NCBI GenBank assembly: GCA_027019175.1
Contig: JALUXB010000028.1
Location: 1-64,000 of the forward strand
Direction of reading: 5' to 3'
DNA: 64,000 bases
Source of the DNA: Sulfurovum sp.
GTDB lineage: Bacteria > Campylobacterota > Campylobacteria > Campylobacterales > Sulfurovaceae
The translations under genes were made by a program, and so were the position numbers. Shown piece after piece: positions 1 to 64,000 of the stretch (position 1 is the stretch's first letter; each line of letters starts with the position of its first letter). The notes beneath the pieces are model-generated. The model had not been told where the DNA came from, did no database searches, and worked only from the letters and a program-made list of their open reading frames with translations.

Positions 1-35
1 TTCTTATTCCCGGAATGCGTAAAGCAAGCTGGTAA
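1..35 (+). CDS. rpsN: Small ribosomal subunit protein S14, 3' end only
   Basis: Only the last codons lie in the window. Reading from base 3 gives LIPGMRKASW then TAA at 33-35, the typical C-terminus of short zinc-type S14. It sits directly before rpsH, as in the spc operon. Confidence 0.85.
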   Translation, partial: LIPGMRKASW

Positions 36-48
36 GGAGAAGTAAAAG

Positions 49-444
49 ATGATGACAGATATAATTGCAGACTCACTGACTCGTATCAGAAACGCTGCGC
101 AGAGAAAACTGGATGTTACGACACTTCTTCACTCCAATATGATCGAGGCGGTTGTACAGATCTTTGTTGACAAAGGTTACCTCGAAAGTTACAAAGTGAA
201 AGAAGACGGCAACAAGAAGACGATCAAAGTCGTTCTGAAATATGACGACAATGAGAAGAGCGTGATCAATGAGATTAAAAAGATCTCCAAGCCCGGTAGA
301 CGTGTTCACAAGGGTAAAGAAGAGATCAGAACATTCAAGAACGGTTACGGTACACTGGTTGTTTCTACAAGCCAAGGCGTACTTGCCAACGATGAAGCGT
401 ACAAGCGCGGTATCGGCGGCGAAGTAATCTGTAGTATTTGGTAA
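49..444 (+). CDS. rpsH: Ribosomal protein S8
   Basis: S8 binds 16S rRNA in the central domain of the 30S subunit and in many bacteria also represses the spc operon. The 131-residue product has the normal family length, begins with the usual DIIADSLTRIRNA and ends GGEVICSIW, the conserved S8 C-terminus. AAGGAG at 34-39 precedes an ATGATG pair; the first ATG has the better spacing. It lies 13 nt after rpsN and 9 nt before rplF, in an uninterrupted ribosomal operon. Confidence 0.97.
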   Translation: MMTDIIADSLTRIRNAAQRKLDVTTLLHSNMIEAVVQIFVDKGYLESYKVKEDGNKKTIKVVLKYDDNEKSVINEIKKISKPGRRVHKGKEEIRTFKNGYGTLVVSTSQGVLANDEAYKRGIGGEVICSIW

Positions 445-453
445 GGAGACAAG

Positions 454-990
454 ATGTCAAGAATAGGAAAAAGACCAGTAACTGTCGCAAGCGGTATTGA
501 GGTATCTCTCGACGGTACGACTCTCGTGGCTAAAAAAGGCAATCTTGAAAAGAGACTTGAGACACACGGACGTGTCGGTGTAAATATCGACGGTAACGAA
601 GTGACTTTCATCAGAAAGGGTGACGACAAGCAGTCTGCCGCTTTCTGGGGAACCTACAGAGCGCTTTTCAACAATATCATCATCGGTCTTGACAAGGGCT
701 TCCAGAAGTCACTCGAGATCAACGGTGTCGGTTACAGAGCGGCAGTCCAGGGGAAAACACTCAACCTGCAGCTTGGTTTCTCGCACGACATCAACTTCGA
801 AATCCCTGAGGGACTCGAAATCACTGTCGACAAGAACATCATTACCATCAAAGGTAGCGACAAGCAGGCAGTAGGACAGGCAGCAGCCGAGATCAGAGCA
901 TACAGACCACCTGAGCCTTACAAAGGAAAAGGTGTGAAGTACACGGATGAAGTTATCATCAGAAAAGCCGGTAAAGCGGCCGGTAAGTAA
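454..990 (+). CDS. rplF: Ribosomal protein L6
   Basis: L6 binds 23S rRNA near the sarcin-ricin loop of the 50S subunit. The 178-residue product starts MSRIGKRPV and carries the C-terminal signature [11 protein letters not shown], both diagnostic for L6. The length is normal. AAGGAG lies just upstream of the ATG. It is followed 10 nt later by rplR in conserved spc order. Confidence 0.97.
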
Positions 991-1000
991 GGGGCGATAG

Positions 1001-1357
1001 ATGTTAAAAAGTATTCAGAAAAGAAAAAACAAACTTCGCGCTCAGAGAAAAGCGAGAGTAAGAGGCAAGATCTTCGGTACTGCCGAGCTGCCTAGACTCT
1101 CAATCTACAAGTCAAACAAGCACGTCTACGCTCAGGCGATCGATGACAATGCAGGTGCTACACTTGCTGCAGTTGACGGTAGAAAGCTCGGACTCAAAGC
1201 GAACAGAGAAGACGCGAAGAAAGTGGCTGCCGAAATGGCGAAAGCACTTGCTTCTAAAAACATTGAGACAGTTGTATTTGACAGAAACGGTTACCTCTAC
1301 CATGGTGTCGTTGCCGCATTCGCAGATGGCCTCAGAGAAGCCGGAATTAAGTTTTAA
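1001..1357 (+). CDS. rplR: Ribosomal protein L18
   Basis: L18 binds 5S rRNA and helps attach it to the 50S subunit. The 118-residue product has the basic N-terminus typical of the family ([19 protein letters not shown]), followed by [16 protein letters not shown] and a C-terminal [20 protein letters not shown], a classic L18 ending. It stands between rplF and rpsE as expected. Confidence 0.97.
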
Positions 1358-1363
1358 GGAAGC

Positions 1364-1813
1364 ATGATGGAAAATCAAGAAATCGAAAAAGAATTCGAAG
1401 AAGTGATCGTAAACATCGGTCGTGTTACCAAGGTTGTCAAGGGTGGTAGACGATTTAGATTTACCGCACTTGTCGTCATCGGTGACAAAAAAGGTAACGT
1501 TGGTTACGGATACGGAAAAGCCAAAGAAGTTCCCGACGCAATTAAAAAAGCGGTAGATGATGCTCACAAGAATCTTGTGAAAGTGAATATCAAAGGAACA
1601 ACGATCGCACACGACATTGAGCACAAGTTCAATGCAAGCCGTATTGTTCTGCGCCCGGCAAGTGAAGGTACAGGGGTTATCGCAGGTGGAGCTGCACGTC
1701 CGGTACTCGAACTTGCAGGCGTACAGGATGTACTGTGCAAATCGATCGGTTCAAACAACCCAAATAACCTGGTAAGATGTACAATTCAGGCACTTACCAG
1801 AATCAAATCGTAA
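1364..1813 (+). CDS. rpsE: Ribosomal protein S5
   Basis: S5 is a 30S protein at the mRNA entry and decoding region. The 149-residue product has the N-terminal dsRNA-binding-like domain ([29 protein letters not shown]) and the C-terminal [19 protein letters not shown] segment, both diagnostic. Two adjacent ATGs (1364 and 1367) could start it; AAGGA just upstream fits either. It is shorter at both ends than the E. coli protein. Confidence 0.96.
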
Positions 1814-1823
1814 GGGGTATAGT

Positions 1824-2222
1824 ATGGGTCTACATAATTTACAGCCGGCTCCCGGTTCTACTCGCAACAGAAAGAGAGTAGGACGCGGACAGGGGTCAGG
1901 TACAGGTAAAACAGCAGGTCGTGGTAACAAGGGTCAAAAAGCAAGATCTGGTTACAGCAAGAAAAGAGGTTTCGAAGGTGGGCAAATGCCACTCTATAAG
2001 AGACTTCCTAAAGTTGGATTTGTTTCAAAAGTTGAAAAACCGTATGTCATCAATGTCGACAAGATCAAAGCAGTCGCAGAGCTTGACGAGATTACACTTG
2101 AGAGTATCAAAAGCGTACACAAGTTGCAAAAAACCGTTACCAGAGTCAAACTGATCGGTTCATCTGCAAAAGATCTTGCAAGCAAGATCAAAGATGACGC
2201 TGTCACCACAAGCGGAAAATAA
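1824..2222 (+). CDS. rplO: Ribosomal protein L15
   Basis: L15 is a late-assembly 50S protein. The 132-residue product has the glycine- and arginine-rich N-terminus of the family ([20 protein letters not shown], then [14 protein letters not shown]) and the [17 protein letters not shown] signature. No rpmD (L30) gene lies between rpsE and rplO; the junction is only about 10 nt. Confidence 0.96.
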
Positions 2223-2224
2223 TC

Positions 2225-3487
2225 ATGGGTAATGCTTTAACTCAAAAAATCCTGATTACATTGGGATTCCTTTTTGCGTACAGAGTTTTAGCCTATATTC
2301 CTACTCCGGGGGTTGATTTGACGGTTATCAAAGATTTTTTTGATAACAATACAAACAACGCCCTCGGGATGATGAACATGTTCTCCGGTAATGCCGTGAG
2401 ACGTTTGAGTATCATCTCGTTAGGTATTATGCCTTACATCACAGCTTCCATCGTTATGGAACTCCTCGCAGCAACTTTCCCCACACTCGGCCAAATGAAA
2501 AAAGAACGTGACGGTATGCAGAAGTATATGCAGATCATTCGTTATTTCACCATCTTTATTACTGTCGTACAGGCTATTGGTGTATCCATGGGGCTGCAGA
2601 GTATGACCGGACGTGAAGGGCAAAGCGCGGTAATGATCGATCCTGTAACCTTTACGGTATTGACAACCTTTTCTATGTTGACAGGTACAATGCTTTTGAT
2701 GTGGATCGGTGAGCAGATTACGCAGAAAGGTATCGGTAACGGTATCTCCCTGATTATCTTTGCCGGTATTGTTTCGGGCATTCCTGCAGCAATAGGAAAC
2801 ACAATCCGTGCGGTCAATGCGGGAGAAATGAATTTCCTGGTTGTTTTGGCAATTCTGGCAGTAGTGCTTGTGACCATTCTTGTCATTATATATGTGGAAC
2901 TGGGAGAACGCCGTGTGCCTATCTCATACTCACGCAAAACAATCATGCAGAACCAGAGCAAGCGTGTCATGAACTACATCCCTATTAAGGTGAACCTTTC
3001 AGGTGTCATTCCTCCAATCTTTGCATCAGCGGTATTGATGTTCCCATTGACAATGCTGCAGGCAAGTACGAATCCGGTGTTGACTGCCATTGCAGATGCA
3101 TTGAGTCCGGGAGGTATCGTCTTTAACATTGCGACCTTCTTCCTTATTATTTTCTTTGCATTCTTCTATGCCTCTATTGCATTCAATGCGAAAGATATTG
3201 CAGACAACTTGAAGCGACAGGGCGGGTTTATCCCCGGTGTCAGACCCGGCGAACATACCAAAGAGTTTCTCAACGAAGTGGCAAGCCGTCTGACAGTGTG
3301 GGGTGCGATCTATCTTGGACTTATTTCGACAGTACCGTTCGCAATCATTTCGGGTATGGGTGCAAGCTTCTACTTTGGTGGGGTTTCAGTGCTCATTATT
3401 GTTCAGGTAGCACTCGATACGATGCGTAAAATAGAAGCACAGCGTACGATGAACCAGTATGATACACTGGGTAATGTAGGTCTCTAA
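2225..3487 (+). CDS. secY: Protein translocase subunit SecY
   Basis: SecY is the channel subunit of the SecYEG translocase in the inner membrane. The 420-residue product is rich in hydrophobic helices, about ten in all. It contains family motifs such as TPGVDL near the N-terminus, GIMPYITASIVMELL in the second helix region, GERRVPISYSR in the large cytoplasmic loop and FIPGVRPGEHT before the last helices. It starts two bases after the rplO stop and its TAA overlaps the next ATG (TAATG), so it is translationally coupled to map. Confidence 0.97.
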   Translation: MGNALTQKILITLGFLFAYRVLAYIPTPGVDLTVIKDFFDNNTNNALGMMNMFSGNAVRRLSIISLGIMPYITASIVMELLAATFPTLGQMKKERDGMQKYMQIIRYFTIFITVVQAIGVSMGLQSMTGREGQSAVMIDPVTFTVLTTFSMLTGTMLLMWIGEQITQKGIGNGISLIIFAGIVSGIPAAIGNTIRAVNAGEMNFLVVLAILAVVLVTILVIIYVELGERRVPISYSRKTIMQNQSKRVMNYIPIKVNLSGVIPPIFASAVLMFPLTMLQASTNPVLTAIADALSPGGIVFNIATFFLIIFFAFFYASIAFNAKDIADNLKRQGGFIPGVRPGEHTKEFLNEVASRLTVWGAIYLGLISTVPFAIISGMGASFYFGGVSVLIIVQVALDTMRKIEAQRTMNQYDTLGNVGL

Positions 3488-4254
3488 TGGCTATTGCAAT
3501 TCGAAAACCCGATGAGATCGCCAAGCTCAAAGCAGCTGGCGAGATTGTCGGCAATACACTTCAGTATCTTCAATCTATAGTAAAACCCGGTATGACACTC
3601 AAAGAGATCGATGCGCTCGGTGAAGCATATATCCGTGAGGCAGGAGCAGTCCCGTCATTTAAAGGGCTCTACGGCTTTACCGGTTCGGTCTGCACTTCAC
3701 TTAATGAAGTCTGTATCCATGGTGTTCCTGATGATACAGTGGTCAAAGAGGGTGACATTCTCGGACTGGATATCGGTACAAAGCTTGACGGTTACTTTGG
3801 AGATGCGGCAATTACAATGCCTGTCGGTGAAGTTTCCGAAACAGACAAGGCGCTTATAGCATGTTCGAAGGGCGCACTCTATCATGCGATCGAACAGATT
3901 AAACCGGGCATGCGTTTTAAAGAATTGACCAAGATCTTGGAAGACTATATTACCGAAGCCGGTTTTGTTCCCCTTCGCGACTATTGTGGTCACGGTATTG
4001 GCACCAAACCGCATGATGAACCCAATATTCCCAATTATCTTGAGGGTAAACCCAACCAGGGACCCAAGATTAAAAATGGCATGGTCTTCTGTCTTGAGCC
4101 GATGGTATGTCAAAAAAGCGGTACGCCGGTATTGCTTGATGATGAGTGGTCGGTAGTGAGTGATGACGGTCTGCGGACTGCACACTATGAGCATCAGGTA
4201 GCGGTGGTTGACGGCAAAGCTGTCATCCTCACGGAAGCAACGGCTTCTTCGTAA
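3487..4254 (+). CDS. map: Methionine aminopeptidase, type I
   Basis: It removes the initiator methionine from nascent proteins. The 255-residue product has the expected metal ligands: D95 and D106 ([16 protein letters not shown]), H169 (CGHGIG), E204 (CLEPM) and E235 (YEHQVAV). H78 and H176 are at the usual substrate-binding positions. It lacks the N-terminal zinc-finger extension. The ATG overlaps the secY stop by one base, and infA follows 19 nt later. Confidence 0.97.
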
Positions 4255-4273
4255 ACGAAAAAGGATAAACGAC

Positions 4274-4492
4274 ATGGCAAAAGATGACGTAATCGAAATC
4301 GACGGAAAAGTGGTAGAAGCGTTGCCTAACGCAACCTTCAGAGTAGAATTGGATAACGAGCATGTGGTACTGTGCCATATTGCCGGAAAGATGCGTATGC
4401 ACTACATTAAGATCCTTCCCGGAGACAAAGTAAAAGTTGAACTGACTCCATACAGTCTTGATAAAGGGCGTATCACCTTCAGATACAAATAA
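4274..4492 (+). CDS. infA: Translation initiation factor IF-1
   Basis: IF-1 occupies the ribosomal A site during initiation. The 72-residue S1/OB-fold product is of exact family length: [20 protein letters not shown] at the start, [19 protein letters not shown] in the middle and [13 protein letters not shown] at the end. The ATG at 4274 was chosen over an in-frame upstream codon inside map because AAGGA lies just upstream and the protein then matches canonical IF-1. Confidence 0.97.
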
Positions 4493-4538
4493 CATACGGG
4501 GTGTTGACCGCCCCATGTTTCATACTGCTGCTTAAAAT

Positions 4539-4556
4539 GGTGCGTAGTTACGCACC
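4539..4556 (+). terminator. Strong hairpin after infA
   Basis: GGTGCGTA and TACGCACC are separated by two bases, giving a perfect 8-bp stem 47 nt after infA. There is no U-run, so termination is only probable. The -10 box at 4603 lies downstream, consistent with a transcript boundary between the secY-map-infA and rpmJ-rpoA units. Confidence 0.4.
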
Positions 4557-4602
4557 CTGCGGGAAATCTCCAAATATAAGAAAAATTCAAGAAACATTTC
4601 GG

Positions 4603-4608
4603 TATAAT
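4603..4608 (+). promoter_or_regulatory. -10 box for the rpmJ-rplQ unit
   Basis: A perfect TATAAT lies 138 nt before rpmJ in the 253-nt gap after infA. No clear -35 is seen, as is common for sigma-70 promoters in this phylum. The long leader (about 4615-4745) could hold autoregulatory RNA structure, but I cannot identify a named element. Confidence 0.55.
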
Positions 4609-4745
4609 CCCTGTCCCTATTACTATAGGTAGTAGGAAACTGCGCGAAGAATCTTTGATTGATTCGCACCGATCACTCAAGGGTTGGATGCCCTAAACTC
4701 GGTCATCCACGCAAACAAAGGGTGCAAAAATTTACAGGAGTCACC

Positions 4746-4859
4746 ATGAAGGTCAGACCATCAGTTAAAAAGATGTGCGATGATTGTAAAATCATCAAGC
4801 GCAAGGGTATTGTACGCGTGATTTGTAAAAATCCAAAACATAAACAGAGACAAGGATAA
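4746..4859 (+). CDS. rpmJ: Ribosomal protein L36
   Basis: This 37-residue zinc-ribbon protein of the 50S subunit reads [20 protein letters not shown] and ends NPKHKQRQG. Zinc ligands are C11, C14, C27 and H32. ACAGGAG lies just before the ATG. The next gene, rpsM, starts 2 nt after its stop. Confidence 0.97.
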
Positions 4860-4861
4860 AC

Positions 4862-5224
4862 ATGGCACGTATTGCAGGTGTTGATTTACCACAGAAGAAA
4901 AGAATGGAGTATGCACTGACATACATCTATGGTATCGGTTTGACAACGTCAAGAAAAATCCTTGACAGAACAGGTATCAGCTACGACAAGAGAGTTCACG
5001 AGCTCACAGATGCGGAAGCGGCAATGATCCGTAACGATATTCAGGAAAACATCATGGTGGAAGGTGACCTTCGAAAGAAAGTTGCAATGGATATCAAAGC
5101 ATTGATGGACCTGGGTAACTACAGAGGTCTCAGACACAGAAGAGGACTTCCTGTTCGTGGACAAAAAACGAAGACAAATGCGCGTACCCGTAAAGGTAAG
5201 CGTAAAACTGTCGGCGCAGCGTAA
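4862..5224 (+). CDS. rpsM: Ribosomal protein S13
   Basis: S13 sits in the 30S head and contacts the P-site tRNA and the 50S subunit. The 120-residue product starts [20 protein letters not shown], has the YGIG helix-hairpin element, and ends with [20 protein letters not shown] plus a basic tail, all diagnostic. Confidence 0.97.
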
Positions 5225-5237
5225 GGAGTAGCAAAGT

Positions 5238-5612
5238 ATGGCTAAGAAAAAAGCAAAAAAGAGTATTGCAAAAGGTGTTGTGTACGTAGCAGCGACCTTC
5301 AACAATACAGTAATTACTGTAACAGACGAGATGGGTAACGTTATCGCTTGGAGCTCTGCAGGAGCACTTGGATTCAAGGGGTCTAAGAAATCGACTCCGT
5401 TCGCTGCGACTGAAGCAGTTGCGGATGCAATGGCAAAAGCGAAAGAAAACGGCATCAAAGAGGTCGGGATCAAAGTACAGGGTCCAGGATCCGGTAGAGA
5501 TACAGCGGTTAAAGCGATCGGTGCGACTGAAGGAATCCGTGTAACATTCCTCAAAGACATCACTCCGCTTCCACACAATGGTTGTAGACCACCTAAGAAG
5601 AGAAGGGTATAA
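5238..5612 (+). CDS. rpsK: Ribosomal protein S11
   Basis: S11 forms part of the 30S platform. The 124-residue product has the family core [17 protein letters not shown], the [10 protein letters not shown] segment and the C-terminus [15 protein letters not shown] clear AAGGAG precedes the ATG. Order rpsM-rpsK-rpsD-rpoA-rplQ is the standard alpha operon. Confidence 0.97.
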
Positions 5613-5614
5613 GC

Positions 5615-6241
5615 ATGGCAAGATATAGAGGTCCAGTTGAAAAACTAGAAAGAAGACTTGGTGTTGACCTTGGTCTGAAGGGTGAGAGAAGACTTGCCGG
5701 TAAATCGGCTTTGGAAAAACGTCCATATGCACCGGGACAGCATGGTCAGAGACGTACAAAAATCAGTGAATACGGTCTTCAGCTTCAAGAGAAGCAGAAA
5801 GCTAAATTTATGTATGGTGTTTCAGAAAAGCAGTTTAGAGCGCTTTTCCAGGAAGCAAACAGAAGAGAAGGGAATACCGGTGCGATCCTGATTCAACTGC
5901 TCGAGCAGAGACTTGATAACGTAGTATACAGAATGGGATTTGCAACGACAAGAGCATCTGCAAGACAGTTTGTCAACCATGGTCACATTCTTGTTGACGG
6001 TAAGCGTGTTGACATTCCTTCTTACAGAGTGAAGCCCGGCCAGAAAATCGAGATCAGAGAGAAGAGTAAAAACAACCCTCAGATCCTCAGAGCGATCGAG
6101 TTGACAAACCAGACCGGTATGGTTGAGTGGGTTGACGTCGATAAAGAAAAACTCTTCGGAATCTTTACAAGAATTCCAGAAAGAGATGAGATTTCAATTC
6201 CTGTGGAAGAGCGTCTAATCGTCGAGCTGTACTCTAAATAA
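5615..6241 (+). CDS. rpsD: Ribosomal protein S4
   Basis: S4 nucleates 30S assembly on the 5' domain of 16S rRNA. The 208-residue product begins [16 protein letters not shown], has the S4 RNA-binding domain around residues 96-155 ([20 protein letters not shown] and [18 protein letters not shown]), and lacks the N-terminal zinc cysteines found in some bacteria. It starts 2 nt after the rpsK stop. Confidence 0.97.
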
Positions 6242-6261
6242 TCGTAGTAAAGGCTAGTTAA

Positions 6262-7263
6262 ATGAGAAAAATTAAAGTTGCACCATTTATGCCGACAGAA
6301 GTGGAAGTCAATGAGATCAGCGCGAACCGTGCTGAAATCGTTGCCTACCCTTTTGAGAGCGGTTATGCTGTTACACTCGCACATCCGCTTAGACGTCTGA
6401 TCCTCGGATCGTCTATCGGGTATGCACCGATCTCCATCAAGATCGAGGGAGCGGCACATGAGTTTGATACAGTAAGAGGTATGCATGAAGATGTTGCCGT
6501 ATTTATTATCAACCTCAAGAACATCCGCTTCAAGATCAAGGATGAGAGTGATAGAGTAGAGTTAAGCTATAGCTTCTCGGGGCACAAAGAGGTTACTGCA
6601 CAGGATCTCAACAATGATCAGGTCGAAGTGGTTAACGGTGACCTGCCATTGGCGACGCTGAATGAAGATGCCGAATTGAATTTCACCGTAGTGATAGCCA
6701 GAGGTATCGGTTATGTTCCAAGCGAAGAACTCAGGGACGATGTCGATCCTGAAGCCATTGCACTGGATGCATTTTTCACACCTGTCCGAAAAGCGAACTA
6801 TAAAATTGAGCCTGTCCTTGTTGAGGACAACCCGAATTTTGAAAAGATTGTCTTTGACATTGAAACAGATGCACAGATCGGTCCGGTTGAAGCATTTACC
6901 AACGCTTTGGAAGTCATGAACAAACAGCTTTCCGTATTTAACGGTGTGCTTGATGTTGATATCTCTTCTCCCGCGCCTCGCAGAAGTGGTGACGAGAATG
7001 AGATCAAGCCCTTCCTCCAGCCGGTAGATTCACTGGGGCTGAGTGCACGTTCATTTAACTCACTGGACAGAGCCGGCATCAAATATCTGGGTGAACTGGT
7101 ACTGATGAGCGAGACTGAGATCAAGAACATTAAAAACCTGGGCAAAAAATCTCTCGATGAGATCAATGAATGTCTTGTTGAGCACGGTTTTGGTCCTGAG
7201 TTTGAACTTGCAGAGAGCACAAGAGCGAATCTTGTAAAAAAATTAGAGCAGCTGAAAGCATAA
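6262..7263 (+). CDS. rpoA: RNA polymerase subunit alpha
   Basis: Alpha dimerises to nucleate RNA polymerase assembly and its C-terminal domain binds UP elements and activators. The 333-residue product has the N-terminal dimerisation domain (GYAVTLAHPLRRLILGSSIG at about 34-53) and an alpha-CTD at about 260-325 (LGLSARSFNSLDRAGIKYLG, NLGKKSLDEINECL). It keeps the usual place between rpsD and rplQ. Confidence 0.97.
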   Translation: MRKIKVAPFMPTEVEVNEISANRAEIVAYPFESGYAVTLAHPLRRLILGSSIGYAPISIKIEGAAHEFDTVRGMHEDVAVFIINLKNIRFKIKDESDRVELSYSFSGHKEVTAQDLNNDQVEVVNGDLPLATLNEDAELNFTVVIARGIGYVPSEELRDDVDPEAIALDAFFTPVRKANYKIEPVLVEDNPNFEKIVFDIETDAQIGPVEAFTNALEVMNKQLSVFNGVLDVDISSPAPRRSGDENEIKPFLQPVDSLGLSARSFNSLDRAGIKYLGELVLMSETEIKNIKNLGKKSLDEINECLVEHGFGPEFELAESTRANLVKKLEQLKA

Positions 7264-7285
7264 GCTGCCCCAATAAAGGAAAGAT

Positions 7286-7636
7286 ATGAGACATAAGCAC
7301 GGATATCGTAAACTGAACAGAACCTCTTCTCACAGAGCGGCACTGCTTAAAAATCTCGCGATCGCTCTGACAAAAGAGGGAAGAATCGAGACAACATTGC
7401 CAAAAGCAAAAGAGTTGAGAAGTTACTACGAAAAATTGATCACAAAGGCATCTGCCGGTGATTTCAACGCACACAGAGCTGTTTTTGCATTGCTGCAGGA
7501 CAAAGAGTGTACAAACAAGATCGTTAATGAGATCGCACCTGAATACGCTGAAAGAAACGGCGGCTATACACGTATCATTAAGACACGTACACGTAGAGGT
7601 GATGCAGCACCTATGGCGATTATCGAACTCGTATAA
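7286..7636 (+). CDS. rplQ: Ribosomal protein L17
   Basis: This 50S protein is the last gene of the alpha operon. The 116-residue product begins [20 protein letters not shown] and contains [20 protein letters not shown], which are L17 signatures. AAAGGAAAG precedes the ATG. A hairpin follows 15 nt after the stop. Confidence 0.97.
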
Positions 7637-7650
7637 TCGTTCTGTACTCA

Positions 7651-7672
7651 GTACCAGGAACTTCCCTGGTAC
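7651..7672 (+). terminator. Hairpin ending the alpha operon
   Basis: GTACCAGG and CCTGGTAC form a perfect 8-bp stem with a 6-nt loop, 14 nt after rplQ. The following sequence has only a weak T-rich stretch. Position at the end of the long operon makes termination its likely role. Confidence 0.5.
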
Positions 7673-7748
7673 ACACTTTCAAAAACATTTTCAAAAATCA
7701 AATCTTCCATTGACAAAACAAGCGTTTTAGTGTATAAACACAGTAACA

Positions 7749-7766
7749 AAACCCATATATGGGTTT
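7749..7766. promoter_or_regulatory. 18-bp perfect palindrome upstream of the nfu-like gene
   Basis: AAACCCATATATGGGTTT is fully palindromic and ends 15 bp before the -10 box TATAAT at 7782-7787. It could be an operator overlapping the -35 region of the next gene. It could also be a second, weak terminator for the ribosomal operon. Confidence 0.35.
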
Positions 7767-7781
7767 ATTTCTGAAATTTGA

Positions 7782-7787
7782 TATAAT
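7782..7787 (+). promoter_or_regulatory. -10 box for the nfu-like gene
   Basis: TATAAT lies 23 bp before the TTG start of the NifU-like gene. An adjacent AAGGAG at about 7799-7804 is its ribosome binding site. Confidence 0.6.
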
Positions 7788-7810
7788 AATAAAAATAAGA
7801 AGGAGTACGA

Positions 7811-8089
7811 TTGATCCCCTTTACAGATGAAGAGCTGTTTCCACCAGTAAAAGATGTGATAGAGAAGGTAAGACCTTCCATCAAACTTGATGGCGGAGAC
7901 ATTGAGCTAATCGACATAAAAGACGGTGTGGTTTACGTACAGCTGCAAGGTGCATGCGTTGGCTGCGGCAGCAGCGGAACGACACTCAAGTTTGGTGTGG
8001 AACAGCAGTTAAAAACACTGATTCATCCAGAGCTGCGTGTGATGAATGTACCACAAGGCTTCGAAGATAAACTGGATCAATTAGGATAA
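7811..8089 (+). CDS. NifU C-terminal-domain (Nfu-type) Fe-S scaffold protein
   Basis: Nfu proteins carry and deliver Fe-S clusters. The 92-residue product is a stand-alone NifU C-terminal domain: RPSIKLDGGDIELIDI, then the C-x2-C cluster motif in GACVGCGSSGTTLKFG. The start is TTG at 7811, preceded by AAGGAG at good spacing; no ATG fits. It is followed by a single base and then the next gene, so it heads a three-gene unit with the TPR-like protein and murE. Confidence 0.9.
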   Translation: MIPFTDEELFPPVKDVIEKVRPSIKLDGGDIELIDIKDGVVYVQLQGACVGCGSSGTTLKFGVEQQLKTLIHPELRVMNVPQGFEDKLDQLG

Positions 8090-8090
8090 G

Positions 8091-8672
8091 ATGAGAAAAG
8101 TAAATCCAGATCTCTTGTTGGAGCGTGCAGAACGCGAATTTCTTGAAGGTGATTACCAGTTGGCACTGCAGACGTATGGTTTGCTGCTGAAGGACTACCC
8201 TACACTTGAAGAAGCAAAGGTGGGGGTATACCTGAGTGATTTGGGTATCGAGAGTGATGAAGAGGCTCAGGCACTTTTTGATTATTATCATATCATTAAG
8301 CAGGAGCGTGAAAATGCTGCCGATATTATTGATGGGCTCATTGAATCGCTTTCGACAACCAAAATGCAGCTAAGCGAGTTGCTGGTTGACCCGGTACAGG
8401 AGCAAGTGGAATATAGTGACGGCATTCGTTACAGTGACTTTCTTGATTTGGTAAAAAGCCGAGGCAGTTTCAAAAAGGCTTTTGAAGATATTATGTTTTC
8501 AACCAAGGTAGTCATTACAGACAAGGATCAGTTCATCGACTTTGTTACCCGGCTGGCAAAAGAGGGATTTGATGAAATGGCACTGAATTATTTGGATGCA
8601 ACGACAAGCCTTTTTGGCGACGATCAGGATGTGCTTGCCCTTTACAATGTGGTAAAAGGAATGAAAGAATGA
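8091..8672 (+). CDS. TPR-like protein of unknown function
   Basis: The 193-residue product has no signal peptide and looks cytoplasmic and helical. An N-terminal repeat resembling a tetratricopeptide unit is visible (ERAEREFLEGDYQLALQTY, then LLKDYPTLEEAKVGVYLSD), with a possible second one at the C-terminus (LNYLDATTSLFGDDQDVLAL). It is acidic. It starts 1 nt after the nfu-like gene and its stop overlaps the murE start (ATGA), implying coupled translation. I cannot assign a function beyond protein-protein contact. Confidence 0.75.
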   Translation: MRKVNPDLLLERAEREFLEGDYQLALQTYGLLLKDYPTLEEAKVGVYLSDLGIESDEEAQALFDYYHIIKQERENAADIIDGLIESLSTTKMQLSELLVDPVQEQVEYSDGIRYSDFLDLVKSRGSFKKAFEDIMFSTKVVITDKDQFIDFVTRLAKEGFDEMALNYLDATTSLFGDDQDVLALYNVVKGMKE

Positions 8673-9961
8673 AAGTCCCCTTTAATATGAAGGGACATGC
8701 CTTCATTACAGATGATACAAACAATGTGGACAGTGATACACTTTTTCTAAAAACTGCACAAAATACGCCTTATTTTGATTCACTTGAAACCAAACCTCCA
8801 CACATTACTCCCAAAGAACTGATAGCCCTGTGGGAACTTGACGATATGCGGGTTGTAGGTGTAACAGGCACCAATGGCAAAACAACTGTAACCGCAGCAA
8901 TCTACTCTTTTCTGCTCGATCTTGGTGAAAAGCCTGCACTTCAGGGGACACGGGGACTTTTTGCGGAAGAAAAGCGCATAGAAGCAAAGAGTATGACTAC
9001 ACCTTCCATTCTTGAAACACTGCAGAATATGAAACAGACCCATGAGCGAGGCTGTAACTACTTTATTATGGAAGTCAGTTCCCATGCTATCCATCAGCAG
9101 CGCATAGAGGGAATTACGTTTGCACTAAAAGTACATACCAATGTGACGCGGGATCATCTTGATTATCATGGTACAGTAGAAGAGTACCGTCGTGTCAAAA
9201 GCCTTTTCTTTGCAGATGATACGATGAAACTGCTGAACAAAGATGATATCAAGCATATTACGTTTAATCCAAGAAATGCCTACAGCTATGGTGTGGATGA
9301 ACCTGCAACCTACAAGGTACAGGCGTTCTCTCTGGTAAATGGTATTACCGCCGGTATCAAATATTTGCGGGAAGAGGCGAGTTTCCATTCCCCTATGGTG
9401 GGGCTTTTCAACCTTTTCAATCTTATGGCGGCGATTGGTTCCGTGCATCTTTTGACCAAGCGTCCCCTACAGGAAGTGTGTGATGTTGTCGAAAACTTCG
9501 CAGGGGTTGCCGGACGCATGGAGGTTGTCAGTACCAATCCGTTGGTAATTGTTGATTTTGCCCATACTGATGACGGGATCCACGCGGTACTTGAATCGAT
9601 GAAAGACCGGGATATCAGTGTGGTTTTTGGTGCGGGAGGAAACCGTGACAAAGAGAAGCGTCCGAGAATGGGCGCTGTTGCGGGTCGTTATGCCAACAAA
9701 ATCTATGTGACATCGGACAATCCGCGTGACGAAGTACCGGAGATGATTTTAGAAGATATTCTCAAAGGGCTGGTGGGCAAAGAAAACGTCACTGCTTGTC
9801 CCGATAGACGACTTTCTATCAAAATGGCACTCGATGCGCTTGAACCTAACGAAGTACTGCTGATTCTTGGAAAAGGTGATGAGGATTATCAGGAGATCAA
9901 AGGGGTGAAGTACCCTTTTGATGATCGTGAAGTGGTACGGGAGCTGTTAGGCATTCTATGA
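8669..9961 (+). CDS. murE: UDP-MurNAc-L-Ala-D-Glu:meso-diaminopimelate ligase
   Basis: MurE adds meso-diaminopimelate to the peptidoglycan precursor in the cytoplasm. The 430-residue product has the Mur ligase ATP loop GVTGTNGKTTV at about residues 64-74, the MEVSSHAIHQQRIEG segment, and the DNPR motif (TSDNPRDE) that marks diaminopimelate-specific rather than lysine-specific enzymes. It is shorter than E. coli MurE mainly at the N-terminus, as in related epsilonproteobacteria. The ATG overlaps the preceding stop. Confidence 0.95.
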   Translation: MKVPFNMKGHAFITDDTNNVDSDTLFLKTAQNTPYFDSLETKPPHITPKELIALWELDDMRVVGVTGTNGKTTVTAAIYSFLLDLGEKPALQGTRGLFAEEKRIEAKSMTTPSILETLQNMKQTHERGCNYFIMEVSSHAIHQQRIEGITFALKVHTNVTRDHLDYHGTVEEYRRVKSLFFADDTMKLLNKDDIKHITFNPRNAYSYGVDEPATYKVQAFSLVNGITAGIKYLREEASFHSPMVGLFNLFNLMAAIGSVHLLTKRPLQEVCDVVENFAGVAGRMEVVSTNPLVIVDFAHTDDGIHAVLESMKDRDISVVFGAGGNRDKEKRPRMGAVAGRYANKIYVTSDNPRDEVPEMILEDILKGLVGKENVTACPDRRLSIKMALDALEPNEVLLILGKGDEDYQEIKGVKYPFDDREVVRELLGIL

Positions 9962-9971
9962 TTTCTGTAGG

Positions 9972-9991
9972 GTGTTGTCCCCTGACAACAC
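9972..9991. terminator. Hairpin between convergent murE and the minus-strand cluster
   Basis: GTGTTGTC, a CCCT loop and GACAACAC form a perfect 8-bp stem 10 nt after murE. The same GTGTTGT arm recurs in the adjacent 48-bp repeat at 10015, so this hairpin may belong to the same repeat element. It is placed to terminate murE transcription. Confidence 0.45.
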
Positions 9992-10014
9992 GCTGCTCCC
10001 ACAAAGATGAAGAG

Positions 10015-10062
10015 GTGTTGTGAGGGCGACCCAAGGAAGTGCCTGTGGTGCACAACACCCTA
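10015..10062 (+). repeat. 48-bp interspersed repeat, copy 1
   Basis: The segment starts GTGTTGTG and ends CACAACAC plus CCTA, so its ends are inverted repeats. The reverse complement recurs at 28859-28906 with two mismatches. It lies between convergent genes and covers the last codon and stop region of the membrane-protein gene. The size and terminal symmetry suggest a REP/MITE-like palindromic element. Confidence 0.8.
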
Positions 10063-11340
10063 TGTGATATTCATCTCAAACCTCTCCCCCGTTTTCTGTG
10101 TATACACATACAGCCTCCACGCATGTACAACCTGCCAGAGCATCCAGCCAAAGGAGAGCAGGGTAAGTATGCCTGCAAGATAGATCACTGCCGGGATGAA
10201 GACAGAAACTGCAAAAGCTATGAGGGTAGCGATATGAATGTAAAGGTGTTTCATTGCCGTTTTGGGGTGAATGACCTCATGCATCATGGGAGCGGTGAAG
10301 TATCCCTGTGAGTTAAGATGAAACCATGTCAGGAAGGGCACGATTTTGTAAAACATGGCAAGGACGATACTCAGTGCAAAGCCTGCAAAAAAGATGTAGT
10401 TAAGCGCTTGCAGGCCTGCAACATCGTAAAATCGGGTATCGAGTGTGGCAGCCATACTGAGTACCAGCAGTCCCATACCCATACGCCACAGCCAGACAGT
10501 GGCATCGGCAATGGGGCGTTTGCGCTGTGAAAGACGGCGCAGGGTCATCAGGGCATAGCAGAGCATGAAGATGATGATGAAAAGATCGATAACCATCCAT
10601 GTTTTTTCAAAGAAAAAGCTTCCAACTGTTCCTATGAGCAGTAACACGAAAACCCTCTGTGGTAGAGACTTGCTGATAAATGCAGGATAAGGGGGTGTCA
10701 CGTAGAACATTTCTATGACCTGAAAGGAGATGGAAATGATCAGCAGGGCGATCCACCCAAAGAGCCCAAAAGAGTAGTGTGCTGTTTTGATCTGTGTGTA
10801 GTAGCTGCCTTGCCAGAGTCCTGCGAGAGTGCCGGTCATATAGAGTGCCAACAGTGTCAGCACGACCAAAGATGTAAGTGCCACACTCATTCCCCTTGAA
10901 GAGTTGCTATGGTTTGGAAGGGCTATCAGGTTTTTGAGCATCACAAAGGCAATGCCGAGGATAGCACTGCCAAGCAGTATTGATGCGCCCATAAAGAATA
11001 CCGGTTTACCGCTATAGAACGCAAAAAGCAGGCTCAATACACCGAGAATGAAGGGGTATTGGACGAGGTTTGCTTTTTGGGTGGGTGCAGTGAGCTTGAC
11101 CCCGGCAATGACCGGCAGCATTTGAAAGAGCGCGGCAAACATAAAAGAGAGCATTACGCCCAGCGTCAATGTGTGCGTTATGACGAGTGCCTGTGTGGTG
11201 TCAGGGGTGAAAATATCTGTGCCAAAAAGGCATATCAGTGTACCGGCCAGCAGCCCGAAGAGACTGCCTGAGAGAAAAAAACGGAAAACGACCGATATGG
11301 GTGGTGCCTGATCGAGCGAAAGACCGTTCTGGCTAAACAT
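10060..11340 (-). CDS. Multi-pass membrane protein, possibly NnrS-like or heme-copper-related
   Basis: The roughly 426-residue product is almost entirely hydrophobic, with about 11-12 predicted membrane helices. It has a conserved-looking histidine in THTLTLGVMLSFMFAALFQM that could bind heme or copper, and H-rich loops near the C-terminus (HEVIHPKTAMKHLYIHI). The start MFSQNGLSL at 11340 was preferred over an in-frame upstream codon because GAGGTG lies at good spacing and the longer form would overlap the upstream gene far more. It overlaps the DUF2249 gene by 8 nt. Its partners (hemerythrin, DUF2249, FNR-type site) point to NO or oxygen physiology. The NnrS assignment is tentative. Confidence 0.65.
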   Translation of the reverse strand: MFSQNGLSLDQAPPISVVFRFFLSGSLFGLLAGTLICLFGTDIFTPDTTQALVITHTLTLGVMLSFMFAALFQMLPVIAGVKLTAPTQKANLVQYPFILGVLSLLFAFYSGKPVFFMGASILLGSAILGIAFVMLKNLIALPNHSNSSRGMSVALTSLVVLTLLALYMTGTLAGLWQGSYYTQIKTAHYSFGLFGWIALLIISISFQVIEMFYVTPPYPAFISKSLPQRVFVLLLIGTVGSFFFEKTWMVIDLFIIIFMLCYALMTLRRLSQRKRPIADATVWLWRMGMGLLVLSMAATLDTRFYDVAGLQALNYIFFAGFALSIVLAMFYKIVPFLTWFHLNSQGYFTAPMMHEVIHPKTAMKHLYIHIATLIAFAVSVFIPAVIYLAGILTLLSFGWMLWQVVHAWRLYVYTQKTGERFEMNIT

Positions 11341-11602
11341 CGCACAGCACCTCGAGATCGCGTGATCTGTCCCGCGTGATGATAATGTGCCAGGTACCGT
11401 TACTGTCTTCTTTGCTGAATACCCCAAATCCCTGCTCTTTTGCCAATTCAATGAGCGGGATAGGGTTTTTTCTGTGAATCATATAGAAATAGTTGTCTTT
11501 GTTGAGTTCACGGATGGCAGCAATTGCCCGCTCAAGCGGAATGGGGTGTTCCAGTTCCCGTGCATCGAGAAATATCTTTTCTGTTGTCGGCATAGCGCTC
11601 AA
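11333..11602 (-). CDS. DUF2249 family protein
   Basis: This 89-residue soluble protein has the DUF2249 pattern, a TusA/SirA-like fold: LDARELEHPIPLERAI near the N-terminus, then YFYMIHRKNPIPLIELAKEQ and a C-terminal strand WHIIITRD. The family often neighbours hemerythrins and nitric-oxide or nitrite reductase genes, but its molecular role is not established. It overlaps the hemerythrin stop by 4 nt and the membrane-protein start by 8 nt, so the three are co-transcribed. Confidence 0.8.
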   Translation of the reverse strand: MSAMPTTEKIFLDARELEHPIPLERAIAAIRELNKDNYFYMIHRKNPIPLIELAKEQGFGVFSKEDSNGTWHIIITRDRSRDLEVLCDV

Positions 11603-12039
11603 AGCTCCACCTGCTTCATTTTTGAGAGGGTTTCCTCTTTGAGGTCAGGCGGTAAAAGCCGTTCGCACATGGCATAGAGCATCTGCTCCTCTTTCATGTT
11701 GTGCTGCTGCAGCAGGATCATCATTGATTCGCACAGTGAAAGGTAGGCATCTCTGTCCTGCGCCTCGAGTGCTTCAGCCAGTTTGCCGATGAGACCTTTA
11801 ACCTGCTCATGTTCATAGCGCATGACCTGTGTAGGTCCCTGCGCATTGCCTGTCTGGGCTTCGAAAGTAGGGAAAAGTTCTTCTTCCTCACGTTTAAAGT
11901 GTGTCAATGTATCATTTGAAAAAGCCAAAAATTCTTTTTCCGCTGCTTGCCAGTCGCCGTTGGCCGCTGCCTGTTCTGCAGCGGCGAAATGGTCGTCACA
12001 GCTTCGGTGTTCATCGGTCATAAATTGTGCAATACCCAT
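11599..12039 (-). CDS. Hemerythrin HHE cation-binding domain protein
   Basis: The 146-residue all-helical protein has the di-iron ligand pattern of HHE/hemerythrin domains: H11 in MTDEHRSCDDHF, H in THFKREEEELFP, H-x3-E-type pairs in MRYEHEQVKGL, and H in LLQQHNMKEEQMLY. Such proteins bind oxygen or nitric oxide or sense iron; the Ric/YtfE repair family is a relative. It lies 3 nt after the FmdE-like gene and overlaps the DUF2249 gene, within the FNR-type regulated cluster. Confidence 0.85.
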   Translation of the reverse strand: MGIAQFMTDEHRSCDDHFAAAEQAAANGDWQAAEKEFLAFSNDTLTHFKREEEELFPTFEAQTGNAQGPTQVMRYEHEQVKGLIGKLAEALEAQDRDAYLSLCESMMILLQQHNMKEEQMLYAMCERLLPPDLKEETLSKMKQVEL

Positions 12040-12042
12040 AGG

Positions 12043-12666
12043 TTACTCCTTTGTTTCGTGGATAGTGATCATTTGATCCCATAAATCTTGTGACAGCAAA
12101 ATGCGTTCTACGCGCCCCTGCCAGAGCTGTTTGAACTGTGCTTTTTCTTCAGGAGTCGCATTTCCCTGAAGGCTCTTTGCCATCAACGGTTTCATCATTG
12201 GATCGGCAGGAATGACAGATGCATCGTAACTCAGTGTGACACGCTGCTCCGTCGCCAGTCGGGTGAGGGTTACCTCACCATTCATGGGCACATTGTAGGA
12301 AACAAGGTTGTCTCGGGAAAAGTGCCCGCCTATACCTTTAAAGCCGCTTTTGCCGTTTGCCCCGGCAATGAAAGAGATGACGTTGCAGATGACCCCGGTT
12401 ACACCATCGGTTTCCCCATCTCGCATAGCAACATGAATGTGCCCCCTTTGAGGCAGAACGCCCTCTTCTTCCGGGTAAAGGGCTTCGAGCCCTTTTAGGG
12501 CGAGAAGATAGGCCCCTGCAACAGTGGGACAGGAGTGCCCGGCAAGCTTGACGCACTCAAGATAGGAGATTTCCAGTTTACCCTCTTCGAAGGCACCGAG
12601 AAAGTCACTTAGCGGATCCTGCAGCGCGATAGCAGGAACTTTGTCAAAAAAGTCTGGATAGTGCAT
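12043..12666 (-). CDS. FmdE-like (formylmethanofuran dehydrogenase subunit E domain) protein
   Basis: The 207-residue product carries the FmdE signature near residues 37-55: CVKLAGHSCPTVAGAYLLAL, a His/Cys pair that could bind metal, and later EEEGVLPQRGHIHVAMRDG. FmdE family members are found far outside methanogens and their role is unknown, though often near molybdo- or redox enzymes. The ATG at 12666 was chosen because AAGGAG lies 5 nt upstream; the longer frame would run through the promoter. It is the first gene of the minus-strand cluster. Confidence 0.75.
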   Translation of the reverse strand: MHYPDFFDKVPAIALQDPLSDFLGAFEEGKLEISYLECVKLAGHSCPTVAGAYLLALKGLEALYPEEEGVLPQRGHIHVAMRDGETDGVTGVICNVISFIAGANGKSGFKGIGGHFSRDNLVSYNVPMNGEVTLTRLATEQRVTLSYDASVIPADPMMKPLMAKSLQGNATPEEKAQFKQLWQGRVERILLSQDLWDQMITIHETKE

Positions 12667-12693
12667 CAATGCTCCTTGTAATATGATGATGCG

Positions 12694-12699
12694 ATTATA
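12694..12699 (-). promoter_or_regulatory. -10 box of the FmdE-hemerythrin cluster
   Basis: Read on the minus strand this is TATAAT, putting the transcription start at about 12687 and leaving a 20-nt leader before the ATG. The FNR-type site at 12722-12735 is then centred at -41.5. Confidence 0.65.
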
Positions 12700-12721
12700 A
12701 TTGAAAATGGCAAACAATCTG

Positions 12722-12735
12722 TTGATATGTGTCAA
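12722..12735. promoter_or_regulatory. FNR/CRP-family binding site
   Basis: TTGATATGTGTCAA matches the FNR consensus TTGAT-N4-ATCAA at nine of ten positions. It is centred 41.5 bp upstream of the predicted start of the FmdE-hemerythrin-DUF2249 transcript, the classical class II activator position. It is about 47 bp from the divergent -10 for the Fe-S protein gene. Confidence 0.65.
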
Positions 12736-12768
12736 TCGGACTTTAATCCTCGTTTAAGTAATTCAGAG

Positions 12769-12774
12769 TAAAAT
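12769..12774 (+). promoter_or_regulatory. -10 box of the thioredoxin-like [2Fe-2S] protein gene
   Basis: TAAAAT lies 34 bp before the chosen ATG at 12808, giving a start site near 12781. This makes the upstream ATG at 12790 an unlikely start. Confidence 0.5.
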
Positions 12775-12807
12775 ACTCCTAATTAAAATATGCTTAAAGG
12801 ATTAACC

Positions 12808-13185
12808 ATGATACAAGGTGTACCACAACCAGCCTTCTATATTTTCAAATGTCAGCAGTCGGCACCTCCGGGAATGCCGAAACCAAGCTGTGTCAGCCAG
12901 AATGACCCTGAATCACAGGAGCTCTTTCAGCATCTTGCACAGCAGCTGATGATGAAAGGAATCATCGGTACAGTACAACCGGTACAGACCGGATGTCTGA
13001 ACCGCTGTCAGCAGGGTCCGGTAATGCTCGTAGAACCCGGACATACCATGTATGTAGGGCTGACCAAAGAGAAGATCGACCGTATCATTGATGAGCACAT
13101 CATCGGCGGGAAAGTTGTTGAAGAGTATGTAATCCCTGAAGAGATGTGGGCAGAACCTGTACCTCCGTCTCAGATGGCACGCTAA
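12808..13185 (+). CDS. Thioredoxin-like [2Fe-2S] ferredoxin (Shethna/NuoE-like)
   Basis: The 125-residue product has four cysteines in the spacing of thioredoxin-like [2Fe-2S] proteins: C15, C28, then C63 and C67 in TGCLNRCQQGPVMLVEP. The family shuttles electrons; the partner here is unknown. The ATG at 12808 is preceded by AAAGG at 7-nt spacing and was preferred to 12790. It is divergent from the FmdE-hemerythrin cluster and shares its promoter region with the FNR-type site. Confidence 0.8.
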   Translation: MIQGVPQPAFYIFKCQQSAPPGMPKPSCVSQNDPESQELFQHLAQQLMMKGIIGTVQPVQTGCLNRCQQGPVMLVEPGHTMYVGLTKEKIDRIIDEHIIGGKVVEEYVIPEEMWAEPVPPSQMAR

Positions 13186-13262
13186 ACACATCCAACGGCA
13201 GATATATGCTCTGCCGCTTCTCATTCTCTTCACAATTACTGTATAATATAGAGCAAATGCGG

Positions 13263-13268
13263 TATAAT
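13263..13268 (+). promoter_or_regulatory. -10 box of panD
   Basis: TATAAT lies 31 bp before the panD ATG, giving a leader of about 25 nt containing the AGGTAGGA ribosome binding site. Confidence 0.6.
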
Positions 13269-13299
13269 TCCGACAATTAATAAATCAGGTAGGATGATT

Positions 13300-13668
13300 A
13301 TGAACATTACCATGCTTTATTCCAAGCTGCACAGGGCAACCGTAACCGATGCGAACCTCAACTATGTCGGTTCTATCACCATTGATCAGGATCTTCTCGA
13401 TGCTGCAAAGATGCGGGTAGGACAGAAAATTGATATTGTCAATATCAACAACGGTGAGCGTTTCTCTACCTATATCATTTCAGGAGAGCGCGGCAAGGGC
13501 GATATCTGTCTTAACGGTGCAGCGGCACGGAAAGTGCACAAAGGTGACAAAATCATCATTATTGCCTATGCGAGCATGAGTGAAGCCGAAGCGGAAAGCT
13601 ATAAGCCAAAGATTATTATTCTCAACGATGACAATACGATCGCGCAGGCGTTCGAGGGGCTGGAGTAA
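13300..13668 (+). CDS. panD: Aspartate 1-decarboxylase
   Basis: PanD makes beta-alanine for pantothenate. The 122-residue proenzyme starts [20 protein letters not shown] and has the self-cleavage site between G24 and S25 (YVGSITID), which generates the pyruvoyl group. Y58 in [10 protein letters not shown] and the segment [10 protein letters not shown] fit the active site. The ATG at 13300 has better ribosome-binding spacing than the one two codons upstream and matches the family N-terminus. Its stop overlaps the next ATG (TAATG). Confidence 0.95.
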
Positions 13669-13982
13669 TGTTCGGAAACGGATTGGATATGGGAAAGATG
13701 ACTGAGATGATGTCTCAGATGCAGGAAAAGGCCAAGGAGCTGCAAGAGCAGGCAAAAAATGTCGAGCTTACAGCAAAAGCCGGCGGCGGTATGGTTGAAG
13801 TGCGTGCCAATGGGGCAGGTGAAATCATCGATATCAACATTGATGATTCGCTGCTTGATGATAAAGAGTCGCTGCAGATATTGTTGATTTCGGCAATGAA
13901 CGATGTGAACAAGATGGTAGAAGATAACAGAAAATCCCAGGCAATGGGAATGCTTGGCGGTATGAATCCGTTTGGCGGATAG
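13668..13982 (+). CDS. YbaB/EbfC family nucleoid-associated protein
   Basis: This 104-residue DNA-binding dimer-type protein has the family order: an N-terminal helix rich in M and Q ([20 protein letters not shown]), the strand pair [20 protein letters not shown], and [20 protein letters not shown]. It is coupled to panD by a one-base stop/start overlap. Confidence 0.93.
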
Positions 13983-14108
13983 TTAACGGCGTGTATCGAC
14001 AAGATAGCCGAACTCTTTTGTTTTTTTCAGACGCAGGATCTTTCTTGTGCTGATGCTTCTGCTGCCTTCAGACTTTGTCGTTCGTGTAATGACTTGTTTG
14101 AGTTTCAT
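13983..14108 (-). CDS. 41-residue basic protein, unknown
   Basis: The frame encodes MKLKQVITRTTKSEGSRSIS then TRKILRLKKTKEFGYLVDTRR, with many Lys and Arg residues. An excellent AAGGAG lies 6 nt before the ATG and the stop abuts the YbaB stop. It is divergent from the ankyrin gene. No function is recognised; its size and charge suggest nucleic-acid binding or a small ribosome-associated protein. Confidence 0.55.
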   Translation of the reverse strand: MKLKQVITRTTKSEGSRSISTRKILRLKKTKEFGYLVDTRR

Positions 14109-14133
14109 CTTTTCTCCTTTTTTTTAATTTTAA

Positions 14134-14153
14134 TGTTCCGCTATATTGGAACA
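14134..14153. promoter_or_regulatory. Inverted repeat in a divergent promoter region
   Basis: TGTTCCGCTATATTGGAACA has perfect 6-bp arms around an 8-bp centre. It lies between the divergent 41-aa gene and ankyrin gene and could be the operator of a dimeric regulator for either. No regulator gene is adjacent. Confidence 0.4.
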
Positions 14154-14206
14154 GCGCCATCATAGCGATGACTGGCAACACAATGGTAACAGACCAAGGA
14201 GTAACC

Positions 14207-14734
14207 ATGAACAAAGTAACAGAAGTGATAGAAAACGACTCGGTTGCCGGGTTGAAGGCGCTCATAAAAGAGGGCCTAGACCTCAACAAGCCTATTCTCA
14301 TAGGTGAAGAGTATGACCTGGAAGAGTATGACGATATCAGTCCTCTTTTCTATGCAATACGCAAATATGCATCACTCGAGTTCATCAAGTTGATGCTTGA
14401 AAACGGTGTCGATCTGTTTCAAACTGACAGTGACGGTGTTTCGGCACTGGATATGGCCATTAAATTTAAACGCAAAGATGTCATAGACTATTGTATAGAA
14501 CAGGGTTTTGATCTCAACTCGACAACCCGAAAAAGCGGCATTACCCCGGTTATGCTTGCTGCATGTTTTTCCGATACGGACATGATGCAGACACTGCTTG
14601 ATGCGGGTGGAGAGATCAATGCGGTAGATAACAGTGGTATGAGTCCTTTGGATTATTCCCGTAAACTGGGACAGAAGAAGATGCAGGCCTACCTTGAAGA
14701 GCGAGGGGCGAAGCACTCGGCGTATCGGGACTAA
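14207..14734 (+). CDS. Ankyrin-repeat protein
   Basis: The 175-residue cytoplasmic protein has about four ankyrin units: ISPLFYAIRKYASLEFIKLM, SDGVSALDMAIKFKRKDVID, KSGITPVMLAACFSDTDMMQ and NSGMSPLDYSRKLGQKKMQA. Such repeats bind protein partners. ATG 14207 has AAGGA at good spacing; an upstream in-frame start would lack one. The target is unknown. Confidence 0.85.
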   Translation: MNKVTEVIENDSVAGLKALIKEGLDLNKPILIGEEYDLEEYDDISPLFYAIRKYASLEFIKLMLENGVDLFQTDSDGVSALDMAIKFKRKDVIDYCIEQGFDLNSTTRKSGITPVMLAACFSDTDMMQTLLDAGGEINAVDNSGMSPLDYSRKLGQKKMQAYLEERGAKHSAYRD

Positions 14735-14848
14735 GAGCGTTATCGGCTGTTTCGCATTCTTCCCGCCCTTTTGGCGAGGATGAAGTCCCGCCTCCACATG
14801 AGAACTAAGTTTCACTTCAATCAACCTATGAAAAATTCCTTACCCCTT

Positions 14849-14866
14849 TTGTAATAAATTTGTTAC
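14849..14866 (+). promoter_or_regulatory. Pho box of porin gene 1
   Basis: TTGTAAT-AAAT-TTGTTAC is a 7-4-7 direct repeat (11-bp period), ending 10 bp before the -10 TATACT at 14877-14882. The layout matches the E. coli Pho box, where PhoB replaces the -35. Four more promoters in this window share it. Confidence 0.75.
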
Positions 14867-14914
14867 CCTTTTTTCCTATACTTCTGCCATCTAAACAAAA
14901 CAAGGACGGAACGT

Positions 14915-16237
14915 ATGAAAAAAACCCTACTTTCACTGGTGACGATTTCGGCAATCGCTACCACGGGCGCATTGGCCAGCAGCGATACAGATATTGCAGA
15001 GCTTAAAGCGATGATGCAGCAAATGAACAAGCGTTTGGCAAAGCTTGAGACGGAGAACAAGCAGCTCAAGGCGCAGATTGCGAAGAAGAAAAAGGTCGCA
15101 ACCCGTCATGCCGCAAGCCCTTCACACAAGAAACACTACACATCAGCATCCAGAGACGAGAGAGTATCGGCTCTTGAAGAGAAAGTAGAGAAACTTGAAA
15201 AAGAGACACCTGTTTTTGCAAAAGCTTCAAAGCTGAAGTTCAGCGGAACACACTATCTTGGGTTTGTGCATGGCAAACATACTGAAGGCAGTGCAACCCC
15301 CAACAATTATACCTATAATGATTTTGAGACCAGAAGAAACTATATTCAGCTTAAAGCGTATTTGTTTGACAACCCCAAAAGTTATGCGCGTGTGACACTC
15401 GATACGGCACAGAAATCCAATGGTGACTGGGAAGTACGTCTGAAATATGCTTACCTCTATCTTGACAATGTATTGCCTTATACCGGTGTTGAATTCGGTC
15501 AGGCACACAGACCGTGGATCGATTATGAAGAGCATCACGGATGGCTTTACCGTTCTATTGCCAAGACATTTGTCGAGCGTGGACACGATGCAGACTTTAC
15601 CAACTCTGCTGACCTTGGTATCAACTTTAAGACAAAAACAGAGTACTTTTCGAGTGAACTGGGCATCTTCAATGGTGAAGGGTACCATGGGCTTATTGAC
15701 AACAAAGACGACAACAACGGTCTTAGTTATGAGTGGCGTTTGACAGCCAACCTGCTTGGGACAGGGAAAAAGCATGTTCATAAGCATGATCAGTATGCAG
15801 ACATCTCTTTCTATGGGCAGATTAACCAGGAAGACGGAAAGCGTGGTGAAACCCTGGCAAATGGCAAAGACGGCGACTTTGACTGGTACGGATTCAATGC
15901 TGTCTATAACCAGCCGGAATTCCTGATTGCTGGTAACTATCTTAAGTCTACAAAAGCTGCTGCCAAATACAAAGGGCACGGATGGTCTGTCAATGGTGAA
16001 CTGAGACTGTTGACATTCTCACCAGAACTTGACAAGTGGAATCTCATTGGCCGTTACGATGACTGGAAGCTTGACAGCGGTGCGGAGAAGAAGAGTGTTA
16101 TTGCCGGTGTTGCTTACAAATGGAACAAGAATGTTGAATTTATCCTCAACTACGATGATTACAAAGCATATGATGATACCGGAGCATTCGATACAGAAGA
16201 CCAGAAAGTGCTCTTTACTGCAGAGGTCAACTGGTAA
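14915..16237 (+). CDS. Outer-membrane porin, OprO/P-like, probably phosphate-inducible
   Basis: The 440-residue product has a signal peptide (MKKTLLSLVTISAIATTGAL then ASS), a coiled coil at about 25-60 (IAELKAMMQQMNKRLAKLE), a basic low-complexity linker, a second coiled coil at about 82-98, then a beta-barrel with alternating strands ending in aromatic W. The trimeric coiled-coil plus barrel plan is that of polyphosphate/phosphate-selective porins. The Pho box upstream supports phosphate uptake. Substrate selectivity is inferred, not seen. Confidence 0.85.
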   Translation: MKKTLLSLVTISAIATTGALASSDTDIAELKAMMQQMNKRLAKLETENKQLKAQIAKKKKVATRHAASPSHKKHYTSASRDERVSALEEKVEKLEKETPVFAKASKLKFSGTHYLGFVHGKHTEGSATPNNYTYNDFETRRNYIQLKAYLFDNPKSYARVTLDTAQKSNGDWEVRLKYAYLYLDNVLPYTGVEFGQAHRPWIDYEEHHGWLYRSIAKTFVERGHDADFTNSADLGINFKTKTEYFSSELGIFNGEGYHGLIDNKDDNNGLSYEWRLTANLLGTGKKHVHKHDQYADISFYGQINQEDGKRGETLANGKDGDFDWYGFNAVYNQPEFLIAGNYLKSTKAAAKYKGHGWSVNGELRLLTFSPELDKWNLIGRYDDWKLDSGAEKKSVIAGVAYKWNKNVEFILNYDDYKAYDDTGAFDTEDQKVLFTAEVNW

Positions 16238-16247
16238 CACCTTTAAA

Positions 16248-16279
16248 GACAAAAAAGAGAAGCTTTCCTCTTTTTTGTC
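16248..16279 (+). terminator. Terminator after porin gene 1
   Basis: GACAAAAAAGAG and CTCTTTTTTGTC form a perfect 12-bp stem around an 8-nt loop, 10 nt after the stop. The 3' arm supplies a U-run, typical of an intrinsic and possibly bidirectional terminator. Confidence 0.75.
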
Positions 16280-16354
16280 AAAATCTACAAAAAACTGTTT
16301 ATTTTCTACACACACAACCTATAACCTCTTGTATAATACAATTCATTATCAAAA

Positions 16355-16372
16355 TTGTAATACTTTTGTAAC
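16355..16372 (+). promoter_or_regulatory. Pho box of porin gene 2
   Basis: TTGTAAT-ACTT-TTGTAAC ends 10 bp before TACCAT (16383-16388), the likely -10. A stronger TATAAT lies further upstream at 16332-16337 and may be a second, basal promoter. Confidence 0.75.
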
Positions 16373-16422
16373 TGTTTTTTTCTACCATCGTTTCGTATTT
16401 ATACAGATTAAGGAAACAAAAT

Positions 16423-17595
16423 ATGAAAAGAATTATTTTATCAATAGCTGCAGTTGCAACACTCTCTATGGGTGACGCATACATTGAACATCCGCATGAG
16501 CGAATAGACACGAAGAAGCAGAAGATTGCAGAAACTGAAGGTCATGTACCGGTAGCAGAAAAGAGTATGATGGAGAGAATACACTTTAAGGGTGACTTGC
16601 GATTGAGATATGAGAGTATTGAGAGGGATGACAAAGACAACACGTACAGAAATCGTTACCGCTTGAGACTTGGATTGACACTTGATCTTACAGACAAACT
16701 TCATTTTAACGTAGGTATGCGCTCGGGTTTTGGAAATCCGACTTCCGGAAACCAGACATTCCTTGACGATCAGCCGTTAGGTGACTATTTTTTTCAGTCA
16801 TTGAGATTTAATGTACTTGGGTTTACATATAAAGATGGCAATGCTGTCTTGAAAATAGGTAGAGAGCCCTATATGATGTACAGACCGGTTAAGTCACAGC
16901 TTGTATGGGATAATGATGTTTCTATGAACGGGGTGAACTATCAGTACAAGGATGACTCCAGAATCATCACCCTGGGGATAAACCAGCCTACACTGGAAGA
17001 GAATGCATTGGATGAAGCCGACAGGGTCAATCTTTTCATTGCACAGTATGTACAGAAGCTGGCGCTTGAGAGTGCAAAGCTCAATCTGGGTGCCGGTTTC
17101 TATTATTATGATGGACTGAAAGGAAATGTGCCTCTCTTTGGAAAAAGTAAGGGGAATACACTTGATGCGAATGGATTGTATGCGAACAGCTACCACATCG
17201 TTGAAGGGTTTGCGGAGTTGCAGTTTGGCGATGTTTTTGGGATGCCGCTGAAAGCCGCTGCAGGCGTTGTCTATAACTTTGGGGCAGATGACAACAACTT
17301 TGGATACGACCTGGCGATCAAGCTGGGTAAAGCCAAAAAAGTTGGTGAATGGCAGGTAAAATACTCCTATACCGACCTCCAGGAGGATGCAACATTCGCT
17401 GCCTACTCCGATTCGGATAACTTTGGCGGCGGTACCGGGGCAAAAGGACATGCGATCAGGGCAAAGTACAAAGCGGGTAAGCATCTCTACTTTGCAGGAA
17501 GCTTCTTCTTCGATACACTCTATGCAGGCAAAAGTCATACGGGGGTAGAGGCAGACTTTGAGCGTGTCCAGCTGGATATGATCTATAAATTCTAA
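16423..17595 (+). CDS. Outer-membrane beta-barrel porin, phosphate-inducible
   Basis: The 390-residue product has a signal peptide (MKRIILSIAAVATLSMGDA), a short periplasmic stretch, then a barrel starting MERIHFKGDLRLRYES and ending QLDMIYKF with a terminal F, the BAM recognition pattern. The order of strands (LRLRYE, NRYRLRLGLT, AVLKIGREPY) resembles the putative-porin family seen near pst genes. It lies behind its own Pho box and porin 1, so phosphate-ester or phosphate passage is likely. Confidence 0.8.
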   Translation: MKRIILSIAAVATLSMGDAYIEHPHERIDTKKQKIAETEGHVPVAEKSMMERIHFKGDLRLRYESIERDDKDNTYRNRYRLRLGLTLDLTDKLHFNVGMRSGFGNPTSGNQTFLDDQPLGDYFFQSLRFNVLGFTYKDGNAVLKIGREPYMMYRPVKSQLVWDNDVSMNGVNYQYKDDSRIITLGINQPTLEENALDEADRVNLFIAQYVQKLALESAKLNLGAGFYYYDGLKGNVPLFGKSKGNTLDANGLYANSYHIVEGFAELQFGDVFGMPLKAAAGVVYNFGADDNNFGYDLAIKLGKAKKVGEWQVKYSYTDLQEDATFAAYSDSDNFGGGTGAKGHAIRAKYKAGKHLYFAGSFFFDTLYAGKSHTGVEADFERVQLDMIYKF

Positions 17596-17742
17596 CTCTA
17601 GTTTTTGGGCTAACCTCTTTTTCTGTGCTGATTTTTATCGGCACATCTTCAAAAGCCACACTAAAATGTAATTTCTGTATCATTAGCAAAAATATGACAT
17701 TTGTACCCGTGATGCGCTGAGCTCACGAACAAAGGAGAGGTA

Positions 17743-19281
17743 ATGAAGAACGGTTTGAAAGTGGGGCTTGGGGCACTTTTTGCTCTGGTGGTAGCATGGT
17801 ATGCACAGGGGCTTGGCGGTGCTGTTGCCAATGGTGGCTTTTTGGTAATGGCGGCAATCTTTGGTGCCTATATGGCGATGAACATCGGAGCGAACGATGT
17901 TGCCAACAACGTCGGCCCTGCGGTGGGCTCAGGTGCGTTGACGATTGGTGGTGCGATTCTGGTCGCCTCCATCTTCGAAGCTTCCGGAGCGCTCATTGCA
18001 GGAGGTGATGTGGTCGGTACCATCAAGAAAGGCATTGTTGACCCTGCAGCCTTTGGCGGTGACCCGATGCTCTTTGTCTACGCGATGTCGGCTGCACTGC
18101 TGGCAGCCGCACTCTGGCTTAACCTCGCTACCTGGCTCAAAGCACCGGTTTCCACTACGCACTCCATTGTCGGCGGGGTGCTTGGCGGTGGCATTGCCGC
18201 GGGCGGTTTTGCCATTGTCTCCTGGGGTACAATGGGCAAGATCGTCGCTTCATGGGTTATTTCACCGGTACTTGGTGGAGTGATTGCTGCACTCTTCCTT
18301 TACGTTATCAAATCCCAAATACTCTACAAGGAAGATCGTCTGAATGCGGCACGAAAGGTTGTTCCGGTATTGCTGGCTATTATGGCAGCTGCTTTTTTGA
18401 CCTACCTGACCATTAAAGGGCTCAAGCATGTCTGGAAAGATTTGACCCAAGTGCTTGCTTTCCTGCCACAGACGAAAAAGCCTACCTTTGGCATTGCACT
18501 TGTCATTGGAGTGATCGGCGGTGTGATAACCTACCTTTGGAGCAAGCCGCGTGTAGCGGGGCGGATAGGCGGCATGGAAGGCAGCAGAGCTGATATCAAC
18601 CTGCTTTTTACAATACCGCTTGTTTTTGCTGCGGCACTGCTCAGTTTTGCACATGGTGCCAATGACGTAGCCAACGCCGTCGGCCCGCTTGCAGCGGTAA
18701 ACGATGCACTGCTACATATGGCTGTCTCTCAGAAAGCAGCGATTCCGCTTTGGGTCATGGCTGTCGGGGGCATCGGTATCTCGGTGGGACTTGCCCTTTA
18801 CGGCCCGCGTCTCATCCGGACGGTCGGTTCGGAGATTACCGAGCTTGACCAGATGCGTGCGTTTTCCATTATGATGGCGGCAGCCATTACCGTGGTCATT
18901 GCGTCCCAGCTTGGGCTTCCCGTCTCCTCGACACATATTGCTGTTGGGGCAGTTTTTGGAGTTGGTTTTTTAAGAGAGTGGCTTGACAGCAAGAAAACCA
19001 GTGAAAAGCAGCAGAAACTGCAGCTGGAGCAGGAAAAACTGCGCAAACTCAAAGCGGAACTCGATGCCTGTACCAATGAAGATCCGGCGAAGAAACTGGC
19101 ACTTGTCGAAGCGCATAAAGCACAGAAAAAAGAGGTCAAGCGTCTTAAAAAAATGTTGAAAGAGGAATATGTTAAGCGAGATATGGTGAAGAAGATCGTT
19201 GCAGCATGGATCATCACTGTACCTGCAGCTGCTATACTTGCTGCGCTCATCTTCTATGTGCTCAAAGGGCTTGGACTGTAA
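17743..19281 (+). CDS. Inorganic phosphate transporter, Pit family
   Basis: PitA-type carriers import metal-phosphate with protons. The 512-residue membrane protein has the duplicated family motif GANDVANNVGPAVGSG at about residue 49 and HGANDVANAVGPLAAVND at about 303, each followed by the PVSTTHSIVGG or LPVSSTHIAVGA element. Between the last helices is a charged coiled coil at about 412-475 (KTSEKQQKLQLEQEKLRKLK). AAAGGAGAGG precedes the ATG. No Pho box is seen in front of it, unlike its neighbours. Confidence 0.92.
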   Translation: MKNGLKVGLGALFALVVAWYAQGLGGAVANGGFLVMAAIFGAYMAMNIGANDVANNVGPAVGSGALTIGGAILVASIFEASGALIAGGDVVGTIKKGIVDPAAFGGDPMLFVYAMSAALLAAALWLNLATWLKAPVSTTHSIVGGVLGGGIAAGGFAIVSWGTMGKIVASWVISPVLGGVIAALFLYVIKSQILYKEDRLNAARKVVPVLLAIMAAAFLTYLTIKGLKHVWKDLTQVLAFLPQTKKPTFGIALVIGVIGGVITYLWSKPRVAGRIGGMEGSRADINLLFTIPLVFAAALLSFAHGANDVANAVGPLAAVNDALLHMAVSQKAAIPLWVMAVGGIGISVGLALYGPRLIRTVGSEITELDQMRAFSIMMAAAITVVIASQLGLPVSSTHIAVGAVFGVGFLREWLDSKKTSEKQQKLQLEQEKLRKLKAELDACTNEDPAKKLALVEAHKAQKKEVKRLKKMLKEEYVKRDMVKKIVAAWIITVPAAAILAALIFYVLKGLGL

Positions 19282-19293
19282 TGAAAATGTAAC
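19276..19293 (+). promoter_or_regulatory. Pho box of the first PhoB-like gene
   Basis: CTGTAAT-GAAA-ATGTAAC overlaps the pit stop codon and ends 10 bp before TAGCAT at 19304-19309. The predicted start site is 19316, the A of the ATG. This suggests autoregulation and a leaderless message. Confidence 0.7.
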
Positions 19294-19315
19294 CGCTTTG
19301 CGTTAGCATGGCGGT

Positions 19316-19999
19316 ATGGATAGAACAGAAATAGAAATTGTCGTTATTGAAGACGAATCGGATATTTTAGAACTGGTGGAGTATCACCTGCAAAAGGCGG
19401 GTTATTGCGTAACGGGTTTTCTCTCTACCGAGCGGGTAGAACAGTTTATTGAAGAAGAAAATCCCTCGCTGATGATCGTTGACCGCAACCTGCCCGGTAT
19501 GGAGGGCAGCGAATTTGTTTCCAAAATGCGCTCTGTCGGGTACGACACGCCTGTCATTTTTCTGACCGCCCGTGACCGGGAACAGGATCTTGAAGAGGGG
19601 TTCCTGCGTGGCGGAGATGATTATATGACAAAGCCTTTCAGTCACAAAGAGCTGATACTGCGCATTGAAGCTCTGCTACGAAGAAGTGGTGTACTGACTG
19701 CTGAGAAAGTACGTTACCGTGACATTACACTTGACCTCAAGCGCCATGAAGTGTATGTAGAACATCGGCAAATAGCCCTCACCAACCTTGAGTTCAAACT
19801 TTTTCACACTTTTGTCAAAAATGCTGGACAGCCGCTGGACAGAGATTATTTACGTGAAGAAGTATGGGGCGGAGAGAGTACCGTATTTCACGACAAGACC
19901 ATAAATGTTGCAATGAACAGGCTGAAAAAGAAGCTCGATCCTGAAGGCGGCAAGCACTATATTGAACCGGTATGGGGTATAGGCTATAAGCTGACGTAG
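19316..19999 (+). CDS. PhoB-like response regulator, copy 1
   Basis: The 227-residue OmpR/PhoB-type regulator has a receiver domain (acidic pocket EDE at 12-14, phosphoacceptor D56 in MIVDRNLPG, T in FLTARD, K in MTKPF) and a winged-helix DNA-binding domain at about 130-227 (LTNLEFKLFHTFV, EEVWGGES, VWGIGYKLT). Gene position and five Pho boxes in the region make it the likely PhoB. It has no adjacent histidine kinase. It is paralogous to the regulator at 26339, with a nearly identical first 60 residues. Confidence 0.88.
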   Translation: MDRTEIEIVVIEDESDILELVEYHLQKAGYCVTGFLSTERVEQFIEEENPSLMIVDRNLPGMEGSEFVSKMRSVGYDTPVIFLTARDREQDLEEGFLRGGDDYMTKPFSHKELILRIEALLRRSGVLTAEKVRYRDITLDLKRHEVYVEHRQIALTNLEFKLFHTFVKNAGQPLDRDYLREEVWGGESTVFHDKTINVAMNRLKKKLDPEGGKHYIEPVWGIGYKLT

Positions 20000-20006
20000 T
20001 ATGCTG

Positions 20007-20024
20007 CTGTAATCAAATTGTTAT
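20007..20024 (+). promoter_or_regulatory. Pho box of pstS
   Basis: CTGTAAT-CAAA-TTGTTAT ends 10 bp before TAGACT (20035-20040), giving a start near 20047 and a leader of about 27 nt holding AAAGGAAA. Confidence 0.75.
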
Positions 20025-20073
20025 CACTTTGATGTAGACTTCCTATTGTAAATCATTTCTAAAAGGAAACACC

Positions 20074-21075
20074 ATGACAATGAAAAAAATCGTAACCGCG
20101 GCAGTAGCGGCTTCTCTGGCGCTGACAGTTGCCAGTGCAGACGAGATCAAGGGACGAGGCGCCTCTTTCCCCGGGCCTGTCTATAAAGCATGGACATCGG
20201 AATATTTCAATGCAACAGGGAATAAGGTCAACTATACGCCGACAGGTTCCGGAGACGGTATCAAGTCTGTCAGCAAAAGAATGGTAGATTTTGGCGGTTC
20301 AGACAAGCCTCTGAAGCCTAAAACACTCAAAAAGAAAAAACTCTATATGTTCCCTTCCGTTGTCGGTTCCATTGTACTGGCATATAACATTGACGGTGTT
20401 AAAGACGGTGAACTGAAACTGTCACGCGCTGCAGTCGATGCCATTTTCAGCGGCAAGGCGAAATTCTGGGACGATGCAGTCATTACCAAAGACAATACAG
20501 CGTTAAAGTTGCCTCATGCCCCTATTACAACCTGTGTACGCGCAGATAAATCGGGAACAACATTCAACTTTACCTATTTCCTCAACAAAATCGACCCTGC
20601 ATTCAAAGTGAGCAAGAAGCCGAAGTGGAAAGCGGCAAAAGTGGTTGCGGGTAAATCCAACTCGGGTGTCTCTGCAAACATTCAGCAGATTAAAAACTCT
20701 ATAGGGTATATTGAATATTCTTACAAAATCAAGCTTGGTCTGCCTGCTGCACAGGTAGAAAACAAAGAGGGCAAGTTCATCAACCCGACTGTCAAGTCTT
20801 TCCAGGATGCTGCAAAGTATGCGACATGGACACCCGAAAACGACTTTTATGCCGTCATCGGTGATCCGGCTGGCGCAACATCATATCCTATTGTTGCGGC
20901 AACATTCATTCTTCTGCCTGTAGAAAAGACAGAGAAGAACAAAGAGGTAACTGCTTTCTTTGACTGGGCATACAAAAACGGTGACAAAGCTGCGGCAGAT
21001 CTTGGCTACGTACCGCTTCCTGCATCGACCAAAGACGAAATTAGAAAATACTGGGCGGCAAAAGGGATCAAGTAA
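20074..21075 (+). CDS. pstS: Periplasmic phosphate-binding protein PstS
   Basis: PstS delivers phosphate to the Pst ABC transporter. The 333-residue product has a signal peptide (KKIVTAAVAASLALTVASA, cleavage before DEIKG) and the phosphate-binding loops GASFPGPVYKAW, TGSGDGIKSV, FGGSDKPL and RADKSGTTFNF. It heads pstS-pstC-pstA-pstB-phoU, although pstC has its own Pho box and a hairpin separates the two. Confidence 0.95.
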   Translation: MTMKKIVTAAVAASLALTVASADEIKGRGASFPGPVYKAWTSEYFNATGNKVNYTPTGSGDGIKSVSKRMVDFGGSDKPLKPKTLKKKKLYMFPSVVGSIVLAYNIDGVKDGELKLSRAAVDAIFSGKAKFWDDAVITKDNTALKLPHAPITTCVRADKSGTTFNFTYFLNKIDPAFKVSKKPKWKAAKVVAGKSNSGVSANIQQIKNSIGYIEYSYKIKLGLPAAQVENKEGKFINPTVKSFQDAAKYATWTPENDFYAVIGDPAGATSYPIVAATFILLPVEKTEKNKEVTAFFDWAYKNGDKAAADLGYVPLPASTKDEIRKYWAAKGIK

Positions 21076-21093
21076 CCTGTTTCGCACAGCTCT

Positions 21094-21107
21094 GGGGCAA
21101 TAGCCCC
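21094..21107 (+). terminator. Hairpin between pstS and pstC
   Basis: GGGGC-AATA-GCCCC forms a short GC-rich stem 19 nt after pstS. With no U-run it is more likely a partial terminator or mRNA-stabilising stem, keeping PstS in excess over the membrane subunits. Confidence 0.4.
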
Positions 21108-21140
21108 GCCTCTTCATATGCTTTCACCCTTTGTTATTAT

Positions 21141-21158
21141 TTGTAATAGGTTTGTAAT
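21141..21158 (+). promoter_or_regulatory. Pho box of pstC
   Basis: TTGTAAT-AGGT-TTGTAAT is the most regular copy and ends 10 bp before TACAAT (21169-21174). A further related unit TTGTTAT lies at 21131-21137 with a 10-bp offset. Confidence 0.8.
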
Positions 21159-21203
21159 AGGTTTTTTGTACAATTCCGGAACGAATAGACAGAAAGGTAC
21201 TGT

Positions 21204-22061
21204 ATGGGTGGAAAACTTTTTCGCAATTTCTCTTTTTTCTCTGCAACACTCTCCTTCTTCCTGCTTCTTGGAATCTTTGCTGTGCTGTTTCACTATGCGC
21301 AGGATGCCATACATACGTTTGGCATTGATTTTCTCTGGACAGATACCTGGGAAGCGGATGAAGACGATGAAGGTGGTGTATTTGGCGGGCTGATTCCGAT
21401 TGTCGGGACACTGCTCAGTACGCTGATCGCAATGCTCATTGCCACACCGATGGCAATGGGGATCGCTATTTTTCTGACTGAAATTGCTTCGGAAAAAGTA
21501 GCCAAACCGGTTTCTATAGCCATTGAGCTGCTTGCGGCCATTCCAAGTATTATTTACGGTATGTGGGGACTTTTTTACTTTGCCCCGATCGTACAGAAGA
21601 CCGTGGGCGGTGACGGTGTAGGGTTGTTGACGGCAGGCATTGTACTGGCAATCATGATCATTCCTTTTATGGCATCGATCACACGTGACTCCATGAATAC
21701 CACTCCGGCTGTACTTAAAGAATCTGCCTATGCAATGGGGGCGACGAAATTTGAAGTGATCAAAGATGTCATCATGCCCTATGCCAAAGGGGGAATCATC
21801 GGGTCGATTATTCTGGCACTCGGACGTGCACTGGGTGAAACCATGGCTGTTGCTTTCCTCATCGGCTCGGTCATGCAGCTTCCAAAACGAATTACCGACC
21901 CTACCACATCCATTCCTGTACTTTTGGCAAATAACTTTGCCGAGGCGGAAGGGCTGGAACTTAGCAGTATGTACTATCTGGCACTGATTCTCTTTGTGGT
22001 CAGCTTCATCATTATCTCAACAGCGAAGTTTTACTTCTTCGGCAGAAAGGCAAAAGCATGA
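21204..22061 (+). CDS. pstC: Phosphate ABC transporter permease PstC
   Basis: The 285-residue membrane protein has about six helices. The ABC-permease coupling loop reads ESAYAMGATKFEVIKDVIMP, followed by GRALGETMAVAFLIGS, a PstC/PstA hallmark. It has its own Pho box. The stop overlaps the pstA start by 4 nt. Confidence 0.95.
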   Translation: MGGKLFRNFSFFSATLSFFLLLGIFAVLFHYAQDAIHTFGIDFLWTDTWEADEDDEGGVFGGLIPIVGTLLSTLIAMLIATPMAMGIAIFLTEIASEKVAKPVSIAIELLAAIPSIIYGMWGLFYFAPIVQKTVGGDGVGLLTAGIVLAIMIIPFMASITRDSMNTTPAVLKESAYAMGATKFEVIKDVIMPYAKGGIIGSIILALGRALGETMAVAFLIGSVMQLPKRITDPTTSIPVLLANNFAEAEGLELSSMYYLALILFVVSFIIISTAKFYFFGRKAKA

Positions 22062-22867
22062 ACCGTCTGATGCTCAACAAGACTATTCTCATACTCTCTA
22101 CCCTCGCAGCCGTCATAGGGGTGGGATTCCTTTTCTGGATCCTCATTACACTGAGCTACAAGGGAATCATGGCGATTCACTGGACAACATTTACCCATGA
22201 CCTGGTCGAAGGCGGTATCCGAAACCTGCTGGTGGGGCAGTTTACCATGGCGATTCTCGCCAGTGTGATTGCTGTGCCTGTCGGGATGATGGCAGGTATC
22301 TATCTGCGTGAATACGGGCACGGCAGCAAACTGGCAGCTGTGATCCGAAATCTCAGCGATGTCATGATGTCCGCCCCCTCCATTGTCATCGGTGTTTTTG
22401 TGTTCGCCATTCTTGTCGATCCTTTTGGCGGGTATAACGGGTTTGCCGGAATTGCTGCACTGGCAATTATGATGATCCCCATCATCATTTCCACAACAGA
22501 CAATATGCTGGGACTTGTTCCCCAGGAGCTGCGTGAAGCGGGTATCGCGCTTGGGGGAAGCAAACACAAGATTATTTTGCAGGTGGTCATCAAAGCGGCA
22601 AAAGTAGGTATTATGACCGGTATCCTGCTCTCGTTTGCGAGGATTATCGGTGAAACGGCACCGTTGCTTTTTACTTCGGCAAACAACCAGTTTTTTACCA
22701 TGAATCTGACAGAGCAGTTCCCCTCTCTGACAGTCAGTATCTATAACCTGGCAACCTACCCGGACGCACCAAGCAGAGACCTGGCATGGGCTGCATCGTT
22801 CATTTTGACTGTGATCGTATTGATCATCAACCTCTTTGGACGCTTTGTCGTACGAAACAAAAAATAA
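22058..22867 (+). CDS. pstA: Phosphate ABC transporter permease PstA
   Basis: This 269-residue permease pairs with PstC. The coupling loop is LREAGIALGGSKHKIILQVV, followed by ARIIGETAPLLFTSANN, the PstA signature. There are about six membrane helices. The ATG overlaps the pstC stop (ATGA) and pstB follows 10 nt later. Confidence 0.95.
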   Translation: MNRLMLNKTILILSTLAAVIGVGFLFWILITLSYKGIMAIHWTTFTHDLVEGGIRNLLVGQFTMAILASVIAVPVGMMAGIYLREYGHGSKLAAVIRNLSDVMMSAPSIVIGVFVFAILVDPFGGYNGFAGIAALAIMMIPIIISTTDNMLGLVPQELREAGIALGGSKHKIILQVVIKAAKVGIMTGILLSFARIIGETAPLLFTSANNQFFTMNLTEQFPSLTVSIYNLATYPDAPSRDLAWAASFILTVIVLIINLFGRFVVRNKK

Positions 22868-22877
22868 GGAAAGATAG

Positions 22878-23663
22878 ATGGAAAATGTAGTGATGGAAGT
22901 CAAGGACTTCTCGTTTGTCTACCCAGGCGCGGAGAAGCCTTCGCTTAAAAAGATCACCCTCCCGGTCGAAGAGAACAAGATCACGGCGATGATCGGCCCC
23001 AGCGGTTGTGGAAAGTCAACACTGTTGCGTTCGATGAACCGTATTCATGACCTCTATCCGGGCAATACGTATGAAGGTGAGATCAACCTTTACCATCGTG
23101 ACGGCACGAAAGAGAACATTCTCAAACTCAAAAAAGAGAATGACTTTATCCGTCTGCGTCAGGAAGTAGGGATGATCTTCCAAAAGCCCACGCCTTTTCC
23201 GATGAGTATTTTTGATAATGTTGCCTATGGCCTGCGTCTTGCGGGGATTAAAAACAAGAGTGAACTACAGGACAGGGTTGAAGCAGCGCTCAAGGGGGCA
23301 GCGATCTGGAAAGAGACCAAAGACCGTCTCGGTGAAAGTGCACTTGGTATGTCCGGCGGGCAGCAGCAGCGTCTGTGTATTGCACGTGCTGTGGCACTCA
23401 AGCCGCGTGTACTGCTTTTCGATGAGCCAACTTCGGCACTTGACCCCATCTCCACCGGTGCCATTGAAGAGCTGATCAGCGAACTCAAATCGGAAGTTTC
23501 TGTAGTCATTGTTACCCACAATATGCAGCAGGCAAGCCGCCTGAGTGACTACACCGCATTCATGTACCTTGGAGAGCTGATAGAATATGACAAAACAGAG
23601 ACCATTTTTCTCAATCCCTCCGAGAAATTGACAGAAGACTATATTACCGGACGATTCGGATAA
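22878..23663 (+). CDS. pstB: Phosphate ABC transporter ATPase PstB
   Basis: The 261-residue ATPase drives PstSCA import. Walker A is [10 protein letters not shown] at about 39-48, the Q-loop is [12 protein letters not shown], the ABC signature is [11 protein letters not shown] and Walker B is [12 protein letters not shown], with the H-switch in VIVTHN. It lies in the usual order before phoU. Confidence 0.96.
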
Positions 23664-23685
23664 AACACATAAGGAAGGAAGAACG

Positions 23686-24351
23686 ATGCTGACAAAATAT
23701 GAACAGGCACGACATGCCGTACGTGCTGAGGTACTGGAGACGATTGAAGTCCTGGCGGATACGAACAAAGAAGGGTATGAAGCACTTGTGGCAGGTGATA
23801 CAGTTCGGGTAGCAGAGGTGCGAAAGAATCTCAAATGTGTTACAAGCTGTACGGAGAAGATCGACAACGATATTGTTCTTATCTTCGCGCGTTATACTCC
23901 TGAGGCAAGAGATCTGCGTGAAATGGTTTCCTATCTGAAGATTACCTCTGCACTCAACCGAATTAGAACGAATATCAACAACTATCTCAAAAATATGCAG
24001 GGAATGATGGCGGAAGATGATGAGAACATTGTACAGTTCATTAAAGACTCTCTGAGTATCAACCGCTGTACGATCAATGCTTTTGAGAAGACCATTGAGA
24101 TGCTGAAAACGTTTGATGACAATGACAAGATTAAGCAGCTTGCTATCGAGATCGATGTGGAGTATGCCAAAACCGATGATATCTATGCGTTGCTTGAGAA
24201 AAGTGTGCTACAGAAGATGGGTGAAGCGGACGGCAAGGCTGAAGAGTACTTCAACCTGCTCAAGTATATCCGCAAGAATCTCAAGATCATCGACCGTCTT
24301 GACAGTATTGCGCAGCGTGTAATTTTTGCACGTATGGGCGGCAAGCTTTAA
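23686..24351 (+). CDS. phoU: PhoU-domain phosphate regulatory protein
   Basis: PhoU dampens Pst uptake and Pho signalling. The 221-residue all-helical product has two three-helix PhoU-like units; the metal-site-type acidic runs are in CTEKIDNDIVLIFARYTPEA and the second-half helices. It directly follows pstB, with AAGGAAGGA upstream of the ATG. Assignment rests on position and helical pattern more than on strong motifs. Confidence 0.85.
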   Translation: MLTKYEQARHAVRAEVLETIEVLADTNKEGYEALVAGDTVRVAEVRKNLKCVTSCTEKIDNDIVLIFARYTPEARDLREMVSYLKITSALNRIRTNINNYLKNMQGMMAEDDENIVQFIKDSLSINRCTINAFEKTIEMLKTFDDNDKIKQLAIEIDVEYAKTDDIYALLEKSVLQKMGEADGKAEEYFNLLKYIRKNLKIIDRLDSIAQRVIFARMGGKL

Positions 24352-24363
24352 ATAGGTACTTTT

Positions 24364-24389
24364 TCAGCTCCTATGTCCATAGGGCTGAT
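24364..24389 (+). terminator. Stem-loop after phoU
   Basis: TCAGC and CCTATG pair with CATAGG and GCTGA around a short loop with a one-base bulge, followed by TTT. This likely ends the pst-phoU transcript before the phoX-like promoter. Confidence 0.5.
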
Positions 24390-24407
24390 TTGCAACCTAA
24401 AACCGGG

Positions 24408-24413
24408 TATACT
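24408..24413 (+). promoter_or_regulatory. -10 box of the PhoX-like gene
   Basis: TATACT is followed by a leader of about 16 nt with GGAG before the ATG. Only one degenerate half-site (TTGCAAC at 24390-24396) stands upstream, so a Pho box is not convincing here. Confidence 0.5.
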
Positions 24414-24435
24414 TTCGTAAAAACGGAGCTGCCCG

Positions 24436-26325
24436 ATGCGTAAACTGCAATGGTTCGCCTTTTTTATACTCTCCCTCTTTGTGATCTACAAGATCGTATC
24501 ACTTGACCCTTCCCAGGTACATCTTGTCGGGAGCAAAGCCACCAATATTACTTTCAATACGGTACCGCTTTCCAAAAATGACACAGAAAAAAGTATCTTG
24601 CGTGTCACTTCCGGTGTTGCCCTTCACTTCGATGATAATCGCAGCGAAAGCTATCCGCTCTTTTATCAAATGCTTGTAAAAACGGGTCAGAAAATAGGTG
24701 ATGGGGTATTCGGAATGATTACCAATGCAAAGGGAAAACCGATGTTGGATGCCAATGGCAAGCCCCGTCTCTCTGTACAGCCTGACGGTACGTCACTGCT
24801 GAAAGTGGGAAGAGACTTCCGGCTCTTGACGCATATGGAAGAGGCACCGGGTATGGTGTACGATACGACACTGGAGCTGACGGAGCAAAAACGGCTTCAG
24901 GCAGTGAAGACCAAGCCGGTTGATATGCGTTCTGTAAACGGCACTATTATTGACTGTGCCGCTTCAAAGACCGACTACGGCACACACCTTGGCGGCGAAG
25001 AGGACTATTCGATGAACAGCCGCTATGCTGATGTGTTGTCACCTTTTTATGTCAACTGCCGGCTTGACGGTACTTTCAAAGATGAGAAAGGAAGATTCAG
25101 CTATTTTTGTGCCTATGTTGAAAATATGGCTGCCTGGCTGGGTGACAACAGTATTGACAAAATGAAAGGTTACAACGGAAAAGTCTTTACCCCTTACAAC
25201 TACGGGCACATTATCGAAATCGCACCAAAATCCCTTGGCAGGGCGGAGATTGTCAAGCACTTCGTACTGGGGCGGTATACGCCGGAGCTGGCAGTTATGA
25301 TGCCAAACCACCGAACACTCTACATGAGTGATGACGGCAACTTCAAAGGCTTGTACAAGTTTGTGCTTGACAAGTCAGTGACAACTTTTACGCCTGAGTG
25401 GGAAGGTACACTCTATGCTGCAAAACTAAGTCAGAAAAGTGCCCAAAACGGTGGAAGCTTTGCTGTACAGTGGCGGGAGCTCGGGCATGCAAAAGACAGC
25501 GAAATTGCCGATATGATCAAACAGAAAATGAGATTGAGCGATATGTTCGACATTGCCAAGCCCAATGCAGACTACCGGTGTCCTGAGGGTTACCGCAAGG
25601 TTAACGAAGATGATGCCACGGAATGTTTACGCCTCAAATCGGGAATGCACAAGGCAGCCGCCTTTCTTGAAACACGCAAATATGCTGCGTATCTCGGTGC
25701 GACGATGGAGTTTCGCAAGGGGGAGGGGATCACATTCGATCCTGTCCGGCGTACGCTGTTCCTTTCTCTCTCCTCGATTGACAAGAGTATGACCGATGAT
25801 TACGAGGGCATGGAGGTCAATAACGATATTCGTCTGAATGAAAACTTCTGCGGCGGGGTTTATGCCTTTGCACTGGATGACAACTACAGTGCCGTTTCAA
25901 TGAAAGCACTGCTGACGGGTATACCTCTTGATGATGAGAGCCCTTATGCGGCACATTACCGATGTGATCCGAAAAAAATCGCCAACCCTGATAATATTCT
26001 TTACCTCGGAAACGGGGTACTCATCATAGGAGAGGACGGGCCGAACCATGTCAACAATATGCTTTGGGCATATGATATGAACAGTAAAAAATTAATGCGT
26101 ATTGCATCCCTCCCCATAGGGGCGGAAGTGACGGGGTTGGACAAGGCTATTGTCGCCGGTGAAGGGGTATTGGTCTTTAATGTACAGCACCCCTTTGCCG
26201 ATGTGCCCAAAAATGTGGATGAAGAGACTCCTGATGAAGCACTCATCGAGAATGCTTCCCCTGAACAAAAGCGGGCACAGGTCGGCTATATCGGCGGGCT
26301 ACCGGCGGGACTGCTGAAAAATTAG
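24436..26325 (+). CDS. PhoX-family (DUF839) alkaline phosphatase-like protein
   Basis: PhoX enzymes are calcium- and iron-dependent phosphatases. The 629-residue product has PhoX-family features: TPYNYGHIIEIAP, FVLGRYTPELAVMMPNHRTL and YMSDDGNFKGLYKF in the middle, and GEDGPNHVNNMLWAYD near the C-terminus. The N-terminus is a single hydrophobic helix (WFAFFILSLFVIYKIV) with no twin-arginine motif, so Sec export or an inner-membrane anchor is likely, unlike Tat-exported PhoX of Campylobacter. It lies between phoU and a PhoB-like gene. Confidence 0.85.
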   Translation: MRKLQWFAFFILSLFVIYKIVSLDPSQVHLVGSKATNITFNTVPLSKNDTEKSILRVTSGVALHFDDNRSESYPLFYQMLVKTGQKIGDGVFGMITNAKGKPMLDANGKPRLSVQPDGTSLLKVGRDFRLLTHMEEAPGMVYDTTLELTEQKRLQAVKTKPVDMRSVNGTIIDCAASKTDYGTHLGGEEDYSMNSRYADVLSPFYVNCRLDGTFKDEKGRFSYFCAYVENMAAWLGDNSIDKMKGYNGKVFTPYNYGHIIEIAPKSLGRAEIVKHFVLGRYTPELAVMMPNHRTLYMSDDGNFKGLYKFVLDKSVTTFTPEWEGTLYAAKLSQKSAQNGGSFAVQWRELGHAKDSEIADMIKQKMRLSDMFDIAKPNADYRCPEGYRKVNEDDATECLRLKSGMHKAAAFLETRKYAAYLGATMEFRKGEGITFDPVRRTLFLSLSSIDKSMTDDYEGMEVNNDIRLNENFCGGVYAFALDDNYSAVSMKALLTGIPLDDESPYAAHYRCDPKKIANPDNILYLGNGVLIIGEDGPNHVNNMLWAYDMNSKKLMRIASLPIGAEVTGLDKAIVAGEGVLVFNVQHPFADVPKNVDEETPDEALIENASPEQKRAQVGYIGGLPAGLLKN

Positions 26326-26326
26326 G

Positions 26327-26332
26327 TATAAT
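26327..26332 (+). promoter_or_regulatory. -10 box of the second PhoB-like gene, leaderless geometry
   Basis: TATAAT is followed by six bases and then the ATG at 26339, so the predicted start of transcription is the A of the start codon. There is no Shine-Dalgarno. No Pho box is present. Confidence 0.6.
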
Positions 26333-26338
26333 CGTATC

Positions 26339-27022
26339 ATGGAAAAAGCGATTGAAATCATTGTGATTGAGGATGAAGAGGATATTCTGGAACTGGTAGA
26401 GTATCATCTCCAAAAAGAGGGATACCATGTGACAGGTTTTCTCTCCACTGAACATGTCGAGCAGTTTCTTGAAGAGGAAACCCCCTCATTGATGATTGTT
26501 GACAGAAACCTTCCGGGGATGGAGGGGAGTGCATTTGTTGCCTACCTGCGTGAAACAGGGTATGACATTCCGGTAATCTTTCTTACTGCCAAAGACAAAG
26601 AAAAAGACCTTGAAGACGGATTTGAAGCAGGCGGTGATGACTATATGACCAAGCCTTTCAGTCCCAAAGAACTGATGCTTCGTGTCAAGGCGCTGCTGAA
26701 ACGCTCAGGAGCATTGCAAAACCGCCCCAAACTCAAATACAAAACATTGACACTGGATCTTTTTGCCAAAACAGTGCATACGGAAGAAGAAGAATTGGCA
26801 CTGACCAATCTTGAATTCAAGCTGCTGCATACATTTATGCAACACATTGACAAGCCTTTAACACGTGACTATCTGCGTGATGAGGTGTGGGGTGCAGAGG
26901 GAGAAGGCGTGAACGACAATGCTGTCAATGTCGCGATCAACCGTCTTAAAAACAAAATCGATCCCCAAAACCACCATAACTACTTTCATCCGGTTTGGGG
27001 TGTAGGGTATAAATTTGTCTGA
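26339..27022 (+). CDS. PhoB-like response regulator, copy 2
   Basis: The 227-residue OmpR-type regulator is paralogous to the one at 19316: ILELVEYHLQK and PSLMIVDRNLPGMEGS are shared word for word. Phosphoacceptor D55, conserved T and K (FLTAKD, MTKPFS), then a winged helix ending VWGVGYKFV. The divergence is in the DNA-recognition half, for example GAEGEGVNDNAVNVAINRLK. It lies 14 nt after the phoX-like gene. No kinase is encoded nearby. It may serve a related but distinct regulon. Confidence 0.88.
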   Translation: MEKAIEIIVIEDEEDILELVEYHLQKEGYHVTGFLSTEHVEQFLEEETPSLMIVDRNLPGMEGSAFVAYLRETGYDIPVIFLTAKDKEKDLEDGFEAGGDDYMTKPFSPKELMLRVKALLKRSGALQNRPKLKYKTLTLDLFAKTVHTEEEELALTNLEFKLLHTFMQHIDKPLTRDYLRDEVWGAEGEGVNDNAVNVAINRLKNKIDPQNHHNYFHPVWGVGYKFV

Positions 27023-27067
27023 AAATGACAATATGACATATTTTTACAGGCTGTATGCCAAAGGCGG

Positions 27068-27073
27068 TACACT
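27068..27073 (+). promoter_or_regulatory. -10 box of recQ, leaderless geometry
   Basis: TACACT ends six bases before the recQ ATG at 27080, so the predicted transcript starts at the A of the start codon. The nearest purine-rich stretch (AAAGGCGG, about 27059-27066) would lie outside the transcript. Confidence 0.5.
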
Positions 27074-27079
27074 TTCCCT

Positions 27080-28861
27080 ATGAAAAAACATGAACTGCTG
27101 CAAACCTATTTTGGACACAAAACCTTCCGTCCGCTGCAGGAAGAGGTGATCGATGCCATCCTCTCCCGTGAAGATGTGTTGATGATCCTGCCTACAGGGG
27201 GCGGAAAGTCACTCTGTTACCAGCTGCCGACACTGATGATGGAGGGCGTGACAGTCGTTGTTTCCCCGCTGCTGGCACTGATGCACGATCAGGTTACCGC
27301 GCTTAAAGCCAACGGCATAGAGGCGGCGATGCTCTCTTCCATGCAGACGATGGAAGAGAGTCGTGACATTGAACAGCAATTGCGACAGGGGAGCATCCGG
27401 CTGCTTTATGTGGCACCTGAACGTTTGACAAATCCCTATTTCCTAAGCCTTTTGCGTACCCTGCCGCTAAACTTTTTTGTGATTGACGAAGCACACTGTG
27501 TGAGTGAGTGGGGGCATGAGTTTCGTGAAAACTACCGGCAGCTTTCTTTACTCAAGAGGGAGTTTCCCGGTGTACCCATTGCTGCATTTACCGCAACGGC
27601 AACCAAAACGGTCGAAGCAGATATTGCCGCAAACCTTGGACTTGTTACACCCAAACGTGTACGGGGTTCACTCTTTAGAGAGAACCTGACCATACAGGCA
27701 CGTCACCGCATCAAAGACGGGCGTGAACAGCTGATGGCGTTTCTGGAGACACATCAAGGAGAGTCCGGCATCATCTACACGCTTTCAAGAAAGCAGACCG
27801 AATCGGTAGCGCACTTTCTGCAAAGCAAGGGCATTGAGGCAAAGGCTTACCATGCGGGTCTTCCAACGGAAGAGAAGAATGCAACCTACAAAGACTTTGT
27901 AGCCGACAGAGTACAGGTTGTTGTTGCCACCATTGCGTTTGGGATGGGAATCGATAAGAGCAATATCCGTTTTGTGGTACACATGACCATGCCAAAGACA
28001 CTGGAGAACTACTATCAGGAAATAGGCCGTGCAGGACGGGACGGACTGGAGGCGGAGACCCTGCTGCTTTTTTCGGCAGCGGACATTGTGCAGCAAAAGA
28101 CATTTATTGAGGATCTTCCCGATACTCCCTACAAAGAGCACGCCTTCGGAAAACTTGAAAGTATGGTACGCTTCGCCAACTCGGAAGGATGCCGCCATCA
28201 AAGCATCGCTGCCTATTTTGACGACCGCATCGAGACATGCGGTGACAAGTGTGACAACTGTATCATGCCTGACCAGGAGAGGGTTGACATTACCCAGACG
28301 GCACGTATGATGCTCTCGGCAGTGGTGCGTACAGGACAGAAGTTCGGTATACACTACATCGTTGACATTTTGCGCGGCAGCAAAGAGCAGCGCATTTTGC
28401 AAAACGGGCATGACGGACTGAGTGTGTATGGTATCGGTACCGACTACACCAAGGCGCAGTGGCTGAGCATTGCAGACAAGCTGCTGGAGCTTGGGGCACT
28501 GCACATAGGAGAGTTTAAAGTGTACGCCTTGACATCCTTCGGGGTAGAGGTGCTCAAAGGTGCCCATGCCATTGCCATGAAAAAAGAGCGTCTTGAAGTG
28601 CGCAAAAGTGTGCCTAAACGCAAAGTGACCTACTTTGACGACTACGATGTAGAGATGTATGACAAACTCAAGGCACTACGTACCCAGATCGCATCAGAAA
28701 ACGGTATTCCACCCTACATTGTTTTCTCAGACAAAACCCTCAAAGACCTTAGTGCCAAAAAACCATCCACCAAAGAGGAGATGCTGGAAGTACACGGTAT
28801 CGGTGCAGTCAAATACGATCGGTACGGAGAAGCGTTTTTGGAAGTGTTGACAAGCACGTAG
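27080..28861 (+). CDS. recQ: ATP-dependent DNA helicase RecQ
   Basis: RecQ unwinds recombination and replication intermediates 3' to 5'. The 593-residue product has Walker A (LPTGGGKSLCYQLP, about residue 40), DEAH box (FVIDEAHCVSEWGHEFRENY), motif VI (YYQEIGRAGRDG), the RQC zinc cysteines (GCRHQS and ETCGDKCDNC) and a C-terminal HRDC domain (LRTQIASENGIPPYIVFSDK). The architecture is complete. Confidence 0.96.
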   Translation: MKKHELLQTYFGHKTFRPLQEEVIDAILSREDVLMILPTGGGKSLCYQLPTLMMEGVTVVVSPLLALMHDQVTALKANGIEAAMLSSMQTMEESRDIEQQLRQGSIRLLYVAPERLTNPYFLSLLRTLPLNFFVIDEAHCVSEWGHEFRENYRQLSLLKREFPGVPIAAFTATATKTVEADIAANLGLVTPKRVRGSLFRENLTIQARHRIKDGREQLMAFLETHQGESGIIYTLSRKQTESVAHFLQSKGIEAKAYHAGLPTEEKNATYKDFVADRVQVVVATIAFGMGIDKSNIRFVVHMTMPKTLENYYQEIGRAGRDGLEAETLLLFSAADIVQQKTFIEDLPDTPYKEHAFGKLESMVRFANSEGCRHQSIAAYFDDRIETCGDKCDNCIMPDQERVDITQTARMMLSAVVRTGQKFGIHYIVDILRGSKEQRILQNGHDGLSVYGIGTDYTKAQWLSIADKLLELGALHIGEFKVYALTSFGVEVLKGAHAIAMKKERLEVRKSVPKRKVTYFDDYDVEMYDKLKALRTQIASENGIPPYIVFSDKTLKDLSAKKPSTKEEMLEVHGIGAVKYDRYGEAFLEVLTST

Positions 28862-28906
28862 GGGGTTGTGCACCACAGGCACTTCCTTTGGTCGCCCTCA
28901 CAACAC
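28859..28906 (-). repeat. 48-bp interspersed repeat, copy 2
   Basis: This is the reverse complement of 10015-10062 with two mismatches. It begins within the recQ stop codon and ends 37 nt before rnhB. Placement at a gene's 3' end is the same as in copy 1. Confidence 0.8.
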
Positions 28907-28943
28907 TGTAATTATACATACATAACAATAATACGGAGACAAA

Positions 28944-29510
28944 ATGACAAAAGATAACAGACCTCTCTGTGGTATAGATGAAGCAGGAAGGGGGCCATTG
29001 GCCGGTTCGCTTGTGATGGCCGGTGTGGTGTTGACAGAAAATATTGACGGGTTGATGGACTCAAAGCAGTTGAGTGAAAAAAAGCGGGAGATCTTTTTTG
29101 AAAAGATTGTTGCTACAGCACGGTACCATATTGTTTCGTTTCGTGCCGAGGAGATCGATGGAGAGGGGATATCGAAATGTTTGGCAAAAGGACTGCGTGC
29201 CATTCAGAAAGCACTGCCGGAGTGCCGCTATCTTTTTGACGGCAACAGCCGGTTTGGGGTTGACAACCTGGAAACACTTGTCAAAGCCGATGCAATTGTG
29301 GCGGAGGTGAGTGCTGCGAGTATTCTGGCAAAGGTGACACGTGACCGGGAAATGGTGAGGCTGTCTGAAGTGTATCCGGAATATGGCTTTGAAAAGCATA
29401 AAGGGTATGCGACCAAAGCGCATTATGCAGCGCTGATGCGGTATGGGCGTTCTCCCGTTCACAGAAAAAGCTTCCGTGTCAGGGGGCTTGACGAGCCTAC
29501 TCTTTTTTAG
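28944..29510 (+). CDS. rnhB: Ribonuclease HII
   Basis: RNase HII cuts the RNA strand at RNA-DNA junctions, including single ribonucleotides. The 188-residue product has the catalytic start GIDEAGRGPLAGSLVMAGVV (D13, E14), DSKQLSEKKREIFF, and D in VKADAIVAEVSAASILAKVTRD. It ends convergently with the DUF945 gene, overlapping it by 4 nt. Confidence 0.95.
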   Translation: MTKDNRPLCGIDEAGRGPLAGSLVMAGVVLTENIDGLMDSKQLSEKKREIFFEKIVATARYHIVSFRAEEIDGEGISKCLAKGLRAIQKALPECRYLFDGNSRFGVDNLETLVKADAIVAEVSAASILAKVTRDREMVRLSEVYPEYGFEKHKGYATKAHYAALMRYGRSPVHRKSFRVRGLDEPTLF

Positions 29511-30841
29511 AGTGGAACGCCGTTGACAGTGAATTTACCGTCTTTGAGAATAAGGTTGTAGATTTTTTTGCCCTTTTCTTCTTTTGGCGGGATGAGCATC
29601 ATTACCATCATGGCGCGCGGGTCTTTTGCAATCATTGAAGCAATGGTTTGGGAAAGGGAAAGCGTCGTGGTAGCATCGATGGCACCAAGCAGCAGCATTG
29701 GGTTTTGCTCAACCTGTGCAAAGTCGATACCCGGGGCAACTTCAAGGGAAGCTTTCACCTCAATGTCGCCCAGATTGTTTCCGTTTTCAACTATTTTGTC
29801 GACAGCGAATCTGTTCACCGTCATCTTCATCCCTTTGGAGAGCAGCTGTTTGAGGGCGGCGTTAAAGGCTGCTTCATTTTTTTCAGGGTCGCTGTTTTGC
29901 AATACTTCCAGTGCTTTGGCGTCGAGGTTGTCGGTACGGGCATCAAAAACAATCTGCTCCATAGAAACTGTCTGTCCCTGCGCCTGCATGGTACTTTTTG
30001 CAATTGTGGCAATGACACTGCTTGAGAGCAGACCGTTTTGCTCTTTTTCGGATGTGTTGATAGCAAGATCATTTAGCGCCAGTTCTCCCTGCCCTTTTTT
30101 GGCAACGGTGATATTGGCTACCGTGTAGTTGGCATCCATGTCGTAAGGAGAAGGGCCGGTTGAAGTGTATGTGGTAACGGTTTTGTCTGCAACGGCCTTG
30201 ATGCCGTCTGAACTCTCCATACCAAGCAGTACGATTTTTTGATTGAGTGTAGAGAGAGCTCCTTTTTTGAGAGTTCCTTCGAATGTTGCCCCTTTCACTG
30301 AAAGCGTTACCGAACCGGAATCGTCACGCAGTGTTTCGTGAATATCTTTGAGGTAGCCTTTAAACGCGGAAAGGTCTTTTCGAAGATCAATATGCATCAG
30401 CACTTTTTTCTGCGCGAGCATCTTCTCGATCTGCGCCAGCACTTTTTTGTCCTCATCATCTTCTGCCGCGTTGCGTATGCTGTCTGGCAGGGTAAGGGGG
30501 TAGAGATCCATGGAAAGAGCACTGTAAAGGTCAGGCTGATAGGTGATGTCGACACCCATTTTCAAGCCCTTGAGTGCTGCTATATCCTGTACGGTTGCCT
30601 TTGATCCCACCCGCTTGAAATAGGCAGCCATCTTTTTGGGATCGTCAAAGTCAATGACAAAGTGCTCCTTTTTGGGTGTACTGCTGCGTGTTTCGATGAC
30701 AAAGCCGTTTTGCTGCATTGTTGAGAGTTCCGTATCGAGTTGATGTTTGAGCTCTTTGTTGAGTTTGCCGCTTCCGGCAGTATAAAAATAGATAAGGGCA
30801 ATGGCGGCAACGGCAAGGACGCCGGTAATAATTTTTTTCAT
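29507..30841 (-). CDS. DUF945 (YdgA-like) family protein
   Basis: The 444-residue product has one N-terminal membrane helix (KKIITGVLAVAAIALIYFYT) and a large periplasmic part rich in beta strand, ending FTVNGVPL. This plan matches YdgA/DUF945 envelope proteins of unknown function. It is the last gene of the minus-strand run that begins with the LapB-like gene, 12 nt after aroC. Confidence 0.75.
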   Translation of the reverse strand: MKKIITGVLAVAAIALIYFYTAGSGKLNKELKHQLDTELSTMQQNGFVIETRSSTPKKEHFVIDFDDPKKMAAYFKRVGSKATVQDIAALKGLKMGVDITYQPDLYSALSMDLYPLTLPDSIRNAAEDDEDKKVLAQIEKMLAQKKVLMHIDLRKDLSAFKGYLKDIHETLRDDSGSVTLSVKGATFEGTLKKGALSTLNQKIVLLGMESSDGIKAVADKTVTTYTSTGPSPYDMDANYTVANITVAKKGQGELALNDLAINTSEKEQNGLLSSSVIATIAKSTMQAQGQTVSMEQIVFDARTDNLDAKALEVLQNSDPEKNEAAFNAALKQLLSKGMKMTVNRFAVDKIVENGNNLGDIEVKASLEVAPGIDFAQVEQNPMLLLGAIDATTTLSLSQTIASMIAKDPRAMMVMMLIPPKEEKGKKIYNLILKDGKFTVNGVPL

Positions 30842-30853
30842 AGAGGATGTTCC

Positions 30854-31933
30854 TTAGTGTATTGGGTAGAGAGCTTTGAGGTGATCCATCTTTTTACCAA
30901 GATTGAGCAGCGCCATATCTGCAAGAACAAGTGCCATCATCGCTTCGCAGACAACCGCGCCACGAATGGCGACACAGGGGTCATGCCGGCCTTTGAGGTT
31001 GCAGACGGTCGGTTCGTTTTCAACGGTGACGGTTTCCTGCTCCTTAAAAATGGAGGGAGTCGGTTTGAAGTGGGTCTTTACAATAAGAGTATCACCGTTG
31101 CTGATCCCCCCGAGTATGCCGCCGGAATGGTTGCTTTTGAAACCTTCCGGGGTAATGGGGTCGTTGTTTTGACTGCCTTTGAGATGTGTACTGGCTATGC
31201 CGTCACCGATCTCGACGGCTTTGGCAGCATTGATGCCCATCATTGCATCGGCAAGCACGGCATCGAGCTTGTAGTAGAGCGGCTCACCCAGGCCGACAGG
31301 GACACCGGTAGCGGTTGTCAGTACCACGCCGCCTACAGAATCGTGTGCTTCTTTTGCAGTTAAAATTGCCGCTTCCTGCTGAGCCTCTTTGTCCGGGTCG
31401 AGGGCATAGAGTTTGGAGCCTTTGGCATGTGCAAAGTCAATTTTTTCGGCTTTGATGCCGTCCACTTCGCACAGACCGCTTTGGATTGAAACCCCCAGCT
31501 CCTGAAGCATCAGTTTGGCAATGGCACCGCCGGCAACACGTGCAGCGGTTTCTCTTGCAGAGGAGCGTCCGCCGCCACGGTAGTCGCGAAGGCCGTATTT
31601 GTGGAAGTAGGTGAAGTCGGCATGGCCGGGGCGAAAGAGGTTTTTGATGCTGTCGTAGTCTTTGCTCTTCTGGTTGGTATTGAAAATGACCATCGCAATA
31701 GGCGTGCCGGTGCTGAGCCCTTCGAAGACGCCTGAGAGTATCTCTACTTTGTCATCTTCTTTGCGCCCGGTTTCAAGCTTGCTCTTGCCCGGTTTTCTGC
31801 GGTCGAGTTCAGACTGGATAAAGGCTTCGTCTATCTTTAGCCCGGCAGGTACACCGTCGAGGATGCATCCAATTGCTTTGCCGTGAGACTCTCCAAAGGT
31901 AGTCAGTGTCAGTTTTTTCCCAAACGTGTTCAT
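30854..31933 (-). CDS. aroC: Chorismate synthase
   Basis: AroC makes chorismate from EPSP using reduced FMN. The 359-residue product starts [20 protein letters not shown] and has [40 protein letters not shown] and the C-terminal [17 protein letters not shown] segment, all signatures. It overlaps rnc by 4 nt. Confidence 0.97.
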
Positions 31934-32601
31934 TGCTTCAATGCCTCCAGTGCGATTTTTGCCGCCTTCTGCTGTGCCTCTTTTTTGCTTTTGCCTCGTG
32001 CCGAAGCGATGGTTTTATCGTTGAGCCTGACAGCAATTTCAAACTCTTTTTTGTGGTCAGGGCCGGAAGAGCCGAGGAGTTCATACTGCGGTGTTACGCC
32101 ATGTGTTGCCTGTGTCAGCTCCTGCAAAGCGGTTTTATAGTCTTTTGAAAGCGTATCGAGATCGATTTTTGGGTGGGCTGCTTCAAGCAGGTCTATGGCG
32201 ATTTTTTTTGCGGTATCGAGTCCGGCTTCAAGATAGACGGCACCGATGACCGCTTCAAAAGCATTGGATAGCAGGGAGGGTTTGTTGCGCCCGTTGTTGT
32301 TTTCTTCTGCCGGTGAGAGGTAAATGTAACTCCCCAGGTCAATGGCACGGGCAAGCAGGGTAAATCCGCTTTCATTCACCAGTGAAGCTCTTATTTTGGA
32401 GAGTATCCCCTCGTTAGATTTTGGAAACTTGTTGAAGAGGTATTCTCCGACGATGAGGTCGAGTACCGCATCGCCGAGAAACTCAAGCCGCTCATTATTG
32501 TAAGGCTTTTTGTCACTTTTGTGTGTCAAAGCCTCAATAATCAACTGCTTGTTTTTAAAGGTGTAACCAAGCCGTTTTTCAAGTTTGGCATAGTCTGTCA
32601 T
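31930..32601 (-). CDS. rnc: Ribonuclease III
   Basis: RNase III cuts double-stranded RNA, including rRNA precursors. The 223-residue product has the nuclease signature [20 protein letters not shown] and, after about residue 150, a double-stranded RNA-binding domain ([34 protein letters not shown]). It overlaps rnhA and aroC by 4 nt each. Confidence 0.97.
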
Positions 32602-33059
32602 TGTTGCTCCTTGTGTTTGATGGATCGCTGAATACGTTCGGCTTCGGTACGTGCCAGTTCGTCGCAGCGTTCGTTTTGGGGGTGCCCGTCATGGCCTCGT
32701 ACCCAGATACCCCTGACGGTATGGGGTTTGGAAACTTCAAGGTACTCTTTCCACAGATCGACATTTTTGACCTTTTTGAAGTCTTTTCTGATCCAGCCGG
32801 GAAGCCACTCGTTAATGGCTTTGACAACATAGGAACTGTCCGAAACGACTTCAACATCGCAGGGTTCCTTGAGGCGTTTCAGTCCTTCAATGACCCCGCG
32901 AAGTTCCATACGGTTGTTGGTAGTATGGTCTTCCCCGCCAAAATACTCTTTGGTGTGACCGTTGTATTCGAGAATACCTCCGTACCCGCCGGGTCCCGGA
33001 TTACCGAGACTGGAGCCGTCAGAGTAGAGAGTAATTCGTTTGCGTGCTTGTTTTGGCAA
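32598..33059 (-). CDS. rnhA: Ribonuclease HI
   Basis: RNase HI degrades RNA in RNA-DNA hybrids. The 153-residue product has [33 protein letters not shown] and [19 protein letters not shown], carrying the catalytic D-E-D set. The start is TTG at 33059, with GAGGA 5 nt upstream; no ATG precedes the conserved core. It therefore overlaps the upstream LapB-like gene by 41 nt. With rnhB and rnc, three RNase families lie within 4 kb. Confidence 0.93.
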
Positions 33060-34062
33060 CCTGTTCCTCGACTTCTACAGAGTTGATCGTCATGCAGCCT
33101 GGACAGCGTTTGAACGATACAGGAAAACTCTGTTTGCATTTTTTACACAGGTATGAAAAGTGTAGATCCGCCTCTTCAAAACCGTTCTCTCTTGCCGTAG
33201 CGATCAGATCGACGGCAAAAATACCGCTTTGTGCCATCGGTTTCTGCAGATAGCCTTTGGCATAGTAGAGTGTACTTAGCTGTGTATGATGTGTGATTAT
33301 ATCCAAATCGAGTTGTGAATTGGGTAAGAACCAGAGGATGTCGAGGATATCGTGGAGGTGTGAAATATCGATGCGTTCCCAGGCGATACGGGTGTCGAGT
33401 CTAAGCAGTTCAGCAATGACCAGACGGTATAAAGAGGGCTCGGTATCGAGGATGGCAAGAAGTCTGGGTATCTTCTGCTCTGCCGAGAGGCTGTGTTTGG
33501 AAGTGAGTTCTAAAAATGTTAGAAACTGTTCGAGCTGTGTCGTGTCTTCTCCCAGCATTTTCAGTGGCTCTATTACCTCTCTGGCGCTTGTGAAGTCATG
33601 CATTGTTTCATAAACGATTCCCAGTTCGTAAAGTACTTTTTTGCTGCGTGGCTTTTTGCGCAAAATTTCTACATAAATGGAGCGTGCACGTTCGAGAAAA
33701 CCTGCATGCAGGTAGGTGCTGCCCAGCCGCTCCATCAGTTCCGTTTTGGCAAGGTCGCTTGGCATATGCTTGATGAGGTAAAGGTAGATGTTGATCGCTT
33801 TGTGGTACTCCCCGGAGTTCTCAAATGCTTTGGCAAGCAGTGTCAGCGGTTTGAACATATGTTCCTCAAAGGGCATGTCTGCGGTATCGAGGGCACACTC
33901 GGCACTTTCGAACTTGTCAAGGAATTTCAGGAGATTCCCCGCCTCTTTCTGCTGCTTGTAGATGCCCCATGCATAGGTTGCCACCGCAATGATAAGGCTG
34001 ATGACAATAATGAGCAGTATGCTAAAAAGCGGATCGTTGTAGGCGGGGAGGATATGTTCCAT
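33019..34062 (-). CDS. LapB/YciM-like TPR protein with C-terminal zinc ribbon
   Basis: The 347-residue product has an N-terminal membrane helix (SILLIIVISLIIAVATYAWG), several tetratricopeptide repeats (for example AFENSGEYHKAINIYLYLIK and LGIVYETMHDFTSAREVIEP), and a rubredoxin-type metal site near the C-terminus (YLCKKCKQSF and KRCPGCMTI). This is the LapB plan; in E. coli LapB controls LpxC stability and LPS assembly. Whether that role holds here is inference. It is the first gene of the minus-strand run to DUF945. Confidence 0.8.
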   Translation of the reverse strand: MEHILPAYNDPLFSILLIIVISLIIAVATYAWGIYKQQKEAGNLLKFLDKFESAECALDTADMPFEEHMFKPLTLLAKAFENSGEYHKAINIYLYLIKHMPSDLAKTELMERLGSTYLHAGFLERARSIYVEILRKKPRSKKVLYELGIVYETMHDFTSAREVIEPLKMLGEDTTQLEQFLTFLELTSKHSLSAEQKIPRLLAILDTEPSLYRLVIAELLRLDTRIAWERIDISHLHDILDILWFLPNSQLDLDIITHHTQLSTLYYAKGYLQKPMAQSGIFAVDLIATARENGFEEADLHFSYLCKKCKQSFPVSFKRCPGCMTINSVEVEEQVAKTSTQTNYSLL

Positions 34063-34149
34063 CTATAAGCACCTTTGGTGCAGTGCTGCTGTTACAAGAT
34101 CAATGTTTGGATTGTCCACTGCGTACTCCTCACTGCTGTGTTGTTGGTG

Positions 34150-34155
34150 ATTATA
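34150..34155 (-). promoter_or_regulatory. -10 box of the lapB-like/rnhA/rnc/aroC run
   Basis: Read on the minus strand it is TATAAT. The leader would be about 81 nt. It lies back to back with the dnaG -10 at 34166-34171. Confidence 0.5.
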
Positions 34156-34165
34156 CCAAATAGGA

Positions 34166-34171
34166 TATAAT
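34166..34171 (+). promoter_or_regulatory. -10 box of dnaG, leaderless geometry
   Basis: TATAAT is followed by exactly six bases and then the ATG at 34178, predicting a transcript that begins with the start codon. There is no Shine-Dalgarno between them. Confidence 0.6.
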
Positions 34172-34177
34172 GCCGTC

Positions 34178-35833
34178 ATGATTGATAACGCCTCCATAGA
34201 GTCACTAAAAAACAGTATCGATATTGTCGATGTCATCGGAAATTATGTCGAGCTGAAAAAAGCGGGTGCCAACTACAAGGCAAACTGCCCCTTTCACGGT
34301 GAAAAGACCCCTTCTTTCGTTGTCAGCCCCTCCAAGCAGATCTACCACTGTTTCGGATGTGGCGCAGGAGGCGATGCCATCAAGTTCGTGATGGAGCTTG
34401 AGAAGCTCAGCTACCCTGAAGCGATCGAAAAGCTGGCATCGATGTACAATTTTTCTTTGCGCTATACCAAAGGAAGTTCGGACTACTCCGATGCCAGACG
34501 GGTACTTGAAGCAATACAGCGCTGGTATGTCAAAAACCTCGAGCAGAACGAAACGGCGAAAAACTACCTCAAAGAGCGCGGTATTTCACAAAATTCCATT
34601 GAGCGTTTCGGTATCGGGTATGTCCCCGACGGGCGTTCGGTCATGCGTTTTTTGGATGCTACGGCGCTTCCGCGTCCGCAGGCAGCCGAAGCGGGTATCA
34701 TTGCTCAGGGTGAGGATGGCGGCTACTATGCCAGACTGGTGGAGCGTATTACCTTTCCCATCTACTCGCCAAACGGTGCAGCGGTAGGCTTTGGAGGGCG
34801 CACCATCACCAACCATCCGGCAAAGTACATCAACTCGCCGCAGACAAAGCTCTTCAACAAGTCACGCCTGCTGTACGGGTACCATCTGGCAAAAGAGAGC
34901 ATTTACAAAAACAGGAAGCTTATTGTCTGTGAGGGGTACCTTGATGTGGTGATGTTCCATCAGGCAGGTTTTACCGAGGCGGTTGCCACACTGGGGACAG
35001 CGCTGACAAGTGAGCACCTGCCGCTGCTGCGAAAGGGGGAGCCGAAGGTCATTTTGGCATACGACGGAGACAAGGCAGGGGTGGCTGCCGCACTCAAGGC
35101 GGCACAGATGCTGGCGCATGCCGACTTTGACGGCGGGGTGGTATTGTTCCCAGACGGACAGGATCCTGCCGATCTGATTGCCAAAGGGCAGAGTGAAGCG
35201 GTAGCGAAGCTGCTGCGTGAAGCCAAACCGATCATTCCTTTTGTACTCGAAAAGATCGTAGAGGCCTACGACCTGCACGATCCGCGTGCCAAAGAAGCAG
35301 CCTTTGGGACGCTCAAACAGTTTCTTTCCGGGCTCAGCCAGATCATTAAAGATGCCTACATCCCCATGGCAGCAAGTTTGTTGGGGGTTGCACCGGCCAT
35401 GTTTGGCGCACAGGCAAAACCCGAACGTGCCAGAGAGAACTTCTCCCAGCCCAAAGATGATGTCGCACAGCTGAGCATTCTTAAGACACTGGTTGAAAAA
35501 CCCGAGCTCATTGACTTTGTGCTCGATGTGGTCGACATTCATATGTTTGGAAACTACGCTCCGCTCTTTACTGCGCTGCTGAACAATGAAACACAGCATC
35601 CGCACCTGATGGGACTTGCGGTAGATGAGAGTCTGAAGGTACTCAGTGAAGAGGAGTTGCAGGATGCCCTTCGCAATTTTCTCATACGCCATTACGACAC
35701 CCGCCTTAAACAGATCACAGCAGACAAGAGTATGCCTTTTACCCAGAAAGCATTTCTCATCCGAAAGATCAAAACCGATATTATCCCCCGCCTTAAACGG
35801 GGTGAACTGGTTCCCTATGACGATTCCCTCTGA
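34178..35833 (+). CDS. dnaG: DNA primase DnaG
   Basis: DnaG makes replication primers. The 551-residue product has the CHC2 zinc finger at about 39-64 (ANCPFHGEKTPSF, IYHCFGCGAGGDA), the RNA-polymerase domain with RITFPIYSPNGAAVGFGGR, and TOPRIM motifs VCEGYLDVV and LAYDGDKAGVAAALKA. The C-terminal helicase-binding domain is short and divergent, as in other epsilonproteobacteria. Confidence 0.96.
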   Translation: MIDNASIESLKNSIDIVDVIGNYVELKKAGANYKANCPFHGEKTPSFVVSPSKQIYHCFGCGAGGDAIKFVMELEKLSYPEAIEKLASMYNFSLRYTKGSSDYSDARRVLEAIQRWYVKNLEQNETAKNYLKERGISQNSIERFGIGYVPDGRSVMRFLDATALPRPQAAEAGIIAQGEDGGYYARLVERITFPIYSPNGAAVGFGGRTITNHPAKYINSPQTKLFNKSRLLYGYHLAKESIYKNRKLIVCEGYLDVVMFHQAGFTEAVATLGTALTSEHLPLLRKGEPKVILAYDGDKAGVAAALKAAQMLAHADFDGGVVLFPDGQDPADLIAKGQSEAVAKLLREAKPIIPFVLEKIVEAYDLHDPRAKEAAFGTLKQFLSGLSQIIKDAYIPMAASLLGVAPAMFGAQAKPERARENFSQPKDDVAQLSILKTLVEKPELIDFVLDVVDIHMFGNYAPLFTALLNNETQHPHLMGLAVDESLKVLSEEELQDALRNFLIRHYDTRLKQITADKSMPFTQKAFLIRKIKTDIIPRLKRGELVPYDDSL

Positions 35834-35886
35834 CCTGGGGTATTCTTTTATGCTTTTTGTGATAAAATTCTTTCCGCAACATTGAT

Positions 35887-35962
35887 GGGCCCTTAGCTCA
35901 GCTGGGAGAGCGCTTCGCTGGCAGCGAAGAGGTCGTCGGTTCGATCCCGATAGGGTCCACCA
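35887..35962 (+). tRNA. tRNA-Ala (anticodon GGC)
   Basis: The acceptor GGGCCCT pairs with AGGGTCC, the D arm is GCTCAGCTGGGAGAGC, the anticodon stem CTTCG/CGAAG encloses CTGGCAG with GGC as anticodon, and the T arm has GTTCGATCC. The 3' CCA is encoded. It lies 53 nt after dnaG and 5 nt before the convergent hsdR end. Confidence 0.95.
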
Positions 35963-35967
35963 TCTTT

Positions 35968-38900
35968 TTATACATTCTCTTTATCCCCATATTTTATATC
36001 TGGTTCCGCCACTTTCATGACAGGTTCATAGACATTGTTTTCTGGTTCACCATTGACCTGTTTGAGTCCTTTTGAGACCATCTCATAAATCAGGTTCGCA
36101 AATCGCTTCAGTTTGAGGTCTTCACCCAGCAGCTGTGTTGCAAGGTTCTGATGAACATCAAGGCTGTCGATGACCGCTGTACTGATCGCTTCGGAAAAAC
36201 CGCCCATCATAGCCTGCTCTTTGGTGTTGTTTGATACCTGATGGATGACCTTTTCATTTTCCATTACTTTGTCGCTGATGGTACGGGCGTAGTTAAGCAT
36301 GTCCTCCTCACTCAACCCTCCTTCAAACAGGGCACTGATCTCCCGAACGATGCGCGAAAGCAGTTCTTTGTCAGGATCGTGCGGTCTTGCTTCCCCAGGA
36401 TTGACAGGTGGCAAAGGATGCGTCTCCTCATCGAGACGGATGCTGTCCTCTTTCTGTTTGTGCAGCTTGTAGTGCGTCAGCTCCACGGCAGAGAGATCAA
36501 TGGGGTCTTTTTCGTCGATGGTTCTGAGATTGGGGAGGAGCCCTTTTGCATAGACATAGAGTGCCAGAAGCTCTTCATCCTGGTAGTCGACGATCTGCGA
36601 AAGAAACTCATACATCCTCACGAAGGTAGTCAAGTCTTTCTTGAAGATCTCCAGCGCCTTTTTCGTCTTTGACACTTCTTCCCGTTCGAGTGTAAGGTTG
36701 TGTAAGTGCTTTTCGTCTCCCTCTTGCTCCGCTTTGTCTATCTTCTCTTCAAGATCACGTATTTTTTCTATGCTTTCTTTGTAACGCACCTTGTATCGAT
36801 CTGCTGCCGGTTTGATTGCCGCACTCATCTGCGCCTGTGTGCCTTTGGGGTCAAAGAATGCATAGGCGTATGCCTCTACTTCGTTTGTCGTGAAGATCCC
36901 TGCTGCCTCAAGTTTGGTTTGCAGGTCATAAAGAATGTTCGGGTCGGTGACATCTTCAAGCACGGTGGTTTTGTAGTAGGGTGCGAACGCTTCTTTGATA
37001 TCTTCCGTTTCGTTGACAAAGTCGAGTATGAATGTCTGCTCTTTGCCCGGATAGATACGGTTGAGTCGTGAAAGCGTCTGCACACAGTCCACACCGCCGA
37101 GCTTCTTGTCTACATACATCGCACAGAGCTTGGGCTGGTCGAAGCCGGTCTGGAACTTGTTGGCGACGATCATCACCTGGTACTCGTTGGTATCGAATGC
37201 CTTACGCATATCTCTGCCGCGGAGGTTTGGGTTCATCGTCGCTTCGGTATACTCTTTCTCTGCACCTTCAGCATCATCGACCACCTTGCCTGAAAATGCG
37301 ACCATTGCCTGCATACCGTCGTAACCATGCTCCTTGATGTAAGCATCAAACGCGAGCTTGTACCGCACCGCTGATTGACGGCTTGAGGTCACGACCATTG
37401 CCTTTGCCTGATTGTCAAGCATATGTGCCACATGGGTGCGGAAGTGCTCGATGATGATCTCCACTTTCTGTGCGATATTGTACGGGTGGATACTGAGCCA
37501 CTTGGCGATCTTCGCTTTCGCCCGTTTGCTCTCGACCTCCTGATCCTTTTTCGGGTTGGCGTGTTCGAGCCTGTAGAAGAGTTTATAGGTAATGTATCCT
37601 TGCAGTACATCGAGGATGAACCCCTCTTCAATCGCCTGCTTCATCATGTAGGTGTGAAACGGTTGGGGCAGGTTGGTCTCTGACGGCGGCAAAGACGGGT
37701 CCGGCAATGTACCGAAGAGTTGCAGCGTCTTCTCCTTGGGCGTTGCGGTAAAGGCGTAAAAGCTGAGATTGCGTCTGCTCCCCTCCGCTTCAAGGGCAGA
37801 GGTCATCATCTCTTCGGCACTGATCTCCGCATCTTCGTCCACCTGTTCGACTCCCAGTACCTCTTTGAGCTTTTTGGCGGTCGCGCCGCTTTGTGAAGAG
37901 TGGGCTTCATCGGCAATGATGGCGTATTTGCGCTCCTTGAGGCTTGCACGGTGGCGGATGGCATCAAGCACGAACGGGAAGGTCTGAATGGTTGTGATAA
38001 TGATCTTCGCACCTTTTTCGAGCGCCTCGGCAAGCTGTACCGACTTGCTCTCGTTAGAACCCTCTCTGCTGATACCGACCACCACGCCCTCTTTGTGTTC
38101 AAATGAGCCTATGGTCTCCTGCAGCTGGTTGTCCAGCACCGTTCTGTCGGTGATGACAATGACGGAGTCAAATACCGCCTCTTCGTTGTTGCCGTGCAGT
38201 GAGGCAAGCTGATGCGCCAGCCACGCAATGGAGTTTGATTTGCCCGAACCGGCACTGTGCTGAATGAGGTAGTGTTCACCCACACCTTTTCCTCTGGTAT
38301 CGGCAAGCAGTTTTCGAACTGCATCGAGCTGATGGTAGCGGGGGAAAATGAGCGTTTCGCTTTTGTACTTTTTGCCTTGATGATCCTCTTTCTCTTTTAC
38401 CTCAAGGTGCAGATAGCGTTCAATGATGTTGAGTAGCGAGTCTTTTTGCAGGATCTCTTTGTAAAGGTAGTCGGTGGCGTAGCCGTTCGGATTGGGCGGG
38501 TTACCGGCACTGCCGTCGGGTTTGCCCTTGTTGAAAGGGAGGAAACGTGTTTTGGCACCTTCAAGCTTTGTTGTCATATAGACTTCGTCGGTACTGACGG
38601 CAAAGTGTACCAGTGTGCGCTTGTTGAAGCCCAGAAGCACCTCGCCTTTGGGGTTGCGGTCGTATCGGTACTGGTTGATGGCATCCTGCACATTTTGTGT
38701 GAAGTCGGTTTTCAGCTCCGCCGTTGCGATGGGAATGCCATTAAGGAAGAAGACGAGGTCGATACTGTTGGTGTTCTTGGCTGAGTAGTAGACCTGACGC
38801 ACCACACGCAGGATGTTGGCATCGTAGTGTGCCTGCGTATCGGGGTTGGGCAGTTCGGGCTTGAACCGGCAGAGCTTGAATTTCGCGCCGATGTACTTGA

Positions 38901-39171
38901 CCTCTTTGCGCAGCGTATGCAGCGCGCCGTGCTTGTCCATATTTTTGGCGATATGTTTGCAAAGCACTTCATCTGTTCGTGCACCCTCTCTGCGCTGCAT
39001 CTTCTCATACGCTTGCGGCTGAGTACGCTTGATGTAGGTAAGCAGGTCTTCGGGGTAGAGTCCCAGTGCGACATCGTAGCCTTTGGAACTGCCCTCGACC
39101 CAACCGTTGTCGGTCAGGTGTACGACGATCTCTGTCTCAAATCTCTCTTCTTTATGTTTGCCGCTACCCAT
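35968..39171 (-). CDS. hsdR: Type I restriction enzyme, R (restriction/translocase) subunit
   Basis: HsdR translocates and cuts unmethylated DNA as part of the R2M2S complex. The 1067-residue product has the nuclease motif near residue 150 (IDLVFFLNGIPIATAELKTD), Walker A AGSGKSNSIAWL near 305, DEAH in IIADEAHSSQSG near 418, FTATP, and QTLSRLNRIYPGKEQTFILD. The start at 39171 (MGSGKHKEERFE) has GGAGG 4-5 nt upstream. Its own -10 (39207-39212) and a copied N-terminal coding segment reflect the insertion described at 39134-40844. Confidence 0.95.
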   Translation of the reverse strand: MGSGKHKEERFETEIVVHLTDNGWVEGSSKGYDVALGLYPEDLLTYIKRTQPQAYEKMQRREGARTDEVLCKHIAKNMDKHGALHTLRKEVKYIGAKFKLCRFKPELPNPDTQAHYDANILRVVRQVYYSAKNTNSIDLVFFLNGIPIATAELKTDFTQNVQDAINQYRYDRNPKGEVLLGFNKRTLVHFAVSTDEVYMTTKLEGAKTRFLPFNKGKPDGSAGNPPNPNGYATDYLYKEILQKDSLLNIIERYLHLEVKEKEDHQGKKYKSETLIFPRYHQLDAVRKLLADTRGKGVGEHYLIQHSAGSGKSNSIAWLAHQLASLHGNNEEAVFDSVIVITDRTVLDNQLQETIGSFEHKEGVVVGISREGSNESKSVQLAEALEKGAKIIITTIQTFPFVLDAIRHRASLKERKYAIIADEAHSSQSGATAKKLKEVLGVEQVDEDAEISAEEMMTSALEAEGSRRNLSFYAFTATPKEKTLQLFGTLPDPSLPPSETNLPQPFHTYMMKQAIEEGFILDVLQGYITYKLFYRLEHANPKKDQEVESKRAKAKIAKWLSIHPYNIAQKVEIIIEHFRTHVAHMLDNQAKAMVVTSSRQSAVRYKLAFDAYIKEHGYDGMQAMVAFSGKVVDDAEGAEKEYTEATMNPNLRGRDMRKAFDTNEYQVMIVANKFQTGFDQPKLCAMYVDKKLGGVDCVQTLSRLNRIYPGKEQTFILDFVNETEDIKEAFAPYYKTTVLEDVTDPNILYDLQTKLEAAGIFTTNEVEAYAYAFFDPKGTQAQMSAAIKPAADRYKVRYKESIEKIRDLEEKIDKAEQEGDEKHLHNLTLEREEVSKTKKALEIFKKDLTTFVRMYEFLSQIVDYQDEELLALYVYAKGLLPNLRTIDEKDPIDLSAVELTHYKLHKQKEDSIRLDEETHPLPPVNPGEARPHDPDKELLSRIVREISALFEGGLSEEDMLNYARTISDKVMENEKVIHQVSNNTKEQAMMGGFSEAISTAVIDSLDVHQNLATQLLGEDLKLKRFANLIYEMVSKGLKQVNGEPENNVYEPVMKVAEPDIKYGDKENV
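39134..39161 (-). repeat. 28-bp direct repeat, copy inside hsdR
   Basis: It encodes KHKEERFET of HsdR. It is identical over 28 bp to 40817-40844, and both copies are read in the same codon phase. The distance between copies is 1683 bp. Confidence 0.9.
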
Positions 39172-39513
39172 AACGCCTCCAGAACAACTCCACATTATTT
39201 GGTTCAATTATAGCTTACATTATTTAAAATGGATACGAAAGAGGATTAACATAAAAAGGACAAAATCACACCGATTTCCTGCCAAAAGCCCATAAATAGG
39301 GGCTTTGTCGGTATCTCTGGTCTGTAGCCCGACGTGCGGTTTTATAGTTTTTTAAGCGGTGCACAGCTATACTTCCGGTATCATACACGCTGATTCCTCT
39401 GGTATTGGGCAGGTTGCCACTCTACTATGGTCAGCTTTTTTATGCCCATATTTTTTTATGTATGGCTCCCTTCTTTGCAACTGTCAGACAAGGGTTTACA
39501 AGGAGGTACAACC
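39172..39513. other. 342-bp intergenic region between divergent hsdR and the STAS-like gene
   Basis: It holds the hsdR -10 (minus-strand TATAAT at 39207-39212, predicted leader of 29 nt), a hairpin AAAGCCC/GGGCTTT at 39285-39306, a plus-strand TATACT at 39368-39373 as probable promoter for the STAS-like gene, and that gene's AAGGAGG at 39500-39506. I see no gene in it. Confidence 0.6.
39207..39212 (-). promoter_or_regulatory. -10 box of hsdR
   Basis: Minus-strand TATAAT gives a start near 39200 and a 29-nt leader containing GGAGG. It lets hsdR be transcribed apart from hsdM-hsdS. Confidence 0.55.
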
Positions 39514-39810
39514 ATGGTTATCAATGTCAAAAATGAAACCGGCGGTTTCGAGGTCATTGGCTCCAGAGGTGCCGGTGAGATCATCCGCAAAAAGATGAAA
39601 AAAGAGCTCGACAAAGGCAATACAGTTACATTGGATTTCGTTGGGGTAGAGCAGGTCACGCAATCTTTCATCGATGAGTTCTTTGGGATCTTCATCAGAG
39701 CTTTTGGTATGGAGTACATCAGAGGAAAAGTACTGCTTGTCAACGAAACACAAGGTATCAAAGATACGATCAACTTCGTGATCAAATACTCCAAAGAGAT
39801 GGTGGCTTAA
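39514..39810 (+). CDS. STAS-like protein (DUF4325-type)
   Basis: The 98-residue product resembles the STAS-like DUF4325 family: GSRGAGEIIRKKMKKELDKG, then VTLDFVGVEQVTQSFIDEFF and a C-terminal helix. The SFIDEFFG segment resembles the region around the phosphorylated serine in anti-sigma antagonists. The ATG at 39514 has AAGGAGG at good spacing; a longer frame would add a hydrophobic stretch without a ribosome site. It converges on the GHKL ATPase gene, with stops overlapping by 4 nt. A partner-switch role with that protein is inferred. Confidence 0.7.
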   Translation: MVINVKNETGGFEVIGSRGAGEIIRKKMKKELDKGNTVTLDFVGVEQVTQSFIDEFFGIFIRAFGMEYIRGKVLLVNETQGIKDTINFVIKYSKEMVA

Positions 39811-40643
39811 AAAAAGTCTTCATCCTCTTCGTCATCCAGTTTCCACAAATACTCTCTTTTAAAATAGTCCATATCGTAGTTGATATTTGCCTCGAAGAAC
39901 TCGAATGCCACCACGACACCTTTCCATGGATTTTCAAGCTTTTTGGCAACAAACTTTCCATTGTCGTACCGAAGCAGTGTGTCATTTGAGATGATGACAA
40001 ACCGCCCACCGGTCATCTTCAATATCTCAAACATTGCGTAGAGTCCATACCCTGCATTTTTGGCTTGATTATACATCTTTCGCTCTGTAGAGGTAACGCC
40101 TTTTTCGAGAGCTTTTTGGATAGCTTCTATCTCTGTCTCAATATTATTGTAGTTCAAGCGCATGTTTTTTAAAAATGCAACGCCCCTGTCGGCTACGACA
40201 AACTGTATCTTTCTGTTGGTCGGATAGTATTGTGCCATAGTATAGCCACCTACAGGTGAGTGGGCGTGATCGGCGACATTGTTCATCAGCTCCAGGAAAA
40301 GATACTGAAGATAGTGTTTGAGATCGCGGATATCCTCTTCGTTCAGCTGTGTAAAGTTTTGCAGCATGATGTTTGTAATATGTGTAGAGATCTCCTCCAA
40401 GCCCATTCTACTATTTTCTATCTTCTCTATGGGGCTGTAGGTTTTGTTGGGGGTATGGTTTTGTATGATCATATTGCGCAGGTAGTCGTTGTCTGTCTGG
40501 ACTTCTATCTGCCTGTCCACCTGGTAGGCACGCAGCATCCCGATAAATATCGGTTCAATCCAATCAAAGCCGGAAAAGGTGGCATTGTCTTCTTGGAACA
40601 GATGCATATATGACTCAATGTTGGACATCGTAACTCTTGGCAT
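39807..40643 (-). CDS. GHKL-type ATP-binding protein
   Basis: The 278-residue soluble product has a Bergerat-fold ATP site: N-box FLELMNNVADHAHSP (E118, N121/N122), G1 box VVADRGVAFL (D152, G154) and G2-like KNAGYGLYAMFEILK (G198, G200). It lacks a phosphoacceptor-histidine domain and any membrane helix, so it is more like an anti-sigma/serine kinase or MutL/Hsp90-type ATPase than a sensor kinase. AGGAGT precedes the ATG. It faces the STAS-like gene and lies within the segment inserted in the hsd operon. Confidence 0.75.
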   Translation of the reverse strand: MPRVTMSNIESYMHLFQEDNATFSGFDWIEPIFIGMLRAYQVDRQIEVQTDNDYLRNMIIQNHTPNKTYSPIEKIENSRMGLEEISTHITNIMLQNFTQLNEEDIRDLKHYLQYLFLELMNNVADHAHSPVGGYTMAQYYPTNRKIQFVVADRGVAFLKNMRLNYNNIETEIEAIQKALEKGVTSTERKMYNQAKNAGYGLYAMFEILKMTGGRFVIISNDTLLRYDNGKFVAKKLENPWKGVVVAFEFFEANINYDMDYFKREYLWKLDDEEDEDFF

Positions 40644-40670
40644 AGGACTCCTTTCTATGTGTTTATATAT

Positions 40671-40685
40671 TGTCCTATTGGGACA
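40671..40685. promoter_or_regulatory. Inverted repeat in the GHKL gene promoter
   Basis: TGTCC-TATTG-GGACA lies 28 bp upstream of the ATG (read on the minus strand), just before TATA-rich sequence at 40663-40670. It could be an operator. Confidence 0.4.
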
Positions 40686-40711
40686 CAGTTCATACCATCG
40701 CTTTTTTACTG

Positions 40712-40754
40712 AAACTGTCTAAAAGTTTGTCTAAACTCGCCTTAGTTTGTCTAA
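40712..40754. repeat. Three TTAGACA-type direct repeats
   Basis: On the plus strand, AGTTTGTCTAA occurs at 40724-40734 and 40744-40754 (20-bp period), and a shorter TGTCTAA at 40716-40722. They lie upstream of the GHKL gene promoter, inside the stub frame. Iteron-like spacing suggests protein-binding sites, but composition could also explain it. Confidence 0.4.
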
Positions 40755-40816
40755 TTTGCCAGTGCTCTTTACGTGAACTTCCTACTCTTTCGATGGTGCA
40801 GGCAAGCAGGTCTTTG

Positions 40817-40844
40817 GTCTCAAATCTCTCTTCTTTATGTTTGC
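40817..40844 (-). repeat. 28-bp direct repeat, copy at the fic boundary
   Basis: Identical to 39134-39161. It is placed one codon after the ATGA that joins fic and the hsdR stub. Removing one copy with the intervening 1655 bp restores an in-frame hsdR beginning MSKHKEERFETEIV. Confidence 0.9.
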
Positions 40845-41840
40845 TCATTTTGTTTCACGCTCTTTTACATTCCAGTGTCCGCTCTTCAAACTGCCCACCC
40901 GCTCGACTCTGCCTTCTTCCTTGAGTTTGGCAATGTCCCGCTTGATGGTCTTGTCACTGACATCGCAGGCGTATGCAAGTTGCTCTATGGTGACGGCACT
41001 GTTCTCCTGCATCAATCTTATGATCTTCTCTTGTCTGTTTATTGGGACATTTTTAGGGACAGTTTTGGGGACATCTCTCTCTACTGCCAACTCCTCTTCA
41101 CAGCTGCGCAGGATGGCTTGAAGCATAAACGCCACAAACGGTGTGCTCTCTCCAGCACTCCCTGCTGCCTCCAATGCGTCATAGTAACCCTGCTGGCTCT
41201 CCTTGATGACGCTCTCTATGGGAACAGCGGAAAAGATGGGCTTCCAGTCATAAAGTATCAGACTCTGCCAGAGCCTGCCTATGCGTCCGTTACCGTCTTC
41301 GAACGGGTGGATGAACTCGAACTCGTAGTGAAAGACGGAGCTTTTGATAAGCGGGTGAATGTCGGTACTCGAGAGCCAGTCAAACAGATCGCCCATCAGC
41401 TGGGGTACTCTGTCGTATAGCGGAGCGACATGCACGACTCCCTCTTCGCCTCCAACACCGACATTGCTCGTTCTGAAACTTCCGGCTTTTGTCAATATTT
41501 CCCCCATCAGCATCTTGTGTGCCGACAACAGGTCGTCAAGCTTTTTATAATCGAAGTTGTCAAGGTTGTCATACACCTTGATAGCCCCGTTGACCTCTGC
41601 GATCTCACGCACACTTCCCATTACCCGCTTGCCCTCGAGGATAGCCGTAACCTTCTCGATACCGAGGGTGTTGCCTTCTATTGCAAGTGTGCCTGTAATA
41701 GTCTTGATCTTGTTGGCTTTCCGCAGCTTTGGTGTGATCGCCGTGGGAGCAAGCAGTTCAAGCTTACCTATGGCTTCACTGATCTGGCTGACGAGGTCGA
41801 GGATGGTCGGGGTGATGGTGAAGGGTGGTGTATAGGTCAT
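40845..41840 (-). CDS. Fic-family protein with C-terminal winged helix
   Basis: Fic enzymes transfer AMP or related groups to proteins. The 331-residue product has the catalytic motif HPFEDGNGRIGRLW (H178) and, at 51-57, TLAIEGN, matching the inhibitory motif [S/T]xxxE[G/N] with E55, so it is self-inhibited (class II). The tail at about 270-325 is a DeoR-like winged helix (ITIEQLAYACDVSDKTIKRD), suggesting DNA binding. It overlaps both neighbours by ATGA and belongs to the hsd operon. Confidence 0.9.
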   Translation of the reverse strand: MTYTPPFTITPTILDLVSQISEAIGKLELLAPTAITPKLRKANKIKTITGTLAIEGNTLGIEKVTAILEGKRVMGSVREIAEVNGAIKVYDNLDNFDYKKLDDLLSAHKMLMGEILTKAGSFRTSNVGVGGEEGVVHVAPLYDRVPQLMGDLFDWLSSTDIHPLIKSSVFHYEFEFIHPFEDGNGRIGRLWQSLILYDWKPIFSAVPIESVIKESQQGYYDALEAAGSAGESTPFVAFMLQAILRSCEEELAVERDVPKTVPKNVPINRQEKIIRLMQENSAVTIEQLAYACDVSDKTIKRDIAKLKEEGRVERVGSLKSGHWNVKERETK

Positions 41841-42688
41841 ATCATTCCCTTTTCACAGTCGAGGGTCTTGTCTTTTTCGATAACCCCTCTCTTGAGTATA
41901 CTTATTATTGCTGATAAATCTTTTAGTTTTCTATCAACAAGTTCAAGTAATTTTCTGTCACTTGAAGAGATGTGCTTTCTTTCTTCTTCATTGTGAGGAA
42001 AAGGGTGTTCTATACGGTTTCTGATATCTTTCAACTCTTTTATATGATCCACAGTATATTTGTTATCAAATTGTGAAAGACAGTCTGATAGATTTTTCCC
42101 GGCAGATTCGCTATTCCAATTATCAAAGATATTTCCCGCCACGCCCAAAGCTTCAATGGCTTTTATGTACTGAACATACTTTGTGGTTAAATTTTTAGCG
42201 CGAAGTCCATCAGCATAATTGGTATAAAATTTTTCGAATTTGTATGCATTTCTTATCAAATTTGAATTCAAGTTAAATTGTCTTTCAAATGATGCTTTTT
42301 GTGAAAAAAGACTTATCTTCCAAAAGCCAATACTGTTTGGTTCGACACTTATTAGCGATCCATCTCTAAAAATTTTTTCACAATCAAAAGCATCTATTCC
42401 ACAATCTGCAAGGATATAGTTTGAGACATATGTGCATAAATGGTATGCTTCATACTTTAAATCGTGAATATTATGTATACAAAATTTACCGCTTTTATCA
42501 TCACATGGACTATATTCGATATCACTGAAAACCACTTTCACTTCTGTGAGTAAAGCATCTTCTATACTTGCTTCAATGGCAGCGTTTTGAATGTCTGTCT
42601 TTACATCTAAATCTGAGTCATCGGCTATTGGAATATCTTTATTTGGCTTGAGAGTAAATATGACTTTTAGTGTACTCTTTTTCATCAT
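41837..42688 (-). CDS. HEPN-like domain protein within the hsd operon
   Basis: The 283-residue product has no signal or membrane segment. Its C-terminal part holds ELKDIRNRIEHPFPHNEEER, an R-x4-H motif (R223, H228) typical of HEPN nucleases, in an AT-rich gene unlike its neighbours. The N-terminal 130 residues are unrecognised. The start at 42688 was chosen because it forms an ATGA overlap with the hsdS stop and has GGGAG 5 nt upstream. It could be an RNase toxin or an abortive-infection effector tied to the restriction system. Confidence 0.65.
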   Translation of the reverse strand: MMKKSTLKVIFTLKPNKDIPIADDSDLDVKTDIQNAAIEASIEDALLTEVKVVFSDIEYSPCDDKSGKFCIHNIHDLKYEAYHLCTYVSNYILADCGIDAFDCEKIFRDGSLISVEPNSIGFWKISLFSQKASFERQFNLNSNLIRNAYKFEKFYTNYADGLRAKNLTTKYVQYIKAIEALGVAGNIFDNWNSESAGKNLSDCLSQFDNKYTVDHIKELKDIRNRIEHPFPHNEEERKHISSSDRKLLELVDRKLKDLSAIISILKRGVIEKDKTLDCEKGMI

Positions 42689-44076
42689 CCTTTCTCCCGT
42701 ACATCGCACCCCACCAGGGTCTCTTCTCTGACTTCGTCATTCACCTGAATCTTCCCCGTCACTGCTGCGCTTATGAGTGCCGTGCGGCGCTCTTTGAGGA
42801 GGGTGATGGCTTGCTTGGCTTTTTCGATGAGGGTGTCGATCTTGTTGGTTTGGGTGTCAAGGTAGTCAGCGATTTGTTCTTGTTCGTCCTGGTCAGGTAA
42901 AGCAAAAATAAAATTCCGGAAGTCTTCTTGTGCTAAGTTTTGCATACTTGAACTGGTGCCCTCACATACAGTTTGAATATAACCCCTATATATCCCTGTA
43001 AGCGTTAAATAGTGTACAAATACAGGAACAACGGACCTAAATATAACTTGCCATAGTCGATCAGGTAAGTAAATATTACAAGGTGCATATTCTACGAATC
43101 CAGCAGCACCAACAAGATCAGGAGTATTCATTCGACTAACTATTAAAGTATTTTCTTTTAATTGACATGACACACGCGATACTTCTGCTTTGAATACTGT
43201 CTTATTTTGAGAGGGATCAAACTTCCCAGTATAAACACAACTTGTCTTTAAGACACCGATTTCCTCATTTGATGCAGGGGTATCGGAAGCGTTAACACTT
43301 GTGCCTGATTCAATTCTGTGAATTACATATTTCATCTTTGTCACTTCCCAATGTTCCGGCACCTCACCCAGCCACGCAACCCCGCTCTCTTTCATCTTCG
43401 CATTGGGGTCAAGCCCTTTGGTGACGGCGTGGGAGATGAGTGCCTGCCGTTTCTCCTGCAGGAGTTCGATGAGCCGCTCCTGCTTGGCTATAAGCATGTC
43501 GATCTTGGCGGTTTCGCGGTCGAGGAAGTTGGCGATGGTGGTTTGCTCTTCGAGCGGAGGCGATGAAACAAAAATGTTTTTTAAGTCATCAGTACTAAAC
43601 CTGAATACCTTTAGCCCTGTGGCATATTTTCGCAACTCATTACAAAATACTCTTGAATAATAGTACAAATACTTTCCAAACAAGAGCTTATTGTATGGCT
43701 TCAACAGTATTTGTTCCCCACCTATCAAGCCCAACTCTTTCCTGTTATAAAAGCAAGAATGACCCAAGTCCTCGATAGTTTCAGATGTTGATACAAGAAT
43801 GGTATCACCTTGATGAACAACTTGGTTAGATTTGAAAAATTCACTATTAACATAAAAGTTGAAAGAATCATTAATTTCATCAACTTTATATGTCTTACCA
43901 TATTGCAAAGCAACAAAGTCACCTTTATTTAATAGTTCATCTTTTTTAAATCCTGTGTTGCCTCTAATGATTGTAGTGATCCAGTCAATTCGATACTTTT
44001 CCCAATACTCCGGCACCTCCCCCAACCACTCAACACCACTCTCCTTATACTTCGGATAGGGCTTGTATCTACTCAC
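42685..44076 (-). CDS. hsdS: Type I restriction enzyme, S (specificity) subunit
   Basis: HsdS sets the DNA target. The 463-residue product has the duplicated plan: [15 protein letters not shown] starting target domain 1, a conserved helix at about 178-220 ([20 protein letters not shown]), [15 protein letters not shown] starting target domain 2, and a second helix at about 400-440 ([20 protein letters not shown]). The two target domains are AT-rich and the conserved parts GC-richer, as expected for exchanged recognition cassettes. It overlaps hsdM by 4 nt. Confidence 0.95.
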
Positions 44077-46028
44077 GCCTTGATCTCCCCAAGCAGCGCT
44101 ATGATCTCTTCTGTCACCTTGTCCAGCTCTTCATCTATCTCCTCAAGCGGTCGTGGCGGCGTGTACTCGTAGAAGTGGCGGTTGAACGGTATTTCGTAAC
44201 CGACAACGCCCACTTTCCCGTCTTTTTCATCCACCTTCTTCTCGTCTATCCACGCCAGTGGCACATGCGGCTTGACCTCTCGCTCAAAGTAGTCGTAGAT
44301 GTCCTCTTTGAGCGGTACATTTTCGTAGTCACGCAGGTCAGGATCGGGCTCAAGTTTGCCTTTCTTGTCGCGGCAGAGTGCCGCTTCGTCGTCGTGTTCG
44401 CCCAGATGCTTTTGCAGCAGCTTGAGCTGTGCGGCGGTGAGTTTGATGCCAAGCTTCTCGACAAATACTTCACGGTCGGTGATCTTCTCTTCGTCCATCT
44501 TCGAGAGGGCTTCGAGCACCTCCCCTTGCAGGCTTTCGTTCCATTTCCTGAACGCCTTGTTCGCCTTGAGTGCCTCGATGCGTGTCTCATCGTGCGGGTA
44601 GAAGCTCAGTTGCAGCGGTCGCTCTACAGTGATGCGACGGTAGCCAAAATCGGTGGTATCAAAAATCTTGCTCACCTTCGACTCCGCAAACTCACCATAG
44701 ATGCGCACTATCTCTTCTATCTGCTTCTCGCTGATCTGCTTGCGCTTGCTGCCAAGAGACTTGCGCATAGGCTCAAACATATCGCTCGCATTGACAAGCT
44801 GCACCTTGCCTTTGCGTTCAGGTGCTTTGTGGTTGGAGAGTATCCAGATGTAGGTGGCGATGCCGGTGTTGAAGAACATATCGGTCGGCATAGCGACGAT
44901 GGCTTCAAGCAGGTCGTTTTCAAGAATGTAGCGACGTATCTCGCTCTCGCCGCTGCCTGCCCCTCCGGTAAAGAGCGGTGAACCGTTGAGGATGATCCCT
45001 ATACGGCTGCCGCCCTCCTGCGGCGAGCGCATTTTAGATATGAGATGGAGCAGGAAAAGGAGTGAACCGTCACTCACCCTTGGCAGTCCGGGACCGAACC
45101 TGCCGTTGTAGCCTTGCTCCTCGTGCTCCTTGACGACCGCTTTTTGCACCTTTTTCCACTCCACGCCAAAGGGCGGATTGGAGAGCATATAGTCGAACTT
45201 CTGGTCTGCCAGGAGGTCGTTGCTGAGGGTGTTGCCGTGTTTGATGTTCTCGACCTTCTGCCCTTTGATGAGCATATCGGCTTTACAGATGGCATAGGAC
45301 TCTCCGTTGAGCTCCTGACCGAATGTCACCAGTGTGGCATCAGGGTTGATCTCGTGGATATACTCTGTTCCACTGGTAAGGAATCCGCCCGTTCCGGCTG
45401 TCGGATCGTAGAGACTGCGGACAATGCACGGCTTGGTGAGTACCTCGTCATCGGTGGAGAAAAGCAGGGATGTGGTCAGGCGCACAATGTCACGAGGCGT
45501 AAAGTGCTCTCCCGCTGTCTCGTTGGATGCTTCGGCGAACATACGGATGAGCTCTTCAAAAACGATACCCATCTGATGGTTGCTCACACGGTCGGGGTGC
45601 AGGTCTACAGAAGCGAACTTCTCTACAATAAGATAGAGCAGGTTGGTCTCTTCGAGTTTGTCCAACTGCACACTGAACTCATACTTCTCGAAAATCTCCC
45701 TTGCGTTGGGACTGAAGCTGTTGATGTAGCTCTCTATGTTCTCCCGCAGGTTGTTCGGGTCGCTCATCAGCTTGGAAAGCGTGTACTTGGATGTGTTGTA
45801 GAAGTTGTGCCCCGACTTGCGCACCAGAATCTTCTCGAGCGGTATGCCAAGCTCCTTGCGTGCTTCGTACTCTTCAAGCACTGCATCTCTTGTCGGCTCC
45901 AATACACACTCCAGACGGCGCAGCAGTGTAAAGGGCAGGACAACTTTGCCATAATCTGATTGTTTATAGTCACCGCGAAGCAGGTCTGCCGTGCTCCAGA
46001 TGAGTGATGAGAGTGATGGTTGTGTCAT
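44073..46028 (-). CDS. hsdM: Type I restriction enzyme, M (methyltransferase) subunit
   Basis: HsdM methylates adenine in the HsdS target. The 651-residue product has the SAM motif [16 protein letters not shown] near 208 and the catalytic [11 protein letters not shown] near 283, the N6-adenine pattern. The N-terminal helical domain reads [20 protein letters not shown]. It is longer than E. coli HsdM, with a C-terminal extension ([19 protein letters not shown]). It is the first gene of the operon. Confidence 0.95.
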
Positions 46029-46060
46029 AGATCGCCCGCCTTGTATGTTTACTTGTAGAG

Positions 46061-46066
46061 ATTATA
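46061..46066 (-). promoter_or_regulatory. -10 box of the hsd operon
   Basis: Minus-strand TATAAT gives a start near 46054 and a leader of 26 nt before the hsdM ATG. Confidence 0.55.
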
Positions 46067-46129
46067 GCAAATCTTGTTAATAGCAGAGACGTGTGTCATG
46101 CGGCTAACCAGTCAAACATCACTTTAAGC

Positions 46130-46135
46130 TATAAT
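46130..46135 (+). promoter_or_regulatory. -10 box of the leucine-rich-repeat gene
   Basis: TATAAT lies 69 bp before the ATG at 46204. The leader contains AAGGAG at 46190-46195. Confidence 0.5.
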
Positions 46136-46203
46136 GTGTGCATGCATTATAAAGAGGTGGCTGCCGGGAATGGTTAGTGCACTCTAAAAAGGAGACTGTT
46201 CCC

Positions 46204-46695
46204 ATGACACCGGAAGAAACGGCACAGCAACGTATTGTGCTTTGCAAGAAAGAACAGCGGGAGTGGCTTGACCTGAGTGCTCTTGGGTTGACGCAGATTC
46301 CTGCTGAGGTCAGTGAGCTTGTATGGCTGAAGCGTCTTTCACTTTCCAAAAACGACATCGATTCCATTGAGGGGCTGGCTCCCTTGACGCAGCTGCACAA
46401 GCTTGCCTTTTCGCACAACCGCATCAGTGATCTTTCGCCGCTTGCGGGAAATGAACGGCTGAAGTTCCTTTTTATGAAACACAACCGGGTAAAGTCGGTG
46501 GATGTATTGGGAATGCTTGGAACACTGAAGAAGATCGATGCGCACCATAATTACATCGAAAATATCGATGCTCTGGCTGGTCTGCCAAAACTGGTTTACC
46601 TGGATGTATCGTACAACAACATTGAAAATCTTGATGTGGTAAAAAAGATGAGGTTGAAATGGTTTAATGGGAAGTGTCAAATGTGTCAGTGGTGA
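46204..46695 (+). CDS. Leucine-rich-repeat protein
   Basis: The 163-residue product has about five repeats of the 22-residue SDS22/internalin type: LKRLSLSKNDIDSIEGLAPL, LHKLAFSHNRISDLSPLAGN, LKFLFMKHNRVKSVDVLGML, LKKIDAHHNYIENIDALAGL and LVYLDVSYNNIENLDVVKKM. No signal peptide is seen. The ATG at 46204 has AAGGAG at 8-nt spacing. Its last two codons and stop overlap the 3' end of the first tRNA-Glu gene on the other strand. The partner is unknown. Confidence 0.85.
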   Translation: MTPEETAQQRIVLCKKEQREWLDLSALGLTQIPAEVSELVWLKRLSLSKNDIDSIEGLAPLTQLHKLAFSHNRISDLSPLAGNERLKFLFMKHNRVKSVDVLGMLGTLKKIDAHHNYIENIDALAGLPKLVYLDVSYNNIENLDVVKKMRLKWFNGKCQMCQW

Positions 46696-46764
46696 CCCCT
46701 AGGAGACTCGAACTCCTGTGGCATGGATGAAAACCATGAATCCTAACCGCTAGATGAAGGGGCC
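46690..46764 (-). tRNA. tRNA-Glu (anticodon TTC), copy 1
   Basis: Read on the minus strand it starts GGCCCCT, has anticodon stem CATGG/CCATG around TTTTCAT (anticodon TTC), T arm GAGTTCGAGTCTC and ends AGGGGTC plus ACCA. It is identical to the copy 100 bp downstream. Its encoded CCA end overlaps the 3' end of the leucine-rich-repeat gene. Confidence 0.95.
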
Positions 46765-46789
46765 GCACATAACAAAAACAAGTATCAAG

Positions 46790-46864
46790 TGGTGACCCCT
46801 AGGAGACTCGAACTCCTGTGGCATGGATGAAAACCATGAATCCTAACCGCTAGATGAAGGGGCC
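46790..46864 (-). tRNA. tRNA-Glu (anticodon TTC), copy 2
   Basis: The 75-nt gene is identical to copy 1, with a 100-bp period and a 25-bp spacer, a recent tandem duplication or a gene-converted pair. Confidence 0.95.
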
Positions 46865-46924
46865 ATTGACAACTTGTGGACGGAATTATATAAACTGATG
46901 CCTTAAATCACTCTTAACATTTGC

Positions 46925-46930
46925 TATAAT
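46925..46930 (+). promoter_or_regulatory. -10 box of the lipoprotein-nfo unit
   Basis: TATAAT gives a start near 46937, with AAGGAG at 46947-46952 before the ATG at 46957. Confidence 0.55.
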
Positions 46931-46956
46931 TTTGCTAAAAATTGAGAAGGAGATGG

Positions 46957-47448
46957 ATGAAACGGTATTGGTACGGTATTGTGGTACTGTTTGCAGTATT
47001 GCTGCAGGGGTGTGGCGAAGCCCCTAAACTTAAAGGAGAGAGCGCGATGATCGTGCTGAAGACACCGGCAATGAAGTATGCCGACATGGGGTTTATATAT
47101 GCAACCCCGTCAGAGGTAAAAGCGGAGATCTACGGCAGTGGTCAGGCGCTTTTTACACTGCGCATCACGCCCCAAAGTGTCTGTACGAGCCGTTTTGCCT
47201 GCCTTGACAGAAGAAGTTTCAATGCCCGAATGCTCTCTGCGAATTATCCGGACGATACACTCGAACGCATTTTTCGGGCAAAACCTCTCTTTAATGGAAA
47301 AAATGTCGTAAAAAAACGTAACGGCTTTACACAAAAACTTTTGATGCCGGGAAAATACAATATTGAATACACGGTTTTCAATAATGAGACGGTTTTTCGT
47401 GATACAATCAATCAAATTCTCATAAAAATCAAACGGATGCGAGGTTAA
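46957..47448 (+). CDS. Small lipoprotein of unknown function
   Basis: The 163-residue product has a lipoprotein signal peptide ([20 protein letters not shown], lipobox LQGC), then a beta-rich periplasmic domain with motifs [20 protein letters not shown] and [14 protein letters not shown]. The first part contains a KxADxGF-like stretch but I recognise no named family. The ATG at 46957 follows AAGGAG by 4 nt. It lies 1 nt before nfo. Confidence 0.7.
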
Positions 47449-47449
47449 A

Positions 47450-48340
47450 ATGAAGTATGTCGGAGCACATGTGAGTGCCAGTGGGGGTGTGGAGAACGCA
47501 CCGCTCAATGCCATGGCAATAGGAGCAAAAGCCTTTGCCCTTTTTACAAAAAATCAGCGCCAGTGGGTTGCCAAACCGTTGACGCAGGAGTCGATTGACG
47601 CGTTTAAAGCCAACCTTGAAAAGAGCGGTATTCTCCCCAAACACGTGTTGCCGCACGACTCCTACCTTATCAATCTCGGGCATCCTGAAGCAGAGAAACT
47701 TGAAAAATCACGTACGGCGTTCATTGATGAACTGGAGCGCTGTGCGCAGCTGGGGCTTGACAAGCTCAACTTTCATCCGGGTTCGCATCTGGTGAAGATC
47801 CCCAAGTGCGATCCGCACTACGAAGAGAAGCTGATGGAAGCCGAACTGCACTGTCTGGATGTCATTGCCGAGTCGATGAATCTTGCCATTGAAGCGACGG
47901 CAGGGTCGGATGTTAAACTGGTCATTGAGAACACTGCAGGGCAGGGGAGCAACCTCGGCTACAAGTTTGAGCATCTCTCTTATCTGATTGACAGAGTCGA
48001 TGACAAGAGCCGTGTGGGTGTCTGTCTTGACACCTGCCATACGTTTACGGCCGGGTACGACCTGCGTACCCGCGAAGCGTACGATGAAACGATGGATGCC
48101 TTCGGGCGCATTGTCGGATTTGAATATTTGATGGGCATGCACATCAACGACTCCAAGCCGCCGCTTGGTTCACGGGTGGATCGCCACCAGTCACTGGGGC
48201 TGGGAGAGATCGGCTGGGATGCATTCAAATTCATCATGAATGATCCGCGTATGGATGATATTCCGCTGATACTGGAGACGATCAACGAAGAGATTTGGCC
48301 GGAGGAGATAAAAGCGCTTTATGCGCTTGTCGAAGCATAG
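47450..48340 (+). CDS. nfo: Endonuclease IV
   Basis: Nfo cleaves abasic sites in DNA base-excision repair. The 296-residue TIM-barrel product has [22 protein letters not shown]-like [59 protein letters not shown] and [13 protein letters not shown], which contain the tri-zinc ligands. The length matches the family. Confidence 0.96.
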
Positions 48341-48371
48341 TGTTTAAATTAAAAAGAGGAGGAGTGGAACA

Positions 48372-49637
48372 ATGAAAATAAAATTTGCCTATCTGTTTAT
48401 TGCGGTATCGGCATTTGTGCTGATGGGGTGTGGCGGAGCGGACAGCCTGGATCAGCCGGACAAGGAGGAGGTGACAGGGGGAGAAGTCGTTGTTGACTTC
48501 GACGCGCAGACAATGCGTAATGTACTTGTTTCCAAAGAAGCGATTCCTGCAGACTATAATAAACCGGTCTATGGGTATAAAGCGTACAAAATCCCATATG
48601 AAACGACTGATGAAGAGGGCAACCGTATCGAGGTTTCAGGTCTGATGGTCGTACCGACAGGTGTGCCTGAGGCAATGAAACAAATAGGCTTTTCTCTGGT
48701 CAGTGATTCGCATGGTACCATCTTTGCCAATGCCGAAGCCCCCACGGTCATAGCAGAAACGACCAACAGTCCGGATGGTGCGCCTGTCATCCTTACCGCA
48801 CTGAGCGGCTTTGTTACTTTGCAGGCAGACTACATCGGTTTTGGTGATTCTCTGGGACACTACCATCCCTACCTTTTAAAAAGCTCTTCTGCCGCAACGA
48901 CCGTTGATTTTATCAATGCGGCACGTGCATTTGCAGCCAACAACGGTATTCCGCTCAACGGTCAGCTTTTTGTAACCGGTTACAGTGAAGGCGGTCATGT
49001 TGCCATGGCCGCACTGCAGACATTGGAGAATGAGGGAGAACCGGTTGCCTTTGCCGCACCGATGGCCGGACCTTATATGCTTGACCGTATGGGACAGGGG
49101 GTGCTTGCATCCAATGCCCTTCCCGTTCCCTCTTTTATTGCCGACGTGGCATACGCTTTTGCTGTGAGATACGGGGTCAATGTTGATACGCTTGTGAAAG
49201 AACCGTATGCCTCGGCATTGCCCGGGCTGTTTGACGGCAGTAAGGCAAGACCTGAAATCGATGCACAGTTGACACATGTCACAACAGACCTTTTTACGGC
49301 CGATGCCATCAACCGTTTAACTTCACTTGACAATACTTACTGGTTTACACAGACATTGCAGTTAAACAGTACAGCTTACTGGGGACCGCAAACACCTACC
49401 AGACTGGTACAGTGTATGGGGGATGATGTCATTCCTTTTGCCATGTCAACAGGAACAGCGTCTGTCATGCGTGACAATTTTGGTGCGGCAGATATCGGTG
49501 TAATTCCGGTTGAAGTGGCCATTACAGGGGATGTCAATACTTCTATCCGTCTGGGGCATGCAGATTGTGCGACACCGGCTTATGGGGTAGTGTCGAAGAT
49601 TTTTGCAGATGTACGTAAAGCTACAATAGGATATTAG
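48372..49637 (+). CDS. Lipase/esterase-like lipoprotein (alpha/beta hydrolase)
   Basis: The 421-residue product has a lipobox (FVLMGCGGADS) after a signal peptide, so it is membrane-anchored and exported. The nucleophile elbow is VTGYSEGGHVAM at about 200-212. Upstream, TLQADYIGFGDSLGHYHPYL resembles secretory lipases, and the late RLGHADC segment may supply the catalytic histidine. It lies directly before a FadL-type porin and FadD, which suggests release of fatty acids for import. Confidence 0.75.
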   Translation: MKIKFAYLFIAVSAFVLMGCGGADSLDQPDKEEVTGGEVVVDFDAQTMRNVLVSKEAIPADYNKPVYGYKAYKIPYETTDEEGNRIEVSGLMVVPTGVPEAMKQIGFSLVSDSHGTIFANAEAPTVIAETTNSPDGAPVILTALSGFVTLQADYIGFGDSLGHYHPYLLKSSSAATTVDFINAARAFAANNGIPLNGQLFVTGYSEGGHVAMAALQTLENEGEPVAFAAPMAGPYMLDRMGQGVLASNALPVPSFIADVAYAFAVRYGVNVDTLVKEPYASALPGLFDGSKARPEIDAQLTHVTTDLFTADAINRLTSLDNTYWFTQTLQLNSTAYWGPQTPTRLVQCMGDDVIPFAMSTGTASVMRDNFGAADIGVIPVEVAITGDVNTSIRLGHADCATPAYGVVSKIFADVRKATIGY

Positions 49638-49646
49638 GAGATGATG

Positions 49647-50861
49647 ATGAAAAAAATAGTATTACTTTCCAGTGCTGCGATCAGTGTTTTGACTGCCGCG
49701 GCGTACAAGCTTCCGGAACAGTCGGTCAATTCTATGGCGCTGAGTGCAGCCTATGTGGCGCATACGACACAGGCAGACACTGCCTACTTCAACCCTGCCA
49801 ACATGGCGTTTATGGGAGAGAAACAATATCTTGACGGTGCGGTGACACTTATCAATCTCCCCTCTATCGAGTACTATAACATTGCGAAGACCAAAGAGGA
49901 AAATATCATTATTCCCTCGCTTCACTATGTCTCTGCCCCTATGGGTGATTTTAGATGGGGGGTCAGTATGGTGGTACCGGGAGGCCTTTCAAAGCGATGG
50001 GATGAACAGCCCGGAAAGCTTTTCGCACAGGAGTTTACCCTTGAGAATGTCGAACTCAATCCGGTATTTTCCTATAAGATCAACGATCAGTTCGCTATAG
50101 GTGGCGGTTTACGGGTCGTTTACAGCAGTGGTGTTGTCAAAAGTGACGGACGGGACGGCACACCCTATCCGATTGCACGGGATATGAAAGGTGATACATT
50201 TGAATTTGGTTACAACCTTGCATTGACCTACCGTCCCACAGAAGATATCAATGTAGGGGTGACCTACCGTTCCAATATCGACCTTGAAGAAGAAGGTAAG
50301 GCCAACCTTTATCTCGGGAGTATCGGTACCCAATATGATGCAAGCGTGACCGTACCGCTGCCTGCAGCACTCAATATTGCCGTCTCCAAAACATGGGACA
50401 AGACCTTTACGCTGGAGTTTGGCTATGAGAGAACCTTCTGGTCAACCTATAAGCAGCTCGATTTTCAATACAGTCAGCCTGTGACAAACCCAATTTTGAA
50501 ACAGGCATTTGACAACCCTATTCCAAAGCACTGGAAAGATACCAATACGTACAAAATCGGTGCGACAATGGTGATGGACAAGATTACGGTTATGATGGGC
50601 TTTGCGATTGACGAGACACCTATTCCGGATGAAACACTCAGTTTCGAACTGCCTGACAGTGATGCGAAAGTATTTTCTATGGGGTTCCGGTATCAGCAGA
50701 CAGAAAACCTGTCATGGGGTGCGGCATTTCTGTACGATGCCAAAGAGGCACGATCGATCGCCAAAGGTGTATCGGACAACCCGGTCATCAATGCAAACGG
50801 TGCGAGTTTCAGTGGAGGCGGTGCCTACCTGACAACGCTGGGGCTCTCTTACGAGTTCTAA
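49647..50861 (+). CDS. OmpP1/FadL-family outer-membrane transporter
   Basis: FadL proteins import long-chain fatty acids and other hydrophobic compounds. The product (about 404 residues from the third ATG, 49647, chosen for AGGAG spacing) has a signal peptide and the mature N-terminus AYKLPEQSVNSMALSAAYVA, then DTAYFNPANMAFM, a FadL hatch-type motif. It ends with LTTLGLSYEF, a barrel-terminal F. It is 3-9 nt after the lipase gene and 1 nt before fadD. Confidence 0.88.
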   Translation: MKKIVLLSSAAISVLTAAAYKLPEQSVNSMALSAAYVAHTTQADTAYFNPANMAFMGEKQYLDGAVTLINLPSIEYYNIAKTKEENIIIPSLHYVSAPMGDFRWGVSMVVPGGLSKRWDEQPGKLFAQEFTLENVELNPVFSYKINDQFAIGGGLRVVYSSGVVKSDGRDGTPYPIARDMKGDTFEFGYNLALTYRPTEDINVGVTYRSNIDLEEEGKANLYLGSIGTQYDASVTVPLPAALNIAVSKTWDKTFTLEFGYERTFWSTYKQLDFQYSQPVTNPILKQAFDNPIPKHWKDTNTYKIGATMVMDKITVMMGFAIDETPIPDETLSFELPDSDAKVFSMGFRYQQTENLSWGAAFLYDAKEARSIAKGVSDNPVINANGASFSGGGAYLTTLGLSYEF

Positions 50862-50862
50862 G

Positions 50863-52428
50863 ATGGCGTATCCGTTCAATACCCTTTACGAGATCGCGCA
50901 GCAGCAGGCTAAAAAGCGTGGCGGCAAAACAGCGCTTTTTGTCGATGAAACAAAGATTCGCTACCGTGACATTTTGCAAAAGGCCGATGCGCTCGCAGGC
51001 GTACTGGCGAAAAAGGGAGTGAAGCAGGGCGACAGGGTCGCGCTCTTTTTACGAAACTCCCCCGAATTTGTCTACGCCATTTTTGCCGTCTCAAAGCTTG
51101 GTGCAATACTTGTCCCCGTTAATACGTTTCTCAAAGCCGATGAACTCAGTTATATTCTTGAAGACAGCGGTGCTTCGGTACTGATCGCTTCGGCAATACA
51201 TGCCAAAGTGGTGAATGCTTCAAATGCATCACAGGTATGCGGGAGTATTTTCTGGGAGGGTGAGGTCAAAACCGTCAGTGAGAATGATATTGGCTTCGAT
51301 GCAGTGTGGAATGAGAATGCACAAGCGCCCAATGTGAAAGGAACATTAGATGATACCGCTGTTTTGATCTATACTTCCGGAACAACAGGCAAGCCCAAAG
51401 GCGCAATGCTGAGCAACCGGAACATCCTCTCCAACGCCGATTCTGGACGGCAAACCATCCGTGTGACACACCGGGACAGAGTGATCGTCTTTTTGCCCAT
51501 GTTTCACTCCTTTACATTCTCGATTGGTGTGATTCTGCCTCTGTATGTAGGGGCAAGTATTGTTATTATCAAATCGATACAGCCCTTCAGCAACATCTTT
51601 AAACAGACACTGATGAAACGGGTGACGATCTTTTTTGGAGTCCCCGATGTCTACAATGCACTTGCCCGCGCAAAGCTGCCGTGGTACTTTATGTGGTTCA
51701 ACCGTATCCGTGCATTTATCTCCGGTGCGGCGCCGCTGCAGCCAAAGACACTCGATGCAATGGCGCAAAAGTTCAAGCGTGCCACACTGCTTGAAGGCTA
51801 CGGGTTGAGTGAAGCGAGTCCGGCTGTCTGCATCAACACCTTTGAAAAGCAGAAGGCAGGTTCGGTAGGAACAGCACTGCCAGGGTACGAGATGAAGATT
51901 GTCGATGAGAATATGAATGAACTGCCCCATGGCGAGATCGGTGATATCATTGTCAGAGGTGAGAATGTCATGCAGGGGTACTGGAAGCGCCCCGAAGCGA
52001 CGGCGGAAACCATTGTCAACGGCTGGCTGTTGACAGGTGACATGGGCTATATGGATGAAGATGGCTTTTTATTCATTGTCGACCGTAAAAAAGACCTTAT
52101 TATCTCCAAAGGTATCAACATCTATCCACGAGAAATTGAAGATGCCATTGACGGACATCCCCATGTAAAAGCTTCGGCAGTGGTTGGCATTGTAGATGAA
52201 AAAAGCGGTGAAATTCCTGTTGCATACGTAGAGCTTGAAGAGGAGGTTGAAACACTGGATGAAGCGGGGCTTAAAAAGCACCTGCGCAGTCAGCTTGCGA
52301 ACTTCAAGCTGCCCAAGCAGATTCATGTCATTGAAGAGCTTCCTAAAAATGCAACGGGGAAAGTGCTTAAAAGGGTACTCAAGGAGCAGCTTGCCAAATC
52401 GGAGGTAACAGATCAAAGCACTGATTAA
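50863..52428 (+). CDS. fadD: Long-chain acyl-CoA synthetase (AMP-forming)
   Basis: The 521-residue product activates fatty acids to acyl-CoA. AMP-binding motifs are YTSGTTGKPKGAMLSN at about 169, EGYGLSEASP at about 313, GWLLTGDMGYMDEDG and DRKKDLIISKGINIYP, with the C-terminal lysine in NATGKVLKRVLKE. It lies between the FadL-type porin and nagA. The gene symbol follows the most likely function; a shorter-chain substrate is possible. Confidence 0.9.
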   Translation: MAYPFNTLYEIAQQQAKKRGGKTALFVDETKIRYRDILQKADALAGVLAKKGVKQGDRVALFLRNSPEFVYAIFAVSKLGAILVPVNTFLKADELSYILEDSGASVLIASAIHAKVVNASNASQVCGSIFWEGEVKTVSENDIGFDAVWNENAQAPNVKGTLDDTAVLIYTSGTTGKPKGAMLSNRNILSNADSGRQTIRVTHRDRVIVFLPMFHSFTFSIGVILPLYVGASIVIIKSIQPFSNIFKQTLMKRVTIFFGVPDVYNALARAKLPWYFMWFNRIRAFISGAAPLQPKTLDAMAQKFKRATLLEGYGLSEASPAVCINTFEKQKAGSVGTALPGYEMKIVDENMNELPHGEIGDIIVRGENVMQGYWKRPEATAETIVNGWLLTGDMGYMDEDGFLFIVDRKKDLIISKGINIYPREIEDAIDGHPHVKASAVVGIVDEKSGEIPVAYVELEEEVETLDEAGLKKHLRSQLANFKLPKQIHVIEELPKNATGKVLKRVLKEQLAKSEVTDQSTD

Positions 52429-53548
52429 TGCCAAAGTGATCGTTGGTGAAACGACACTTGACACGATGACTATTCTCTTTGACAACACCATACGGGCAGT
52501 TGACTCGGATGTCAACACGGAGGGGTGTGAGATTATCGATGCCAAAGGGGCGTATGTTTCGGCAGGCTTTATTGACATTCATATTCACGGCAGCGGCGGT
52601 GCAGATGTGATGGATGCCACGTCAGAGGCACTTGAGACGATCTCCAGAACACTGGTAGAAACAGGTACCACTTCATTTGTTGCCACAACGATGACAATGG
52701 CACAGGAGAAGATTGACGTGGCGATTGACAATGTGCGTGAGTGTCAAAAGCGTGTAAGTGGTGCGCAGATTTTGGGTGTGCATCTTGAGGGGCCTTTCAT
52801 CAACCCCGCAAGACAGGGCGCGCAGGATGCCCGATATGTTCAAAAGCCGAAGCTTGCTTCTATTGAAAGGCATATGGATCTGGTTAAAATGATCACCCTT
52901 GCGCCTGAAGCGGACGGTGCAAAAGCGTTTATAGGTGACATAAGAGAAAAGTATCCGGACGTACTGCTGAGTATCGGACATTCCGATGCAGACTACGATA
53001 CTGCCAAGGCAGGCTTTGACCTGGGGATAGGCCATGCCACCCATCTTTTCAATGCGATGCCGCCGTTAAAACACCGTGCGCCGGGTATAGTGGGGGCGGT
53101 ATTGGATGATGAACGTATCAGTTGTGATATCATTGTCGACCTGGTACATCTGCACCCGGCAATGCTGCGTTTGACCTGGCAGGCTAAAAGAGAGCGTCTC
53201 ATACTCATTACCGATGCGATGCGTGCGGGGTGCATGAAGAACGGGCGCTATGACCTTGGAGGACAGCAGGTGCACGTAGCAGATGGTGAGGCGAGGCTTC
53301 CTGACGGTACACTTGCCGGCAGCGTGTTGAAGATGAATGAAGCAGTGCGCAATATGGTAAAACATACCTCTATGACACTGCCTCAGGCTGTCAGAAGCGT
53401 TACAGAGCTGCCTGCAGAAAGGCTGCACCTTGAAAAGAAGGGCAGGCTCGAAGTTGGCTGCGATGCCGATATGGTCATTTTTGATGAAGGGTTGGGTATC
53501 ATAGCGACATATGTTGCAGGTGAGATGAAATACCAAAGGAGTCTATAG
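52412..53548 (+). CDS. nagA: N-acetylglucosamine-6-phosphate deacetylase, apparent ATC start
   Basis: NagA converts GlcNAc-6-P to GlcN-6-P. From 52412 the 378-residue product would read (M)KALINAKVIVGE, the family N-terminus, with GGAGG at 52401-52405 six bases before. The codon there is ATC, not ATG; the first ordinary start, GTG at 52436, would remove conserved residues and lacks a ribosome site. Metal and active-site motifs are intact: GFIDIHIHG, HLEGPF, GHSDADY, ATHLFNAMPPL and ITDAM. It overlaps fadD by 17 nt. Confidence 0.9.
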   Translation: MKALINAKVIVGETTLDTMTILFDNTIRAVDSDVNTEGCEIIDAKGAYVSAGFIDIHIHGSGGADVMDATSEALETISRTLVETGTTSFVATTMTMAQEKIDVAIDNVRECQKRVSGAQILGVHLEGPFINPARQGAQDARYVQKPKLASIERHMDLVKMITLAPEADGAKAFIGDIREKYPDVLLSIGHSDADYDTAKAGFDLGIGHATHLFNAMPPLKHRAPGIVGAVLDDERISCDIIVDLVHLHPAMLRLTWQAKRERLILITDAMRAGCMKNGRYDLGGQQVHVADGEARLPDGTLAGSVLKMNEAVRNMVKHTSMTLPQAVRSVTELPAERLHLEKKGRLEVGCDADMVIFDEGLGIIATYVAGEMKYQRSL

Positions 53549-54019
53549 ATGTTTGGATTGTTCAAACGCAAAATACGAGAGGTTTACGCCCCGGTTGACG
53601 GGCAGGTGGTAGATATTACCGAAGTACCTGACGAGGTCTTTGCCGGTAAAATGGTCGGTGACGGTGTGGCGGTCAACCCTGTCGGCGATACATTCTGTGC
53701 CCCTATTGAGGGTGTGGTCAGTAAAATCTTTTCGACAAATCACGCTTTCAGCATCAAAAGTGACAAAGACCTTGAAGTGATGGTGCATATCGGTCTTGAG
53801 ACGGTAGCACTGGAAGGCAAAGGGTTTGAACGTTTGGTAGAAGAGGGCGCGCAGGTTGCTGCGGGTGATCCCATTATCAAAGCGGATCTGTCCTATATCG
53901 CAGAACATGCCAAAAGCACCATTACCCCTGTTGTCGTGTCTGAGACAAGTGATGTCAAAAAGATTGAAAAAAAACTGCGTATCGTCAAGCAGGGCGATAC
54001 CGTTATGGAGGTAGCGTGA
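53549..54019 (+). CDS. PTS glucose-type EIIA protein
   Basis: This phosphocarrier passes phosphate from HPr to EIIB. The 156-residue product has the EIIA-Glc fold signatures: VYAPVDGQVVDITEVPDEVF, H65 in FSTNHAF and the phosphorylated H80 in VMVHIGLETV, then GDPIIKADL. It starts immediately after the nagA stop, so it is co-expressed, and pairs with the EIIBC and HPr-EI genes 4-7 kb downstream. Confidence 0.92.
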   Translation: MFGLFKRKIREVYAPVDGQVVDITEVPDEVFAGKMVGDGVAVNPVGDTFCAPIEGVVSKIFSTNHAFSIKSDKDLEVMVHIGLETVALEGKGFERLVEEGAQVAAGDPIIKADLSYIAEHAKSTITPVVVSETSDVKKIEKKLRIVKQGDTVMEVA

Positions 54020-54114
54020 TGCCGGAAACCAATCCTGATATGCCGATGTATATTATTTATGCAGTGATTATTGTCGCAACGATCGTCATTTTGAAGATGC
54101 CGAAGAAAAAGTGA
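54019..54114 (+). CDS. 31-residue single-span membrane protein
   Basis: The frame reads MPETNPDMPMYIIYAVIIVA then TIVILKMPKKK. It has one membrane helix and a basic end. Its ATG overlaps the EIIA stop (TGATG), which is the best evidence that it is translated. No family is recognised; it may be a small accessory of the PTS or membrane. Confidence 0.5.
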   Translation: MPETNPDMPMYIIYAVIIVATIVILKMPKKK

Positions 54115-54151
54115 AACGTCTGAGGGTAATAGTGTGTTAATGCTCCTGGGG

Positions 54152-54157
54152 TATACT
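54152..54157 (+). promoter_or_regulatory. -10 box of the response regulator gene at 54165
   Basis: TATACT puts the start of transcription at 54164, one base before the ATG pair. There is no ribosome site in a leader, so the message is probably leaderless or nearly so. Confidence 0.5.
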
Positions 54158-54164
54158 GGAAAGT

Positions 54165-54800
54165 ATGATGCAGATATTACTACTTGAAGACGATAAAATC
54201 CTGTGTGAGAGCCTGAAAGAGTATCTTGAAAGTGAAGGATACAGCGTTGATACTGCACATCGTGGTACAGACGTGTTTGATCTGACATTTTCGAAACGCT
54301 ATGATCTCTATATTCTGGATGTCAATGTACCGGGTACGGACGGGTTTGATGTTCTGACCGAACTGAAAGAGGCGGGAGATGAGACGCCGGCGATCTACAT
54401 AACGGCACTGACAGATATCAACTCCATATCCAAAGGCTTTCGTATCGGTGCGGAAGACTATATTAAAAAGCCGTTTGATCCTGAAGAGCTGGTAATACGC
54501 ATTAAAAGCAAATATGAAAGACCTGACAGGGTTGTTGAAATACAGGGGGTGACCTATGACCCGTTACACAAAACAGTACGGAAAGAGGGGGAGATTATCG
54601 GGCTTGGAGAGGTACAGGCAAACCTGTTTCATGCCCTTGTGATGCGTGCCAATACTGTGGTGGACAGTTATACCCTGATGGATTTTCTTGAGCAGCCCAA
54701 TGCCAATGCACTGAGGGTCAATCTTGCAAAGCTCAAGAGCAAACTGGGGATAGAGATCAAAAATATCCGGGGACAGGGGTATATGATTGAAGACCTATGA
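54165..54800 (+). CDS. OmpR-family response regulator
   Basis: The 211-residue product has a receiver with D9/D10 and phosphoacceptor D52 (YILDVNVPGTDG), T in YITALT and K in YIKKPFD, and a short winged-helix domain after about 125 (LGEVQANLFHALV, LEQPNANALRVNLAKLKSKL, IRGQGYMIEDL). The wing is shorter than in the PhoB paralogs. It overlaps its kinase gene by 14 nt. Confidence 0.9.
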   Translation: MMQILLLEDDKILCESLKEYLESEGYSVDTAHRGTDVFDLTFSKRYDLYILDVNVPGTDGFDVLTELKEAGDETPAIYITALTDINSISKGFRIGAEDYIKKPFDPEELVIRIKSKYERPDRVVEIQGVTYDPLHKTVRKEGEIIGLGEVQANLFHALVMRANTVVDSYTLMDFLEQPNANALRVNLAKLKSKLGIEIKNIRGQGYMIEDL

Positions 54801-55836
54801 AGCCGAGTCTCTTGTAAAGAGCTTTTTGATCTTTTTTCTGCTGCTTGAAGTGCTGCTGGCAATCAATACATGGTATGAGTACGGGGTACAGAAAACGGCA
54901 CTTGAAGCCAAAATTAAAGACCGTATGCGTCTTTGCGCCTATACCATTGAGTGTGGGGGAATGCAGACAGACTTTGTAGACCGAAGCAAAGGAAAAGAGG
55001 AGAATGTCCTCTACCGGAACGGGGGAAGTCTCTACAGCTACTTTACCGTTCCCAAAGCGGAAAAGCATCTGATGAAAGTCATCTATCCCAAACAGCGATT
55101 TGAAGCAGCGGTAAAGAAGCTGGAAGAAACGTTGTTGCATAAGTTTTTGCTCTATACCCTTTTCTCCGCGGCAGTCTCTTTGCTTTTTTCCCTCTATGCG
55201 CTGATGCCGCTTCGCCGTGCGCTCAGGCTGAATGAAGAGTTTGTCAAAGATATTCTCCACGATTTCAATACACCGCTAAGCTCTATGAAGATTAACCTGA
55301 AGCTTTTTAGAAAAGAGGTAGGAGAGAGTCCAAAGATTGCAAGACTGGAGAACAATATCGAGACCATGCTCTCTTTGCAGAAGAATCTGCAAACCTTTCT
55401 CAAAGGTATGCAGACGCAGACAGAAGTGTTCGATATCGCTTCTCTTATCGATGAGCGGATACCCTATTTTGAAGTGCTGTATCCCGATATTATCTATCAT
55501 GCCAGCCTCACCCCGCTCAAGATCAAGGCAAACAGGGATGCCTTTGTCCGGATTGTAGATAATCTTTTCAGCAATGCCGGAAAATACAATAAACCTGAAG
55601 GGCAGGTTTTGGTAAGCATAGAGAACAGCCTTCTGAAAATAGAGGATACAGGGAAAGGGATCGCCCATCCGGAAAAGGTCTTTGGGCGTTACTACAAAGA
55701 GCAGGAACGCGGGATCGGCATCGGGCTGCATATTGTTAAAAAACTGTGTGACGAGATGCATATACCCGTAGAGATCAGCAGCAGAAGGGGAGAGGGGACA
55801 ACCTTTTCTCTCGATCTTTCCCGGGTTATTGTGTAG
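54787..55836 (+). CDS. Sensor histidine kinase
   Basis: The 349-residue product has two membrane helices (about 11-29 and 121-140) around a small periplasmic domain of about 90 residues, a dimerisation H-box with H158 (KDILHDFNTPLSSMKINL), N-box DNLFSNAGKYN, and G-boxes DTGKGI and GIGIGLHIVKKL. The start is TTG at 54787, inside the regulator gene; no better in-frame start exists before the first helix. The signal is unknown; location among PTS genes suggests an amino-sugar or envelope cue. Confidence 0.88.
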   Translation: MKTYEAESLVKSFLIFFLLLEVLLAINTWYEYGVQKTALEAKIKDRMRLCAYTIECGGMQTDFVDRSKGKEENVLYRNGGSLYSYFTVPKAEKHLMKVIYPKQRFEAAVKKLEETLLHKFLLYTLFSAAVSLLFSLYALMPLRRALRLNEEFVKDILHDFNTPLSSMKINLKLFRKEVGESPKIARLENNIETMLSLQKNLQTFLKGMQTQTEVFDIASLIDERIPYFEVLYPDIIYHASLTPLKIKANRDAFVRIVDNLFSNAGKYNKPEGQVLVSIENSLLKIEDTGKGIAHPEKVFGRYYKEQERGIGIGLHIVKKLCDEMHIPVEISSRRGEGTTFSLDLSRVIV

Positions 55837-56746
55837 CGTTCTGTGCTTTCAACAGTTCCATGATGCGCCGTTTGAAATGCGGATCGTGATTTTCTTCATA
55901 GGCAGCAATAAGTGTTTCGAGTGATCCCTCGTGCAGCAGTTTTTCCTGCTGCAAGGTGCTCAGACGGTGCTGAAGAATAGTGTACTGTGCCGGGGTCAGT
56001 GCTGCTCTGCTTTGGGGTGAGTTGAGGTAGTTCCCAAGTTCATACATTGAAGCACGATAGCGGTAATAATGGTAGGAGGGCTGGTCGGAATTGGGCAGGA
56101 GTGAAGGCGGAGCGTTCTTTTGATCGAGAGAAATATGCAGTTTTTCGGCAATGCGTGCAATCTCTTTTTTCTTCTCTTCTGTATCCGCCTGTTGGCTGTA
56201 GTATCTTAAATAGGGTTCTATCAGTTGTTTCGGAAGCCTGTCATGGATGCCGGAGAGCATATCGCTCCGGTAGTTGCGTATGGCATCCTGGTAGCGTGTT
56301 TTGAGTTTTGAATAGTCGGTAATGTCGATAAGGTATGTTTTCACCCCTTTGTAGCGCCGCGGCCCGCTATGAACAACGTACCCTTTGTGTTCCGCGTTTC
56401 CAAGCGGTATATAGCCGTATCGTGCAAGTTTTTTCCGAAGTTGGCGGTGATTTGCCTTAAATCGGATGGGCGGCGTTGAAGGTGAAAAAAAGCGGTAGAG
56501 CAGATAGGTATTGCCACGATGCAGAAGTACGCCAAGATCATGCCGTTTTTTATGTGTCAGCAGCAGGAAAGGCTTCTTTCCTGACAGGAGCAAAAGGTCA
56601 GCCCGTGAAAAATAGGCTCTGTTATGCCTGACAAAGCGACTCTGCTGTACGGTGGTTATTGTATCTATTTCATCGGTCAGGAACAGCTGATTGATGCTGC
56701 ACCCATGGAAAAACAGTAAGAGTGTAAACAGAAGTGCTTTTTTCAA
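55826..56746 (-). CDS. Lipoprotein of unknown function
   Basis: The 306-residue product has a lipoprotein signal (KKALLFTLLLFFHGCSINQL, lipobox FHGC) and a basic, tyrosine-rich central region (FKANHRQLRKKLARYGYIPL). The C-terminal half is helical. Its 3' end overlaps the kinase gene convergently by 11 nt. No family recognised. Confidence 0.65.
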   Translation of the reverse strand: MKKALLFTLLLFFHGCSINQLFLTDEIDTITTVQQSRFVRHNRAYFSRADLLLLSGKKPFLLLTHKKRHDLGVLLHRGNTYLLYRFFSPSTPPIRFKANHRQLRKKLARYGYIPLGNAEHKGYVVHSGPRRYKGVKTYLIDITDYSKLKTRYQDAIRNYRSDMLSGIHDRLPKQLIEPYLRYYSQQADTEEKKKEIARIAEKLHISLDQKNAPPSLLPNSDQPSYHYYRYRASMYELGNYLNSPQSRAALTPAQYTILQHRLSTLQQEKLLHEGSLETLIAAYEENHDPHFKRRIMELLKAQNATQ

Positions 56747-56928
56747 ATAATAACTCCATAATGAACGTGTTTTAGCATAGATAAATCCAATATAGTATAC
56801 ATGAGTTTAGGTTTAGGGAATATAAAAAAAACAGAACATAAACATAACTTCGGATTTTGAGCCTGCCAATAGTAAAGAAGAGAGGAGGAGTGGTATGCTG
56901 GCACTCAAAACCCGGAGCCGATACAGTA

Positions 56929-57132
56929 TTATCTCTTTTCACCTCCTTTATTAAGTGTTGTATTATTGTTATCCACAGGAAGGATGGCTACAACATTATC
57001 ATCCTTTTCCTGCTCTTGAAGCCGATCGAGCATGATATAGGTTACTGTAAACTGACTCTTTGCCCCGCTATCGGAAGCATCAACGGTTGAAGATAGCGAA
57101 ATCATCAATAACGGAATTATGTAGCGTATCAT
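56929..57132 (-). CDS. Small exported protein, unknown
   Basis: The 67-residue product starts MIRYIIPLLMISLSSTVDAS, a signal peptide, followed by about 50 mostly polar residues ending TTLNKGGEKR. AAGGA lies 5 nt before the ATG at 57132 and a TATAAAT sequence just upstream can serve as -10. No known family. Confidence 0.55.
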   Translation of the reverse strand: MIRYIIPLLMISLSSTVDASDSGAKSQFTVTYIMLDRLQEQEKDDNVVAILPVDNNNTTLNKGGEKR

Positions 57133-57351
57133 TGTTATCCTTTGCGGCATGGATTTATACCTCTTTATTGGTATATTTATTGTAATGCAAAAGTGTTACT
57201 TCAGTATTACCTGTTGTATGCAGACAAATCAAAGTATTTAGAGATATGACAGGGATGGGTGTAAAGAGATGCGGAGAAAGCCATTCCCGGCGAAGAACCG
57301 GAAATGTATAACAAGGGAGACTATAACAACGAATAGGAAAAGAGAAAAAGC

Positions 57352-57561
57352 TTATTTTGCTTCTTCGGAAGGTGCTTCTTTTTGTGTATTGTTTTTCTCT
57401 TCTTCCGTTGCAGGGGTGACATCTTTTTTGGGAGCAGGTGTCATACTTTTTGCATCTTGCTTGATCTGGTCAGCAGTTATATCTGCTTTTTTGACATCAT
57501 TTGCCTGGGCAAAAAGAGTTGTCATCGCCATCACTGCAATCAGCAATATCGATTTTTTCAT
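57352..57561 (-). CDS. Small exported charged protein, unknown
   Basis: The 69-residue product has a signal peptide (KKSILLIAVMAMTTLFAQA, cleavage before ND) and a mature part rich in K, E, P and T (DAKSMTPAPKKDVTPATEEE). AAGGATATACC precedes the ATG at 57561. Such low-complexity mature sequence suggests a disordered periplasmic protein. Confidence 0.6.
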   Translation of the reverse strand: MKKSILLIAVMAMTTLFAQANDVKKADITADQIKQDAKSMTPAPKKDVTPATEEEKNNTQKEAPSEEAK

Positions 57562-57641
57562 GGTATATCCTTTAGGGTATGATTTGGTATCGGATCGATA
57601 TCCGAACAAACGAATGATAGGACAATACCATTACTTGAGTA

Positions 57642-59033
57642 TTACCGCTGCAATGCTTCTCTTATTGCTTCAGCGACCTTTTCGGCTTTGGCACCAAGTA
57701 CGATCTGAATGGAGGTCTTGTCCGGGCGGATGACCCCTTTTGCCCCAAGTGCTGTAAAGTCGGCATCATTTAGTATATCGCTGTTCTTGACTTGCATACG
57801 CAGCCGGGTGATGCAGGCATCTGTATCGACAATGTTTTGTTTTCCTCCCAGGGCTTTGATGAATGCAGATGCTTCCCCGCCTTCTGCAGTGTGTACATTC
57901 TTTGCGGTATCGTCGGAGAGTTCGGTTTCCATGATCTTCAGTTTGAAAAACCTGATGGTGTAGTAGCTCAGCACAAAGTAGAGCAGGGCAAAGACGATTC
58001 CCAGCGGAATAATGCGCAGCGGATGGGTAGAGAGTTTGTAATTGATGATATAGTCGATGAATCCTGCGGAAAAACCAAACCCTGCATGAATGTCGAGTGC
58101 CTGTGCGGCAGCGAGTGCCAGTCCGGTGAGAAGGGCATGCAGTACAAAAAGTACCGGAGCGACAAAGAGAAAGAGGAACTCCATCGGTTCGGTGATACCT
58201 GTTAAAAAAGAGGTAAATGCAACACCGGCAAGAATAGCGGCAGCCTTTTTGCGATACGCTTTGTCCGTATTGAGATAGATCGCATAGGCCATGGCGGGCA
58301 GGCCGAACATCATGACTACATAGAATCCCGACATATAGATGCCCGCGCTCTTGTCCCCGGCAAAGAAGCGGTGCAGATCGCCGTTGGCGACAACCGCCAC
58401 CCCGTCTTTGACATAGTGAAATTCACCGATCTGAAACCAGAAGACAGAGTTGAGAATGTGGTGCAGCCCGATGGGGATAAGCAGACGGTTAAGTACCCCG
58501 TAGATGAAGGTCCCGAGCTCACCCATACCGATGATCGCGTTGGAAAATGCATCGATGCCGCTTTGGGCATACTGCCAGAAGTAGCCTGCGATCACCCCAA
58601 CGACAATGGCCGCAAGTGCGGTGATGATGGGAACGAAGCGCTTGCCACCGAAGAAGCCCAGAAATTCGGGAACCTTGATGGTGTGGTAGCGATTGTAGAG
58701 TGTCCCTGCAATGACACCGATGATGATGCCTACAAAGACACCCATGTTGACATCTTTGTCAATAGTGGTGTAAACGGCTTTGGCGATGAGGACGCCCACC
58801 GCACCGCTAAGCGCGGCGGCACCGTCGTTGTTTTTGGCAAGACCGTAGGCGATACCCACACCAAAGAGCAGATCGAGGTTGGCAAAGACCGCCTCCCCGG
58901 CACTCTTCATCACAAGCGCGATCTCTCCGTCAAAAATGTCACCGAACCCCAGTCTCAGCAGCAGTGCTGCCACAGGCAGTACTGCAATAGGCGTCATCAG
59001 CGCCTTTCCGATCTTTTGAAGCAGGTTAAACAT
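57642..59033 (-). CDS. PTS EIIBC, N-acetylglucosamine/glucose type
   Basis: This permease imports and phosphorylates an amino sugar or glucose. The 463-residue product has the EIIC membrane domain (KIGKALMTPIAVLPVAALLL at the start, RFFAGDKSAGIYMSGFYVVM in the middle and FLTGITEPMEFLFLFVAPVL), and a C-terminal EIIB domain with the phosphorylated cysteine C407 in VDTDACITRLRM. Pairing with NagA makes GlcNAc the likely substrate. It overlaps the HPr-EI gene by 8 nt. Confidence 0.88.
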   Translation of the reverse strand: MFNLLQKIGKALMTPIAVLPVAALLLRLGFGDIFDGEIALVMKSAGEAVFANLDLLFGVGIAYGLAKNNDGAAALSGAVGVLIAKAVYTTIDKDVNMGVFVGIIIGVIAGTLYNRYHTIKVPEFLGFFGGKRFVPIITALAAIVVGVIAGYFWQYAQSGIDAFSNAIIGMGELGTFIYGVLNRLLIPIGLHHILNSVFWFQIGEFHYVKDGVAVVANGDLHRFFAGDKSAGIYMSGFYVVMMFGLPAMAYAIYLNTDKAYRKKAAAILAGVAFTSFLTGITEPMEFLFLFVAPVLFVLHALLTGLALAAAQALDIHAGFGFSAGFIDYIINYKLSTHPLRIIPLGIVFALLYFVLSYYTIRFFKLKIMETELSDDTAKNVHTAEGGEASAFIKALGGKQNIVDTDACITRLRMQVKNSDILNDADFTALGAKGVIRPDKTSIQIVLGAKAEKVAEAIREALQR

Positions 59034-60849
59034 GGCGTATCCTCTCTTTGGTTTGTGCTACCAGTCCCGGTGAGACACTCAATGTCGTGATACCTGCGTT
59101 GACAAGACGTGCTGTGGCATCACCGTCGCCTGCAAGTTCTCCGCAGATACTGACAGGTTTTTTCGCTTCGGATGCCACCTTTTCTATGGCACGGAAAAGC
59201 GCTTCGGAGCGGGGGTCGAGTGAGAGTGTGGGGTGCGTGCGCTCGATGGCGTAGAGGTACTGGTTGAGGTCATTGGTGCCGATGGAGTAGAAGTCGACAA
59301 CTTCGTTGAACTCCGGTAGCAAAAAGAGTACGGAAGGTACTTCGACCATCATCCCAAACGCTATGGCAGAGATATCGATATTCTCGTTATCGGCTACCTC
59401 TTTTGCAAAGGCTTTGGCTTTGGTGAAGCTTTCGACACTGTCGACCATCGGGAACATCACTTTGAGCTCTTTCCCTTCTGCTGCCGTAAAAATAGCTTTT
59501 AGCTGTTCGGCAATGAGGTCGGGGTGGCTCTCAAAGAGCCTCACACCGCGGATACCGAGAAAGGGGTTCGGTTCTTTGGGCAGGTTGATGTAGGGAAGCG
59601 CTTTGTCCCCGCCCACATCGAGCGTACGGACGGTAATGTCATCAAAGAGGGAGAATATTGCTTTGTAGGCTTCTGTCTGCTCCTGAAACGTCGGCTTTTT
59701 CTCCTGAAAAAGAAACTCCGTACGCAGCAGTCCTATCCCCTCCGCACCGGCTTCTTTTGCCGCTTTTGCCGAAGCGGGGTCGGTCACGTTTGCCAGTACC
59801 TTTATTTTTCTGCCCGAAGTGGTGGTTGCCGCATCAAAACGTCTGGTATGCTGCGCCTTGTTTTGGTTCCGGTTCTGCGCAAGCAGATGCTCTGCCGTTT
59901 CAAAATCGTGTAGCGTAGGGTTTGGCACCAGTACCCCCGCAAAGCCGTCAAGGATGACCGGCTTCTGCATCGCATCGACAGGGTCACGTACGATCAGGGA
60001 AGGGATGCCCGAGGCACGCAGCAAGATGGCAGTATGGGAGGCAAGGCTGCTTTTTTGCAGCACGACGCCCTCAAGTGTTTTGGGCAGCTGTTCCACCTGT
60101 GAGGGTAACAGGTCGTCAGCCAGAAGTATAAAGGGGGAGGCGGGCCATGCTACTTGGGTTTTGTATCCCATAGCATTTTTAACGTGCCCGAGCAGATCAC
60201 GGTAATCAGTGATCTTGGATGCCATGGCACCGCCTTCGAGTGCTGCAATAGCGCTGTTGATAGCAGATTCAAAGGCTTCAATCGTCTGTACATCTTGAGA
60301 AAGTGTTTCAAGCAGGGAGCGCTGGGCAAGAAAAATGGTACCTTCAGGACGTGTTTTGTTCGCTTTGTACTCTCTTTCAAGTATATCGGCTGTGTTTGCA
60401 AGTGCTGTATGAAAGTCTGTACCGTTGGCCTCTTGGCTGTGACGTTCACTGTACCTCCAAAACGGTGCGATGGCAATGCCCTGTGCAATGATGTCACCAT
60501 GAAAGGCTGACCCTTCATAGGCGTGCGTCGCTTTATCGATGTTTTCGGCAGCTTCGTCACTCTCCATCAGCTTTTCAAAAACGGCAGTAAGCGATTCAAG
60601 GGCTTTTTCCGCATCTTTTCCTTTGCAGACAAGATCGAAGTGATCCCCTTTTTCAAGGTTGAGAGAAAGCAGTGCATTGAGGTTTTTGGCATCGATACTT
60701 TGACCCCGCGTTTCAGCCTCTATTGATGCAGCAAACTTTTTGGCTTCGGCAGAAAAGACCGCCGCAGGGCGCAAATGAAAACCATTGGGGGAAGTGATAT
60801 GCAGTACTGCCGTAGCACTCTTGGCAAAAAAGCGATCGAAAAGACCCAT
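59026..60849 (-). CDS. HPr-EI fusion phosphotransferase
   Basis: This general PTS phosphodonor takes phosphate from PEP. The 607-residue product joins an HPr domain (phosphohistidine H25 in NGFHLRPAA, residues about 10-90) to Enzyme I: the phosphohistidine in SLASHTAILLRASGIPS near 271, then LDVGGDKALPYINLPKEPNP and the catalytic cysteine in SICGELAGDGDA near 568. It starts 3 nt after the DUF1566 stop and runs into the EIIBC gene. Confidence 0.93.
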   Translation of the reverse strand: MGLFDRFFAKSATAVLHITSPNGFHLRPAAVFSAEAKKFAASIEAETRGQSIDAKNLNALLSLNLEKGDHFDLVCKGKDAEKALESLTAVFEKLMESDEAAENIDKATHAYEGSAFHGDIIAQGIAIAPFWRYSERHSQEANGTDFHTALANTADILEREYKANKTRPEGTIFLAQRSLLETLSQDVQTIEAFESAINSAIAALEGGAMASKITDYRDLLGHVKNAMGYKTQVAWPASPFILLADDLLPSQVEQLPKTLEGVVLQKSSLASHTAILLRASGIPSLIVRDPVDAMQKPVILDGFAGVLVPNPTLHDFETAEHLLAQNRNQNKAQHTRRFDAATTTSGRKIKVLANVTDPASAKAAKEAGAEGIGLLRTEFLFQEKKPTFQEQTEAYKAIFSLFDDITVRTLDVGGDKALPYINLPKEPNPFLGIRGVRLFESHPDLIAEQLKAIFTAAEGKELKVMFPMVDSVESFTKAKAFAKEVADNENIDISAIAFGMMVEVPSVLFLLPEFNEVVDFYSIGTNDLNQYLYAIERTHPTLSLDPRSEALFRAIEKVASEAKKPVSICGELAGDGDATARLVNAGITTLSVSPGLVAQTKERIRHV

Positions 60850-60852
60850 GGC

Positions 60853-61266
60853 TTACTTCAGGTTCCGAACACAGCGTACATAGCGGTCGTAGTATTCGGC
60901 GGCACGGCTGCTGGCACCCCGCTTAAAATTCACACCCCAGAATTCATCATCGGCATCGGCAATCGGAGTACTGCTCCAGTAGAACGATTCAGGCTCAATA
61001 TAATCAAATGCCTTGAACGTTGCCGGTGAAGTGCGGCTGTAGTCGACGATACTGAGCAGTTCTTTGATGGTTGGCAGTCTCCAGTCAGTGTATCCGCCGA
61101 GTCTGAGTGCTTTGCAGTAAAGTACCGCTTTGGGGTGAGTAATCTTCACCTCTTTGACATGCGGGGTGTCTTCCCACAGCAGACCGGTACGTGTATCTTT
61201 GACCATAGTTGCTTCGGCAAACAGAAATGCGGCAGGTAACACAAGAAAAAGCACTACTTTGAACAT
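60853..61266 (-). CDS. DUF1566 (Lcl-type) exported protein
   Basis: The 137-residue product has a signal peptide (MFKVVLFLVLPAAFLFAEA) and the DUF1566 pattern DTRTGLLWED, YTDWRLPTIKELLSIVDY, FYWSSTP and YVRCVR. The family is extracytoplasmic and of unknown role. AAGGAG precedes the ATG at 61266. It is the first gene of an apparent DUF1566-HPr/EI-EIIBC unit. Confidence 0.85.
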   Translation of the reverse strand: MFKVVLFLVLPAAFLFAEATMVKDTRTGLLWEDTPHVKEVKITHPKAVLYCKALRLGGYTDWRLPTIKELLSIVDYSRTSPATFKAFDYIEPESFYWSSTPIADADDEFWGVNFKRGASSRAAEYYDRYVRCVRNLK

Positions 61267-61299
61267 GGTGGGCTCCTTGAAAGGTCTTTGCAATAATAT

Positions 61300-61305
61300 A
61301 GTATA
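61300..61305 (-). promoter_or_regulatory. -10 box of the DUF1566-PTS unit
   Basis: Minus-strand TATACT gives a start near 61293 and a leader of about 27 nt with AAGGAG. Confidence 0.45.
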
Positions 61306-61401
61306 GCAAATCAATATATAACTTTGTCTACAGAACACTATGCAAAAGGTGAAATACGGTAAATTGCCTCCTCCTTTATTCCTTAATAATGGGAATTGCT
61401 A

Positions 61402-61407
61402 TATAAT
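61402..61407 (+). promoter_or_regulatory. -10 box of the CheY/AAA+ pair
   Basis: TATAAT lies 79 bp before the CheY-like ATG. The leader contains a small stem GACAG/CTGTC at 61441-61456. Confidence 0.45.
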
Positions 61408-61480
61408 TGAGTCAAAATTGCCGGATTGGACAATTACAAAGACAGGTGAAACTGTCAGAAATAGATATAAGGATAAACAT

Positions 61481-61873
61481 ATGAATTTGGATCATTTAAA
61501 CGGAAAGACTTTTTTAATTGTGGATGATGACAATTTTAATATACAATTGATTAAAACAATGCTGGATAAACTGGCAAATGTCAAAGTGGTATCTACAGAC
61601 AAAGGCTCAGAGGCATTGACTGTTTTGAAGGTGTGTGGTGAGTATATTGACATGGTACTGCTGGATCTGCAAATGCCGGAAATGAAAGGGGAAGATGTGC
61701 TTGAAGCTATCCGGGATGAGATGCAGTCTGATGTACCGGTATTGATCATTTCCGTCAATGGCCTTGAGGAACAGGAACTCAAAGAGAAGGGTGCAAATGA
61801 CTTTGTGCTTAAACCGTTTGAGCTGGATGATCTGAAGACAAAAATTATGAAGTATCTGCCAAAGGAAAACTAA
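61481..61873 (+). CDS. CheY-like single-domain response regulator
   Basis: The 130-residue product is only a receiver: acidic DDD at 15-17, phosphoacceptor D62 in LLDLQMPEMKG, S in VLIISVNG at the usual T/S position, and K in FVLKPF. The ATG at 61481 follows AAGGA by 7 nt; a longer in-frame start has no ribosome site. It lies 4 nt before an AAA+ ATPase gene, so phosphorylation may control that ATPase. Confidence 0.85.
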   Translation: MNLDHLNGKTFLIVDDDNFNIQLIKTMLDKLANVKVVSTDKGSEALTVLKVCGEYIDMVLLDLQMPEMKGEDVLEAIRDEMQSDVPVLIISVNGLEEQELKEKGANDFVLKPFELDDLKTKIMKYLPKEN

Positions 61874-61877
61874 GTTT

Positions 61878-63611
61878 TTGAAATATCTAATTGAATTTAT
61901 TGAAGCGAAAAACATTAAAAAGAGTGTTATTTATCGTCATTTGAAATGCAGCGAAGAGGAAGCCAAACTGGTGCAGTATGTCTGCCGTCGCTACGTCAAG
62001 GGGCTTGAGGAGGTACCTGTACTGGAGATGCTGCAGGAGAATTTCCGCGGTGAGCCTTACCTGTATCTCAAAAAACTGCCGCTGGTAAAAAACCTGCTCG
62101 ATCTTGGCTGGTTTGTGCAGATCAGCTTCGGACAGGTCAAGGCACATGATTTTTCACAGTTGGAGCTTGTCAATACGTCGGTAACGCCAAGCATGTCGCT
62201 TCTGCGACTGCTTGAAGAGGGGTCACTGGAGCTTTCATTGCCGGAGATTAAACCCTACACTGACCATTTGGAGTATTTGCAGGATCAGTTCGATATGATC
62301 AGCCTGCTGCACAAGATCGCTACCTATAAGCAGGGGTTTGCAGACAATACACTCAGCATTGGAAGGCTCAAAAACAAGCTGACACTGTTGACCAAGCGGA
62401 TTGAAGAACGTGTCAAGATGACCAAAACCCCCATTGTCGTTGAAGAGTTTTTCAAAGAAAAAGGGCTTGACGAGAAGGAGCAGCGCATTTTTCTGGCACT
62501 GCTCAAAGAGGAGTATAGCGGCGGAGAGGGACAGTTTCGTGATATGAATACGCTCATCGAACTCATCAGTTTCGATGAGTACGAAAAGATCAAGAACCGT
62601 GCGCTGCTCGAAGATGGTGCGAGGCTGATTACCGAAGGGATCATTGACTATGAAGAGATCCTCAATATGTTCGGGGGTGTGAGCCGTTCGTTTTACCTTC
62701 AGGAGGAGGTGATGCAGCGTATTATTCACCCAAAGAAAAAGAAAAAAGTCACCAAACTTAAACTTGATGCGCTGGTGAAAGAACAGGATATCTTCGAATA
62801 TCTCAAGCCCGAAACCACGCTTGACGATGTGGTGCTTCACCCCAAAACGCGTGAAACCCTTAATAATGTCGTCAAACAGGTTGACAAAGAGGTCTTTAAA
62901 AAACTTCGTGAGTGGGGCATCAAAGATAAGCGAAAAAGCATCGATGCGCGCATCATCTTCTACGGTGCGGCAGGAACAGGAAAGACCATGACGGCAATGA
63001 GTCTTGCCAAGACACTTAAAAAGCCCATTCTCTCTTTTGACTGTTCGAAGATCCTTTCGATGTATGTCGGAGAGAGTGAAAAGAACGTGCGCCGCATTTT
63101 CGATGACTTTAGGGAACTCAGTGCCAAAGCGAAGGTTGAACCTATTTTACTGCTTAATGAGGCGGATCAGTTCCTCAGTTCCCGAAGCGAGGGAGCCGGT
63201 AGCAGTGCAGACAAGATGCACAACCAGATGCAAAATATTTTCCTCGAACAGATTGAACGTTTTGAAGGCATTCTGATTGCTACAACCAACCTGCTTGGCA
63301 ACATCGATAAAGCCTTTTCTCGCCGATTCAACTACAAAATAGAGTTTAAGAAGCCCGGCAGGAAGCAGCGCTTGCGCCTGTGGCAGTTCATGTTGCCTGA
63401 AAAGGCTGACTATGCCGAAGATTTCGATGTGGAAGCGCTGGCGAAGTATGAACTGACCGGTGGACAGATCAATCTGGTGATACGTAACACCGCCTACAAA
63501 GTTGCCGTACGAGAAGAGAGTGTTTTCAGCAACCGTGATTTCCTTGAAGAGATCGAAAAGGAACTTGGCAGCAGCTTCGATGGGGTAAAAAGTATGGGAT
63601 TTAAAATATAA
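61878..63611 (+). CDS. AAA+ ATPase
   Basis: The 577-residue product has a long helical N-terminal region (about 1-320) of no known family and a C-terminal AAA+ module: Walker A GAAGTGKT at 363-370, Walker B ILLLNEADQF with N where D is usual, sensor 1 ATTN, and the arginine pair in AFSRRFNYKIEF. This is the FtsH/Cdc48-like class that remodels proteins. The start is TTG at 61878. It is paired with the CheY-like gene. Confidence 0.85.
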   Translation: MKYLIEFIEAKNIKKSVIYRHLKCSEEEAKLVQYVCRRYVKGLEEVPVLEMLQENFRGEPYLYLKKLPLVKNLLDLGWFVQISFGQVKAHDFSQLELVNTSVTPSMSLLRLLEEGSLELSLPEIKPYTDHLEYLQDQFDMISLLHKIATYKQGFADNTLSIGRLKNKLTLLTKRIEERVKMTKTPIVVEEFFKEKGLDEKEQRIFLALLKEEYSGGEGQFRDMNTLIELISFDEYEKIKNRALLEDGARLITEGIIDYEEILNMFGGVSRSFYLQEEVMQRIIHPKKKKKVTKLKLDALVKEQDIFEYLKPETTLDDVVLHPKTRETLNNVVKQVDKEVFKKLREWGIKDKRKSIDARIIFYGAAGTGKTMTAMSLAKTLKKPILSFDCSKILSMYVGESEKNVRRIFDDFRELSAKAKVEPILLLNEADQFLSSRSEGAGSSADKMHNQMQNIFLEQIERFEGILIATTNLLGNIDKAFSRRFNYKIEFKKPGRKQRLRLWQFMLPEKADYAEDFDVEALAKYELTGGQINLVIRNTAYKVAVREESVFSNRDFLEEIEKELGSSFDGVKSMGFKI

Positions 63612-63710
63612 TATACGTTATATACGTTGCAAAGTGACGGTTATAGCGTAACGGAAGAGAGCTTTATCGCAGATACCCTGAAAAACAGGGTACTGTGCAG
63701 TTAAGCCGTT

Positions 63711-64000
63711 TTACTGTGCTGCTTTGTGCAGTTTCTCTTTTACCTCCGAAACATCACCCCCTTCTATCAGTGTTTCACAGCAGAAGTTCTCTTTAAAATC
63801 TGGCAAGACAATGGCAAACGGAACGGCAGATGCATCCTTGATAATATCGCTTATCAGACAGCCGGTTTTGGCAAAGGCTTTCCCTTCAAAGAGAACAAAG
63901 CGGTATTTCTGTTGCTCAAGATGGTCAATGAGATCATCTTCAGAGGTTGCTTTATCGACACTGTATCCGAGATTGAGAAGCATCTTCTCATAAATATCGG
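63711..64000 (-). CDS. Receiver-like C-terminal domain of a larger protein, 5' end outside the window
   Basis: The open frame continues to the window edge without a stop. The visible last 95 residues include DIYEKMLLNLGYSVDKATSE, DHLEQQKYRFVLFEGKAF and DASAVPFAIVLPDFKENF, which looks like a degenerate receiver: the usual phosphoacceptor D is replaced by E in LFEGK. It is probably the tail of a hybrid histidine kinase or multi-domain regulator. Confidence 0.55.
   Translation of the reverse strand, partial: DIYEKMLLNLGYSVDKATSEDDLIDHLEQQKYRFVLFEGKAFAKTGCLISDIIKDASAVPFAIVLPDFKENFCCETLIEGGDVSEVKEKLHKAAQ

Follow-up and report, generated by a model that had tools for sequence, protein, structure and literature searches.

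Two genes meet tail to tail in the window, a stretch of 64,000 nucleotides from the genome of a sulfur-oxidising Sulfurovum. One encodes a STAS-like protein of 98 aa (positions 39514 to 39810, forward strand, ATG at 39514 and TAA at 39810), and the other a GHKL ATPase of 278 aa (39807 to 40643, reverse strand, ATG at 40643 and TAA at 39807). The stop codons overlap by 4 nt (TTAA, 39807 to 39810), as an earlier note on this DNA had described. The mechanically called reading frame of the STAS gene begins at 39427; we placed the start at the ATG at 39514 on the basis of a GGAGG box and of conservation in relatives. The earlier note had raised the possibility that antisense transcription balances the two genes; their tail-to-tail arrangement is conserved, but searches at the pair yielded no terminator, promoter or RNA signal beyond chance expectation, and an Rfam search gave no match. 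A candidate terminator hairpin (39535 to 39549, reverse strand) was rejected, because the number of hits was the same as in shuffled sequences and synonymous sites do not preserve the hairpin.

The STAS-like protein matched DUF4325 in Pfam (PF14213, E 4e-14, passing the cutoff), the family type that the earlier note had suggested. The ATPase matched HATPase_c_2 and HATPase_c below threshold only (E 0.006 and 0.027, respectively). A comparison of 19 diverse homologues showed that its N box (E118, N122), G1 box (D152, G154) and G2 box (G198, G200) are invariant, and no DHp or HisKA domain was found in it. These results bear out the description of a soluble Bergerat-fold ATPase that lacks a histidine-phosphotransfer domain. 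The GHKL core starts near residue 80 of 278, and the C-terminal tail is acidic. The short N-terminal region (about residues 1 to 78), which holds an invariant tryptophan (W28), could be a reduced STAS-like domain. A catalytic toxin domain is absent from both proteins, and a DNA-binding domain from the STAS protein. Structure models were built on 9 to 10 close sequences and reached a pLDDT of 64.5 for the ATPase and 56.8 for the STAS protein. Foldseek matched the ATPase model to SpoIIAB (prob 0.98-0.99, E about 0.01), and SpoIIAB anti-sigma kinases are, at this model quality, its best mechanistically relevant fold matches. The Foldseek result for the STAS protein was discarded because the model was too poor (pLDDT 57).

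The pair lies within a type I restriction operon. The order is hsdM (44073 to 46028), hsdS (42685 to 44076), a gene for a 290-aa protein (41837 to 42709), a Fic-HTH protein gene (40845 to 41840), the pair, and hsdR (35968 to 39207), with hsdM, hsdS, the 290-aa gene, fic and hsdR all on the reverse strand; two tRNA-Glu genes and a tRNA-Ala gene bracket the whole. The Fic-HTH protein, an accessory of the operon, matched PF02661 (E 1.4e-21) and the PADLOC profile SoFic (E 1.9e-50). The 290-aa protein has no Pfam match and carries a HEPN-like RNRIEH motif, and may possibly be a HEPN-type accessory gene product. The STAS gene and hsdR diverge from an intergenic region (39208 to 39513), and the same layout is found in the relatives L003, L004 and L005. 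In all four restriction loci the divergent genes are separated by about 300-350 nt, and hsdR is separated from hsdMS. Because hsdR is thereby severed from the hsdMS transcript, it presumably has a promoter of its own.

A relative without the pair (genome G060, locus L065) indicates how this arrangement arose. In it fic directly overlaps hsdR, and its DNA is 86% identical to the window at the fic end and 85% identical at the hsdR end. A blastn comparison with this locus revealed that the pair in the window is flanked on both sides by a direct repeat of about 28 bp of the hsdR start (reverse strand). One copy (40814 to 40842) forms the start of an hsdR-like frame just past fic, and the other (39135 to 39163) lies within the present hsdR start. 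The pair-less locus and the repeat support the earlier proposal that the pair was delivered as a unit into the operon, the newcomer being either the pair or the fic module. Three Sulfurovaceae-type loci (L003, L004 and L005) have the order hsdM-hsdS-pair-hsdR without Fic, and L004 and L005 occupy chromosomal places other than that of the window. The ATPase of L003 is 94% identical to that of the window, and the kinases of the four restriction loci form one branch (93/93), so the link to restriction most likely had a single origin. In pair-less relatives in the order, the gap between hsdS and hsdR holds Fic, Abi_2, DUF3800, RhuM-like or DUF1016-like genes, the RhuM-like and DUF1016-like names having been assigned by eye. 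Between hsdS and the kinase gene of L003 (6380 to 6460) we observed a short stretch resembling part of fic (CCTAAAAATGTCCCAATAAA), which suggests that accessory genes have been exchanged here more than once. In the Sulfurovaceae branch the pair has come to occupy the accessory position that separates hsdS from hsdR, and its signal may be tied to restriction there.

The search for co-occurrence and genomic context that the earlier note had suggested yielded 14 distinct loci (the window, L002-L012, L017 and L018), drawn from ten loci on genome contigs together with others from whole genomes. The ATPases of the relatives are 94% down to 43% identical to that of the window, and the closest named matches are from Sulfurovum MAGs (82-94%). 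All 14 loci, the window counted, have both genes, without exception and in convergent orientation. The 4-nt overlap is kept in 11; the exceptions are L017, where the overlap is 0 nt, L002, which has a 6-nt gap, and L012, which is apparently frameshifted. The distribution is patchy, with the convergent type in 7 of 397 high-quality Campylobacterota genomes, and the convergence recurs in about eight unrelated chromosomal contexts, which is more than chance would give. Linkage to restriction genes is confined to 4 of the 14 loci, all in one Sulfurovaceae branch, and most other copies lie amid housekeeping genes. Neighbours at the non-restriction loci, surveyed mostly by eye from translations, include acetate kinase/phosphotransacetylase, PEP carboxykinase/UvrB, NagZ/AnmK, TolC/HlyD and an EAL protein. 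Given these varied contexts, the two convergent genes form a cassette of their own and do not belong to the restriction genes. The earlier note had called the pair a candidate defence or regulatory module; a link to defence is seen mainly at the Sulfurovaceae restriction loci.

Several further observations concern individual copies. In L006 (3389 to 5696) the pair is preceded, at a distance of about 2-3 kb, by genes for GmrSD_N (DUF262), HEPN and a D12 methylase fragment. In L008 a tRNA-Val gene (1735 to 1810) immediately precedes the STAS gene, and integrase fragments lie on the flanks of the pair in L018 (2481 to 3688); both possibly mark integration sites. In L023/L099 (G298:C3), degraded pieces of the kinase and STAS genes contain stops, and this copy of the pair is apparently in decay. 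In L092 an orphan member of the STAS family (1477 to 1788, reverse strand), with no kinase detected, overlaps convergently with a gene for a small membrane-like protein, and a metallopeptidase-like gene adjoins.

Relatives of the two genes are also neighbours in co-directional order. In the same phylum we found STAS-kinase (L019-L021), kinase-STAS (L025) and kinase-STAS-PIN (L024 and L026-L030) arrangements. Beyond Campylobacterota the search covered phages, plasmids and viral contigs, and kinase-STAS pairs were found in streptococcal and Bacteroides phages and on a Pseudomonas plasmid. The viral contigs held no relative of the window ATPase, and the other family members there were copies of one Bacteroides phage pair. 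In the phage family phrog_5816 and in PADLOC PDLC02567, the ATPase and the STAS protein matched separate stretches of one long protein, i.e., these are natural ATPase-STAS fusions. Taken together, the conserved convergence, the co-directional neighbours and the fusion elsewhere are strong evidence of linkage and mark the ATPase and the STAS protein as a functional pair. Judged by dN, the STAS protein is the more slowly evolving of the two, by a factor of about 2.7, and synonymous sites are close to saturation in both genes. Such slow evolution is expected if the STAS protein must fit more than the kinase.

We then compared the pair with the kinase-STAS switches CapK/CapS and VapK/VapS/VapC, which were described in June 2026 (EMBO J, PMC13373217). 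The STAS profile matched the solved Escherichia VapS (9Z7O) with E 1e-16 when the diverse profile A5 was used and with E 7e-4 for A2 alone, and did not significantly match CapS (E 1.2). By these profile matches, the STAS family of the window is the VapS family. The GHKL part of the kinase (residues 116 to 251) aligned in hhalign to the VapK-type kinases of the phylum (99.2%, E 2e-19). No alignment to VapK was obtained for N-terminal residues 1 to 78, where the model is of low confidence (pLDDT 35-70). The column of W28 is aromatic (W or F) in 17 of 18 aligned homologues, and aromatic residues, W68 in CapK and F54 in VapK, are required for activity in the described systems (PMC13373217). We take W28 to be their putative counterpart, an indirect equivalence drawn from alignment and not from structure. 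In the STAS motif VTQSFIDEFFG, S51 and T/S49 are conserved in all convergent members. Because the column of the VapS phospho-serine is Gln here, the neighbouring S51 (or T49) is the candidate phospho-acceptor. Counting against this assignment, neither Ser nor Thr occurs at positions 49-51 of L020, a co-directional STAS-kinase relative.

These data suggest that the tail-to-tail genes probably encode a kinase and a small protein switched by it. We consider it reasonably probable that the pair is a two-gene, VapC-less kinase-STAS switch of the CapKS/VapKSC kind, perhaps sensing single-stranded DNA and acting on an unlinked target. In a resting cell, the STAS protein would bind and retain some target. 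The kinase would most likely respond to DNA damage or invading DNA; its trigger would most plausibly be single-stranded DNA arising from phage infection, restriction or repair and, by analogy with CapK and VapK, might be sensed through the aromatic W28. Once triggered, the kinase, a proposed Ser/Thr kinase of the SpoIIAB/CapK/VapK kind, would bind ATP and phosphorylate S51 or T49, where the second helix of the STAS protein begins. Phosphorylation would free the target, which would be an unlinked, well-conserved host factor present in Sulfurovum and Sulfurimonas alike. No linked target gene is found in most loci; we infer the kinase activity, the phosphorylated residue and the unlinked, well-conserved host target.

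The resemblance to a partner switch, which had been recognized earlier, is supported by the pairing of a STAS-like protein with a Bergerat-fold ATPase, and it raises the alternative of a classical anti-sigma switch, in which the housekeeping sigma factor RpoD, or a different core regulator, is held by the ATPase and set free by the STAS protein. The resemblance to SpoIIAB/SpoIIAA in fold and family, the very high conservation of the STAS protein, such as a core partner would impose, and one SpoIIE-type phosphatase gene elsewhere in the genome agree with such a switch. The patchy spread, however, is unlike that of a core stress switch. A PF04542 search of the window's genome (G000) matched RpoD alone, in line with the earlier remark that no sigma factor is nearby, and the lack of an alternative sigma-70 factor makes a classical sigma switch unlikely there. 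A linked phosphatase is also absent, except in L017 (genome G145), where a gene for a PP2C phosphatase-protein kinase (1330 to 2772, reverse strand) precedes the kinase gene in the same orientation at a distance of about 55 nt; it could be the phosphatase of the switch or a chance neighbour. We regard an anti-sigma switch as an unlikely explanation.

The restriction setting suggests two other readings. The pair might be a stand-alone anti-phage system whose effector is the ATPase or the STAS protein itself, the restriction locus being merely a carrier. Its place in the accessory slot, the integrase or tRNA genes beside some copies, its G+C content, which is below that of hsdR and hsdM, and streptococcal prophage homologues located between lysin and integrase are all consistent with this reading. 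We nevertheless think it improbable, given that neither protein has a catalytic toxin domain and that most other loci are amid housekeeping genes. Alternatively, the pair might control hsdR expression locally, either through the intergenic region between the STAS gene and hsdR or by interrupting the operon, and the layout shared by all four restriction loci, with hsdR divergent from the STAS gene and split from hsdMS, would suit this role. Against it, the STAS protein lacks any DNA-binding domain, and an equally conserved pair stands far from restriction genes in most Sulfurimonas loci; we consider local control of hsdR very unlikely.

Returning to the kinase-STAS switch that we favour, two outputs of such switches are known, repressor release and toxin release (PMC13373217). 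The conserved convergent clade keeps the kinase and the STAS protein without either a repressor or a toxin output, which implies a third output. We tentatively propose, as a possibility about which we remain rather doubtful, that these pairs are a third branch of kinase-STAS systems, a mobile tail-to-tail two-gene cassette whose STAS protein controls an unlinked conserved host target upon DNA damage. For a two-protein switch such an invariably convergent arrangement is unusual, since each partner needs a promoter of its own. The strong conservation of the STAS protein makes it a good bait for finding the target.

Among known systems, the SpoIIAB/SpoIIAA and RsbW-type switches likewise consist of a Bergerat ATPase and a STAS partner, with matching folds, but the window pair has no linked sigma factor, and its STAS protein belongs to DUF4325 by Pfam and not to the classical STAS family. 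The R-linked ORFs (rlo) of Campylobacter type I restriction loci are also accessory genes between hsdS and hsdR, whereas pairs of the window type are found outside restriction loci too. To our knowledge, a kinase-STAS pair has not previously been recorded among rlo genes. HEF_HK/Response_reg_2 and paraMORC are GHKL ATPases of restriction islands (PMC8011034, PMC2292703) and share with the window a GHKL protein near restriction genes. Membership in these groups was ruled out because Pfam gave no PF19191 or MORC-type match, and the partner of the window ATPase is STAS-like and not a receiver domain. Membership in DISARM was also rejected; the PADLOC DrmA matches came from one long DrmA profile with ATPase and STAS-like stretches and not from a DISARM locus.

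The earlier note had called the pair a candidate undescribed module, a view that is not supported as stated, since the kinase-STAS switch has been described as CapKS and VapKSC and the STAS protein falls in the VapS family. CapK is an HTH-STAS-GHKL kinase and CapS a STAS-wHTH repressor; an immune operon follows CapKS in 348 of 443 published cases, and about 20% of CapKS lie directly downstream of restriction-modification genes (PMC13373217). The window pair is likewise a kinase-STAS pair, but it is convergent, its kinase has no N-terminal HTH (no Pfam HTH match), and its STAS protein (98 aa, PF14213 only) lacks the C-terminal winged helix, which excludes a role as a DNA-binding repressor like CapS. 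VapKSC comprises the kinase VapK, the STAS antitoxin VapS and the PIN toxin VapC (PMC13373217), and operons of this type with homologous K and S (kinase, STAS, PIN) occur on a plasmid of Deinococcus as well as in six genomes of Campylobacterota. Unlike the co-directional VapKSC genes, those of the window converge and have no adjacent PIN/VapC gene. A VapC acting in trans was considered and rejected: a search with profile A7 found no VapC-type PIN toxin elsewhere in G000, and the two marginal matches in other genomes have an internal stop or lie in a 1088-aa frame. The window STAS protein ends at residue 98, whereas the VapS-type proteins of the phylum are 15-19 aa longer at the C-terminus, so that the window protein is without the tail by which VapS blocks VapC, and the column of the VapS phospho-serine falls on the Gln at position 50, a shift by one. 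VapKSC and the window pair alike join a GHKL kinase to a DUF4325 STAS protein, and the closest described kin of the window pair are CapK/CapS and VapK/VapS/VapC.
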